In this document: positions 1-33,204 of the stretch, one piece after another
Numbering within the stretch: the first letter of the stretch is position 1
How the letters are laid out: every line of letters begins with the position of its first letter
Assembly (NCBI GenBank): GCA_022340845.1
Contig: JAJDNG010000111.1
Coordinates: 1 to 33,204, forward strand
Direction of reading: 5' to 3'
From: Gammaproteobacteria bacterium
GTDB taxonomy: Bacteria; Pseudomonadota; Gammaproteobacteria; SZUA-152
Length of the DNA: 33,204 nucleotides
Program-made: the position numbers and the translations under genes
Notes under the pieces: generated by a model
The model's input: the letters and a program-made list of their open reading frames with translations, nothing else
Database searches by the model: none
Told to the model about the DNA's origin: nothing

Positions 1-1
1 C

Positions 2-1450
2 TATTCAGAAGGCGCGCTCACCGGGCAGATTAATAACTTTCCCGCCGGCCAATTTGTCATCATGGTGGACGACAAAGTTGTAGGGTATTGCGCGACATTC
101 ATCATCGCGGAAAAGATCGCGTTAAAACCTCACACCTGGGCTGAGATCACGGGCAATGGTTATGCTTCCCGGCATGACCCGGAAGGGGAGTGGCTATACG
201 GTATGGAAGTGTGCGTAGATCCCGCGTATCGAGGTTACCGGCTGGGGCAACGGCTGTATAACGAGCGTAAAAAACTGTGTCAGTCCCTGGGGCTGAAAGG
301 CATCGTGTTTGCGGGGAGACTACCCACCTTACACAAACGTATAAAACGGTTCGGATCGATTGAAGACTATGTGGAGCAGGTAAAGGCCAAACAACAACGC
401 GATCCTGTGCTTTCTTTTCAGTTACACAACGGTTTTGAAGTCATCGGCATACTCAAGGATTATTTAAGCGCCGATCATCAGTCAATGGGCTACGGCATTC
501 ACCTGGTTTGGAAAAATCCCAAAGTAGCGGGCGAAAACCAGGGTGAGCGGCGCAAAGCCTACGGCGCCCGCATGCCGGATACGATTCGCGTAGGTACGGT
601 GCAATACATGCAGCGGCGGGTACATTCTTTTGAGGAATTCATCAGCTTTGTAGCGTATTTTGTTGACGTGGTGGCTGACTATAAAGGCGATTTTGTGGTT
701 TTTCCCGAATTGTTCACCTTACAATTGTTATCCATAGAAAGTCAGGAGCTCTCGCCGGTGGAATCCATAGAGGCACTGACCAAATACACGCCTAAACTCA
801 AAGACGCCATGCGCGATTTAGCGCTGCGTTACAATATCAACATCATTGGTGGTTCGCATCCTACCCGCGTGGAAAGCGGCCGGGTGGAGAATATTTCGTA
901 TGTGTTTTTACGCAACGGCACCATTTACGAACAGCCTAAAATTCATCCAACCCCCAACGAAGAATACTGGTGGAATATTGAAGGTGGCAGCAGTTTAAAC
1001 GCCATCGAGACCGATTGCGGACCGATCGGCGTGTTGATCTGCTACGATTCCGAGTTCCCCGAATTGGCCAGGCATCTGACCGATCAAGGCATTCAGATCC
1101 TGTTTGTGCCGTTTTGTACCGACGAGCGGCAAAGTTATCTACGGGTTAGATATTGTTGTCAGGCGCGGGCGGTGGAGAACCAGATTTATGTGGTCATGTC
1201 GGGCAACGTGGGAAATTTGCCTAACGTTGCCAACATGGATATCCAGTACGCGCAAAGCTGTATCTTAACGCCGTGTGACTTTCCGTTTGCCCGCGACGGA
1301 ATTTCCGCGGACACCACACCCAATGTGGAGACGGTGGCGATTGCCGATTTGCGGCCGGACACCTTGATGATGGCCCGCAACAGCGGCACCGTTAAGAACC
1401 TGCGCGACCGGCGACACGATCTTTACAATCTCAATTGGCGCGGTAAATAA
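2..1450 (+). CDS. GNAT acetyltransferase / carbon-nitrogen hydrolase fusion (5' end missing)
   Basis: The reading frame is open from the window edge, so the true start lies outside and this is the 3' part of the gene. The first about 160 residues resemble a GNAT acyl-CoA N-acetyltransferase, with an acetyl-CoA-loop-like segment (DPAYRGYRLGQRLYNERK). The rest is a nitrilase-superfamily domain with the Glu-Lys-Cys triad in expected contexts: Glu in FPELF (codon 707-709), Lys in QPKIHP (938-940) and Cys in LICYDSEFP (1040-1042). Such two-domain proteins are known in bacteria as bifunctional GNAT/carbon-nitrogen hydrolase proteins, probably cytoplasmic amidases; the substrate is unknown. It is followed after 30 bp by chrA on the same strand, so cotranscription is possible, but no functional link is evident. 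Domain assignment is confident; biological role is not. Confidence 0.9.
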   Translation, partial: YSEGALTGQINNFPAGQFVIMVDDKVVGYCATFIIAEKIALKPHTWAEITGNGYASRHDPEGEWLYGMEVCVDPAYRGYRLGQRLYNERKKLCQSLGLKGIVFAGRLPTLHKRIKRFGSIEDYVEQVKAKQQRDPVLSFQLHNGFEVIGILKDYLSADHQSMGYGIHLVWKNPKVAGENQGERRKAYGARMPDTIRVGTVQYMQRRVHSFEEFISFVAYFVDVVADYKGDFVVFPELFTLQLLSIESQELSPVESIEALTKYTPKLKDAMRDLALRYNINIIGGSHPTRVESGRVENISYVFLRNGTIYEQPKIHPTPNEEYWWNIEGGSSLNAIETDCGPIGVLICYDSEFPELARHLTDQGIQILFVPFCTDERQSYLRVRYCCQARAVENQIYVVMSGNVGNLPNVANMDIQYAQSCILTPCDFPFARDGISADTTPNVETVAIADLRPDTLMMARNSGTVKNLRDRRHDLYNLNWRGK

Positions 1451-1480
1451 ATCGTTAAACCGCCAAAAACGGGGAGCAGG

Positions 1481-2830
1481 ATGGCAACCGCAGTGGATCA
1501 CGTCGCAATAAAACCCGATCCGGTGTCATTCGGGGAAGCATTACTGTATTGGCTTAAATTGGGATTCATCAGTTTTGGCGGACCGGCCGGTCAGATCAGC
1601 ATGATGCACCAGGAACTGGTGGAGCGCCGGCGCTGGATTTCGGAACACCGTTTTTTACACGCGTTGAATTTCACCATGGTTTTACCGGGACCGGAAGCCC
1701 AGCAACTTGCTACGTATATTGGCTGGCTGATGCACGGGGTGTGGGGTGGTATCGTTGCCGGGACGTTGTTTGTGTTTCCTTCACTGATTATTCTGATCAG
1801 CCTGACCTGGGTGTATCTGGTCTACGGCGACTTGCCGGTGGTAGCGGGTGTGCTTTACGGCATCAAACCGGCGGTGACCGCCATTGTGGTATTCGCCGCG
1901 TATCGAATCGGATCCCGTACCTTGAAGAATAACGGTTTGCGCGCGATGGCGCTGGCAGCGTTTGTTGCCATTTTTGCGTTTAATGTCCCATTTCCCTTTA
2001 TTGTTTTGAGTGCCGCCGTGTTAGGGCTGATTGGCGCGCGCGTCACGCCTGACACATTTAAAACCGGTGGCCATCATAGCCAATCAACCCAGCAGCACGG
2101 ACCGGCCCTGATTGACGATGATACGCCCCTGTACAAAACCAGTGAGTTCCAATGGTCACGTGTGATCATCATCGCTTTGATCGGTTGCGTAGCGTGGCTG
2201 GGTGCAATGACGATTTTAGTTTACAGTTTTGGCTGGCAAAACGCCTTGACTCAAATGGGCTGGTTTTTCACCAAAGCGGCCTTGGTAACCTTTGGCGGAG
2301 CCTACGCGGTATTACCCTATGTGTACCAAGGGGGAGTGGATACCTACGGCTGGTTGAGCGGCACGCAGATGATCGATGGGCTTGCGTTAGGCGAAACCAC
2401 TCCCGGGCCGTTGATTATGGTGGTGTCGTTCGTAGGCTTCGTGGGCGCGTGGACAAAAGAGTTGTTTGGTCCGCAATGGTTGCCATTGGCCGGCATTGCA
2501 GGTGCCTGCGTCGCGACGTTTTTTACCTTCTTGCCATCGTTTTTGTTTATTCTAGTGGGTGCGCCGGCGGTTGAAGCATCCCGTCACCAAATAAGGTTTA
2601 CGGCTCCGTTAACGGGTATTACCGCTTCGGTCGTGGGGGTGATTATGAATCTTGCGGTATTCTTTGCCTACCATGTGTTATGGCCGCACGGATTTTCAGG
2701 CCAGTTCGAATGGCTGGCGGCATTGATTGGGACGGCGGCGTTTATCGCGCTATTTCGATTTAAGGTCGGCATTATGCCGCTGATCGGCGCCTGTGCCGCA
2801 ATAGGGTTAGGTTATTCTTTGCTTGGGTAG
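1481..2830 (+). CDS. chrA: Chromate transporter ChrA (two-domain CHR family)
   Basis: This is a 449-residue integral inner-membrane protein of the CHR family, whose characterised members export chromate from the cytoplasm. It has the long form with two homologous halves. The N-terminal half carries the family signature FISFGGPAGQI and a later MVLPGPEAQQL. The C-terminal half carries the matching ALVTFGGAYAVLPYV and GETTPGPLIMVV. A hydrophilic linker at about residues 195-225 (HHSQSTQQHG) separates the halves. The ATG at 1481 is preceded by a good ribosome binding site (GGGGAGCAGG) and sits 30 bp after the GNAT/hydrolase gene. No chrB or chrC regulator or accessory gene is visible. Chromate specificity is inferred from family; some CHR proteins may carry other anions. 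Confidence 0.93.
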   Translation: MATAVDHVAIKPDPVSFGEALLYWLKLGFISFGGPAGQISMMHQELVERRRWISEHRFLHALNFTMVLPGPEAQQLATYIGWLMHGVWGGIVAGTLFVFPSLIILISLTWVYLVYGDLPVVAGVLYGIKPAVTAIVVFAAYRIGSRTLKNNGLRAMALAAFVAIFAFNVPFPFIVLSAAVLGLIGARVTPDTFKTGGHHSQSTQQHGPALIDDDTPLYKTSEFQWSRVIIIALIGCVAWLGAMTILVYSFGWQNALTQMGWFFTKAALVTFGGAYAVLPYVYQGGVDTYGWLSGTQMIDGLALGETTPGPLIMVVSFVGFVGAWTKELFGPQWLPLAGIAGACVATFFTFLPSFLFILVGAPAVEASRHQIRFTAPLTGITASVVGVIMNLAVFFAYHVLWPHGFSGQFEWLAALIGTAAFIALFRFKVGIMPLIGACAAIGLGYSLLG

Positions 2831-2934
2831 CGGAAACCTTGCCCCACCATATTCGTTGGTCGTTTTTGAAAGAATTAATTTATAACGTGTCCCTACTTTG
2901 ACAAGTAGAGGCGTTGACAAACTGTCCGCGCACT

Positions 2935-3516
2935 TTAGATCAATAGCTCATCCACGTCGACAATGCTTCTTGCCACTTCCGTGAGGTTTTGATTTCTATC
3001 CAACGCCATTTTTCGAATCAGTTCCGTGGCGGTAATTTCATCAATGGCCCGCTGTTTCATTAATATGCCTTTGGCTTTGTCCATGGTTTTTCGCTCGGCC
3101 AATTGAAATTTAAGTTTCTGTAATTCGTTGTTCAGGCGCTGAGTTTCATCAAACCGCGCTTTTGCGATATCCATAACATGTCGTAATCGGTTTACATCAA
3201 AGCCGTCAACCACCAATGCGTTAATCCCGCTTTGAATAGCCTGTTCGGTCAGTGATTTGTCGCTGCTCTTGGCAAACATAACCACCGGTAGCGAGTGTTT
3301 TATTGCAACTGAATGGATTTGTTTGAGCAGAGAGGGGTGTGGAAGATTTACATTAACGACAAAATACGAAATTGAGTGGCTGGTAAACCAACTGGAAACA
3401 TCAACCAGGCTCTGGGAGGAAAGTACGTGATAACCGCATTGGGTGAAAATGTCTGTAAAAATGTCACAAGGCTGTTTAGTGAGATCCAGTAATACGATTT
3501 TCGGTTTCATTTGCAT
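2935..3516 (-). CDS. ANTAR-domain regulator with degenerate receiver domain
   Basis: The protein has 193 residues. The C-terminal about 55 residues form an ANTAR RNA-binding domain (ERKTMDKAKGILMKQRAIDE, then helices ending in LTEVARSIVDV). ANTAR proteins such as NasT and AmiR act as antiterminators by binding paired hexaloop hairpins in leader RNA. The N-terminal about 120 residues have a response-regulator-like fold pattern (KIVLLDL, YFVVNVNLP, LPVVMFAKS). At the usual phosphoacceptor position there appears to be Asn (VVNVNLP) rather than Asp, so conventional phosphorylation is doubtful. A coiled stretch around residues 120-140 links the domains. No nitrate, amide or other classic target operon and no NasS-like partner is adjacent, so it looks like an orphan. 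The stop lies 104 bp from the end of chrA, which is convergent. Confidence 0.85.
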   Translation of the reverse strand: MQMKPKIVLLDLTKQPCDIFTDIFTQCGYHVLSSQSLVDVSSWFTSHSISYFVVNVNLPHPSLLKQIHSVAIKHSLPVVMFAKSSDKSLTEQAIQSGINALVVDGFDVNRLRHVMDIAKARFDETQRLNNELQKLKFQLAERKTMDKAKGILMKQRAIDEITATELIRKMALDRNQNLTEVARSIVDVDELLI

Positions 3517-3968
3517 TTATCATGTTAAATCAGTGATTGGGTTATATTGCACAAGCGCTATCTCGCCATAAATGATTGCAACAAGGGCTTCGCAAAAGAC
3601 ATACCAACAATGTATTAATAGGAAAAATTCCATATTATCAACTAGTTAAAGCGCGTAGTGGTAAGGCTGCTATTGAAAGAGTATTTAATGTTTTGCACTA
3701 CCGCGGAACACGCTACACTATATTGCATTGTGTTTGTGCAATGCCTTTGCTCGCCAGGTGATTGCAGAACGCAGAGCTAAACTGAATACTGCTGGACGAG
3801 TTGGCTCAGTGTTGAATTCGATTTCATAGAGGGTTATTCAATATGAAAAAAATTTAGGACACCGGATGCTATGTAAGACTATCCGCATGTTTGCATGGAA
3901 TGCTTGATATCCAACCGAAAATAAATAAATACTATAAAAAACAATAAATCAAACGGGGAGAAAGCATC
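3517..3968. other. Gene-poor intergenic region (about 450 bp)
   Basis: This AT-rich gap separates the ANTAR gene from the OmpA-type gene, which diverge, so promoters for both should lie here. A 61-codon frame from a TTG at 3576 reaches 3761, and a neighbouring frame continues to about 3829 (residues including FARQVIAERRAKLN). The phrase SGKAAIERVFNVLHYRGTRY is faintly like the C-terminal end of a DDE transposase, but the match is too weak to call. I see no convincing gene, RNA or clear promoter consensus. Confidence 0.5.
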
Positions 3969-4877
3969 GTGATAAACAATTCCACATTGAATGCTGTAAA
4001 TAGGTTTGGCCTCAAGTTTCTGTCACTATTGTTGGCGGTGCTGCTGTATGGGTGCGCAACATCCGCAACGAACAGTTCTGCCAATAAAGGGCAAGGAGAA
4101 GCCGATACACAAAATCAAAATGCTTTGTTAAGCGGTGATTCTTCACCAACGGTTACCACGGCGATCAATGATTCTGATCAGGACGGTATCGAAGACGTTG
4201 TAGACCAGTGCAAAAACACCTCGCCGGGGGCGCCGGTGAATAGTAAAGGGTGTGCCCTGGATACCGACAGCGACACCGTGGCCGATTACATGGATGAGTG
4301 CCGGGGGACACCCGCGGGTGTGAAAGTCGATCAACGAGGGTGTGGATTTGATGATGATGGCGACGGCGTACCCAATCACCGGGATGCCTGTGCCGCAACG
4401 CCATTGAACGTCAACATTGGGGGCGATGGCTGCGAATGGGATTCCGATAATGACGGCGTGGTGGACAGCAAGGATTTGTGTGCCGGTACTCCGCCGGGTC
4501 CCCCGGTTGAGTCAATGGGATGTTTGGTTGTGGAAGTCATTACCTTAGAAGGTGTGTATTTCAAGACAGGTTCTGATCAACTTAATGAAAGCGCTAAAAA
4601 AATGCTACGATCCATCGCGCAAACTCTAAAGAAAAATCCAAGAATGCGTATTGAGATCGCCGGGCATACGGACAACACCGGTTCCGCACATGTAAATGAG
4701 AACCTATCGGTAAGCCGGGCCAAAACCGCGAAACGTCAGTTGATCGATTTGGGGGTGAGTGCCAGCACCTTGACCGTCAAGGGCTACGGCGATAGCGTGC
4801 CGGTGGCGAGCAACGAGACCAATGCAGGGCGGGCGGCGAACCGGCGGGTGGAATTGCGAATTGTGGAAATTGATTGA
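3969..4877 (+). CDS. OmpA-family outer-membrane lipoprotein with four TSP3 calcium-binding repeats
   Basis: A 302-residue protein with a lipoprotein signal peptide: hydrophobic segment LKFLSLLLAVLLYG, then Cys29 as the likely lipidated residue. The start is a GTG with a strong GGGGAG site 8 bp upstream. Residues about 67-185 hold four thrombospondin type-3-like repeats rich in Asp (DSDQDGIED, DTDSDTVAD, DDDGDGVPN, DSDNDGVVD), each followed by two Cys, suggesting Ca2+-stabilised, disulfide-bonded units. Residues about 195-300 form an OmpA/MotB peptidoglycan-binding domain (IEIAGHTDNTGS, SRAKTAKRQL, GRAANRRVEL). The likely role is tethering the outer membrane to peptidoglycan. It appears monocistronic. 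Families of this architecture include OprF-like and Pal-like proteins; no beta-barrel domain is present, so it is more Pal-like. Classification is firm, physiological role inferred. Confidence 0.92.
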   Translation: MINNSTLNAVNRFGLKFLSLLLAVLLYGCATSATNSSANKGQGEADTQNQNALLSGDSSPTVTTAINDSDQDGIEDVVDQCKNTSPGAPVNSKGCALDTDSDTVADYMDECRGTPAGVKVDQRGCGFDDDGDGVPNHRDACAATPLNVNIGGDGCEWDSDNDGVVDSKDLCAGTPPGPPVESMGCLVVEVITLEGVYFKTGSDQLNESAKKMLRSIAQTLKKNPRMRIEIAGHTDNTGSAHVNENLSVSRAKTAKRQLIDLGVSASTLTVKGYGDSVPVASNETNAGRAANRRVELRIVEID

Positions 4878-4924
4878 GGTCGCGCTAAGGTGTCACAAAT
4901 TACTGCTTTTACCGTTTTTAAATT

Positions 4925-5090
4925 CACCACGAAGCGCACGAAGCACGCAAAGAAAAATTATAGAAATCTTTCGCACAAGGACTTGAACAACTCGAAGTAA
5001 ATGTCGTACTTGTGTCGACGGCGTCGCGGTGTTTCGCGCGATTCGTTTCCGAACTTTTTCTTTCTTCGTGATCTTAGTGTGCTTCGTTGG
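4925..5090. repeat. Imperfect inverted repeat element between ompA-like gene and mfd
   Basis: The left arm starts near 4925 (CACCACGAAGCGCACGAAG, itself built of tandem CACGAAG units, then AAAGAAAAA). The right arm at about 5052-5090 reads, on the opposite strand, CCAACGAAGCACACTAAG followed by ATCACGAAGAAAGAAAAA. The arms are clearly related, in inverted orientation, and enclose about 95 bp of unrelated sequence. CCACGAAG-NN-CACGAAG motifs are a recurrent dispersed repeat type in environmental bacterial genomes. It lies downstream of both flanking convergent genes, so it may act as a transcript end or be a small non-autonomous element; no transposase is present. Confidence 0.5.
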
Positions 5091-5150
5091 GAATAATGAT
5101 TTTCAAAATCTGTAAACATCCGGAGATTGCATCACCGGTGATGATTACAA

Positions 5151-8100
5151 CTACGCAGCTTTCTTCTCGCTCAATAAATCCAAACAGTTATCAACAACAT
5201 CCGCCCGCACCTTGGCATCGGGCATATTTCTGATGATGCGCAATTTATCCTGGCCGTCCATTTTGTATAAGTTGGGCTTGGTCTGAATGAGAGTGATAAC
5301 AGTCATGGGATCGATATTGGGTTGACTGTTGAATATGAAGCGGCCGGATTCGGTGCCGAATTCGATTTTTTTAATGCCCAAGGGTGTGGCTTTGAGTTTC
5401 AATTCGGTGACGCGAAATAAGTTTTTAGTTTGCTCCGGCAGTAAGCCGAATCGGTCTATCATTTCCACCTGCAGCTCACGCAGTTCATCAAAACTCTTGG
5501 CGTTGGCGATGCGTTTGTACATGATCAGGCGGGTGTGAACATCGGGCAAATAATCGTCCGGTATCAGGGCCGATAGCCCTAAGTCCACTTCCGTGCCGTG
5601 CTCCAATGGTTTGTCCAGTTCCGGCTGTTTGCCCGAGCGTAGGGCCTCCACGGCGCGCTCCAGCAAATCCATGTACATGCTAAAGCCGATTTCCTGCATT
5701 TGACCGCTTTGTTCCTCGCCTAGCAATTCACCCGCGCCGCGAATTTCCAGGTCGTGAGTGGCAAGTGTAAATCCCGCCCCCAGGTCTTGAATGGACTCTA
5801 TGGCTTCCAGACGCTTCAAAGCATCCGCCGTCATCGCCTTGCGGGTAGGGACCACAAGATAGGCATACGCCTGATGATGGGATCGCCCGACCCGGCCACG
5901 CAACTGATACAACTGCGCCAGACCGAAGCGGTCGGCGCGGTTCATGATTATGGTATTGGCGTTGGGCACGTCGATACCGGTCTCAATGATGGTGGTGCAA
6001 ACCAGGATATTGAATCGTTGATGATAAAAATCGGCCATGACGCGTTCCAACTCGCGTTCGCGCATCTGCCCGTGGGCGATGGCGATTTTGGCTTCGGGTA
6101 TCAGTGATTCGATTTGTTTGGCCATCTTATCGATGGTATCCACTTCGTTGTGCAAAAAGAACACCTGGCCACCACGACGGATTTCCCGCAAGCAGGCTTC
6201 CTGGATGAGCTGGTCGTTCCAATGGTTGACGAACGTTTTAATGGCCATGCGCCGCGCCGGCGCCGTGGCGATAATGGACAAGTCGCGCAAGCCCGATAAA
6301 GACATATTCAAAGTCCTCGGGATGGGCGTGGCGGTGAGGGTCAGCACATCCACTTCGGAGCGCAATGCCTTGAAGCGTTCTTTTTGCCGCACGCCAAAGC
6401 GGTGTTCTTCATCGATTATGACCAGCCCCAGGCGTTTGAATTTGATGCCTTCCTGAATAAGCTTGTGGGTGCCGATGACGATATCGATGTTGCCGTCCTG
6501 CAAACCGGTGATGACATTGTCTTGTTCTTTTTTGGAACGGAAGCGCGACAGCGATTCAATGCGTACCGGCCAATCCGCGAACCGGTCTTTGAAATTCTCA
6601 AAATGTTGTTGCGCTAATAGCGTGGTGGGCACCAACATGGCCACTTGTTTGCCGTCTTGTACGGCAATAAACGCCGCGCGCATGGCCACTTCGGTTTTAC
6701 CGAAGCCCACATCGCCGCACACCAGCCGGTCCATGGGTTTTTCGGACGTCATGTCTTTAAGCACGCCGTGGATGGCGTCTTCCTGATCCGGGGTTTCTTC
6801 AAACGGAAACGCCGCTGCAAACGCATGGTATTGATCGGTTTCCAGTTTATATTGATAGCCTACGCGGGCTTCCCGGCGGGCGTAGATATCCAACAGTTCT
6901 GCCGCCACATCTCGCACTTGCTCGCGCGCTTTGCGTTTGGCTTTTTCCCATTGGTTGCTGCCCAGTTTGTGCAGCGGCGCGACATCGGGCGAGGCGCCCG
7001 TGTAGCGGCTGATCAAGTGCAGGGAGGCAACCGGTACATACAGTTTGTCGCCTCCGGCGTATTCCAGGGTCAGAAACTCCTGTTCGATGCCGCCCACGTT
7101 GAGCGATTGCAGGCCCAAATAGCGGCCTACGCCGTGATCTTCATGCACCACTGGCGAGCCTTCTTCCAGCTCTACTAAGTTGCGGATAATGAGGTCGGGA
7201 TCGCGCTGTTTAGCGCGGCGCCGGCGCTGTTGTAGTACTTGTTCGCCGAACAACTGAGTTTCAGCAATCACCGCGATGGCTGGATCTTCCAGATATAAGC
7301 CGTTTTGCAACGGTGCTACGGTGATGGCCAGGGTGGTGTCGGACTCAATGAATGCCTGCCAGTTGCTCACCTGGGCCGGTACCAAGTCGCAGCCTTTGAG
7401 GATTTCCAGTAAGGTTTCCCTGCGTCCGGTGGACTCGGCGGCGAACAATATTCTGCCGTCGAACTCCTTGATGAATTGCAGCAGTTTGTCCGTGGGCCTG
7501 GGTGCCCGTGCATCCATGGTCAGCTGTGGAGGTTTGGCGGTGGTGAAATTGAAATAACCCGGTTTGGATTCTTCCAGCTTGAAATTCTGGACGATGACCT
7601 GGGGTGAATCTTTTAGCCGCTGAATAAATTCGCTATGTGGTAGGAACACCTGCTGCGGTTCCAAGATTGGTCTTGCGACATTATATCGGGCTTGTTCATA
7701 ACGGTGGTTGACTTCGTCTCCAAACCGCCTGGCCGCTTCATCGACATCGTTGATTTTTACCAGCACGCTGTTATTGGGCAGGTAATCAAATAGGGAGGCG
7801 GTTTTATCGAAAAACAGCGTCAAGTAATATTCTATACCGGAAGGGGTAATGTTATTACTCACATCCCGGTAAATGCTGCTGGCCTGCGGGTCGCCTTCGA
7901 TGGCGGCGCGGTAATTTTGTCGGAAGCGGCTGATGGATTGTTCGTTAAAAGGAAACTCGCGGGCCGGTAACAAACGAATATGATCGACTTTATCGATGGA
8001 GCGTTGGTTTTCCGGATCAAAGGTGCGGATGCTTTCGAGTTCGTCATCAAAGAGTTCCAGACGATAGGGTTTGGTGCCTCCCATGGGAAACAAATCGATA

Positions 8101-8624
8101 ATACTGCCGCGTACGGCGAATTCGCCGTGCTCCATCACTTGCGAGACCAATCGATAGCCACTCTCGACAAGGCGTTCACGCATGGCGTCGATCTCGACCC
8201 GGTCTCCCACGTCCAGCAAGAACACATTGGCGTCCAGGAACTCCCGGGGTGCCAGGCGAACCATTAACGTCGCGGCAGGGACCACTAAAATGCCTTTTTT
8301 CAACTTGGACAGTTGATACAACGTCGCCAGGCGGTCGGAAATAATGTCCTGGTGTGGAGAAAAAGCATCATAGGGTAAGGTTTCCCAGTCGGGAAAATGC
8401 AATACGGGTAGATCGTCCGAGGCACCGCCGTAGAAGCGGATATCGTATTCCAGTTGATTGGCGGTGGGCGTATCGGGGGTGATCACCACGACCAGCCGGT
8501 CTGCTTGCCTGGCGGCCTGGCTAATGACTAATCCGCAACTGCTGCCGTACAAGCGGCCCCAATGCATGGTTTGCCCGGCGGAAAGTTTGATCGTAGCGCT
8601 AAAAGGGGTTAACAAATTGCTCAT
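5151..8624 (-). CDS. mfd: Transcription-repair coupling factor Mfd
   Basis: At 1157 residues this is full length for Mfd, the ATP-dependent DNA translocase that removes RNA polymerase stalled at lesions and recruits UvrA. The N-terminal part has the UvrB-homology module (TPTANQLEYDIRFYG, HFPDWETLPYD). The CarD-like RNA-polymerase-interacting domain lies near residue 495 (GSPVVHEDHGVGRYLGL). The helicase core follows with Walker A GDVGFGKTE near residue 640, DEEH box IIDEEHRFG near residue 736, motif III LTLTATPIPRTL and motif VI QLRGRVGRS. The C-terminal TRCF domain (DLGLSALIPDDYLPD) follows at about 1000-1100. No strong Shine-Dalgarno precedes the ATG at 8624. It stands alone as a transcription unit; no neighbouring nucleotide-excision-repair gene is present. 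Confidence 0.98.
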   Translation of the reverse strand: MSNLLTPFSATIKLSAGQTMHWGRLYGSSCGLVISQAARQADRLVVVITPDTPTANQLEYDIRFYGGASDDLPVLHFPDWETLPYDAFSPHQDIISDRLATLYQLSKLKKGILVVPAATLMVRLAPREFLDANVFLLDVGDRVEIDAMRERLVESGYRLVSQVMEHGEFAVRGSIIDLFPMGGTKPYRLELFDDELESIRTFDPENQRSIDKVDHIRLLPAREFPFNEQSISRFRQNYRAAIEGDPQASSIYRDVSNNITPSGIEYYLTLFFDKTASLFDYLPNNSVLVKINDVDEAARRFGDEVNHRYEQARYNVARPILEPQQVFLPHSEFIQRLKDSPQVIVQNFKLEESKPGYFNFTTAKPPQLTMDARAPRPTDKLLQFIKEFDGRILFAAESTGRRETLLEILKGCDLVPAQVSNWQAFIESDTTLAITVAPLQNGLYLEDPAIAVIAETQLFGEQVLQQRRRRAKQRDPDLIIRNLVELEEGSPVVHEDHGVGRYLGLQSLNVGGIEQEFLTLEYAGGDKLYVPVASLHLISRYTGASPDVAPLHKLGSNQWEKAKRKAREQVRDVAAELLDIYARREARVGYQYKLETDQYHAFAAAFPFEETPDQEDAIHGVLKDMTSEKPMDRLVCGDVGFGKTEVAMRAAFIAVQDGKQVAMLVPTTLLAQQHFENFKDRFADWPVRIESLSRFRSKKEQDNVITGLQDGNIDIVIGTHKLIQEGIKFKRLGLVIIDEEHRFGVRQKERFKALRSEVDVLTLTATPIPRTLNMSLSGLRDLSIIATAPARRMAIKTFVNHWNDQLIQEACLREIRRGGQVFFLHNEVDTIDKMAKQIESLIPEAKIAIAHGQMRERELERVMADFYHQRFNILVCTTIIETGIDVPNANTIIMNRADRFGLAQLYQLRGRVGRSHHQAYAYLVVPTRKAMTADALKRLEAIESIQDLGAGFTLATHDLEIRGAGELLGEEQSGQMQEIGFSMYMDLLERAVEALRSGKQPELDKPLEHGTEVDLGLSALIPDDYLPDVHTRLIMYKRIANAKSFDELRELQVEMIDRFGLLPEQTKNLFRVTELKLKATPLGIKKIEFGTESGRFIFNSQPNIDPMTVITLIQTKPNLYKMDGQDKLRIIRNMPDAKVRADVVDNCLDLLSEKKAA

Positions 8625-8648
8625 GACTTTATTTACGGAATTGTGTCT

Positions 8649-8725
8649 ACGAGATTGTTTTTACGAGACGGTTTTTACGCCACTGCTTTTTCAATACTAT
8701 TGTTCCGGTTACTATTGTTCCGGTT
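8649..8725. repeat. Two adjacent short tandem repeat sets (14 bp x3, 15 bp x2)
   Basis: First set: ACGAGATTGTTTTT (8649-8662), ACGAGACGGTTTTT (8663-8676) and a diverged third copy ACGCCACTGCTTTTT (8677-8691). Second set: ACTATTGTTCCGGTT occurs twice, identical and back to back (8696-8710 and 8711-8725). They lie 25-100 bp upstream of the mfd start codon. Confidence 0.8.
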
Positions 8726-8814
8726 CGGGTTTTACGACACGGATTAAAGGCGCGTATTGTATTCGTTGTCGAGAATATATCAAACCGTAAGTCCCGGAGT
8801 TTTATACGGATACT

Positions 8815-8823
8815 TGTGGGTAA
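8815..8823 (-). promoter_or_regulatory. Near-consensus DnaA box
   Basis: TGTGGGTAA on the plus strand reads TTACCCACA on the minus strand, one mismatch from the DnaA box TTATNCACA. It is part of a cluster with 8857-8865, 9000-9008 and 9012-9020. On its own this would be chance-level. Confidence 0.3.
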
Positions 8824-8828
8824 CTTTC

Positions 8829-8865
8829 CTATCAGGCCATCAGAGGCGATCTGATAAGTGGATAG
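8829..8865. promoter_or_regulatory. Hairpin with a diverged DnaA-box-like 9-mer in its distal arm
   Basis: CTATC (8829-8833) pairs with GATAG (8861-8865), and the inner ATCAGA (8839-8844) pairs perfectly with TCTGAT (8850-8855) across a 5-nt loop, GGCGA. The distal end AGTGGATAG (8857-8865) reads CTATCCACT on the minus strand, two mismatches from a DnaA box. No T-run follows on either side, so it is not an obvious terminator. Confidence 0.4.
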
Positions 8866-8957
8866 TTAGGCTGTCATATTAATGTAATATTTCTTAATAT
8901 GATCTTAACCTACAGATATTTCTATGATTATTTTATTTGGCCCCAACTCCTCGGTGT

Positions 8958-8995
8958 CCGTGGAACATTGGTGAATGTTTCATGAGTTTCCACGG
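8958..8995. promoter_or_regulatory. 8-bp perfect inverted repeat
   Basis: CCGTGGAA (8958-8965) and TTCCACGG (8988-8995) form a perfect inverted repeat with a 22-bp spacer, immediately before the paired DnaA-box-like sites. It could be an operator or a cruciform; no specific binding protein is suggested. Confidence 0.35.
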
Positions 8996-8999
8996 TTCC

Positions 9000-9020
9000 T
9001 GTGGATAACTGTGTGAATAA
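9000..9020 (-). promoter_or_regulatory. Two consensus DnaA boxes in tandem
   Basis: TGTGGATAA at 9000-9008 and TGTGAATAA at 9012-9020 read TTATCCACA and TTATTCACA on the minus strand. Both fit the DnaA box consensus TTATNCACA fully, in the same orientation and 3 bp apart. An AT-rich tract lies about 60-125 bp away (about 8874-8940). The arrangement is oriC-like, but neither dnaA, dnaN, rpmH nor gidA is in the window. Confidence 0.45.
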
Positions 9021-9126
9021 GCGTTGAATATTAATCATATTGGAACCGGAATTGTTATGGTTTTATTAAAATGACTAGATTGTAACCACGCGGATTTCAT
9101 TGCGAGTGAACAATATAATCTGTCTG

Positions 9127-11310
9127 CTATAACTGTATTGGCAGGCGTCTGACCGGTTTGCCGGTGGCTGCGAATACGGCATTGGCCACCGCCGGCGCAA
9201 CCGGGGGCACACCAATTTCACCCACGCCACCGGGTGCTTCGGTGTTATTCATCAAATGCACCTCGATAACAGGGCTTTCATGCTGACGTAACAATGGATA
9301 GTCGTGAAAATTACTTTGTTGTACTCGGCCGTCGGCAAAGCTGATGGTTCCGTATAATGCCGCGGTGAGACCATAAATAACGGCGCTTTCCACTTGGGCC
9401 GTGACGATATCGGGATTAACGATGATACCGCAGTCCACAGCACACACCATTTTATGTACCCGCACGGATTGCGCGCCCGGCTTGCCGGTTAATGAGATTT
9501 CCGCTACTTGCGCCACATAGCTGTCGAAGCTGTGCACGATAGCGATACCGCGATGCCTGCCCTCGGGAGGCGGCTCATGCCAACGAGCTTTATCAGCGGC
9601 CAATTGCAGGACCTGCAAATAGCGCGGTTGGTCTTTGAGCAAATACAGACGCAGTTCCAGAGGGTCTTTACCGCCTAATACAGCGATTTCATCCAGAAAT
9701 GATTCTACAATAAAACCATTTTGGGAATGACCCACCGAGCGCCAGAACCCCACCGGTACCGGCGAGGGCGCCATGGCATAGCGCAATTGGAAATTCGGCA
9801 AGGTGTAGGGGAGGTGGGCGGTGCCTTCGATAGAGGTTGGGTCCACACCACGCAATAAGATTGCGGGCAAGGGAACTAAGCGCTTGAGGATAGACTGGCT
9901 AACCATGGCATGACTCCAGGCCACCGGCCAGCCGTCATCATTTACTGCGGCTTGTAACTGGTTATAAGACGCCGGGCGATAAAAATCATGTTGCGTGTCT
10001 TGTTCGCGGGTCCATAGGACTTTGACCGGTTGGTTAACAGTTTTGGCTATTTGCACGGCGTCGGCGACAAAATCCGTTTCCCCACGTCGACCGAAGCCGC
10101 CACCTAAATACGTGGTGTGTACGAAGACTTGGTCTGTCGCCAATCCCGTGATTTTCGCCGCGACCGCCTGGCTGGCGCCTTGTGCCTGGGTAGGCACCCA
10201 AACGTCACAGCGATCGTCCTGAACGTGGGCGGTGCAATTCATGGGTTCCATGCAGGCATGGGCCAGATATGGCGCTTCATAGATTGCGTTTATGCGTTTA
10301 CTACCAGAGGCCAACGCTTTTTCTACGTCACCGATGGTGCGCACGGTTTTAGCGTTGTCCACTTGCGCCTTGAAATCACTATTGATGGATTGCGAACTGA
10401 GTGACGCGTGTTCGCTGGCTTGCCACTGTATTTGCAGGGCTTCGCAGCCTTTTTTGGCGGCCCAGAAATGGCTGGCGACCACGGCAACGCCGGAGTCAAT
10501 GGCGATCACTTCCCGCACCCCCGCGATAGTTTTCGCCGCGCCGGCATCAAAGGATTTGAGCTTGGCGCCCAGCACGGGACTTCTGGCCACGCAGGCGATG
10601 AGCATATCGGGTATTTGCACGTCAATGCCGAAAACAGCTTCGCCCGTGACTTTATGCGGTATATCCAGGCGCGGTTGCGGTTGGCCGATGAGAGTGAATT
10701 GCTGCGGTGATTTTAGTACGACCTTATCGGGAACGTCTAAGGAGGCCGCTTTGTCCACCAGTTCACCGAATCGCAAATGGCGGTCAGTGGCTTTATGCCA
10801 CACAGTACTTTGTCTTGCGGAGCATTCCTGTCGATCGACCTGCCAGGTTAACGCGGCGGCTTGGATGAGCATTTCCCGCGCCGCGGCTCCCGCTTCCCGC
10901 AGGGGTTGCCAAAATCCCCGGATGGATTGGCTGCCACCGGTGAGCTGTCTGCTGTGATTCGGATTGGCAAACGCTTTATGCGCTGGCGCGAATTGGATTT
11001 CAATTTTGTTCCATTGTGCCGCCAACTCCTCGGCAATCAACATAGGCAGTGCCGTTGCGACACCTTGTCCCATTTCCGATGACGGCAACATAATGGTGAC
11101 TTTGTCGTCGGGCGTTATTCGCAGAAATACGCTTGGTAGAAAACCAATGTCGGCAGAAGCTGGATTCTCTGCGGCTATTTTGCGCAGCAACGCTTTTCCC
11201 GAACTGCTCTGGTCGCAACCGCCGATGGCAATGCCTAACAATAATCCACCGCCGGTGGATACTGTACCGGCAACAAACTGACGTCGGGAAAGGTTAACGG
11301 GATTATTCAT
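9127..11310 (-). CDS. Xanthine-oxidase-family molybdopterin-binding subunit, Tat-exported (IorB-like)
   Basis: The 727-residue large subunit of a molybdenum hydroxylase resembles isoquinoline 1-oxidoreductase beta subunits and periplasmic aldehyde dehydrogenases. The N-terminus is a twin-arginine signal (SRRQF at residues 8-12, then a hydrophobic stretch), ending with IGGC at Cys32, so the mature protein may be lipidated. Molybdopterin-contact motifs include [12 protein letters not shown] near residue 405, and the catalytic Glu is in [10 protein letters not shown] (Glu698). Its start overlaps the stop of the upstream [2Fe-2S] gene by 4 bp (ATGA), so the two are translationally coupled. The cytochrome c subunit often found with such enzymes is absent, as are XdhC/MocA-type maturation genes. 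The substrate, an aldehyde or N-heterocycle, cannot be told from sequence. Confidence 0.93.
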
Positions 11311-11780
11311 GAACTTGGCGGGGTTTGTTCCTCTATTTGAGCTGCGCGTTTGATGGCTTTACGAATGCGTTGATAAGTGCCGCAACGGCACAATATGCCG
11401 GACATGACTTCGTCTATGTCTTGATCCGTGGGATTGGGCCGTTCTTTTAACAATGCCACCGCTTGCATGATTTGCCCCGATTGGCAATACCCGCACTGTG
11501 GAACTTGCTCTTCAATCCAGGCCCGTTGCACGGGATGGCTATTGTCTGTGGAAAGACCTTCTATGGTGGTAATGGATTTGTTGGCGGCAATGGCGATGGG
11601 GGTGACACAGGATCGGATAGCTTTGCCATCCATGTGTACTGTGCAAGCACCACATACCGAAATACCGCAACTGTATTTAGTGCCGGTCAACCCGATGATA
11701 TCGCGGATCACCCACAATAACGGCATGTCCGCTTCCACATCCACGTTGTGTTGTTTACCGTTGATCGTTATCGAATACAT
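11307..11780 (-). CDS. [2Fe-2S] subunit of the molybdenum hydroxylase (IorA-like)
   Basis: A 157-residue small subunit with both clusters of the family. The plant-ferredoxin-type site uses Cys38, Cys43, Cys46 and Cys58 ([21 protein letters not shown] with the usual spacing). The C-terminal helical site uses Cys96 and Cys99 (CGYCQSGQI) and Cys131 and Cys133 (CRCGTYQRI). It passes electrons from the molybdenum centre of the large subunit encoded just downstream. It has no signal peptide, consistent with folding with the Tat-exported partner and hitch-hiking through the Tat system. The ATG at 11780 has an AAGGGCGG sequence 6 bp upstream. It is the first gene of a two-gene operon; the promoter must lie in 11781-12001. 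Confidence 0.94.
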
Positions 11781-11961
11781 TTTGATCCGCCCTTAAGTAT
11801 TGGTGGAGTATCAATGCATAGTGTAAATCCAGGAGCGGTATGTTGCCAGTGTGGAGTATTAACTTGACATAATTTTGCGAGCGCGCCCGGCGCTAAGGCG
11901 GTATTAATGTTGCGTGGTGCCAGCAGCCCATTGGTTGCTATTCCATCGGTTGAAAGAAAAG

Positions 11962-12000
11962 GCGCTAACGCGGTCTAATCGTCCAACGCGGATTTAGCGC
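11962..12000 (-). terminator. Probable intrinsic terminator after the 364-residue hypothetical gene
   Basis: Read on the minus strand directly after the stop codon at 12002-12004: GCGCTAA, then CGCG, a loop, CGCG, and TTAGCGCC, followed by a T-rich run (TTTTCTTTC). The outer 7-bp arms (11962-11968 and 11994-12000) are perfect. It would also insulate the molybdenum hydroxylase operon promoter from read-through. Confidence 0.45.
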
Positions 12001-12001
12001 G

Positions 12002-13096
12002 TTATTTTTTAAATTTTTTCAACAGTTTTTTAAATATATTACCGGAGGATGTACGCTCGTCGCCGGATTCCTCTCCAGTGAACAAAGGTTGATCCCCCCA
12101 GGTCAATATGAAATCCATACCCCCATCACTGCCGTGGATTTGTAAAAATTGTCCCGCGGCGACGGCGTCGACAAACTGCTGCCAATGGGTTGGGGTGAAG
12201 TCCATGACATATCCGTCTTCATAAATGGAAGCGCCGTCATTGGTCTGACCGGGTTCCAAGAGGATAAAACTCCCCGCGATAGACTCACCGGCAGCATTGG
12301 TCTTCATATGCATTTCCGTGGCATTGTTTTCGGCAAACCACACCAAACAGCCCTCATGTGTTGGCTGCAATTGAAGCAATAAACACAGGGATTTGTTGGC
12401 AGGGTGTTTCTTTAAGCCGTTTGCCAACGCAGTACGTGCCGCAACGGGTAAATTCAACACCACTTGATCTCCGCCAAACATATAGACGGAGGCCTGCTTA
12501 ACCGGGGTACGCGGGATATTTTTAAGCTGGCTTTTTTGCACAATCGGTTGCCAATTGATACTTTTTCTTCCCCGGGCGTTCGCGGCTAGACAGGGATAGC
12601 GTTTTTGCTCGAATCCCAATCGTGATATTACCCGGGTCAGTCCGTAGGTATGCGCCGCGAGAAATTCATCCTTGGTCAACAATATCGCCGACAGAGTCGG
12701 CCGGGTGAACGGGGCATTGGGAATTTCCACCAGGGGAAAGGTGCACGCAAGCGCGGGAAAGCCGAACAAGCCTTTTTCCCCCAGTTTAATAACGTCGCCG
12801 GCATGGATGGATTTTTGTGTGGCGTACTTGTACAGCAATAAAAACAACTGCAATGGCTGCGAGGGAAATTTAGTGGTGTCTTCTCCTTCCTGCGACTGGA
12901 GGGTGAATACGATTTCTTTTTGTTTTAATGACAAAAAACCATCGCTCACATAGGACCAGCAAGGGACGGTTTTGCCACCCACGGGAACGTAATGCAAATA
13001 AATACTGACTGCCAGTCGGTTGGGAACGATACCCAATTTGATGGGGAATTGGCCTTTGCTGCCGCTGATGATTTTGATGACGTTATTTTTGTTCAT
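12002..13096 (-). CDS. Hypothetical protein, 364 aa, family not recognised
   Basis: I do not recognise this protein. It has no signal peptide or membrane segment, so it is probably cytoplasmic. Two parts are suggested: residues about 1-180, rich in beta-strand-like hydrophobic alternation (FPIKLGIVPNRLAVSIYLHY, LQLFLLLYKYATQ), and residues about 205-345 (VYMFGGDQVVLNLPVAARTA, YVMDFTPTHWQQFVDAVAAG). They are joined by a basic linker, and the protein ends in a strongly basic tail (FKKLLKKFKK). Codon use resembles neighbouring genes and the reading frame is long and clean, so it is very likely real. The ATG at 13096 has no clear Shine-Dalgarno. It lies 234 bp downstream of an antitoxin-like gene on the same strand, but the gap argues against tight coupling. 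Confidence 0.75.
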   Translation of the reverse strand: MNKNNVIKIISGSKGQFPIKLGIVPNRLAVSIYLHYVPVGGKTVPCWSYVSDGFLSLKQKEIVFTLQSQEGEDTTKFPSQPLQLFLLLYKYATQKSIHAGDVIKLGEKGLFGFPALACTFPLVEIPNAPFTRPTLSAILLTKDEFLAAHTYGLTRVISRLGFEQKRYPCLAANARGRKSINWQPIVQKSQLKNIPRTPVKQASVYMFGGDQVVLNLPVAARTALANGLKKHPANKSLCLLLQLQPTHEGCLVWFAENNATEMHMKTNAAGESIAGSFILLEPGQTNDGASIYEDGYVMDFTPTHWQQFVDAVAAGQFLQIHGSDGGMDFILTWGDQPLFTGEESGDERTSSGNIFKKLLKKFKK

Positions 13097-13330
13097 ATTT
13101 GCGGCATCATGGCGTGGACAGACTGCTCCGGTGTCGGTTTGGGAAATGAGATATCATTGTGTTGGTGGACGGATTCCTTCGCCCGCAATAAAGCCGCAAT
13201 GTGGTTATATCCTTGACCATAAAAGTGTTAATAATACTGGTAACCGCAGGCCAAAATCAAAGAAAAAATAACGTAATTTCAAGGAAGTTACGGCAGAATT
13301 CGGAGAAACTTTAGTGATGGTGGGGTGTTT

Positions 13331-13720
13331 TTAGTGACCCCAGCTATCCTCGCCATTTAAAAGATTCAAGATATATTCCATGCCGTCCAAACCATGGATG
13401 AGCATGATATCCAAGGGCGATTTGTTGCCAAAACTCTCTGAATGCGTGGTGATCCAGTAATTTGCTGCGGTTGCGTTGTGGGGATACAAACTGTCTATGG
13501 CATTGCTGATGGACAAAATGAAATGCGCTCGCTGCAAAAACTGTGGATTCGCCGGTACTTCCATGCCGGCCCGATAGCGGTTCAACGTGCGTGGCTTGGT
13601 GTCTTGCGGCAGGCCTAATAAGGCAATTTGGTCATGCGCGTCCAGTTTCCAGTCATTAAAAACAGTGAGCAGGGTTTTGGTGAGGTCTATTTGTTGCTCG
13701 TGGTCGGATTGTTCAGACAT
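13331..13720 (-). CDS. MbcA/ParS/Xre-type antitoxin (DUF2384-like), no adjacent RES toxin
   Basis: A 129-residue protein. Residues about 10-60 look like the Xre-like helical DNA-binding region of this family (LTVFNDWKLDAHDQIALLGL, then RTLNRYRAG). The C-terminal half matches the toxin-binding domain pattern: an alpha-helical segment, then ESFGNKSPLDIML and GLDGMEYILNLLNG. In characterised pairs such as MbcT-MbcA, Xre-RES and ParT-ParS, the antitoxin neutralises a RES-domain NAD+-degrading or ADP-ribosylating toxin encoded directly downstream. Here the next gene, after 234 bp, is an unrelated unknown protein, and no RES-like frame is visible. It could be an orphan regulator, a relic, or have a new partner. 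Family assignment is from memory of motif pattern. Confidence 0.75.
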   Translation of the reverse strand: MSEQSDHEQQIDLTKTLLTVFNDWKLDAHDQIALLGLPQDTKPRTLNRYRAGMEVPANPQFLQRAHFILSISNAIDSLYPHNATAANYWITTHSESFGNKSPLDIMLIHGLDGMEYILNLLNGEDSWGH

Positions 13721-13917
13721 GGCAATGCGTACGTGGTTAACTATGATATGTATTAATATACGGTTTTATTAAAACAAGCTGTGCCAATGTTGACGTGCAA
13801 CAGAAGATTTGTTTCACGATAACAGAATATGGCTAGCGATGCGATGTATAACCAACTATATGGTTTCAACGTATAAATAAAATTTTAGTCGACATACATG
13901 TTATTTTATTTGCTCGG

Positions 13918-14236
13918 TTAGGCGTTAGCGGTATCTCCGGCTTGCGCCAGCCACTTTTTAAAATCCGGCTCGGATTCAAACCCTGGCGTATCCGCCAGTC
14001 CCCAGCCTTTCATGGGCTTGCCCGTGGGCTTGAATGGGCTGACGTGGGTACGTCGCAATGCCGACTCCGTCCGCGTTTGTTCCTATGCGTAAAATGAGGG
14101 AATCCGCCTGAATCCCACAAACCCTATTGTCGTTCTGCAAATAACACTTACCGCCAAACATTTTTCTGTGATCGGTCTTCTTCCAGAGCGTAATAACCTT
14201 GTCGATCCGTTTGTTTAAATCATCGTTGTGCGCCAT
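13918..14236 (-). pseudogene. TfoX N-terminal-domain protein, split by one-base frameshift
   Basis: The frame from ATG 14236 (AAGGGA site upstream) encodes 58 residues including HRKMFGGKCYLQNDNRVCGI and DSLILRIG, the start of a TfoX N-terminal domain. At about 14062 the match jumps frame: from 14061 down to the stop at 13918 another frame gives 47 residues beginning ALRRTHVSPFKPTGKPMKGW and ending WLAQAGDTANA, the expected second half. One extra base separates the two parts; the joined product would be 105 residues, the normal length for this domain. TfoX-like proteins are linked to competence regulation, but many single-domain members have unknown roles. It is either a recent pseudogene or a sequencing/assembly error. 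Confidence 0.85.
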
Positions 14237-14318
14237 CTTGGTGTTCCCTTGCAGGAATACAACGAATTTTGCGTGTACGAGAAGTAGTATAAAATCCAAC
14301 CGATAAACTCAACGAGGA

Positions 14319-14534
14319 GTGGCAGAGCTGGAAAAACAATACATATTTTTCGATACCGGAAAAGGCTGCCTGCTGGCACTGGTCTTATACAGCATGGCGA
14401 TGGTTGTTCTAGGAAGCGTATTCTTTTTGGTACCCTACCACCGTTGGTTACATATGGTAATCAGTTTGGCGGTATTTGCGGCCGTATCGCATTATGTATT
14501 CGCGGCGGATAAAAAACGCAAAACAAAGATGTAA
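14319..14534 (+). CDS. Small membrane protein, 71 aa, two transmembrane segments
   Basis: A short hydrophobic protein with two predicted transmembrane helices (CLLALVLYSMAMVVLGSVFFL and the segment following HRWLHMVISLAVFAAV), a charged N-terminus and a basic tail (AADKKRKTKM). The family is not recognised. The frame begins with GTG at 14319, but the only good purine-rich site (GAGGAG) runs directly into that codon, so the real start could be a CTG at about 14328 or a downstream ATG. It diverges from the broken TfoX gene and is followed 72 bp later by the LapA-domain gene on the same strand. The membrane-like composition supports a real gene; function is unknown. Confidence 0.5.
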   Translation: MAELEKQYIFFDTGKGCLLALVLYSMAMVVLGSVFFLVPYHRWLHMVISLAVFAAVSHYVFAADKKRKTKM

Positions 14535-14606
14535 TGATTTGTGTTAATGTTGCGTTAGCATTTTTTGAAGAAAAACACGTTTGTAAAAACGGCATAAGGA
14601 CAATTC

Positions 14607-14858
14607 ATGATGACGACGAAAAATAATGTTAAATTGATTATTAGTTTGATACTGGTCGTGCTGTTGGTGGTTTTTATCGTTCAAAACGCAGCGGTGGTGG
14701 AATTGCACTTTTTGTTTTGGACATTATCCATGTCGCGATCATTAATGATCTTGTTTGTGTTATTTATTGGCTTGCTGGTGGGCTGGATCGTCGGCAGTCA
14801 ATTTCATCATAAACCTTCAACTGATGAAAACCAGGCAAATCAGCCAAACTCAAAATAG
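14607..14858 (+). CDS. LapA-domain (DUF1049) inner-membrane protein
   Basis: An 83-residue protein with two transmembrane segments and the family's conserved middle: IVQNAAVVELHFLFW between helix 1 and helix 2 (SLMILFVLFIGLLVGWIVG). LapA (YciS) in enterobacteria forms a complex with LapB (YciM) that controls lipopolysaccharide synthesis through LpxC degradation. In many gammaproteobacteria lapA sits next to lapB, but no lapB is visible here, so this may be a paralogue. The ATG at 14607 has an AAGGA site about 8 bp upstream. The hydrophilic tail (HHKPSTDENQANQPNSK) is short. Confidence 0.85.
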   Translation: MMTTKNNVKLIISLILVVLLVVFIVQNAAVVELHFLFWTLSMSRSLMILFVLFIGLLVGWIVGSQFHHKPSTDENQANQPNSK

Positions 14859-14871
14859 CCATCAACAAAGG

Positions 14872-15030
14872 TTATTTATCCTTTGCCGGCGTTTTAGCGT
14901 TGGCTTGTTTTTTATCGTTTTCACGGGCTTCTTCCAATTCTTTGCGAATAGGTTCGGTGCGGCCGATTTCACGACCTATGTAATAACCCAGTAAAACCAG
15001 TGCGGCTCCGGTCAACACGCGTACTATCAT
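14872..15030 (-). CDS. Small single-pass membrane protein, 52 aa
   Basis: A 52-codon frame with one N-terminal transmembrane segment containing small residues (VLTGAALVLLGYYIGREIGR), followed by a highly charged tail rich in Glu, Lys and Ala (RKELEEARENDKKQANAK). The ATG at 15030 is preceded by AGGTGA with 6-bp spacing, good support for translation. It lies tail-to-tail with the LapA-domain gene, separated by 13 bp, and downstream of the phosphodiesterase gene on the same strand, 45 bp after that gene ends. No family is recognised; the shape resembles small membrane scaffolds or regulators. Confidence 0.6.
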   Translation of the reverse strand: MIVRVLTGAALVLLGYYIGREIGRTEPIRKELEEARENDKKQANAKTPAKDK

Positions 15031-15075
15031 TTCGATTCACCTATTGAGTTTGTAAAGTTGTTTATCGGCTTGACG

Positions 15076-16263
15076 TTAACATTTTGCCACTATCAGTGGA
15101 ACCATCAGTTCCCGTTCATCCAGGCCGCCGTGCACACCGATCTGCGCAAACGGCTTTTCACCCATTAGACAATCCTTTATAACATGGTTCGAATTCATAA
15201 TAAGGGTGTAATCGCCGATTCGCTGCGCCAGTTTGCCACTGGGTTCCCCTAAACCAAAATAGCCGGCCTCGATCAGATCTTCGCTGCGATACAGCTCACA
15301 TTGTGAGGCGAGATGGCGTTGTATATAGGCCTCGAAGGCGCCGGATTTATTGGGCTTGACATAACAATACGCTACTCTGGGTTCGCCGCACAGGGGTAAG
15401 GCCAATGTCTCTGCCAACTCGGGATGGTGATCCAGGTGAATGGTTGTTTCGCTCGCACTGTCGATCAGTCCATGGTCCGCCGTCATAATGACTACGCTGT
15501 CCGTGCCTTGCAAAAAGCTTAATAACTCCGAGAATTCCTCATCCAGATCTTTGAAGTGCTGGTGCACGATATCACTGTCCACACCGTGCACATGGCATAG
15601 CGCGTCGAAATCGGCCCAATAGGCATGGATGTATTTTTTCGCATCATTCATTTTGGCCAGGTTGATGATTTGCCCAAAAAAGTCCGACAAGCCGTAATAT
15701 TCAACTCTCTCCGCTCCCATTGTGGTTAGTACACTATAGTTTGAATCGATAATGCGTTTATGGTTGATCACGTAAGACAAACGCTTTAAATGGGTAAATA
15801 CTGGGTTCAGCTGCAATACCTTTGATATCTGGATTCTGTCAGAGTTGAACGGTTGCATGGTGACTCTGGGAGTAAACGGCAGCACCGCCGTCACACAACC
15901 CAATTCTTTGAAGTGCATAAACCAGCCGGTAACGGCGTGTTGCATGGGAGCCACTGCCGTGGCAAACGTGGTGATGGCAGAGGATGTGGTAGTGGGGAAC
16001 ACCGAAGTCATGGATGTCTTGAGGTGTTTTGCAATAACGCTGTCCGCACCATGGCGTTTAATATAGTGATATCCCAAGCCGTCTATGAGTATCAGGATAA
16101 TGTTTTTGGATTCGCGAAGTTCGGCGATGGATAAATGGGGATGCGGGGCATAAGGAGAAATGGATGCATCACACGCCTGACAAACCGCGCTCATCACATT
16201 CACAATGCTGCCGTCTTGATAATTAGGTTTATTCATCAAATCTTGGCTAATAAATTGGGCCAC
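15076..16263 (-). CDS. Type I phosphodiesterase / alkaline-phosphatase-superfamily hydrolase
   Basis: The 395-residue protein belongs to the alkaline phosphatase superfamily, type I phosphodiesterase/nucleotide pyrophosphatase branch. Metal and nucleophile positions are visible: Asp61 in LILIDGLGYH, the Thr cluster at 91-93 in VFPTTTSSAITTF, Asp and His in WADFDALCHVHG, Asp-His in IMTADHGLID, and a final His in IGVHGGLDERELMVPL. It lacks a signal peptide, so it is probably cytoplasmic. The substrate, a phosphodiester or pyrophosphate, is unknown. The start is a GTG with only a weak upstream site; an ATG at 16236 (MNKPNYQDG) is a fair alternative. It diverges from argS across 263 bp. The 52-residue membrane gene follows on the same strand. 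Confidence 0.88.
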   Translation of the reverse strand: MAQFISQDLMNKPNYQDGSIVNVMSAVCQACDASISPYAPHPHLSIAELRESKNIILILIDGLGYHYIKRHGADSVIAKHLKTSMTSVFPTTTSSAITTFATAVAPMQHAVTGWFMHFKELGCVTAVLPFTPRVTMQPFNSDRIQISKVLQLNPVFTHLKRLSYVINHKRIIDSNYSVLTTMGAERVEYYGLSDFFGQIINLAKMNDAKKYIHAYWADFDALCHVHGVDSDIVHQHFKDLDEEFSELLSFLQGTDSVVIMTADHGLIDSASETTIHLDHHPELAETLALPLCGEPRVAYCYVKPNKSGAFEAYIQRHLASQCELYRSEDLIEAGYFGLGEPSGKLAQRIGDYTLIMNSNHVIKDCLMGEKPFAQIGVHGGLDERELMVPLIVAKC

Positions 16264-16526
16264 GAATTTCCGCGAATCCTGTTGATTATAGTAACACCGT
16301 TTTGATATTGCGCATACGCGGCGGACAATTTGCTAAGTATCTCAGCGCAAAGTATCCCGGGTTTTTTCATGAGTGTATCGCTATAGAAGTACGAGGTAGT
16401 TGCTTGCCAAGTATTCTGAGAACATCATTGCATGTGCCATTACCAGCCCTTTCTTCTTTTCCCGTCCTCATGTGGTTATAATAGGCCGCCGCCCAAAATA
16501 ACCTACGAATTAAGAATCTAAACAAA
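16264..16526. other. Divergent promoter region between phosphodiesterase gene and argS
   Basis: This 263-bp spacer lies between two divergent starts and must hold promoters for both. No gene, tRNA or clear hairpin is seen; a 68-codon minus-strand frame running into argS has no support. Confidence 0.4.
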
Positions 16527-18287
16527 ATGAGTGACTTATACACGGAATTAACAACCAGATTGCAGCAAGCCATCCACAGAAGTTTTGGTGATGAATATCA
16601 GAACGTCGATCCCTTGTTACGGGCTACTCAGGATCCCAAGTTCGGTGATTTCCAAGCCAACGTGGCCATGAGCCTGGCCAAAGCATTAAAACGCAAGCCG
16701 CGTGACATCGCAGAAACAATATGTGCCAACGCCGAATTGAAAGATATCTGTGATGCACCGGACATCGCCGGGCCGGGATTCATCAACTTGCGGGTCTTAC
16801 CCGGCGCCATTGCCCGACAACTGTTAACACTGGCCGCTAACGATCGCCTGGCGATCGAAAAAGATCACCAGCCGCAAACCGTGGTCGTCGACTATTCCGG
16901 CCCCAATGTTGCCAAAGAAATGCACGTGGGACATTTGCGCAGCACCATTATCGGCGATGCGATTGCCAAAGTACTGGAATTTCTGGGGCATAAAGTCATA
17001 CGTCAAAATCACCTGGGCGATTGGGGTACCCAGTTCGGCATGCTTATCGAACACCTTATCGACTCAGGCTGGAAGTTGGACGCGGGGCAAAGTATCGGTG
17101 ATTTGAATGTATTGTACCAGGAGGCCAAAAAACGCTTTGACGACGATGCGAGTTTCGCCGAACGGGCGCGCCAGCGTGTCGTGGCTTTGCAAGGCGGCGA
17201 TGCCGACACACGGGCGTTATGGCAAGCACTGGTGCAAGCGTCGCGGCAATATTTCAGCGAAGTGTATGCGCGCCTGGACGTGACCCTGCAAGACAGTGAT
17301 GCCAGAGGGGAGAGTTCCTACAACGACAGCCTGCAAGCGACTATCGATGAACTGTCGCAAAAAACGCTTACCCAGAAAGATCAGGGCGCGACGGTAGTTT
17401 ATTTGCCGGAATTCGTCGGCCGTGATGACAAACCATTGCCACTGATTGTGCAAAAATCCGATGGCGGTTATCTATATGCCACCACGGACCTGGCTTGTTT
17501 GCGTTATCGTATTAAGGAACTGCGGGCCGATAGAGTGATCTATGTCACCGATGCACGACAAAGCCAGCATTTTGCCATGGTGTTTAAAACCGCAGAATTG
17601 GCCGGTTGGCTGGATCATCACGTAACATTGGAACATGTGCCGTTTGGTTCCGTATTGGGTGAAGACGGCAAACCGTTTAAAACCCGCAGTGGTGAAGTTG
17701 TGCGCTTGATCCAGCTTATTGAAGAAGCCGAGCGCAGGGCGCTGGCCGTGGTCAGCCGCAAAAACCCCGATCTCACTGCGGAACAACAAAAACAAGTGGC
17801 GGAAACCGTCGGAGTGGGGGCTATAAAATACGCCGACTTGTCCAGTGATCGGGTCAAAGACTATGTGTTTGCCTGGGACAGAATGCTGGCGATGGAAGGC
17901 AATACCGCGCCGTATTTGCAATACGCCTACACACGGGTGCAATCAATTTTTCGCAAAGGGTTGGAGCACTATGAAAAAATGGATATTTCCCACTTGCACG
18001 CAGCGCACATAGAAATCCATGAACCGGTGGAAAAACAGCTGGCATTAAAACTGTTTCAGTTGGAGTCTGTTCTTAGTCAAGTGGCCGAACGTCTGGAACC
18101 GCATCGCTTGTGTAACTATTTATTTGAGTTGGCGACATTGTTCAGCAGTTTCTACGAAGCCTGTCCGGTGCTCAAAGCGCCATCGGAAGTCAGTCGTGAT
18201 ACGAGATTGCTTTTGTGTGAATTAACTGCACGCACCATTAAACTGGGATTAAATCTGCTTGGAATTCGGGTGCTGGAGAAAATGTAG
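16527..18287 (+). CDS. argS: Arginyl-tRNA synthetase
   Basis: At 586 residues the length fits bacterial ArgS, the class I synthetase that charges tRNA-Arg. The N-terminal tRNA-binding domain (Add-1, residues about 1-110) includes FGDFQANVAMSLAKALKRKP. The HIGH-type motif appears as KEMHVGHLRST. The canonical KMSK is replaced by the ArgS-typical sequence FKTRSGEVVRL. The C-terminal anticodon-binding domain includes NTAPYLQYAYTRVQSIFRK and ends with the family's characteristic GLNLLGIRVLEKM. It stands alone; the SPOR-domain and hslVU genes that often follow argS in gammaproteobacteria are not here. Confidence 0.98.
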   Translation: MSDLYTELTTRLQQAIHRSFGDEYQNVDPLLRATQDPKFGDFQANVAMSLAKALKRKPRDIAETICANAELKDICDAPDIAGPGFINLRVLPGAIARQLLTLAANDRLAIEKDHQPQTVVVDYSGPNVAKEMHVGHLRSTIIGDAIAKVLEFLGHKVIRQNHLGDWGTQFGMLIEHLIDSGWKLDAGQSIGDLNVLYQEAKKRFDDDASFAERARQRVVALQGGDADTRALWQALVQASRQYFSEVYARLDVTLQDSDARGESSYNDSLQATIDELSQKTLTQKDQGATVVYLPEFVGRDDKPLPLIVQKSDGGYLYATTDLACLRYRIKELRADRVIYVTDARQSQHFAMVFKTAELAGWLDHHVTLEHVPFGSVLGEDGKPFKTRSGEVVRLIQLIEEAERRALAVVSRKNPDLTAEQQKQVAETVGVGAIKYADLSSDRVKDYVFAWDRMLAMEGNTAPYLQYAYTRVQSIFRKGLEHYEKMDISHLHAAHIEIHEPVEKQLALKLFQLESVLSQVAERLEPHRLCNYLFELATLFSSFYEACPVLKAPSEVSRDTRLLLCELTARTIKLGLNLLGIRVLEKM

Positions 18288-18320
18288 TCGTAAAGGATTT
18301 CCGCGGCTGCTCCAATCAAT

Positions 18321-20633
18321 TTAAATGGCGCTTTTCAATCGATCTTTCGGATGTAAGGCGCTGGGCTCGACGCGGGGCAGATCCACATAAAATATAGTTC
18401 CACCTTCCGGATTGGCCATAAACCCTATATTGCCTTTGTGGTTCTCTACGATAGCTTTTGCTATGTTTAAACCTAACCCCGTTCCTCCTACTTTTCTGGT
18501 ACTGGATGAGTCGACCTGGGTGAATCGCTCGAATATACGGGACTCAAATTCTGACGGAATACCGCGGCCTTTGTCCGCGACACTGATCCGAATCCTGCCG
18601 TTGTGAATATTTACGGCGGTTTCTACGCTGGCTCCATCGGGAGAAAATTTCGCCGCATTGGACAACAAGTTGCTCAGTACTTGCATCATGCGATTACGGT
18701 CGGCATACACAAATAGCTTTGTGTCGGAGGCGGCAATGACAAATTTGACATTATGTTGTTGGCCATAGCCTTGATTGGCTTCAACGGCATCATGCAGGAA
18801 TTTCGTTACTTCCAAATCCTGAAATTTGAATTCCATTTTTCCGGAAGCCAGTTTTTCCATATCCAAAAGATCGTTGATCAACAATAGCAATCGTTCGCTG
18901 TTATTGGCGGCAATGGATATCAGATTTTTTGTCTTTTCTTGGAAATCACCCATTTTTCCGCTGGTAAGCAAACCCAATGAGCCGCGGATGGATGTGAGCG
19001 GAGTGCGCAATTCATGACTGACAGTGGACACAAACTCTTGTTTCATTTTGTCGAGTTTTTTCCGTTCGGTAATATCCCGCATCACGCCGCAAAACAATCG
19101 TTGGCCTTCAACCCACATTTCCGAGACGGTCACTTCCAGGGGAAAAACCGAACCGTCTTTGCGGATTCCTTCCACTTCTCTACCGAGTCCGACAATATTA
19201 CTTTTACCATGATGCAAGTAATTAGCAATATATTCATTGTGATTTGCTGCGTGATCACCGGCTACCAGTATGGAAATGTTTTTACCGATGACCTCTGACG
19301 CAAGATAGCCAAAAAGATTTTCCGCAGCCGGGTTGAATCCTTCAATAAATCCTTCTTCATTTGTTGATACTATGCCCTCTGATATATTATTGACGATGGT
19401 ACGCATACGGACTTCGCGTTCACGTACAAGCATTTCGAATTTCAAACGGTTTTGTTCCGCTTTGTACGCTTCCACGATTTGCGTGCAGGTATTAATGATA
19501 GGTTTTAAATATGTGATTAACGCCTCATCATAACCTTGCGGCCGATTGGCCACGCCAAACATACCTATCACTTTGTCCTCACGCATGAAGGGAACTCCAA
19601 GGAATGCGTGTAACGGCGGATGACCATCCGGCAAACCCGCCGAGCGCGAGTCGTGCGCCGGAGAATTCGCGACGACGTTTTCCCCAGTCAAAATAGCGCA
19701 TCCAAACAGTGTGTGTACATTTCGAAATTCCAAACCATTTGGGGCGTTTTCATCGTAAAACTCCCTGGTTTGATCATTCCAAGCAATATTGGTCAAGGCG
19801 AATGTCTTCAAATAGGGTTTGTTGTGTTCGTGTAGCACTTCTCCGATAAATCCATATTCACTATTAGTTAGCGATAATATGTCATTCAACAACTTGTCGA
19901 AAATTTGTTTCGGATTGGCATCGCGAATAAATCGGGATTGAGCGTTTGTTATCACCTCCAGTACGCGATGCTGAAACGCGGTCTCTTTTTCTCGCGACTG
20001 AAGCTGGGACTGCATTTGGTCGATGGCTTTGGTTAATTGTCCCACTTCATCACTGGAGTGTTGCTGCAGGCTGTGGTTGAAATCTCCGTCAACGATTCTG
20101 TTGGTTGCATTGACCATAAGTTTAAGCGGCTTACGAATCCAGCGATCCAATAGCAAAGCGGCGAAAACGGTAATTACGAGAGTAAAAAACAACAGGCCAA
20201 ATTCCAGAGAAGCTATGCGTTTTACTTCCGTGTTCAAAAGAGTCGATATATCGAGCGCCACCTGTAAAGTGGCCAAGGCCTCCTGCCCATACGTAATTTC
20301 TTGGGATATTGCAATTAGGTTATTCGGTGCAGGGCTGTTTGTCGAGTCAATGGGGTATAATTGTTCATGGTTAGCGTTGAACAATCTAACGCTTTTCCAA
20401 TGCGGCCTGCGTGCGGAGATTGTATCCAGAGTTGCGTGAATCTGAGCCAGGTCGCTTGCCAGTAACGGCGGTATCAGGCTGGCCGCGAGAGCTTCTATAT
20501 AAGCGGCTTCTTGGTCGTGGATGTTACCCTCTTTTTCCGTGAGATATTCCGGAAGCCAAATCAGATGGAATATTAGTCCCAGAAAAACCACAGCCAGGAT
20601 GAACGGCAATAATAATTTGAAACGTATACTCAT
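18321..20633 (-). CDS. Membrane sensor histidine kinase (sensor-HAMP-GAF-PAS-HisKA-HATPase)
   Basis: A 770-residue kinase. Transmembrane segment 1 (residues about 7-27) and 2 (about 145-167) enclose a periplasmic sensor of about 115 residues. Then come HAMP (RKPLKLMVNATNRIVDGDF), a GAF domain (TNSEYGFIGEV to FGVANRPQGYD), a PAS domain (VNNISEGIVSTNEEGFIEGF to CGVMRDITERKK), HisKA with His540 in FVSTVSHELRTPL, and the ATPase domain with N-box LSNLLSNAAKFSPDG, G1 ADKGRGIP and G2 GTGLGLNIAK. There is no receiver domain. It starts 12 bp after the stop of a PhnD-like binding protein gene, so the two probably form an operon and the binding protein may deliver ligand to the sensor. No cognate response regulator with an output domain is adjacent. 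Confidence 0.95.
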   Translation of the reverse strand: MSIRFKLLLPFILAVVFLGLIFHLIWLPEYLTEKEGNIHDQEAAYIEALAASLIPPLLASDLAQIHATLDTISARRPHWKSVRLFNANHEQLYPIDSTNSPAPNNLIAISQEITYGQEALATLQVALDISTLLNTEVKRIASLEFGLLFFTLVITVFAALLLDRWIRKPLKLMVNATNRIVDGDFNHSLQQHSSDEVGQLTKAIDQMQSQLQSREKETAFQHRVLEVITNAQSRFIRDANPKQIFDKLLNDILSLTNSEYGFIGEVLHEHNKPYLKTFALTNIAWNDQTREFYDENAPNGLEFRNVHTLFGCAILTGENVVANSPAHDSRSAGLPDGHPPLHAFLGVPFMREDKVIGMFGVANRPQGYDEALITYLKPIINTCTQIVEAYKAEQNRLKFEMLVREREVRMRTIVNNISEGIVSTNEEGFIEGFNPAAENLFGYLASEVIGKNISILVAGDHAANHNEYIANYLHHGKSNIVGLGREVEGIRKDGSVFPLEVTVSEMWVEGQRLFCGVMRDITERKKLDKMKQEFVSTVSHELRTPLTSIRGSLGLLTSGKMGDFQEKTKNLISIAANNSERLLLLINDLLDMEKLASGKMEFKFQDLEVTKFLHDAVEANQGYGQQHNVKFVIAASDTKLFVYADRNRMMQVLSNLLSNAAKFSPDGASVETAVNIHNGRIRISVADKGRGIPSEFESRIFERFTQVDSSSTRKVGGTGLGLNIAKAIVENHKGNIGFMANPEGGTIFYVDLPRVEPSALHPKDRLKSAI

Positions 20634-20645
20634 AGATAGTGCGAT

Positions 20646-21527
20646 CTATTCCAAAAAATATTTGTCCAATCCAAGGTTTATCAACGCATCATAGTCCTCC
20701 ATCGTTGCCGTACCGATTTGATTCATGGGTATTTCCTTGAGTAGGGCTCGTCCTTGAGCGCTGTTTCCCAGCGCTAGGAACGATTCCAGTATTTTCTTTT
20801 TTACCGCCTCGGGTACGCGCGGATGAACTGCGAGCGGGTGGGGCGCGACTTTGCGAGTTTGATAAATAATTTTCAGGGCGTCGCGAACATTCTGGGGTTG
20901 TTTATTAAACGTTTTCTGCACACCACCGCCGGCATCCGCTTGGCCTAATAACACGTTTAAATACACCGAATCGTGGCTGCGAACGTATTTAGGCTGGACG
21001 TTGATCTTATAGATTTCGCCGAATTCGGTGCGGGGAATTAATGCAGCTCCCAAAGCATTGGGTGCGGGAAATGCTACGGTTTTTCCTTGCAAATCTGTAA
21101 CTTGCTGTATAGAGCTGTCCTTTCGCACAACAATGATACCGTATAATTGCCGACCGATATCTCTCAACAAGGGTTGGTAATTCTGGGCTTCTCGCGCTTT
21201 GATCAGGTGGTATGGATTCATATAGGCAAAGTCAAATTCGCCAGCGGCAAATTGTTTTTCAAATGTCGGAATATTTGCCGATCCCAGTAATTCAAATTGA
21301 AGCCCTGATTGCTTACTCACAGCATCAAGAATCGGCTGCCAAATGTTTTTGATGCGGCGAGCATCAAATTGGGGAACTACACCAAATTTATATACTTTTT
21401 CGACAGCGGTGCTGGGATACGAAAAGAACAGGCCGAAACAGGCAATACTGAGCAATACGAAGGTGGATCCGAATGGTTTTATGCGCAACATGGTGGGTGT
21501 CCAATACTTGCTATTTCCGGAAATCAC
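20646..21527 (-). CDS. PhnD-like periplasmic substrate-binding protein
   Basis: A 293-residue exported protein of the phosphate/phosphite/phosphonate binding (PhnD/SsuA-like) family. The signal peptide is clear (STFVLLSIACFGLFFSYPSTA). The mature part shows the family pattern: YKFGVVPQFDARRIKNIWQP, GEFDFAYMNPYHLIKA, DLQGKTVAFPAPNALGA and DAGGGVQKTFN. The called start is a GTG without a clear ribosome site; ATG at 21491 (MLRIKPFGS) gives a more typical signal peptide and is a good alternative. No ABC permease or ATPase is nearby; the partner is the histidine kinase 12 bp downstream. This context suggests a sensory role rather than uptake. The ligand is not predictable; the family binds oxyanions and organophosphorus compounds among others. 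Confidence 0.9.
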   Translation of the reverse strand: MISGNSKYWTPTMLRIKPFGSTFVLLSIACFGLFFSYPSTAVEKVYKFGVVPQFDARRIKNIWQPILDAVSKQSGLQFELLGSANIPTFEKQFAAGEFDFAYMNPYHLIKAREAQNYQPLLRDIGRQLYGIIVVRKDSSIQQVTDLQGKTVAFPAPNALGAALIPRTEFGEIYKINVQPKYVRSHDSVYLNVLLGQADAGGGVQKTFNKQPQNVRDALKIIYQTRKVAPHPLAVHPRVPEAVKKKILESFLALGNSAQGRALLKEIPMNQIGTATMEDYDALINLGLDKYFLE

Positions 21528-21738
21528 TAAATGGATATGATTTAGTGACTTATTGATGAATTCATTATCGGATATTCACATACTTTTCTTTATACGCAGT
21601 ACGGAAAAAGGCTGATTTGCTAAAACCGGCAAATTTGGGCCACTACAGTCGAATACTAAAGAAAATCGCTAAATACCCGATTAAATCGTTTAGCACGCGT
21701 ATAAACTATGACTGATACCTACCGGTGTTCACCTATCT

Positions 21739-23958
21739 ATGGAATCCTTCACATACCACAATCACGAACCTTATCTGGCTAAGAAAATAGGTCTGTTTTT
21801 CGGTTTCGGCGCTATGTTGGCGTTGATGGTGTTTATCACATCGGTGGGTTTGTGGGGTATGAATAAAATTCAAAATCGTGCCGAAGCCATAGTGAGTGAT
21901 CGCATGGCGAAAATGCAACTAGTGGTTCAAATGCGCGCAGCGGCCCGTGACCGAACGGTACTGTTAGAACGCATGATTTTGTTGGACGATCCTTTCGAAC
22001 GCGACGCGGAATTTTTACATTTCAATTCCCATGGGGCTTATTTCGCCCAGGCACGGATTGCGCTTTTCAACAGATCCTTATCTTCGATTGAACGAGACCT
22101 GCTCCAGCAACAAGGCAATTTATCCGGTATTGCCGTCCCATTACAAAACCAAGTGGTGGATTTGCTGGTCAGGGATGAAGTCGAGCAAGCCAAGCAAATC
22201 CTGGTGAAACAAGCCATTCCGCTGCAAGATAAAGTCTTAGAACGTTTGACACAATTGTATGAATACCAACAACAACGTGCTAATCAGGCAGCGGCCGAAG
22301 CCAAGCTTGCCAATAAAGAAGCGCGCACATGGATGTTGTTGTTGTCCGCAGCCGCTGGTGTCATTGGGATCGTAATCGCGGTTGTGGTGGGACGCCGCAC
22401 CAATCAAGCCCAGCGCGAACGGGAAAAATACCTTGCGCAAATCAAGCATGCCAATGAGGCCAAGAGTGTGTTTCTGGCGAATATGAGTCATGAAATTCGC
22501 ACCCCACTAACCGCTATTATCGGTTTCGCGGACGCTTCCTTGGATAGTGATCAAAGTAATGAAGAAAAGTCACATGCGTTTCGCACCATAGCGCGCAGTG
22601 GCAAACATTTGCTGCAAATTATTAATGACATTTTAGACCTCTCCAAGGTGGAGGCGGATAAGTTGGAAGTGGAACGGGTTGCCTTGTCTCCGTTCCAGTT
22701 GTTGGCGGAAGTGGATGCACTGGTTCGCATGCAAGCCAAGGAAAAAGGGTTGGTTTTCAACATCGAATACGAGTTTCCCTTACCCGAATTTATTGCCAGC
22801 GATGCCATTCGTTTAAAGCAGGTGTTGATCAACTTGTGTGGCAACGCCATAAAATTCACGCAAAGCGGTCATGTTATGATCCGCGTCAGATGCGATTGGC
22901 AAGCACAATTATTCAGCTTTACCGTGATTGACTCCGGTATCGGGCTGACTAAAGAACAAATAGAACGGATATTCAATGCCTTTACTCAGGCCGATTCGTC
23001 GACCACGCGAAAATACGGTGGAACCGGATTGGGATTGTCGTTATCCAAGCGTTTGGCCCAGATGTTGGGCGGCTCATTAAGCGTGATCAGTGAACCGGGA
23101 ATCGGCAGCCGTTTTGATTTTAGTGTGGCCACCGGCGCTCTGAATGATGTGGCCTTGATTCAAGACATCAGTGAGATTGTTATTCAACAGGACGCCCCTA
23201 TCGCCGCAAACTCCCGTAACCGGACTTTAGAAGGGCAAATATTGCTGGCGGAAGATACCGAAGAGAATCAAACGCTATTGTCTTTGTATTTGCGTAAAAC
23301 CGGTGCCCAGGTCAGCGTTGTGGAAAACGGCCAACTCGCAGTCCAAGCGGCACAACGACAGCATTTTGATTTGATATTCATGGATATGCAAATGCCGGTC
23401 ATGGACGGGATGGAAGCGGTGACATTATTGCGCAACCAAGGGTATAACCGACCTATTGTTGCGCTGACAGCCAACGCCATGCAAGCGGACAAACAGCGTT
23501 GTTTAGAAGCCGGATGTGATGATTTTGTCAGCAAGCCTGTGGACAGGGAGCACTTGCTGCAAGTCACCGCTCGGTACCTGAAAGTAACCCCATGTGAAGC
23601 CAGCTGTACACCGATCCATTCGACCCTGGCCATTGAAGACGCAGCATTTAAAGAGTTGGTGGCCCAATATGTAAATCGCCTGCCAGAAGTGGTGGATGAG
23701 CTTATCCAGGCAGTAGAACAGAAGCAATGGGACAATGTACTTTTTCATGCCCACAAACTTCGCGGCAGTGGGGGTGGTTACGGTTTTTCTCAGCTTACCG
23801 ATATAGCCGCCAAGGTGAGCTTGCAGGTGAATAACAAAAACTATTGGGAGCTTGAACAACTGGTCGATGAGTTGAATTCGTTGTGCAAGCGTATTGTGGC
23901 CGGAATTAACGAGACCGGTGCAGCTACCGACAGCAATCTAGTCGAAGCTTGGCGCTAA
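21739..23958 (+). CDS. Hybrid histidine kinase with receiver and Hpt domains
   Basis: A 739-residue kinase. Transmembrane segments at about residues 17-40 and 196-216 enclose a roughly 155-residue helical periplasmic domain (MRAAARDRTVLLERMILLDD), like the four-helix-bundle sensors of chemoreceptors. HisKA has His251 in MSHEIRTPLTAIIGF. The ATPase domain shows LINLCGNAIKFTQSG, DSGIGLTKEQ and GTGLGLSLSK. The receiver has Asp549 in LIFMDMQMPVMDG and Lys in DFVSKPVD. The Hpt domain carries His672 in HAHKLRGSGGGYG. All relay steps His-Asp-His are therefore in one protein; the final output regulator must be elsewhere. It is divergent from the PhnD-like/kinase pair across 211 bp, so coregulation is plausible. 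No clear ribosome site precedes the ATG. Confidence 0.95.
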   Translation: MESFTYHNHEPYLAKKIGLFFGFGAMLALMVFITSVGLWGMNKIQNRAEAIVSDRMAKMQLVVQMRAAARDRTVLLERMILLDDPFERDAEFLHFNSHGAYFAQARIALFNRSLSSIERDLLQQQGNLSGIAVPLQNQVVDLLVRDEVEQAKQILVKQAIPLQDKVLERLTQLYEYQQQRANQAAAEAKLANKEARTWMLLLSAAAGVIGIVIAVVVGRRTNQAQREREKYLAQIKHANEAKSVFLANMSHEIRTPLTAIIGFADASLDSDQSNEEKSHAFRTIARSGKHLLQIINDILDLSKVEADKLEVERVALSPFQLLAEVDALVRMQAKEKGLVFNIEYEFPLPEFIASDAIRLKQVLINLCGNAIKFTQSGHVMIRVRCDWQAQLFSFTVIDSGIGLTKEQIERIFNAFTQADSSTTRKYGGTGLGLSLSKRLAQMLGGSLSVISEPGIGSRFDFSVATGALNDVALIQDISEIVIQQDAPIAANSRNRTLEGQILLAEDTEENQTLLSLYLRKTGAQVSVVENGQLAVQAAQRQHFDLIFMDMQMPVMDGMEAVTLLRNQGYNRPIVALTANAMQADKQRCLEAGCDDFVSKPVDREHLLQVTARYLKVTPCEASCTPIHSTLAIEDAAFKELVAQYVNRLPEVVDELIQAVEQKQWDNVLFHAHKLRGSGGGYGFSQLTDIAAKVSLQVNNKNYWELEQLVDELNSLCKRIVAGINETGAATDSNLVEAWR

Positions 23959-23998
23959 TACGCAACCGGATTCGTTCCCCAATCAACCAAACAAAATA

Positions 23999-24032
23999 AA
24001 AAAGCGCTCCTGGATCACCAGGAGCGCTTTTT
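23999..24032. terminator. Strong bidirectional intrinsic terminator
   Basis: A 15-bp perfect stem (23999-24013 with 24018-24032) with a 4-nt loop, ATCA. The GC-rich core GCGCTCCTGG is flanked by five A on one side and five T on the other, so it gives a proper U-run on both strands. It sits between the convergent hybrid kinase and PASTA protein genes. Confidence 0.95.
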
Positions 24033-24068
24033 CAAATACTACTATAATAGTTGGTTACGATAAGGAAG

Positions 24069-26312
24069 TTACAACGGATTGCAGAAACGAGTCCGCGTCA
24101 CCACTAAATCAACCTCGCTTCCCGTAGAGACACTGGTGCCACCTGTGGGTGTTTGGCTTCGCACTACGCCACAGGAACGCCGGGTACTTACAGTGGACAC
24201 GTTACCCATCACCAATCCGGCAGAAGTGATGCGGTTCACCGCTGTGGAATAGTTCAGCCCAACCACATCCGGTACGCTCACAGCGGCCGAACCGGTGGAT
24301 ATCACCAAATCCACACTGCTGCCCGCTGAGACTTGAGTGCCCCCGTTGGGTGTTTGGCTTATTACGTTGCCAGCCGGCACGGAATTGCTGCTGACAGAAC
24401 TAATGCTGCCTACAATCAAGCCTGCAGTGGTAATAGCCGATTCGGCCGCGGACTGGCTCAAGCCGACAACCGATGGTGTGCTGACCAACGCCGGGCCTGA
24501 TGACACGGTTAAATCCACCTCAGTTCCGGGAGTGACCGGGTATCCACCTAATGGTGTCTGACTGATAACGTTGCCAGCCAGTACTGTATCGCTGTTGAAG
24601 TAAGTGACGGCGCCGAGCACCAGGCCTGCTGCCGTGATATCTGTTTCAGCAGTCGCCAACGACAAGCCCACTACGTAGGGTGTCGTAATAGGGGCCGGTC
24701 CCAAGGAAATTACCAGATCCACAGTGCTGCCCACGTACACCAGAGCGCCGCCGGAAGGGTTGGAACTGATCACATTACCGGCGTCCACAACTGGATAGGC
24801 CGGGCTGTACTCAAAAGTAACGGTGCCCACGACCAATAGTGCGCTAATCGCAGCCTCGGCATCCGCCTGGGAAAGCTGACGCACATCAGGGACAATAGTC
24901 AGCGCGGGCTCAGGGCCGGCGGATACCACTAAATCTATCGAGCTTCCTGAGGCTACGCTGGTTCCTGCTGATGGCGTCTGGCTGATGATACTGCCTTCGG
25001 CAACAGTATCGCTGTAGGCGCTGCTGACATCGCCCACTAGTAAACCCAGGTTGGTGATGGCAGTTTGAGCCGTGGCCTGGGTTGCTCCAACCACATCGGG
25101 TACGATTACGGTCGCCGCGGGGCCTGTTGACACCACAATTGCCACGGCAGAGCCGGCCGCCACTTCAGTGGTAGCGGCTGGATTCTGGCTGATGACATTA
25201 CCTGCGGTTACCGTTTCGCTCGCTGCCGTTGTCACGGTAGCGCTGAGACCCGCATCGCCGAGGGTTGATTCTGCCAGCGCCTGGGCCAGACCGGTCACAT
25301 CGGGTACCGCCACAATTGCCGGTCCGGGACCGTCGGAGACAATTAATAGTATAGAGTCTCCGGCAAACGCGCCGGAGCCGGGCTGCGGATCCTGAGAGAT
25401 TACGTTGCCCGCAAAATCAATGTCAGTGGTGCTGTAAAGAATATCACTGACGACAAAACCCAATGCTTCCAGAGTCGCCACGGCTTGCGCCTCAGCCATG
25501 CCGTCCAGATTTGGTACAAAGCGCAGGTTTGGATCCGGCGGCAAGGTGCTGGAAGAGACCCATTGCAATTTGTTTACCAGTAAGTTGTAAGCGTTCACTT
25601 GCGCGGCGGTGCCGGTGCTTAGACCGGAATCATCCTGGGCGTTTTGTGTGACTATGATTCGCCCGGCGTTGACCTCACCGTATAAACCGTACGTAATAGT
25701 ACCTAAGCCGGTAGCATTGGCCTGCAGGAACGGTGTCAGTTGCGCGTCCCAATTAAGTAGGTAACCGGTGGTGAATGTGAAATCGCCGGTTATACCATCG
25801 GTAATGCCTGGAGCCTGCAACACATCCAACGGGCTATTGGGAATGTAACAAATAGTACCATTAGGACACGTATATCGAATGCCACGCTGGTCAAATAGCG
25901 GGCTGCCGGCGGTACCGGTGGTCATGGGTGCTTCCCAGATTACCCCGCCGCCACTGGCTAGAATTGGTAGTACCCGTGTGCTCCAGTCGAAGTCATACAA
26001 GCTTGCCGAAGTGTTATAAGGAATTAAAAATACATCGTAGTTGTTGATAATGTCTTCGGTAGTCATTTCCCGGTAGACGCTCCAACTGGGCCGATCAATC
26101 GATCCTACCAAATCGCCGTTGGCAAAAATCTCCTCAGTTGCACCGGTAGTAGCATCGCCACCGGCGGCCAGAACGCGGATTTCAGCGTGCGCGTTGGCAA
26201 TGAAGCCTAACATTATTAGAATCAGAATAAAAAGTGTTGCCCCTGTTTTTCTAGCACAACGAGTTCTCATGCTAGCGATTCTAACGCTATCAATTACAGC
26301 GGTACTGCTCAT
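24069..26312 (-). CDS. Secreted protein with seven PASTA repeats and an N-terminal amidotransferase-like domain
   Basis: A 747-residue protein with an extended signal peptide, likely cut after NAHA (residue 43). The start at 26312 has a good site (GAGGGG, 7-bp spacing); an ATG 14 codons on is possible. Residues about 44-255 hold a globular domain (IRVLAAGGDATTG, YDVFLIPYNTSASLYDFDWS, ILASGGGVIWEAP) that looks like a ThuA/class I amidotransferase-like Rossmann fold, without an obvious catalytic Cys-His pair. From residue 265 to the end lie seven PASTA repeats of about 65 residues, each with (I/V)PDVVGL, an Ala/Ile-rich helix, GNVISQTP and a VDLVVSxGP strand. The C-terminus is a short Cys-containing tail. 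PASTA domains usually bind peptidoglycan or muropeptides on Ser/Thr kinases and PBPs; here there is no kinase or transpeptidase. It is probably periplasmic or surface exposed. Confidence 0.93.
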   Translation of the reverse strand: MSSTAVIDSVRIASMRTRCARKTGATLFILILIMLGFIANAHAEIRVLAAGGDATTGATEEIFANGDLVGSIDRPSWSVYREMTTEDIINNYDVFLIPYNTSASLYDFDWSTRVLPILASGGGVIWEAPMTTGTAGSPLFDQRGIRYTCPNGTICYIPNSPLDVLQAPGITDGITGDFTFTTGYLLNWDAQLTPFLQANATGLGTITYGLYGEVNAGRIIVTQNAQDDSGLSTGTAAQVNAYNLLVNKLQWVSSSTLPPDPNLRFVPNLDGMAEAQAVATLEALGFVVSDILYSTTDIDFAGNVISQDPQPGSGAFAGDSILLIVSDGPGPAIVAVPDVTGLAQALAESTLGDAGLSATVTTAASETVTAGNVISQNPAATTEVAAGSAVAIVVSTGPAATVIVPDVVGATQATAQTAITNLGLLVGDVSSAYSDTVAEGSIISQTPSAGTSVASGSSIDLVVSAGPEPALTIVPDVRQLSQADAEAAISALLVVGTVTFEYSPAYPVVDAGNVISSNPSGGALVYVGSTVDLVISLGPAPITTPYVVGLSLATAETDITAAGLVLGAVTYFNSDTVLAGNVISQTPLGGYPVTPGTEVDLTVSSGPALVSTPSVVGLSQSAAESAITTAGLIVGSISSVSSNSVPAGNVISQTPNGGTQVSAGSSVDLVISTGSAAVSVPDVVGLNYSTAVNRITSAGLVMGNVSTVSTRRSCGVVRSQTPTGGTSVSTGSEVDLVVTRTRFCNPL

Positions 26313-26777
26313 ATTGTAGCCCCTCTTGTTATAGTGTATGGAGGGCGAATACTACCACTTCAAAGTGTCGCAATGAAGCAAAGAAGGGTTAATTTAGCGA
26401 TTTAATTAAAGCATTCGTCCAATTTGACAGGTAGGCAAGATTAATACGTAGCATTATAGATCGGAAAAAATCCCATAGCATGATCGTTAAACCTTAAATT
26501 TTGCTTAAAACATTTTGTTAGTTGCAGGTTTTGATACATATCTATTGCTATAGATGGATTCGTGCCGAATCAGAAGGTCTAAAACTCCGCGATGAAAAAA
26601 CGATTTTGGAGCCAGTCTAAACGGCTGCGCAAGGGAAGAGGGTTGCCCGGAAATAGGTTGGGATAAACTGGTGCATATTGGAAAAGACTTAAAAAAATCA
26701 TTCTTATCGCTTAAGTTTTCCTGGCGGCTGCCGAAGTAGTCTGAAGGAAAATTTAACATCAAAGAAGGGACTCTTCC
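26313..26777. other. Divergent intergenic region between PASTA and chemoreceptor genes
   Basis: About 465 bp. It contains the sigma-28-like promoter of the chemoreceptor gene near its right end. An 85-codon minus-strand frame (26505-26762) has low-complexity, Ser/Phe/Pro-rich sequence, overlaps the promoter and is not credible. A purine-rich G-rich stretch around 26630-26680 does not match a riboswitch I can name. Nothing else is seen. Confidence 0.5.
26711..26737 (+). promoter_or_regulatory. Sigma-28 (FliA)-type promoter for the chemoreceptor gene
   Basis: TTAAGTTT at 26711-26718, an 11-bp spacer, then GCCGAAGT at 26730-26737. The FliA consensus is TAAAGTTT-N11-GCCGATAA, so 7 of 8 bases match in the -35 box, the spacing is exact, and the GCCGA core of the -10 box is intact. 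It lies 40 bp before the ATG at 26778, a normal leader length. Confidence 0.8.
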
Positions 26778-28430
26778 ATGATAAGCTGGTTTTCTTCCTT
26801 AAGCATACGCTGGAAACTGCAGTTCGGTTTTTTTGCCGTAACGATGGTCACCACTATTTATAACCGCTGGCTGGCTGCGTCGGAACTGGGAGGATTCATA
26901 CATATCGCGAAACAGCACAGTGTTGACCCTCAAGTTGTCGTGCTACTCCAACAAAAATACGACGGCTACATTTTCAATTCATTTTGGGAGTCGGGTATTG
27001 AATTCGCTATTCAGTTTGTCATTATCGGGATAGTCGCTTCGCTGTTCGTCAAACCGATTAAAGCCTTGTGTGTGGCGCTCAAGGCCATAGAAGAGGGTGA
27101 TCTTACCAATGAAATAGCAAGTCCCTCGCATGACGAAATCGGTGTTTTGCAGCGCAGTTTCAATGGTGTGTTGGCCAAACTCAACAGCATTATGCATCGC
27201 ATCGATGAAAGTGGAAAACAAATGGGGCAGTCGGCGTATCAAATTGCCATGATTTCTCATGAGATTGCCGAAGTGGGTAAAAATGAAAACCAACGTTCGC
27301 AAGCGGTGACCAATGCCACGCAACAATTAAATGATATATCCGAGTCCGTACAATTACTGGCCAATGAGGCCACCGAAAGCGCCAGACAAACGGAAAGCCA
27401 TGCCCAGGATGGGATTGAAAAAGTACGCGCCAATATTCAACTCATGCAAAAAACCGCTGAAGATGTGCAACAAGCCGCTAATGAAATATTCGAGTTGAAA
27501 AAGGCGGCCGAGAAAATCAATAATATCGTGACCACCATTAGCACCGTAGCGGAGCAGACCAATTTGCTGTCCTTGAACGCAGCGATAGAAGCCGCGCGTG
27601 CCGGTGAACAAGGCCGCGGTTTTGCGGTGGTCGCCGATGAAGTGAGAAATCTCGCCAGGGGTACTTCCGATTCGGTGGAAGAAATCTCGCAAATAATAAC
27701 GACCCTAACCAACAAGGTGCAATTAGCCGCTGAGGGCATGAACAGTGTGGTGCAGGAAGTACAGGGAAACCAGCAACGTGCCGGTGATATCGAAATTATA
27801 TTCGGCCATATGAGCGGCGTCATTTCCGAGACTGCGGCAGCCAACCACAAAATATTCGATGCCAGCCGGGAACAAATGGAACAGTTTCAATTGCTGCGCT
27901 CGACGTTGGATCAATTATTCGAAACGTTGAACGAAAGTTCCTCGAAAGTGGAAACCACCGCCACCATCGGTGATGACTTGTATCGGATAACGGAAAAACT
28001 TAATGCACTGATGCGTGGTTTCAGATTTAATCATTATACGCCGCATCAGAAAGTTGAGAATGAAAAGCGCAAACACCCCCGGGCGGAAAACAGCTTGTTG
28101 GTCAAGGTTCATCATCATGGTCATACTACGGAAGGCATCAGTAGCGATTTTAGTTTGTCGGGAATCCAGGTACGTCTTTGCGAACCAATAGGGCGCGATG
28201 AATCCATCTCCATGGATGTTTATTTACCGCACGACGACTTGGATCAATACGCCAGCCAAGAACCTTTGCAAGTCCAAGGCCGCGTGGCCTGGCATCGGCC
28301 TGACGAAAAAGAAGCCGGGCGACATTACATCGGAGTAAAATTTGAAAACGTGGACGACTACGGTAAAAAGCGATTGGAAAAGTGTTTTGCCTACTTTAAT
28401 AAGGACGCGACTTTTACCGATGCAACATAA
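26778..28430 (+). CDS. Methyl-accepting chemotaxis protein with C-terminal PilZ domain
   Basis: A 550-residue chemoreceptor. Transmembrane segments (about residues 14-30 and 73-91) enclose a short periplasmic loop of about 40 residues, too small for a classic ligand domain. HAMP follows ([20 protein letters not shown]), then the cytoplasmic signalling helices with the conserved hairpin tip near residues 258-292 ([20 protein letters not shown]). From about residue 430 there is a PilZ domain with the RxxxR motif in [10 protein letters not shown] and the D/NxSxxG motif in [12 protein letters not shown], both needed for cyclic-di-GMP binding. The receptor may thus tune chemotaxis to c-di-GMP, as reported for Azospirillum Tlp1. 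No CheR-binding pentapeptide is at the end. It is a single-gene unit driven by a sigma-28-like promoter. Confidence 0.95.
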
Positions 28431-28471
28431 ATAAATAACAATAGTAACAGTTTTATCAACCACTGCGGTAA

Positions 28472-28486
28472 TGACGCCAGGCGTCA
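28472..28486. promoter_or_regulatory. Short perfect palindrome between convergent genes
   Basis: TGACGCC-A-GGCGTCA, 7-bp arms around one base. It lies in the 60-bp gap between the chemoreceptor stop and the end of the reductase gene. No T-run follows, so it is a weak terminator candidate at best. Confidence 0.3.
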
Positions 28487-28490
28487 CGCG

Positions 28491-29129
28491 TTAACGTAAA
28501 ACCTTAAACGCGTGCGCCCAGTCATTGTGCAAAAATCCCGGTATACACCAAAGTATGCACAACGGTTCTATAGCCCGTGCGGCTTCCATATTGCCCATAT
28601 CTTCCACTTCCCAACCGAATTGCTCGACAATGCTGCTCACGGTTTGCTTTGCTTCGGCGTCGTTGCCGCAAATAAACATGCTCGGTTTACCCGCGGAAAA
28701 CTCCGGATTCACCATGAGTGCATTACCCACCGAGTTAAATGCCTTGACGAAATGGACACTGGGAAATTCTCGTTGCAATTGCTCCATTTGTGAGTCTTTG
28801 AGCGAAGTGTAATATCTAAGCACTCCGTTGACCGGCGGCTGGTCGGTAATGGGATTGGTGGTATCAATTACCGTTTTCCCTGCCAAATTATCCTCATTTG
28901 CGAGCCGTAAAGCGTCTATAGCCACACTGCCTTTGACGGCCAACACCACTAATTCCCCGTATTTTGCGCTGTCTGAAAAACTGCCAACCTGCGCGTTTGG
29001 ATGTTGTTCAGCCCACGTCGCCAGTTTGGACGCATCGCGAGTCCCCAGCATTGCGTTGTGCCCGTGTTTGAGAAAACCGCTTGCCAATGCCTTGGCCACA
29101 TCACCTGAACCGAGTATGCCTACATTCAT
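28491..29129 (-). CDS. NADPH-dependent F420 reductase-like oxidoreductase
   Basis: A 212-residue cytoplasmic protein of the F420-dependent NADP oxidoreductase family (Pfam NADP_oxidored type). The N-terminal Rossmann motif is clear (NVGILGSGDVAKALASGFLK), followed by LGTRD, VLAVKG, TVIDTTNPI and KAFNSVGNALM. Most proteobacteria lack F420, and such proteins there usually act as uncharacterised NADP-binding reductases, so the F420 part of the name is not evidence for the cofactor. The ATG at 29129 has an AGGAGA-type site 8 bp upstream. It is convergent with the chemoreceptor gene and monocistronic. Confidence 0.88.
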   Translation of the reverse strand: MNVGILGSGDVAKALASGFLKHGHNAMLGTRDASKLATWAEQHPNAQVGSFSDSAKYGELVVLAVKGSVAIDALRLANEDNLAGKTVIDTTNPITDQPPVNGVLRYYTSLKDSQMEQLQREFPSVHFVKAFNSVGNALMVNPEFSAGKPSMFICGNDAEAKQTVSSIVEQFGWEVEDMGNMEAARAIEPLCILWCIPGFLHNDWAHAFKVLR

Positions 29130-29284
29130 TCTAATCTCCTTATCTACGATGCCGAGTCAAATAGACCGGGACTACAAATATCAATGAACGATATAGCGCC
29201 ACACAAGTGCTTGCATCCTGCATTGCATCGGGAAAATCTCTGCAACGAGTTTTACCAGACAACGATTAATTGCCAAACATATTT

Positions 29285-29316
29285 CAGCCATAGTTCAGTC
29301 ATAGTCCAGCCATAGG
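29285..29316. repeat. 11-bp tandem repeat, three copies
   Basis: CAGCCATAGTT (29285-29295), CAGTCATAGTC (29296-29306) and CAGCCATAGG (29307-29316, one base short). Copies differ by one to two bases. Confidence 0.75.
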
Positions 29317-29441
29317 TAAACAACGTCGCAAATACCAGTGTGAATCTTTATAATAGTGACCAGGTTATAGCCTTACAATGTCGGCGGCCATAGGCAGCCC
29401 AAATTCTGGAAACCTATTAATCGCTCGTGAACCAATGTAAC

Positions 29442-29489
29442 GTTAAGTAAAAGTAATGTTAAGTAAAAGTCGCGTTAAGCAGAAATAAC
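29442..29489. repeat. 16-bp tandem repeat, three copies
   Basis: GTTAAGTAAAAGTAAT (29442-29457), GTTAAGTAAAAGTCGC (29458-29473) and GTTAAGCAGAAATAAC (29474-29489). The first 13 bases are identical in copies one and two; the third has diverged. The array ends 38 bp before the CinA-like start codon. Confidence 0.8.
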
Positions 29490-29527
29490 ATGAAATAGAA
29501 TCGCCCACCGATTCAAACGATCCTGAC

Positions 29528-30268
29528 ATGCATATTGGTATATTGATTATAGGCGACGAAATACTAAGCGGGCGCCGCCAGGACAAACATTTTGCTCATG
29601 TCATCCAGGTAATGGCGACGCGTGGCCTGGAACTTGAGTGGGTTCGCTATGTGGGTGACGATGATAGTAACCTTGTGCAAAATGTTCGTGAAATTCGCGC
29701 CCAAGGCGATCTTTGTTTTTGTTTCGGCGGCATCGGGGCAACTCCCGATGATAAGACCCGGCAAGCCATCGCAACCGCCCATGGTTTGCCGATTGTCCGA
29801 CATGAAGCCGCTGTCCAAGCGATACAAGCCCAGTTTGGTGATACGGCCTATCCTAATCGAATATTGATGGCCGATTTACCGGCGGGTGCCGAGCTTATCC
29901 CCAATCCCATAAACCGAATACCCGGGTTTTCGCTGGGGAATATCCATTGCTTGCCGGGGTTCCCCGAAATGGCATGGCCGATGTTGGAGTGGGTAATGGA
30001 TCACTATTATCAGGGTCTCGAGGGCAAAGTCACTGTTCAATACCTGGTCACGGTTCACGATGCCCACGAGAGCGAATTAATCGAATTAATGAACGAACTG
30101 CAAACGGCTTTTCCGGAGATCAAACTCTCCAGCCTTCCGAGGTTTTTACCTGGGAATAATCGCGAAATTGAAATGGGTGTAAAAGGGGAAGAACCGGCAG
30201 TAAGTAAAGCATTTGCACGGTTAAAAAAACTGCTGCTAGAGCGTGATTTAAAAGTTACACCAATGTGA
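29528..30268 (+). CDS. CinA N-terminal-domain (molybdopterin-binding-fold) protein
   Basis: A 246-residue protein of the MoCF/CinA N-terminal family (competence/damage-inducible protein A). Motifs include IGILIIGDEILSGRRQDKH at the N-terminus, VRYVGDDDSNLVQ and FCFGGIGATPDDKTRQAIA, the fold's anion-binding loop, and a later PGFSLGNIHCLPGFPEM. Full CinA proteins add a C-terminal nicotinamide-mononucleotide deamidase domain, which is absent, as in the YfaY-type short proteins. The N-terminal domain of some CinA proteins has ADP-ribose pyrophosphatase activity; activity here is not known. No clear ribosome site is seen before ATG 29528. It stands alone downstream of a 16-bp repeat array. Confidence 0.9.
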   Translation: MHIGILIIGDEILSGRRQDKHFAHVIQVMATRGLELEWVRYVGDDDSNLVQNVREIRAQGDLCFCFGGIGATPDDKTRQAIATAHGLPIVRHEAAVQAIQAQFGDTAYPNRILMADLPAGAELIPNPINRIPGFSLGNIHCLPGFPEMAWPMLEWVMDHYYQGLEGKVTVQYLVTVHDAHESELIELMNELQTAFPEIKLSSLPRFLPGNNREIEMGVKGEEPAVSKAFARLKKLLLERDLKVTPM

Positions 30269-30336
30269 AATACCTTCCGGCAGCACGGGAATATTCTTAT
30301 AATTCAGTCAACCAGAGGGTGTCTGGCCAACGGATA

Positions 30337-30386
30337 AAATTAGAGTTAATTTCAAACCTAGATAGGTTTGAAATTAACTCTAATTT
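30337..30386. repeat. 50-bp near-perfect palindrome (24-bp arms, 2-bp centre)
   Basis: The left arm 30337-30360 and right arm 30363-30386 are exact reverse complements over 24 bp, with only GA between them (centre CCTA-GA-TAGG). The arms are AT-rich with no GC clamp and no long T-run follows, which is unlike an ordinary intrinsic terminator, though it lies between convergent genes (CinA-like and cytochrome c). Confidence 0.95.
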
Positions 30387-30489
30387 AAGCCGACAAGGCG
30401 CAGGCGTGAACGATTTCACTACATAGCAATAGTCATCGTCTCAAATCGGCGTCTCTAATCGAAGGGAAAACTCAGCCGACCTTTGCGTT

Positions 30490-31029
30490 TCAGTCGATAG
30501 GCAAACCTAGTACAAAATCCACAAGGTTCTCGATATTTTCCGCACTGACCCTGGGCGAATAAGGTGGCATTGCCACATTGCCTATCAAGTCCGTCCAATT
30601 CCCTCGGCCGCCCTTGGAGATTTTTTCGATGAGCTTAGCTTTGGCGCCGGGGTCGTCGGCATACCGTTTGGCAACATCTTTCCATGGCGGTCCCACAACT
30701 TTTTTATTTATGGCGTGGCACGCCAGACAGCCGCTTTTTTTCGCCAGATTCAGACCTTCGCTATTGGGATCATTGCTTAGTGATTCAGCCGCCGTTTCTG
30801 TTTTTGCCGGTATTTGAGTGGTGGTTGGGGTGGGCATTGTTTCCGGTTGTTGCATAGGTGCGGTTTCGGATTGTTGAACTTGCGATGTTGATTGCGCCTC
30901 AGTGGATGGTTCACTGGCCTTCGTTGCCGGGGCCGATGGCGGAACATTGGTTGGTTTATCGTCACCGCAAGCAGGGAGTAACAGCAACATCAGTGAAACA
31001 GTGGTTAAGTAGAGTGTGGTTGGGCGCAT
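30490..31029 (-). CDS. Lipoprotein class I cytochrome c with flexible linker
   Basis: A 179-residue protein. The signal peptide ends in a lipobox (LLLLPAC) with Cys21 as the lipidation site. Residues about 22-90 are a low-complexity Pro/Thr/Gln/Glu/Ser linker. Residues about 90-179 form a small cytochrome c of the c5/c551-like type: haem motif CLACH (Cys101, Cys104, His105), VVGPPWKDVAKRYA after the haem, and Met154 in NVAMPPYS as the likely axial ligand. It would be a membrane-tethered electron carrier on a flexible leash in the periplasm. No oxidase or dehydrogenase is adjacent; the molybdenum hydroxylase of this window is 19 kb away and cannot be assumed as partner. Confidence 0.93.
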   Translation of the reverse strand: MRPTTLYLTTVSLMLLLLPACGDDKPTNVPPSAPATKASEPSTEAQSTSQVQQSETAPMQQPETMPTPTTTQIPAKTETAAESLSNDPNSEGLNLAKKSGCLACHAINKKVVGPPWKDVAKRYADDPGAKAKLIEKISKGGRGNWTDLIGNVAMPPYSPRVSAENIENLVDFVLGLPID

Positions 31030-31701
31030 TGTCTTTCCTTTTTGGTACTAATGATTAGTGATTCATGATTCGTGACTCATGATTAGTGGCTAGTGAATAT
31101 ACATAACAGGCGGTTTAGTAATACCTGTTTTACAGTGGTTTCAGATGATCACAGGGTATCTCTAGTTTGCCGTAAAATCACGGCTACATTAGACTTAAAT
31201 AATCCTGTGATTTCCAGGTTGCGTGTTAAAAATAAAATTAAGAATATACTAATATAGTAAATTTGCGTGGTTATTTTTAATGTGCAGCAAAATAATCTTA
31301 TGGTTAAATGGTTGCCAGTTACTCAAAAATACTATATGTTTCAATTTAATCACAACAGGCAAGTGTGAATTTCCGCCAGGGGGGCGATCCAGGAGGGGGA
31401 CATTAACAGTAGTGAAACACCGGATGTATGCTGATAATAAATGCTTAATTACATTAGCGGTAAGGGCAATAGAAGTTCCATCTCTTGTTTATCTTAGATC
31501 CAAATTAGGGGCACACCATTTTGCGCTGCACATCTGCGGTACGTTCTATTGTGCATGGCAGAGTGGGTTTACTCGGCACTATAAGCACCTAAGCACGAAT
31601 AAGTAACAAAGCACAACAAAGTGTTACTATTAAACTTAAGGTTCTTAAATCAATATTTATTGTGTAATAATCGGTAATATCTTTAACTGGAGGAGAAGCA
31701 A
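31030..31701. other. Long intergenic region (about 670 bp) upstream of the DsrE-family gene
   Basis: AT-rich. It holds a heptad repeat array (31051-31099) and an 8-bp inverted repeat, ATCACAGG at 31148-31155 with CCTGTGAT at 31204-31211. A 108-codon frame at 31280-31606 has no ribosome site and a composition unlike a protein (many Cys, His and Arg), so I do not call it. The promoter for the DsrE/porin pair must lie near the right end, but no clear sigma-70 boxes stand out. Confidence 0.5.
31051..31099. repeat. Heptad tandem repeat, seven units
   Basis: Seven consecutive 7-mers: ATGATTA, GTGATTC, ATGATTC, GTGACTC, ATGATTA, GTGGCTA, GTGAATA (consensus RTGATTM), also readable as about three 14-bp units. 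The array lies 22 bp upstream of the cytochrome c start codon, so it may overlap its promoter. Confidence 0.8.
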
Positions 31702-32145
31702 ATGCGTTACGTAAAAAACTTACTGATGGGCTTGATGTTGACTGGTTTCGTTATGGGTTTTGCTCAAGCGGCTGATGACAAACCGTTTGCGGAGAAAAAG
31801 ATTATTCTGCAAATCAGCGATGACGATGCATCCAAACAAACCCTGGTGTTGAATGTTGCCAACAATCTGTTGAAAGAATACGGCCCTGATAAAGTGGCTA
31901 TTGAGATCGTGGCTTTCGGTCCCGGTGTGCGTTTAATGTTTGCAGACAACGCGAATAAAGGCCGCATTAAAAGCCTGGATACCACAGGCGTTAAATTCAC
32001 AGCTTGTTCCAATACCATCTCGAAAATGACCAGTGTCCTGGGGCATCGACCGAATATCAATCCGGTTGCCACCACCGATTCACCCGGCGTTGTACGAATC
32101 GCCAAGTTGGTGACAGAAGAAGGTTATATGTTGGTTAAACCATAA
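31702..32145 (+). CDS. Exported DsrE-family protein
   Basis: A 147-residue protein with a Sec signal peptide (NLLMGLMLTGFVMGFAQA, cleavage near residue 23) and a strong ribosome site, GGAGGAG. The mature part is a DsrE/DsrF-like domain: KIILQISDDDASKQTLVLNV, IEIVAFGPGVRLMF, then GVKFTACSNTIS with Cys102 at the position of the conserved family cysteine. Cytoplasmic DsrE and TusD relatives carry sulfane sulfur on this Cys. A periplasmic version is less understood. It is followed after 85 bp by a porin gene on the same strand, with which it may be cotranscribed. Sulfur-carrier function is inferred from family only. Confidence 0.9.
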   Translation: MRYVKNLLMGLMLTGFVMGFAQAADDKPFAEKKIILQISDDDASKQTLVLNVANNLLKEYGPDKVAIEIVAFGPGVRLMFADNANKGRIKSLDTTGVKFTACSNTISKMTSVLGHRPNINPVATTDSPGVVRIAKLVTEEGYMLVKP

Positions 32146-32230
32146 TTTGGTTAGTATTAATGAATTAACTAACAATTTTTTTGTAATTTGCCGTAGTAAC
32201 TAATAATGAATTTGTATGGGGAGGATAACA

Positions 32231-33204
32231 ATGAAGAAAATGTATAAAAATGTTTTAGGATCGGCGTGTGCCTGCGCCGTTTCCGTATCAGCACTGACTG
32301 TTAGCTCCAACGTTATGGCTGCCAACTGGTTGATGTTGCAGGGTACGGAACCTGCTTCAGCGGCCGAAAGAGCCAATGTTTGGGGGTTTATTCAGCCGGA
32401 ATTTCAATATACGGAAGATACCAAACTACAAGCCGGACCCTCAGCAGACCAGAACGCTCAGTTCAACCAGATTCGCCCGGATTTAAACACCAACAACAGT
32501 TTTAACGTGTTGCGTGCCCGTATCGGGGTTCGTGGTCAAGGGTTTCCGCTGGACAGTAACACCAACTATTTTATTTTGGCGGAGTTTGGTAACAACGGCA
32601 TCACTCGCCAAGGCGGTGGTAGCGCGAAAATTACCGACGCCAGTGTTACCTTGAATCATATCCCTGGCGCCCGAGTGCGTTTTGGTACATTTAAGTATCC
32701 AGGCTCTGAAGAAGGTCTGCAGGCTATCCACGTATTCGATTACATTAACTTTACCAATGTGACCAACCAAATGCTGCTTGAGCGCTTTTTTGACTATGAT
32801 GGAAGTGGCACATTTCAAGTACCTGGAAATGCGCAGGATAGTGGTGAAGCAAACTCGCCAAACGGGCCTGTAGGCGCATTTCGCGATACCGGCATCCAAG
32901 TTTTTGATGCCTTTAACACAGCGTCTTGGGAACACACCTATGCGGTCATGTTTGGTAACGGTAATGGCATAGCCCGCGGTGACAACAACGAGCATAAAGA
33001 TTTGTATCTGTATTGGTCATCCGAATGGGTATTCGGTGGCAAAGGCGGCCGTCGACAAGGCTGGAAACTGTACGCTTGGGAACAATCAGGTAAACGCACC
33101 ATTGTTAATGAAAACGGTACTGGTGATAAAGCAGATGACTTCACCAAAGATTATGATCGTACCCGTTGGGGTGTCGGTACAACCTTCCGTAAGAGCAAAT
33201 ATCG
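32231..33204 (+). CDS. Trimeric porin-like outer-membrane protein (3' end missing)
   Basis: The frame is open to the window end, giving 324 codons. The N-terminus is a Sec signal peptide (VSVSALTVSSNVMA, then mature ANWLMLQG). The rest is rich in alternating aromatic/polar strands with turns, as in 16-stranded porins: VWGFIQPEFQYTED, FNVLRARIGVRGQ, NYFILAEFGNNG, ARVRFGTFKYPGSEEGLQ, HTYAVMFGNGNG and RTRWGVGTTFRKSKY. The pattern resembles OprO/OprP-like phosphate-selective porins and related anion porins, but specificity cannot be assigned. The ATG has a GGGGAGG site 6 bp upstream. It follows the exported DsrE-family gene by 85 bp. Confidence 0.85.
   Translation, partial: MKKMYKNVLGSACACAVSVSALTVSSNVMAANWLMLQGTEPASAAERANVWGFIQPEFQYTEDTKLQAGPSADQNAQFNQIRPDLNTNNSFNVLRARIGVRGQGFPLDSNTNYFILAEFGNNGITRQGGGSAKITDASVTLNHIPGARVRFGTFKYPGSEEGLQAIHVFDYINFTNVTNQMLLERFFDYDGSGTFQVPGNAQDSGEANSPNGPVGAFRDTGIQVFDAFNTASWEHTYAVMFGNGNGIARGDNNEHKDLYLYWSSEWVFGGKGGRRQGWKLYAWEQSGKRTIVNENGTGDKADDFTKDYDRTRWGVGTTFRKSKY

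Follow-up and report, generated by a model that had tools for sequence, protein, structure and literature searches.

Almost without exception, PASTA domains are interpreted as the part of kinases and penicillin-binding proteins that senses the cell wall. In vitro, the PASTA domains of PknB, PrkC, StkP and others bind muropeptides (PMC5786024), and in a model of PknB the SK..NQ positions of the PASTA linker have been proposed as contacts with the iGln/mDAP part of the muropeptide (PMC6428115). In StkP, the action of the repeats does not depend on muropeptide binding (PMC5786024), and the terminal PASTA is decisive in both StkP and PknB (PMC5786024, PMC6428115); in PknB, the length of the array matters too (PMC6428115).

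The protein considered here combines seven PASTA repeats with an unclassified head and is encoded in a 33,204-nucleotide stretch of gammaproteobacterial DNA (hereafter, the window). The gene, its parts and the adjacent hairpin are located in the window as follows.

24069..26312, minus strand: whole gene (747 aa), comprising signal, orphan head, seven PASTA repeats and Cys/Arg end cap
26184..26312, minus strand: putative Sec-type signal peptide, residues 1-43, recognised by sequence (basic stretch, hydrophobic core, predicted cleavage between AHA and E)
25536..26183, minus strand: orphan head, residues 44-259, with invariant C149 and C155 (CPNGTIC)
25332..25517, minus strand: PASTA repeat 1 (47.8 bits; first-repeat clade support 0.974)
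25125..25313, minus strand: PASTA repeat 2 (54.6 bits)
24921..25109, minus strand: PASTA repeat 3 (67.3 bits)
24705..24896, minus strand: PASTA repeat 4 (42.7 bits)
24498..24686, minus strand: PASTA repeat 5 (47.6 bits)
24294..24479, minus strand: PASTA repeat 6 (57.6 bits; modelled with repeat 7, pLDDT 92.6)
24099..24281, minus strand: PASTA repeat 7, terminal, with C714 (45.9 bits; terminal-repeat clade support 0.996)
24072..24098, minus strand: C-terminal tail past the last strand, ending RTRFCNPL with C744 (invariant RTRxCNPL; ordered in the model)
23997..24034, minus strand: terminator-like hairpin (17 pairs and a T run) between the PASTA gene and a convergent hybrid histidine kinase gene

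A Pfam search of the 747-aa ORF returned seven PASTA matches (whole-protein E 6.5e-90), and in the genome search every one of the seven repeats scored above the curated PF03793 cut-off of 23.2 bits (42.7-67.3 bits), which confirms the seven repeats of the original prediction. The ORF itself lies at the coordinates and on the strand given for it. No further PASTA gene was found when the source assembly was searched with the PASTA profile. An assembly artefact or frame error is ruled out by the uninterrupted ORF and by orthologues in two other assemblies. Profile searches matched neither a kinase nor a transpeptidase domain in the protein, and the score against the PASTA kinase model NF033483 was 292.7 against a cut-off of 450 bits, with the best stretch lying inside the repeats. 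No signalling domain, membrane anchor or second membrane segment was seen in the 747 residues, and sequence inspection revealed no lipobox. The cleavage context of the signal is AHA-EIRV, an in-frame ATG at codon 15 provides an alternative start within the signal region, and both orthologues likewise begin with a signal-like segment that closes with A-x-A; we infer that the Sec system exports the protein. Thus, the description of an exported protein without kinase or transpeptidase is supported, as is its Gram-negative host: the two named relatives are Ectothiorhodospiraceae and Proteobacteria MAGs, the former placed by NCBI in Gammaproteobacteria.

The original prediction also took a well-kept GNVISQTP core as a sign of selection. 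The core is exact in repeats 5 and 6, while the other five repeats differ from it (GNVISQDP, GNVISQNP, GSIISQTP, GNVISSNP and GVVRSQTP), and since it is the generic PASTA consensus, it is not in itself evidence for selection. A better indication is provided by the orthologues, between which synonymous sites are saturated while the non-synonymous difference in the head and last repeat amounts to 0.22-0.31, indicating that purifying selection acts on these two parts. Tandem duplication is not visible at the DNA level in the repeat region, so that the repeats are old and a recent expansion is ruled out.

Another important question is whether seven PASTA repeats on a secreted protein are as rare among Gram-negatives as was first supposed. 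Among 369 sampled genomes of the class, PASTA matches were found in 20 (18 above the cut-off), and many of the inspected frames were non-kinase; in some of these a transmembrane segment separates the PASTA repeats from an N-terminal domain, and others are giant and exported. In the window's own family, PASTA is present in 9 of 24 genomes; the seven annotated PASTA proteins of the family (complete or partial) carry PKD, RHS, teneurin-like, VWA or IgGFc-binding domains, none has a kinase, and all look exported, most being PKD/RHS giants. The rarity was therefore overstated: several of the sampled Gammaproteobacteria have exported PASTA proteins without a kinase, and in the family this form prevails. 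No paper describing non-kinase PASTA in Gram-negatives was found in the open-access literature. PASTA off the kinase is thus not itself news in Gram-negatives, and the new part of this protein is its orphan head and conserved Cys/Arg cap.

The sampled relatives display several architectures. Five loci from genomes of the family and the class (L144, L148, L141, L150 and L145) encode giant exported proteins of two kinds: PKD domains are joined either to RHS/teneurin-like shells and between two and five PASTA repeats (up to 2411 aa, open ended) or to an IgGFc-binding N-terminal domain and a single C-terminal PASTA. A kinase is absent from all of them. A 686-aa protein (L051:1-3555) has a signal-like segment at its N-terminus, a transmembrane segment at its C-terminus and six PASTA repeats, which differ from the window repeats in being rich in lysine and arginine. 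Several Gammaproteobacteria (L054, L055, L057 and L050) have proteins in which one to four PASTA repeats accompany a single transmembrane segment and an N-terminal domain of Ig-like appearance; one genome (G363) carries two such genes on the same contig.

Orthologues of the whole protein were found in only two other genomes, with 48-49% identity and six and seven repeats. The first (L009/L011, NORP100), a MAG deposited as Ectothiorhodospiraceae, belongs to the same family; the second (L010/L012, UBA6915), also a MAG, is the sole representative of its order in the genome set. All three proteins have the same plan of signal, head, six to seven PASTA repeats and end cap. No more relatives were detected in the samples of 369 class genomes and 398 phylum genomes, and a scan of 84,980 genomes, made with two exact peptide patterns only, matched the same two genomes. 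Matches of the head profile over the 398 phylum genomes (E 8.5e-4 to 0.03 per genome) were attributed to chance, the inspected frames being taken as HldE, a beta-helix-like protein, a TonB-receptor-like protein or an antisense frame. Plasmids and viral contigs contained no homologue of the head or of the terminal cap, and with the whole protein as query, phages yielded matches to the PASTA repeats and nothing else. Taken together, the three proteins form a family that is real, conserved, rare and unnamed.

The neighbourhood is not conserved: apart from the PASTA gene, no ORF at either relative's locus matches the window, and gene neighbours differ in all three genomes. Each of the two neighbours in the window comes from a large family of paralogues (hybrid histidine kinase and MCP), and no clear orthologue of either was recognised when the flanking site was sought in a sister species (G001). 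The divergent neighbour (window 26778-28430) encodes a methyl-accepting chemotaxis protein that has a PilZ domain fused to its C-terminus. Farther away (window 18321-21527), a GAF-PAS histidine kinase gene is immediately preceded, on its own strand, by the gene of a PhnD-like periplasmic binding protein, and the two probably constitute a ligand-sensing pair.

The history of the repeats was assessed in a tree of the 20 repeats from the three orthologous proteins. Terminal repeats cluster together with a support of 0.996 and first repeats with 0.974, while the middle repeats show no one-to-one pairing across the orthologues. The head, the first repeat and the last repeat are inherited as units and the middle repeats are not; the best-kept parts across the three proteins are the head and the terminal repeat. 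Fixed ends and an exchangeable middle are what one would expect of a stalk whose head and tip are both functional. We therefore tentatively prefer, with somewhat less than even confidence, to regard the protein as an exported, soluble stalk in which the head would bind, the repeats would act as spacers and the end cap would have a function of its own. The varying repeat count (six to seven) and the use of same-family PASTA arrays in kinase-free PKD/RHS/teneurin-like giants support this interpretation, whereas genomic context, with its differing neighbours, lends it nothing, and only three orthologues are available.

The end cap is distinguished by its chemistry. Repeat 7 has TRRSCG where the usual repeats have a VPAG loop, and together with the tail it forms the motif TRRSCG...TRTRxCNPL; TRRSCG and the RTRxCNPL ending are invariant in all three orthologues. 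The mature window protein contains four cysteines, all invariant among the orthologues: C149 and C155 are the only ones in the head, and C714 and C744 the only ones in the repeat region. Because these cysteines are conserved, C714 and C744 are regarded as a probable disulfide pair and C149-C155 as a likely disulfide. The UBA6915 orthologue (L010:1402-3615) has an additional adjacent cysteine pair, C351 and C352, in its second repeat. Five of the eight arginines of the repeat region lie within repeat 7 and the tail (R711, R712, R718, R740 and R742). Lysine is absent from all seven repeats; the composition is acidic and rich in Ser/Thr/Val/Ala/Gly, and the net charge over the repeat region is -29.

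These features bear on the possibility that the PASTA array is attached over its full length to the cell wall in the periplasm, where it would display the head. The muropeptide binding of PknB, PrkC and StkP in vitro (PMC5786024) and the presence of a signal for the periplasm favour such a role, and the terminal arginines could meet stem-peptide carboxylates. However, the repeats are lysine-free and strongly negative, membrane anchor and signalling domain are both absent, and the linkers do not keep the SK..NQ positions of PknB (PMC6428115), reading instead SDGPG, STGPA, SAGPE, SLGPA, SSGPA and STGSA when compared by eye with the published positions. On these same grounds, peptidoglycan sensing, put forward in the original prediction, is not supported, and we consider wall binding along the array doubtful.

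A somewhat less probable role is that of a cell-surface or matrix protein, which would be secreted across the outer membrane and function in adhesion or as part of the matrix, comparable to the family's PKD-PASTA-RHS giants. PASTA arrays of close sequence do occur in giant exported proteins of sister genomes, and the acidic, lysine-free composition and the stabilising cysteines would suit an extracellular location. Against this, the protein showed none of the known signals for outer-membrane secretion or sorting, and no secretion system is adjacent to the gene; to our knowledge, the conserved RTRxCNPL end matches no known sorting signal.

Whether the array is extended was addressed in a predicted model of repeats 6-7 with the tail, which has the PASTA fold (pLDDT 92.6), with one helix against three strands, and matches PASTA structures in Foldseek (E 6.8e-11). 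The pair superposes on kinase PASTA (PknB 5e12, TM 0.73; S. aureus 3m9g, TM 0.68) but not on the PBP2x and PBP1 pairs (TM about 0.35, rmsd 16). This kinase-like, non-PBP geometry of the modelled pair points to an extended chain for the PASTA array.

The orphan head, residues 44-259, matched no Pfam model, even at E 10, and nothing credible in the PDB by phmmer or by profile. The Rossmann or amidotransferase-like fold proposed for it in the original prediction is weakly supported: in hhalign, a profile of the three heads aligned with ThuA (PF06283) over 34 of 225 columns at a probability of only 8%, with a weak core at YDVFLIPYN...LASGGGVI, although this score exceeded those of 300 of 300 column shuffles and of the reversed profile. 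DUF4350 gave a similar but weaker result, and the positive control, ThuA against DUF4350, reached 71%. The AlphaFold model of the head is unreliable (pLDDT 38.6; alignment of three sequences only), and its small-GTPase matches in Foldseek are noise. To call the head amidotransferase-like is thus no more than a fair guess.

Alternatively, the head could have enzymatic activity and a new fold, GATase-like or other, with the PASTA array as its tether. The head is well conserved (67% and 53% identity to the two orthologues) with many invariant polar residues, including E60, N65, D67, D73, R74 and E127, and the weak ThuA-like core agrees with such a role; however, no enzyme family was matched, the window head has no histidine, and its sole cysteines lie in the CPNGTIC loop, which looks like a disulfide site rather than a nucleophile elbow. 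We regard an enzymatic head as very unlikely.

The stalk interpretation is preferred over the wall binder, the surface protein and the enzyme because of the fixed ends and exchangeable middle, the kinase literature and the lack of SK..NQ. In such a protein, the acidic, lysine-free middle beads would serve as an exchangeable spacer of the kinase-type extended geometry, the terminal bead would do the specific work on its side by attaching to a partner or to an anionic polymer of the envelope, and the head would bind a ligand or partner at the opposite end. PASTA would here be mainly an extension module and not a kinase sensor. A more ambitious proposal, which we advance only as a speculative one, is that of a new exported family in which a head of undescribed fold sits on a PASTA stalk closed by a disulfide-stapled, arginine-bearing terminal PASTA, with PASTA acting as a peptidoglycan-independent extracellular spacer. 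Together with the giants of its relatives, the seven-PASTA protein indicates that PASTA arrays serve some Gram-negatives as a general-purpose building block outside the cell, and with the conserved end cap the role of a terminal PASTA without a kinase becomes open to direct tests in a small system. The impact would be modest unless the head proves to have a new fold or activity.

In comparison with known systems, the protein shares with the PASTA Ser/Thr kinases (PknB, PrkC, StkP and IreK; NF033483, PknB_PASTA_kin) the PASTA fold, the extended pair geometry predicted by the model and a distinctive terminal repeat, but it has no kinase or transmembrane helix, its seven repeats are lysine-free and SK..NQ is absent. 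As in the PASTA penicillin-binding proteins (PBP2x, SpoVD and PBP1), the repeats are expected outside the cytoplasm, although a transpeptidase is lacking and the modelled pair is not compact like those of PBP2x and PBP1. With the ThuA/class I glutamine amidotransferase-like fold, the head shares a weak strand-helix-strand core (YDxxxxxNT...F/LxxSGGG) but has neither a match in sequence libraries nor a recognisable catalytic Cys-His, and the likeness covers those 34 columns only. The PKD-PASTA-RHS/teneurin-like giants (L144, L148 and L141 of the same family and L150, another member of the class) are likewise exported, non-kinase proteins with very similar lysine-poor PASTA arrays; unlike the window protein, the giants carry PKD, VWA, RHS or NHL and reach 2411 aa, and they have neither the orphan head nor the Cys/Arg cap.

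Follow-up and report, generated by a model that had tools for sequence, protein, structure and literature searches.

A perfect inverted repeat with 24-bp arms and a centre of two bases, lying between two converging genes, raises the question of how its arms came to match exactly and whether the resulting hairpin serves to end the two transcripts. The window considered here, a stretch of 33,204 nucleotides, is the entire contig 117 of a draft gammaproteobacterial genome (3.84 Mb, 289 contigs, 91.6% complete).

Geometry and genomic setting

The palindrome occupies positions 30337-30386 and reads AAATTAGAGTTAATTTCAAACCTA-GA-TAGGTTTGAAATTAACTCTAATTT, with all 24 arm positions paired (24/24) around the 2-bp centre. 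When two mismatches are allowed, the arms lengthen to 30331-30360 and 30363-30392 (28/30 pairs), an extension absent from the original prediction in which four of the six positions adjoining the 24-bp core are paired. The placement between convergent genes was correctly predicted, the stop codons ending at 30268 (plus strand) and 30490 (minus strand) and facing each other, with the palindrome 68 bp and 103 bp past them, respectively. The features of the locus are as follows.

29528..30268, plus strand: converging gene 1, molybdopterin-binding domain protein (PF00994), 246 aa (ORF and Pfam domain)
30331..30392, no strand: imperfect continuation of the arms outward to 30 bp each, with two mismatches and CGG/CCG outermost
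30334..30339, minus strand: TTTTAT at the stem foot, the sole U-run-like tail, on the cytochrome c transcript (simple terminator scan)
30337..30360, no strand: left arm of the perfect palindrome, 24 bp (inverted-repeat search)
30361..30362, no strand: centre GA, 2 bp; with the innermost pair open, the RNA loop has four bases (RNA fold)
30363..30386, no strand: right arm of the perfect palindrome, 24 bp (inverted-repeat search)
30490..31029, minus strand: converging gene 2, cytochrome c (PF00034), 179 aa (ORF and Pfam domain)

Assuming independent bases, the expected number of perfect arms of such length with a spacer of at most 12 is about 2e-9 for the whole window. The RNA of either strand folds into a 23-pair stem with a four-base loop at -28 kcal/mol, which none of 200 dinucleotide shuffles equalled, and the claim that mismatch-free 24-bp arms around a 2-bp centre lie beyond chance is thereby confirmed. 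The palindrome has a GC content of 22%, and its flanks have 47 and 50%. These flanks fold onto the palindrome core slightly better than their shuffled versions, of which 8 to 59 in 500 did as well, depending on flank length and strand. As to the suggested instability in replication, palindromes of 50 bp are well under the size that is unstable in bacteria. The next best short-spacer inverted repeat in the window (23999-24032, 15-bp arms, with A and T runs) is a perfect canonical two-way terminator between a different convergent gene pair.

To the left of the palindrome, a 25-bp stretch at 30282-30306 (AGCACGGGAATATTCTTATAATTCA) has a 92% match on contig 60 of the same genome (19611-19635), where a similar GCACGGGAATA is found 44 bp further on; this shared sequence is perhaps a promoter-like or repeat motif.

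Copies in the genome and in relatives

Uniqueness, which the original prediction had left to be checked, was borne out: the palindrome occurs at one place in its own genome, also when up to 3 mismatches are allowed in a 19-base arm. The surrounding 264 bases had no match in the genomes of 56 relatives, and the same gene junction was found in none of them; the molybdopterin-domain gene itself had matches in 3 of 23 other genomes searched. No match to the palindrome was obtained in a plasmid search, and a phage search returned partial matches alone (E 0.6 to 8). The exact 19-base arm had one match in the genome collection and one in the viral collection (L010 and L011), each to a single arm. Scattered matches with 2 or 3 mismatches were all that was retrieved with the left-flank pattern, and the right-flank pattern was present here alone among four genomes. 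No target-site duplication was obvious by eye at the palindrome ends. The suggestion that the palindrome might be a recent element was thus not upheld by this lack of a second copy, of relatives and of plasmid matches, nor by the weak partial phage matches, and a phage or plasmid origin, a mobile element and a repeat family were set aside on the same counts. The perfect arms are embedded in single-copy, otherwise unremarkable sequence, as is expected of a product of quasi-palindrome correction.

A known Rfam RNA was also ruled out, no family scoring above its gathering score in the window and weak microRNA-precursor matches lying far under the cut-off; neither a tRNA nor a tmRNA was found in the window.

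Anatomy of a possible transcript end

In lying downstream of both converging stop codons the hairpin is placed as an intrinsic terminator would be. The stem (22% GC) lacks the GC-rich core of such a terminator, and the best 7-base windows hold 4 T on the plus strand and 5 T on the minus strand, in both cases short of a T-run of 6 in 7. A simple, laxer terminator scan passes the minus strand only, by virtue of TTTTAT. The original description of a hairpin with neither GC core nor U-run therefore holds for the most part, with the minus-strand TTTTAT at the stem foot as its exception. When the stem is taken to end at its last GC pair, the tail scores are 3.0 and 3.2, as compared with 4.6 and 6.0 for the canonical terminator of the window. 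With two-way intrinsic terminators such as that at 23999-24032, the palindrome shares a site between converging genes and a hairpin stable on both strands, but it differs in its AT-rich stem, its longer arms and the lack of a 6-in-7 T-run on either strand. Hairpin-only ('I-shaped', U-less) terminators have been described for mycobacteria, are GC-rich and are disputed as terminators; the palindrome resembles them as a gene-end hairpin without a U-run and differs from them in being AU-rich.

If functional, the palindrome is probably a weak two-way transcript-end hairpin. Were both genes transcribed to their ends, each transcript would bear the stable hairpin, which would most likely act as a passive two-way end, and on the cytochrome c strand the hairpin with its TTTTAT tail could serve as a weak terminator. 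The 3' ends left by Rho-dependent termination are subsequently trimmed by 3'-to-5' exonucleases (PMC9927376); a strong hairpin would be expected to block such enzymes after Rho-type termination.

Placement of long hairpins in the family

The frequency of such hairpins was estimated in 2.38 Mb from six genomes of the family, window included, in stretches picked by contig number and, for a few, because earlier searches had matched those contigs. Gap statistics were based on simple longest-ORF gene calls, with ORFs under 80 aa uncalled and gaps <20 or >600 bp excluded. Hairpins with arms of at least 14 bp were found in 11 of 263 convergent, 12 of 875 tandem and 1 of 227 divergent gaps, and in coding sequence at 4 per 2.04 Mb. 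One further palindrome of the same genome, L112, was initially counted among the convergent-gap hairpins, its 63-aa ORF falling below the 80-aa calling limit, and the tests were redone without it. After removal of both the window palindrome and L112, hairpins with arms of at least 14 bp occupied 9/263 convergent versus 1/227 divergent gaps (P = 0.02); for U-poor hairpins the counts were 17 convergent versus 3 divergent at arms of at least 11 bp (P = 0.005) and 4/263 versus 1/227 at arms of at least 14 bp (P = 0.38). This contrast indicates that placement at gene ends is typical of long hairpins in the family, the numbers for the long U-poor kind being too small. In E. coli, inverted repeats of at least 8 bp with short spacers cluster at gene ends, mostly as parts of terminators, and few inverted repeats of at least 13 bp occur in the genome (PMC6060812). 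The proposal that the palindrome forms a transcript end for two genes is accordingly plausible in view of the preference of long hairpins for convergent gaps, although U-poor hairpins of at least 14 bp show no significant excess there.

Long perfect hairpins that contain A and T runs stand at the ends of several cytochrome c genes in the family, with 20 pairs in L028 and 23 pairs in L040, for instance. The 300 bp that follow the three best full-length cytochrome c matches in relatives (L013, L014 and L026) held no such hairpin, and the window hairpin is therefore not a conserved property of that cytochrome c gene. In six terminators that follow cytochrome c genes (L018, L027, L028, L030, L031 and L040), perfect pairing extends beyond the A and T runs, as in GCAATAAAAAAGGCCG...CGGCCTTTTTTATTGC; these stems have perhaps been lengthened by the same copying of one arm from the other that is considered below.

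A second perfect palindrome in coding sequence

L112 (contig 175, 10019-10056) is a perfect palindrome with 18-bp arms, the second long U-poor one in the sampled part of this genome, and lies inside a small conserved ORF of 63 codons (9975-10166, minus strand) that had no Pfam match. A protein search retrieved relatives in 8 of 75 other genomes and, when more genomes of the class were drawn, in 55 of 368. The match set comprised 56 rows without the genome's own row, among them rows with internal stop codons and a second row from one genome; 54 reached query residue 55 or beyond and 2 stopped earlier. Among the 54 that run past the palindrome, 51 have exactly one codon more than the L112 ORF, 2 are equal and 1 has four fewer. 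Over this region the relatives read HGQxAVDQLIRELxLE or near it, and the genome studied here reads HSQVYVDQLINVNLE.

Five of the eight homolog loci (L196-L203) were compared base by base, L200 (which diverges after the left arm), L201 and L203 being left out. Without a gap, these relatives pair 3 to 8 of 18 positions, as against 18/18 in the genome itself. With one 3-base gap they pair 5, 9, 12, 13 and 7 of 18, again against a gapless 18/18; the gap position is the best of 19 tried, so that only 12/18 and 13/18 are clear and the values of 5, 7 and 9 may be due to chance. Two of the five relatives thus carry clear imperfect palindromes at this site. Exactly the odd codon is lost and every neighbouring change creates pairing, as copying of one arm from the other predicts. 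Differences from the relatives are found in the left arm too (AA or EA to VY), a change that a single one-way copy leaves unexplained and for which earlier substitutions or copying in both directions would be needed. On this comparison of sequences, L112 is likely to represent a natural template-switch event in coding DNA.

Template switching as the probable origin, and its rivals

The quasi-palindrome template-switch model was reportedly first proposed by Ripley in 1982. Later studies describe template switching that makes imperfect inverted repeats perfect or more perfect in E. coli lacZ reporters (an 18-bp repeat with a 4-base correction; PMC7202029), that homogenises arms in yeast genes and gives clustered amino acid changes (PMC8604942), and that can produce new RNA stems in one step (PMC8794818). 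The authors of the yeast study also state that their own previous results point to frequent repeated template switching in Proteobacteria (PMC8604942). In view of these documented cases, and of the correction signature in the history of L112, quasi-palindrome correction by template switching most likely perfected or made the window palindrome, a conclusion reached by analogy. During replication, the growing strand would fold back on itself, copy one arm from the other and then resume synthesis on its proper template, leaving 24 perfect pairs and a few imperfect pairs beyond them; the event could have mended a pre-existing imperfect hairpin or created the hairpin in one go. Like the E. coli reporters, L112 shows removal of unpaired bases, whereas the window palindrome differs from the reporters in its 24-bp arms, as compared with the 18-bp repeat, and in that its imperfect earlier state is unseen. 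Against this origin combined with a transcript-end role count the marginal pairing of the flanks relative to shuffles, the weak terminator tails, the divergent left arm of L112, the lack of a matching junction in the 56 relatives, the missing hairpin after the three best cytochrome c matches, and the lack of a significant excess of long U-poor hairpins between convergent genes. The original prediction had taken perfect arms to imply recent origin or selection, and of these it is the recent origin that the analogy with L112 supports. Overall, the best explanation, considered moderately probable, is an inverted repeat perfected by template switching that acts, at most, as a passive two-way transcript-end hairpin; both the event at this site and any function of the hairpin are what we infer from these comparisons.

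That selection alone has held the arms of a two-way transcript-end hairpin perfect, with no template switching, is rather doubtful, although several features would fit it. The palindrome sits between convergent genes and its hairpin is equally stable on both strands, and the other clear hairpin of the window, at 23999-24032, is a perfect two-way terminator in just such a position. Since a G-U pair in one transcript corresponds to an A-C mismatch in the transcript of the opposite strand, selection through two transcripts would hold the arms to exact complementarity. Moreover, a study of Bacillus cereus terminators gives a G-U share of about 5% of stem pairs (PMC5381666), on which figure the absence of G-U from 24 pairs calls for no particular explanation. 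Against this, the palindrome has a poor terminator anatomy (22% GC, weak tails), its 24 pairs far exceed what termination needs, and the three best full-length cytochrome c matches have no hairpin downstream. Selection and template switching may also have acted together.

A remnant of a small mobile element, or two abutting transposon ends, would account for an AT-rich segment (22% GC) amid flanks of 47 and 50% GC, and some hairpins of the family, such as L160, are indeed dispersed repeats. It is nevertheless improbable, given a single copy even at 3 mismatches per 19-base arm, the lack of matches in the 56 relatives and in plasmids, the partial phage matches (E 0.6 to 8) and the single-arm matches in the genome and viral collections; with REP, MITE and similar dispersed repeats the palindrome shares its symmetry and intergenic position, but it differs in being single-copy and without relatives found. 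An assembly or library artefact might be suspected in a draft genome of 289 contigs. A fold-back join would carry the inverted copy onward, however, whereas here it ends after 24 to 30 bp and distinct gene-bearing flanks follow on either side, which makes an artefact very improbable. Telomere-resolution (protelomerase) sites are perfect palindromes of about this size, and the likeness in size and perfection is what would speak for such a site. No ResT/TelK-type catalytic domain (PF16684) was detected at E 0.001 in the genome, which is 91.6% complete, and on this ground a telomere-resolution site was rejected; the neighbours are ordinary genes, and the site lies between gene ends rather than at promoters, so that a resolution site or a long operator is hardly credible.

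Implications

Perfection by template switching would make the palindrome most likely a tidy example of a known process, as opposed to an element of a new kind. By itself it adds one to the perfect inverted repeats found at gene ends, and its value lies in being the mark of a mutational process; the palindrome and L112 together suggest that short pieces of this genome have been rewritten by template switching, with a one-codon deletion and a cluster of substitutions in one conserved protein as the effect at L112. Such events are easily mistaken for fast adaptive change or for mobile elements, and perfect palindromes offer a simple way to detect them. A broader view, to which a low probability is given, is that new transcript-end hairpins arise steadily in the family through template switching: a single event would place a perfect, U-poor palindrome between two convergent genes, both messages would then end in double-stranded RNA that would serve, for example, as an RNase III signal or an exonuclease stop, and mutation and selection would afterwards convert such hairpins into ordinary terminators.

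Other hairpins of the family

Dispersed repeats occur among the long hairpins of the family, with further places in the sample numbering five for L160, two for L070 and one for L081. The L160 hairpin (5967-6040), a 74-bp repeat whose five further places lie in the sampled part of its genome, is likely a miniature element of its genus. Similar hairpins of the form ACCACC.GCT..AGC.GGTGGT occur in two genera of the family (L124, 6511-6550; L174, 588-615) and may resemble the end hairpins of IS200/IS605-type elements. A perfect 18-bp palindrome within an ORF at L165 (1653-1691), an ORF resembling the start of a DNA methyltransferase, is another palindrome in coding sequence that may stem from template switching.
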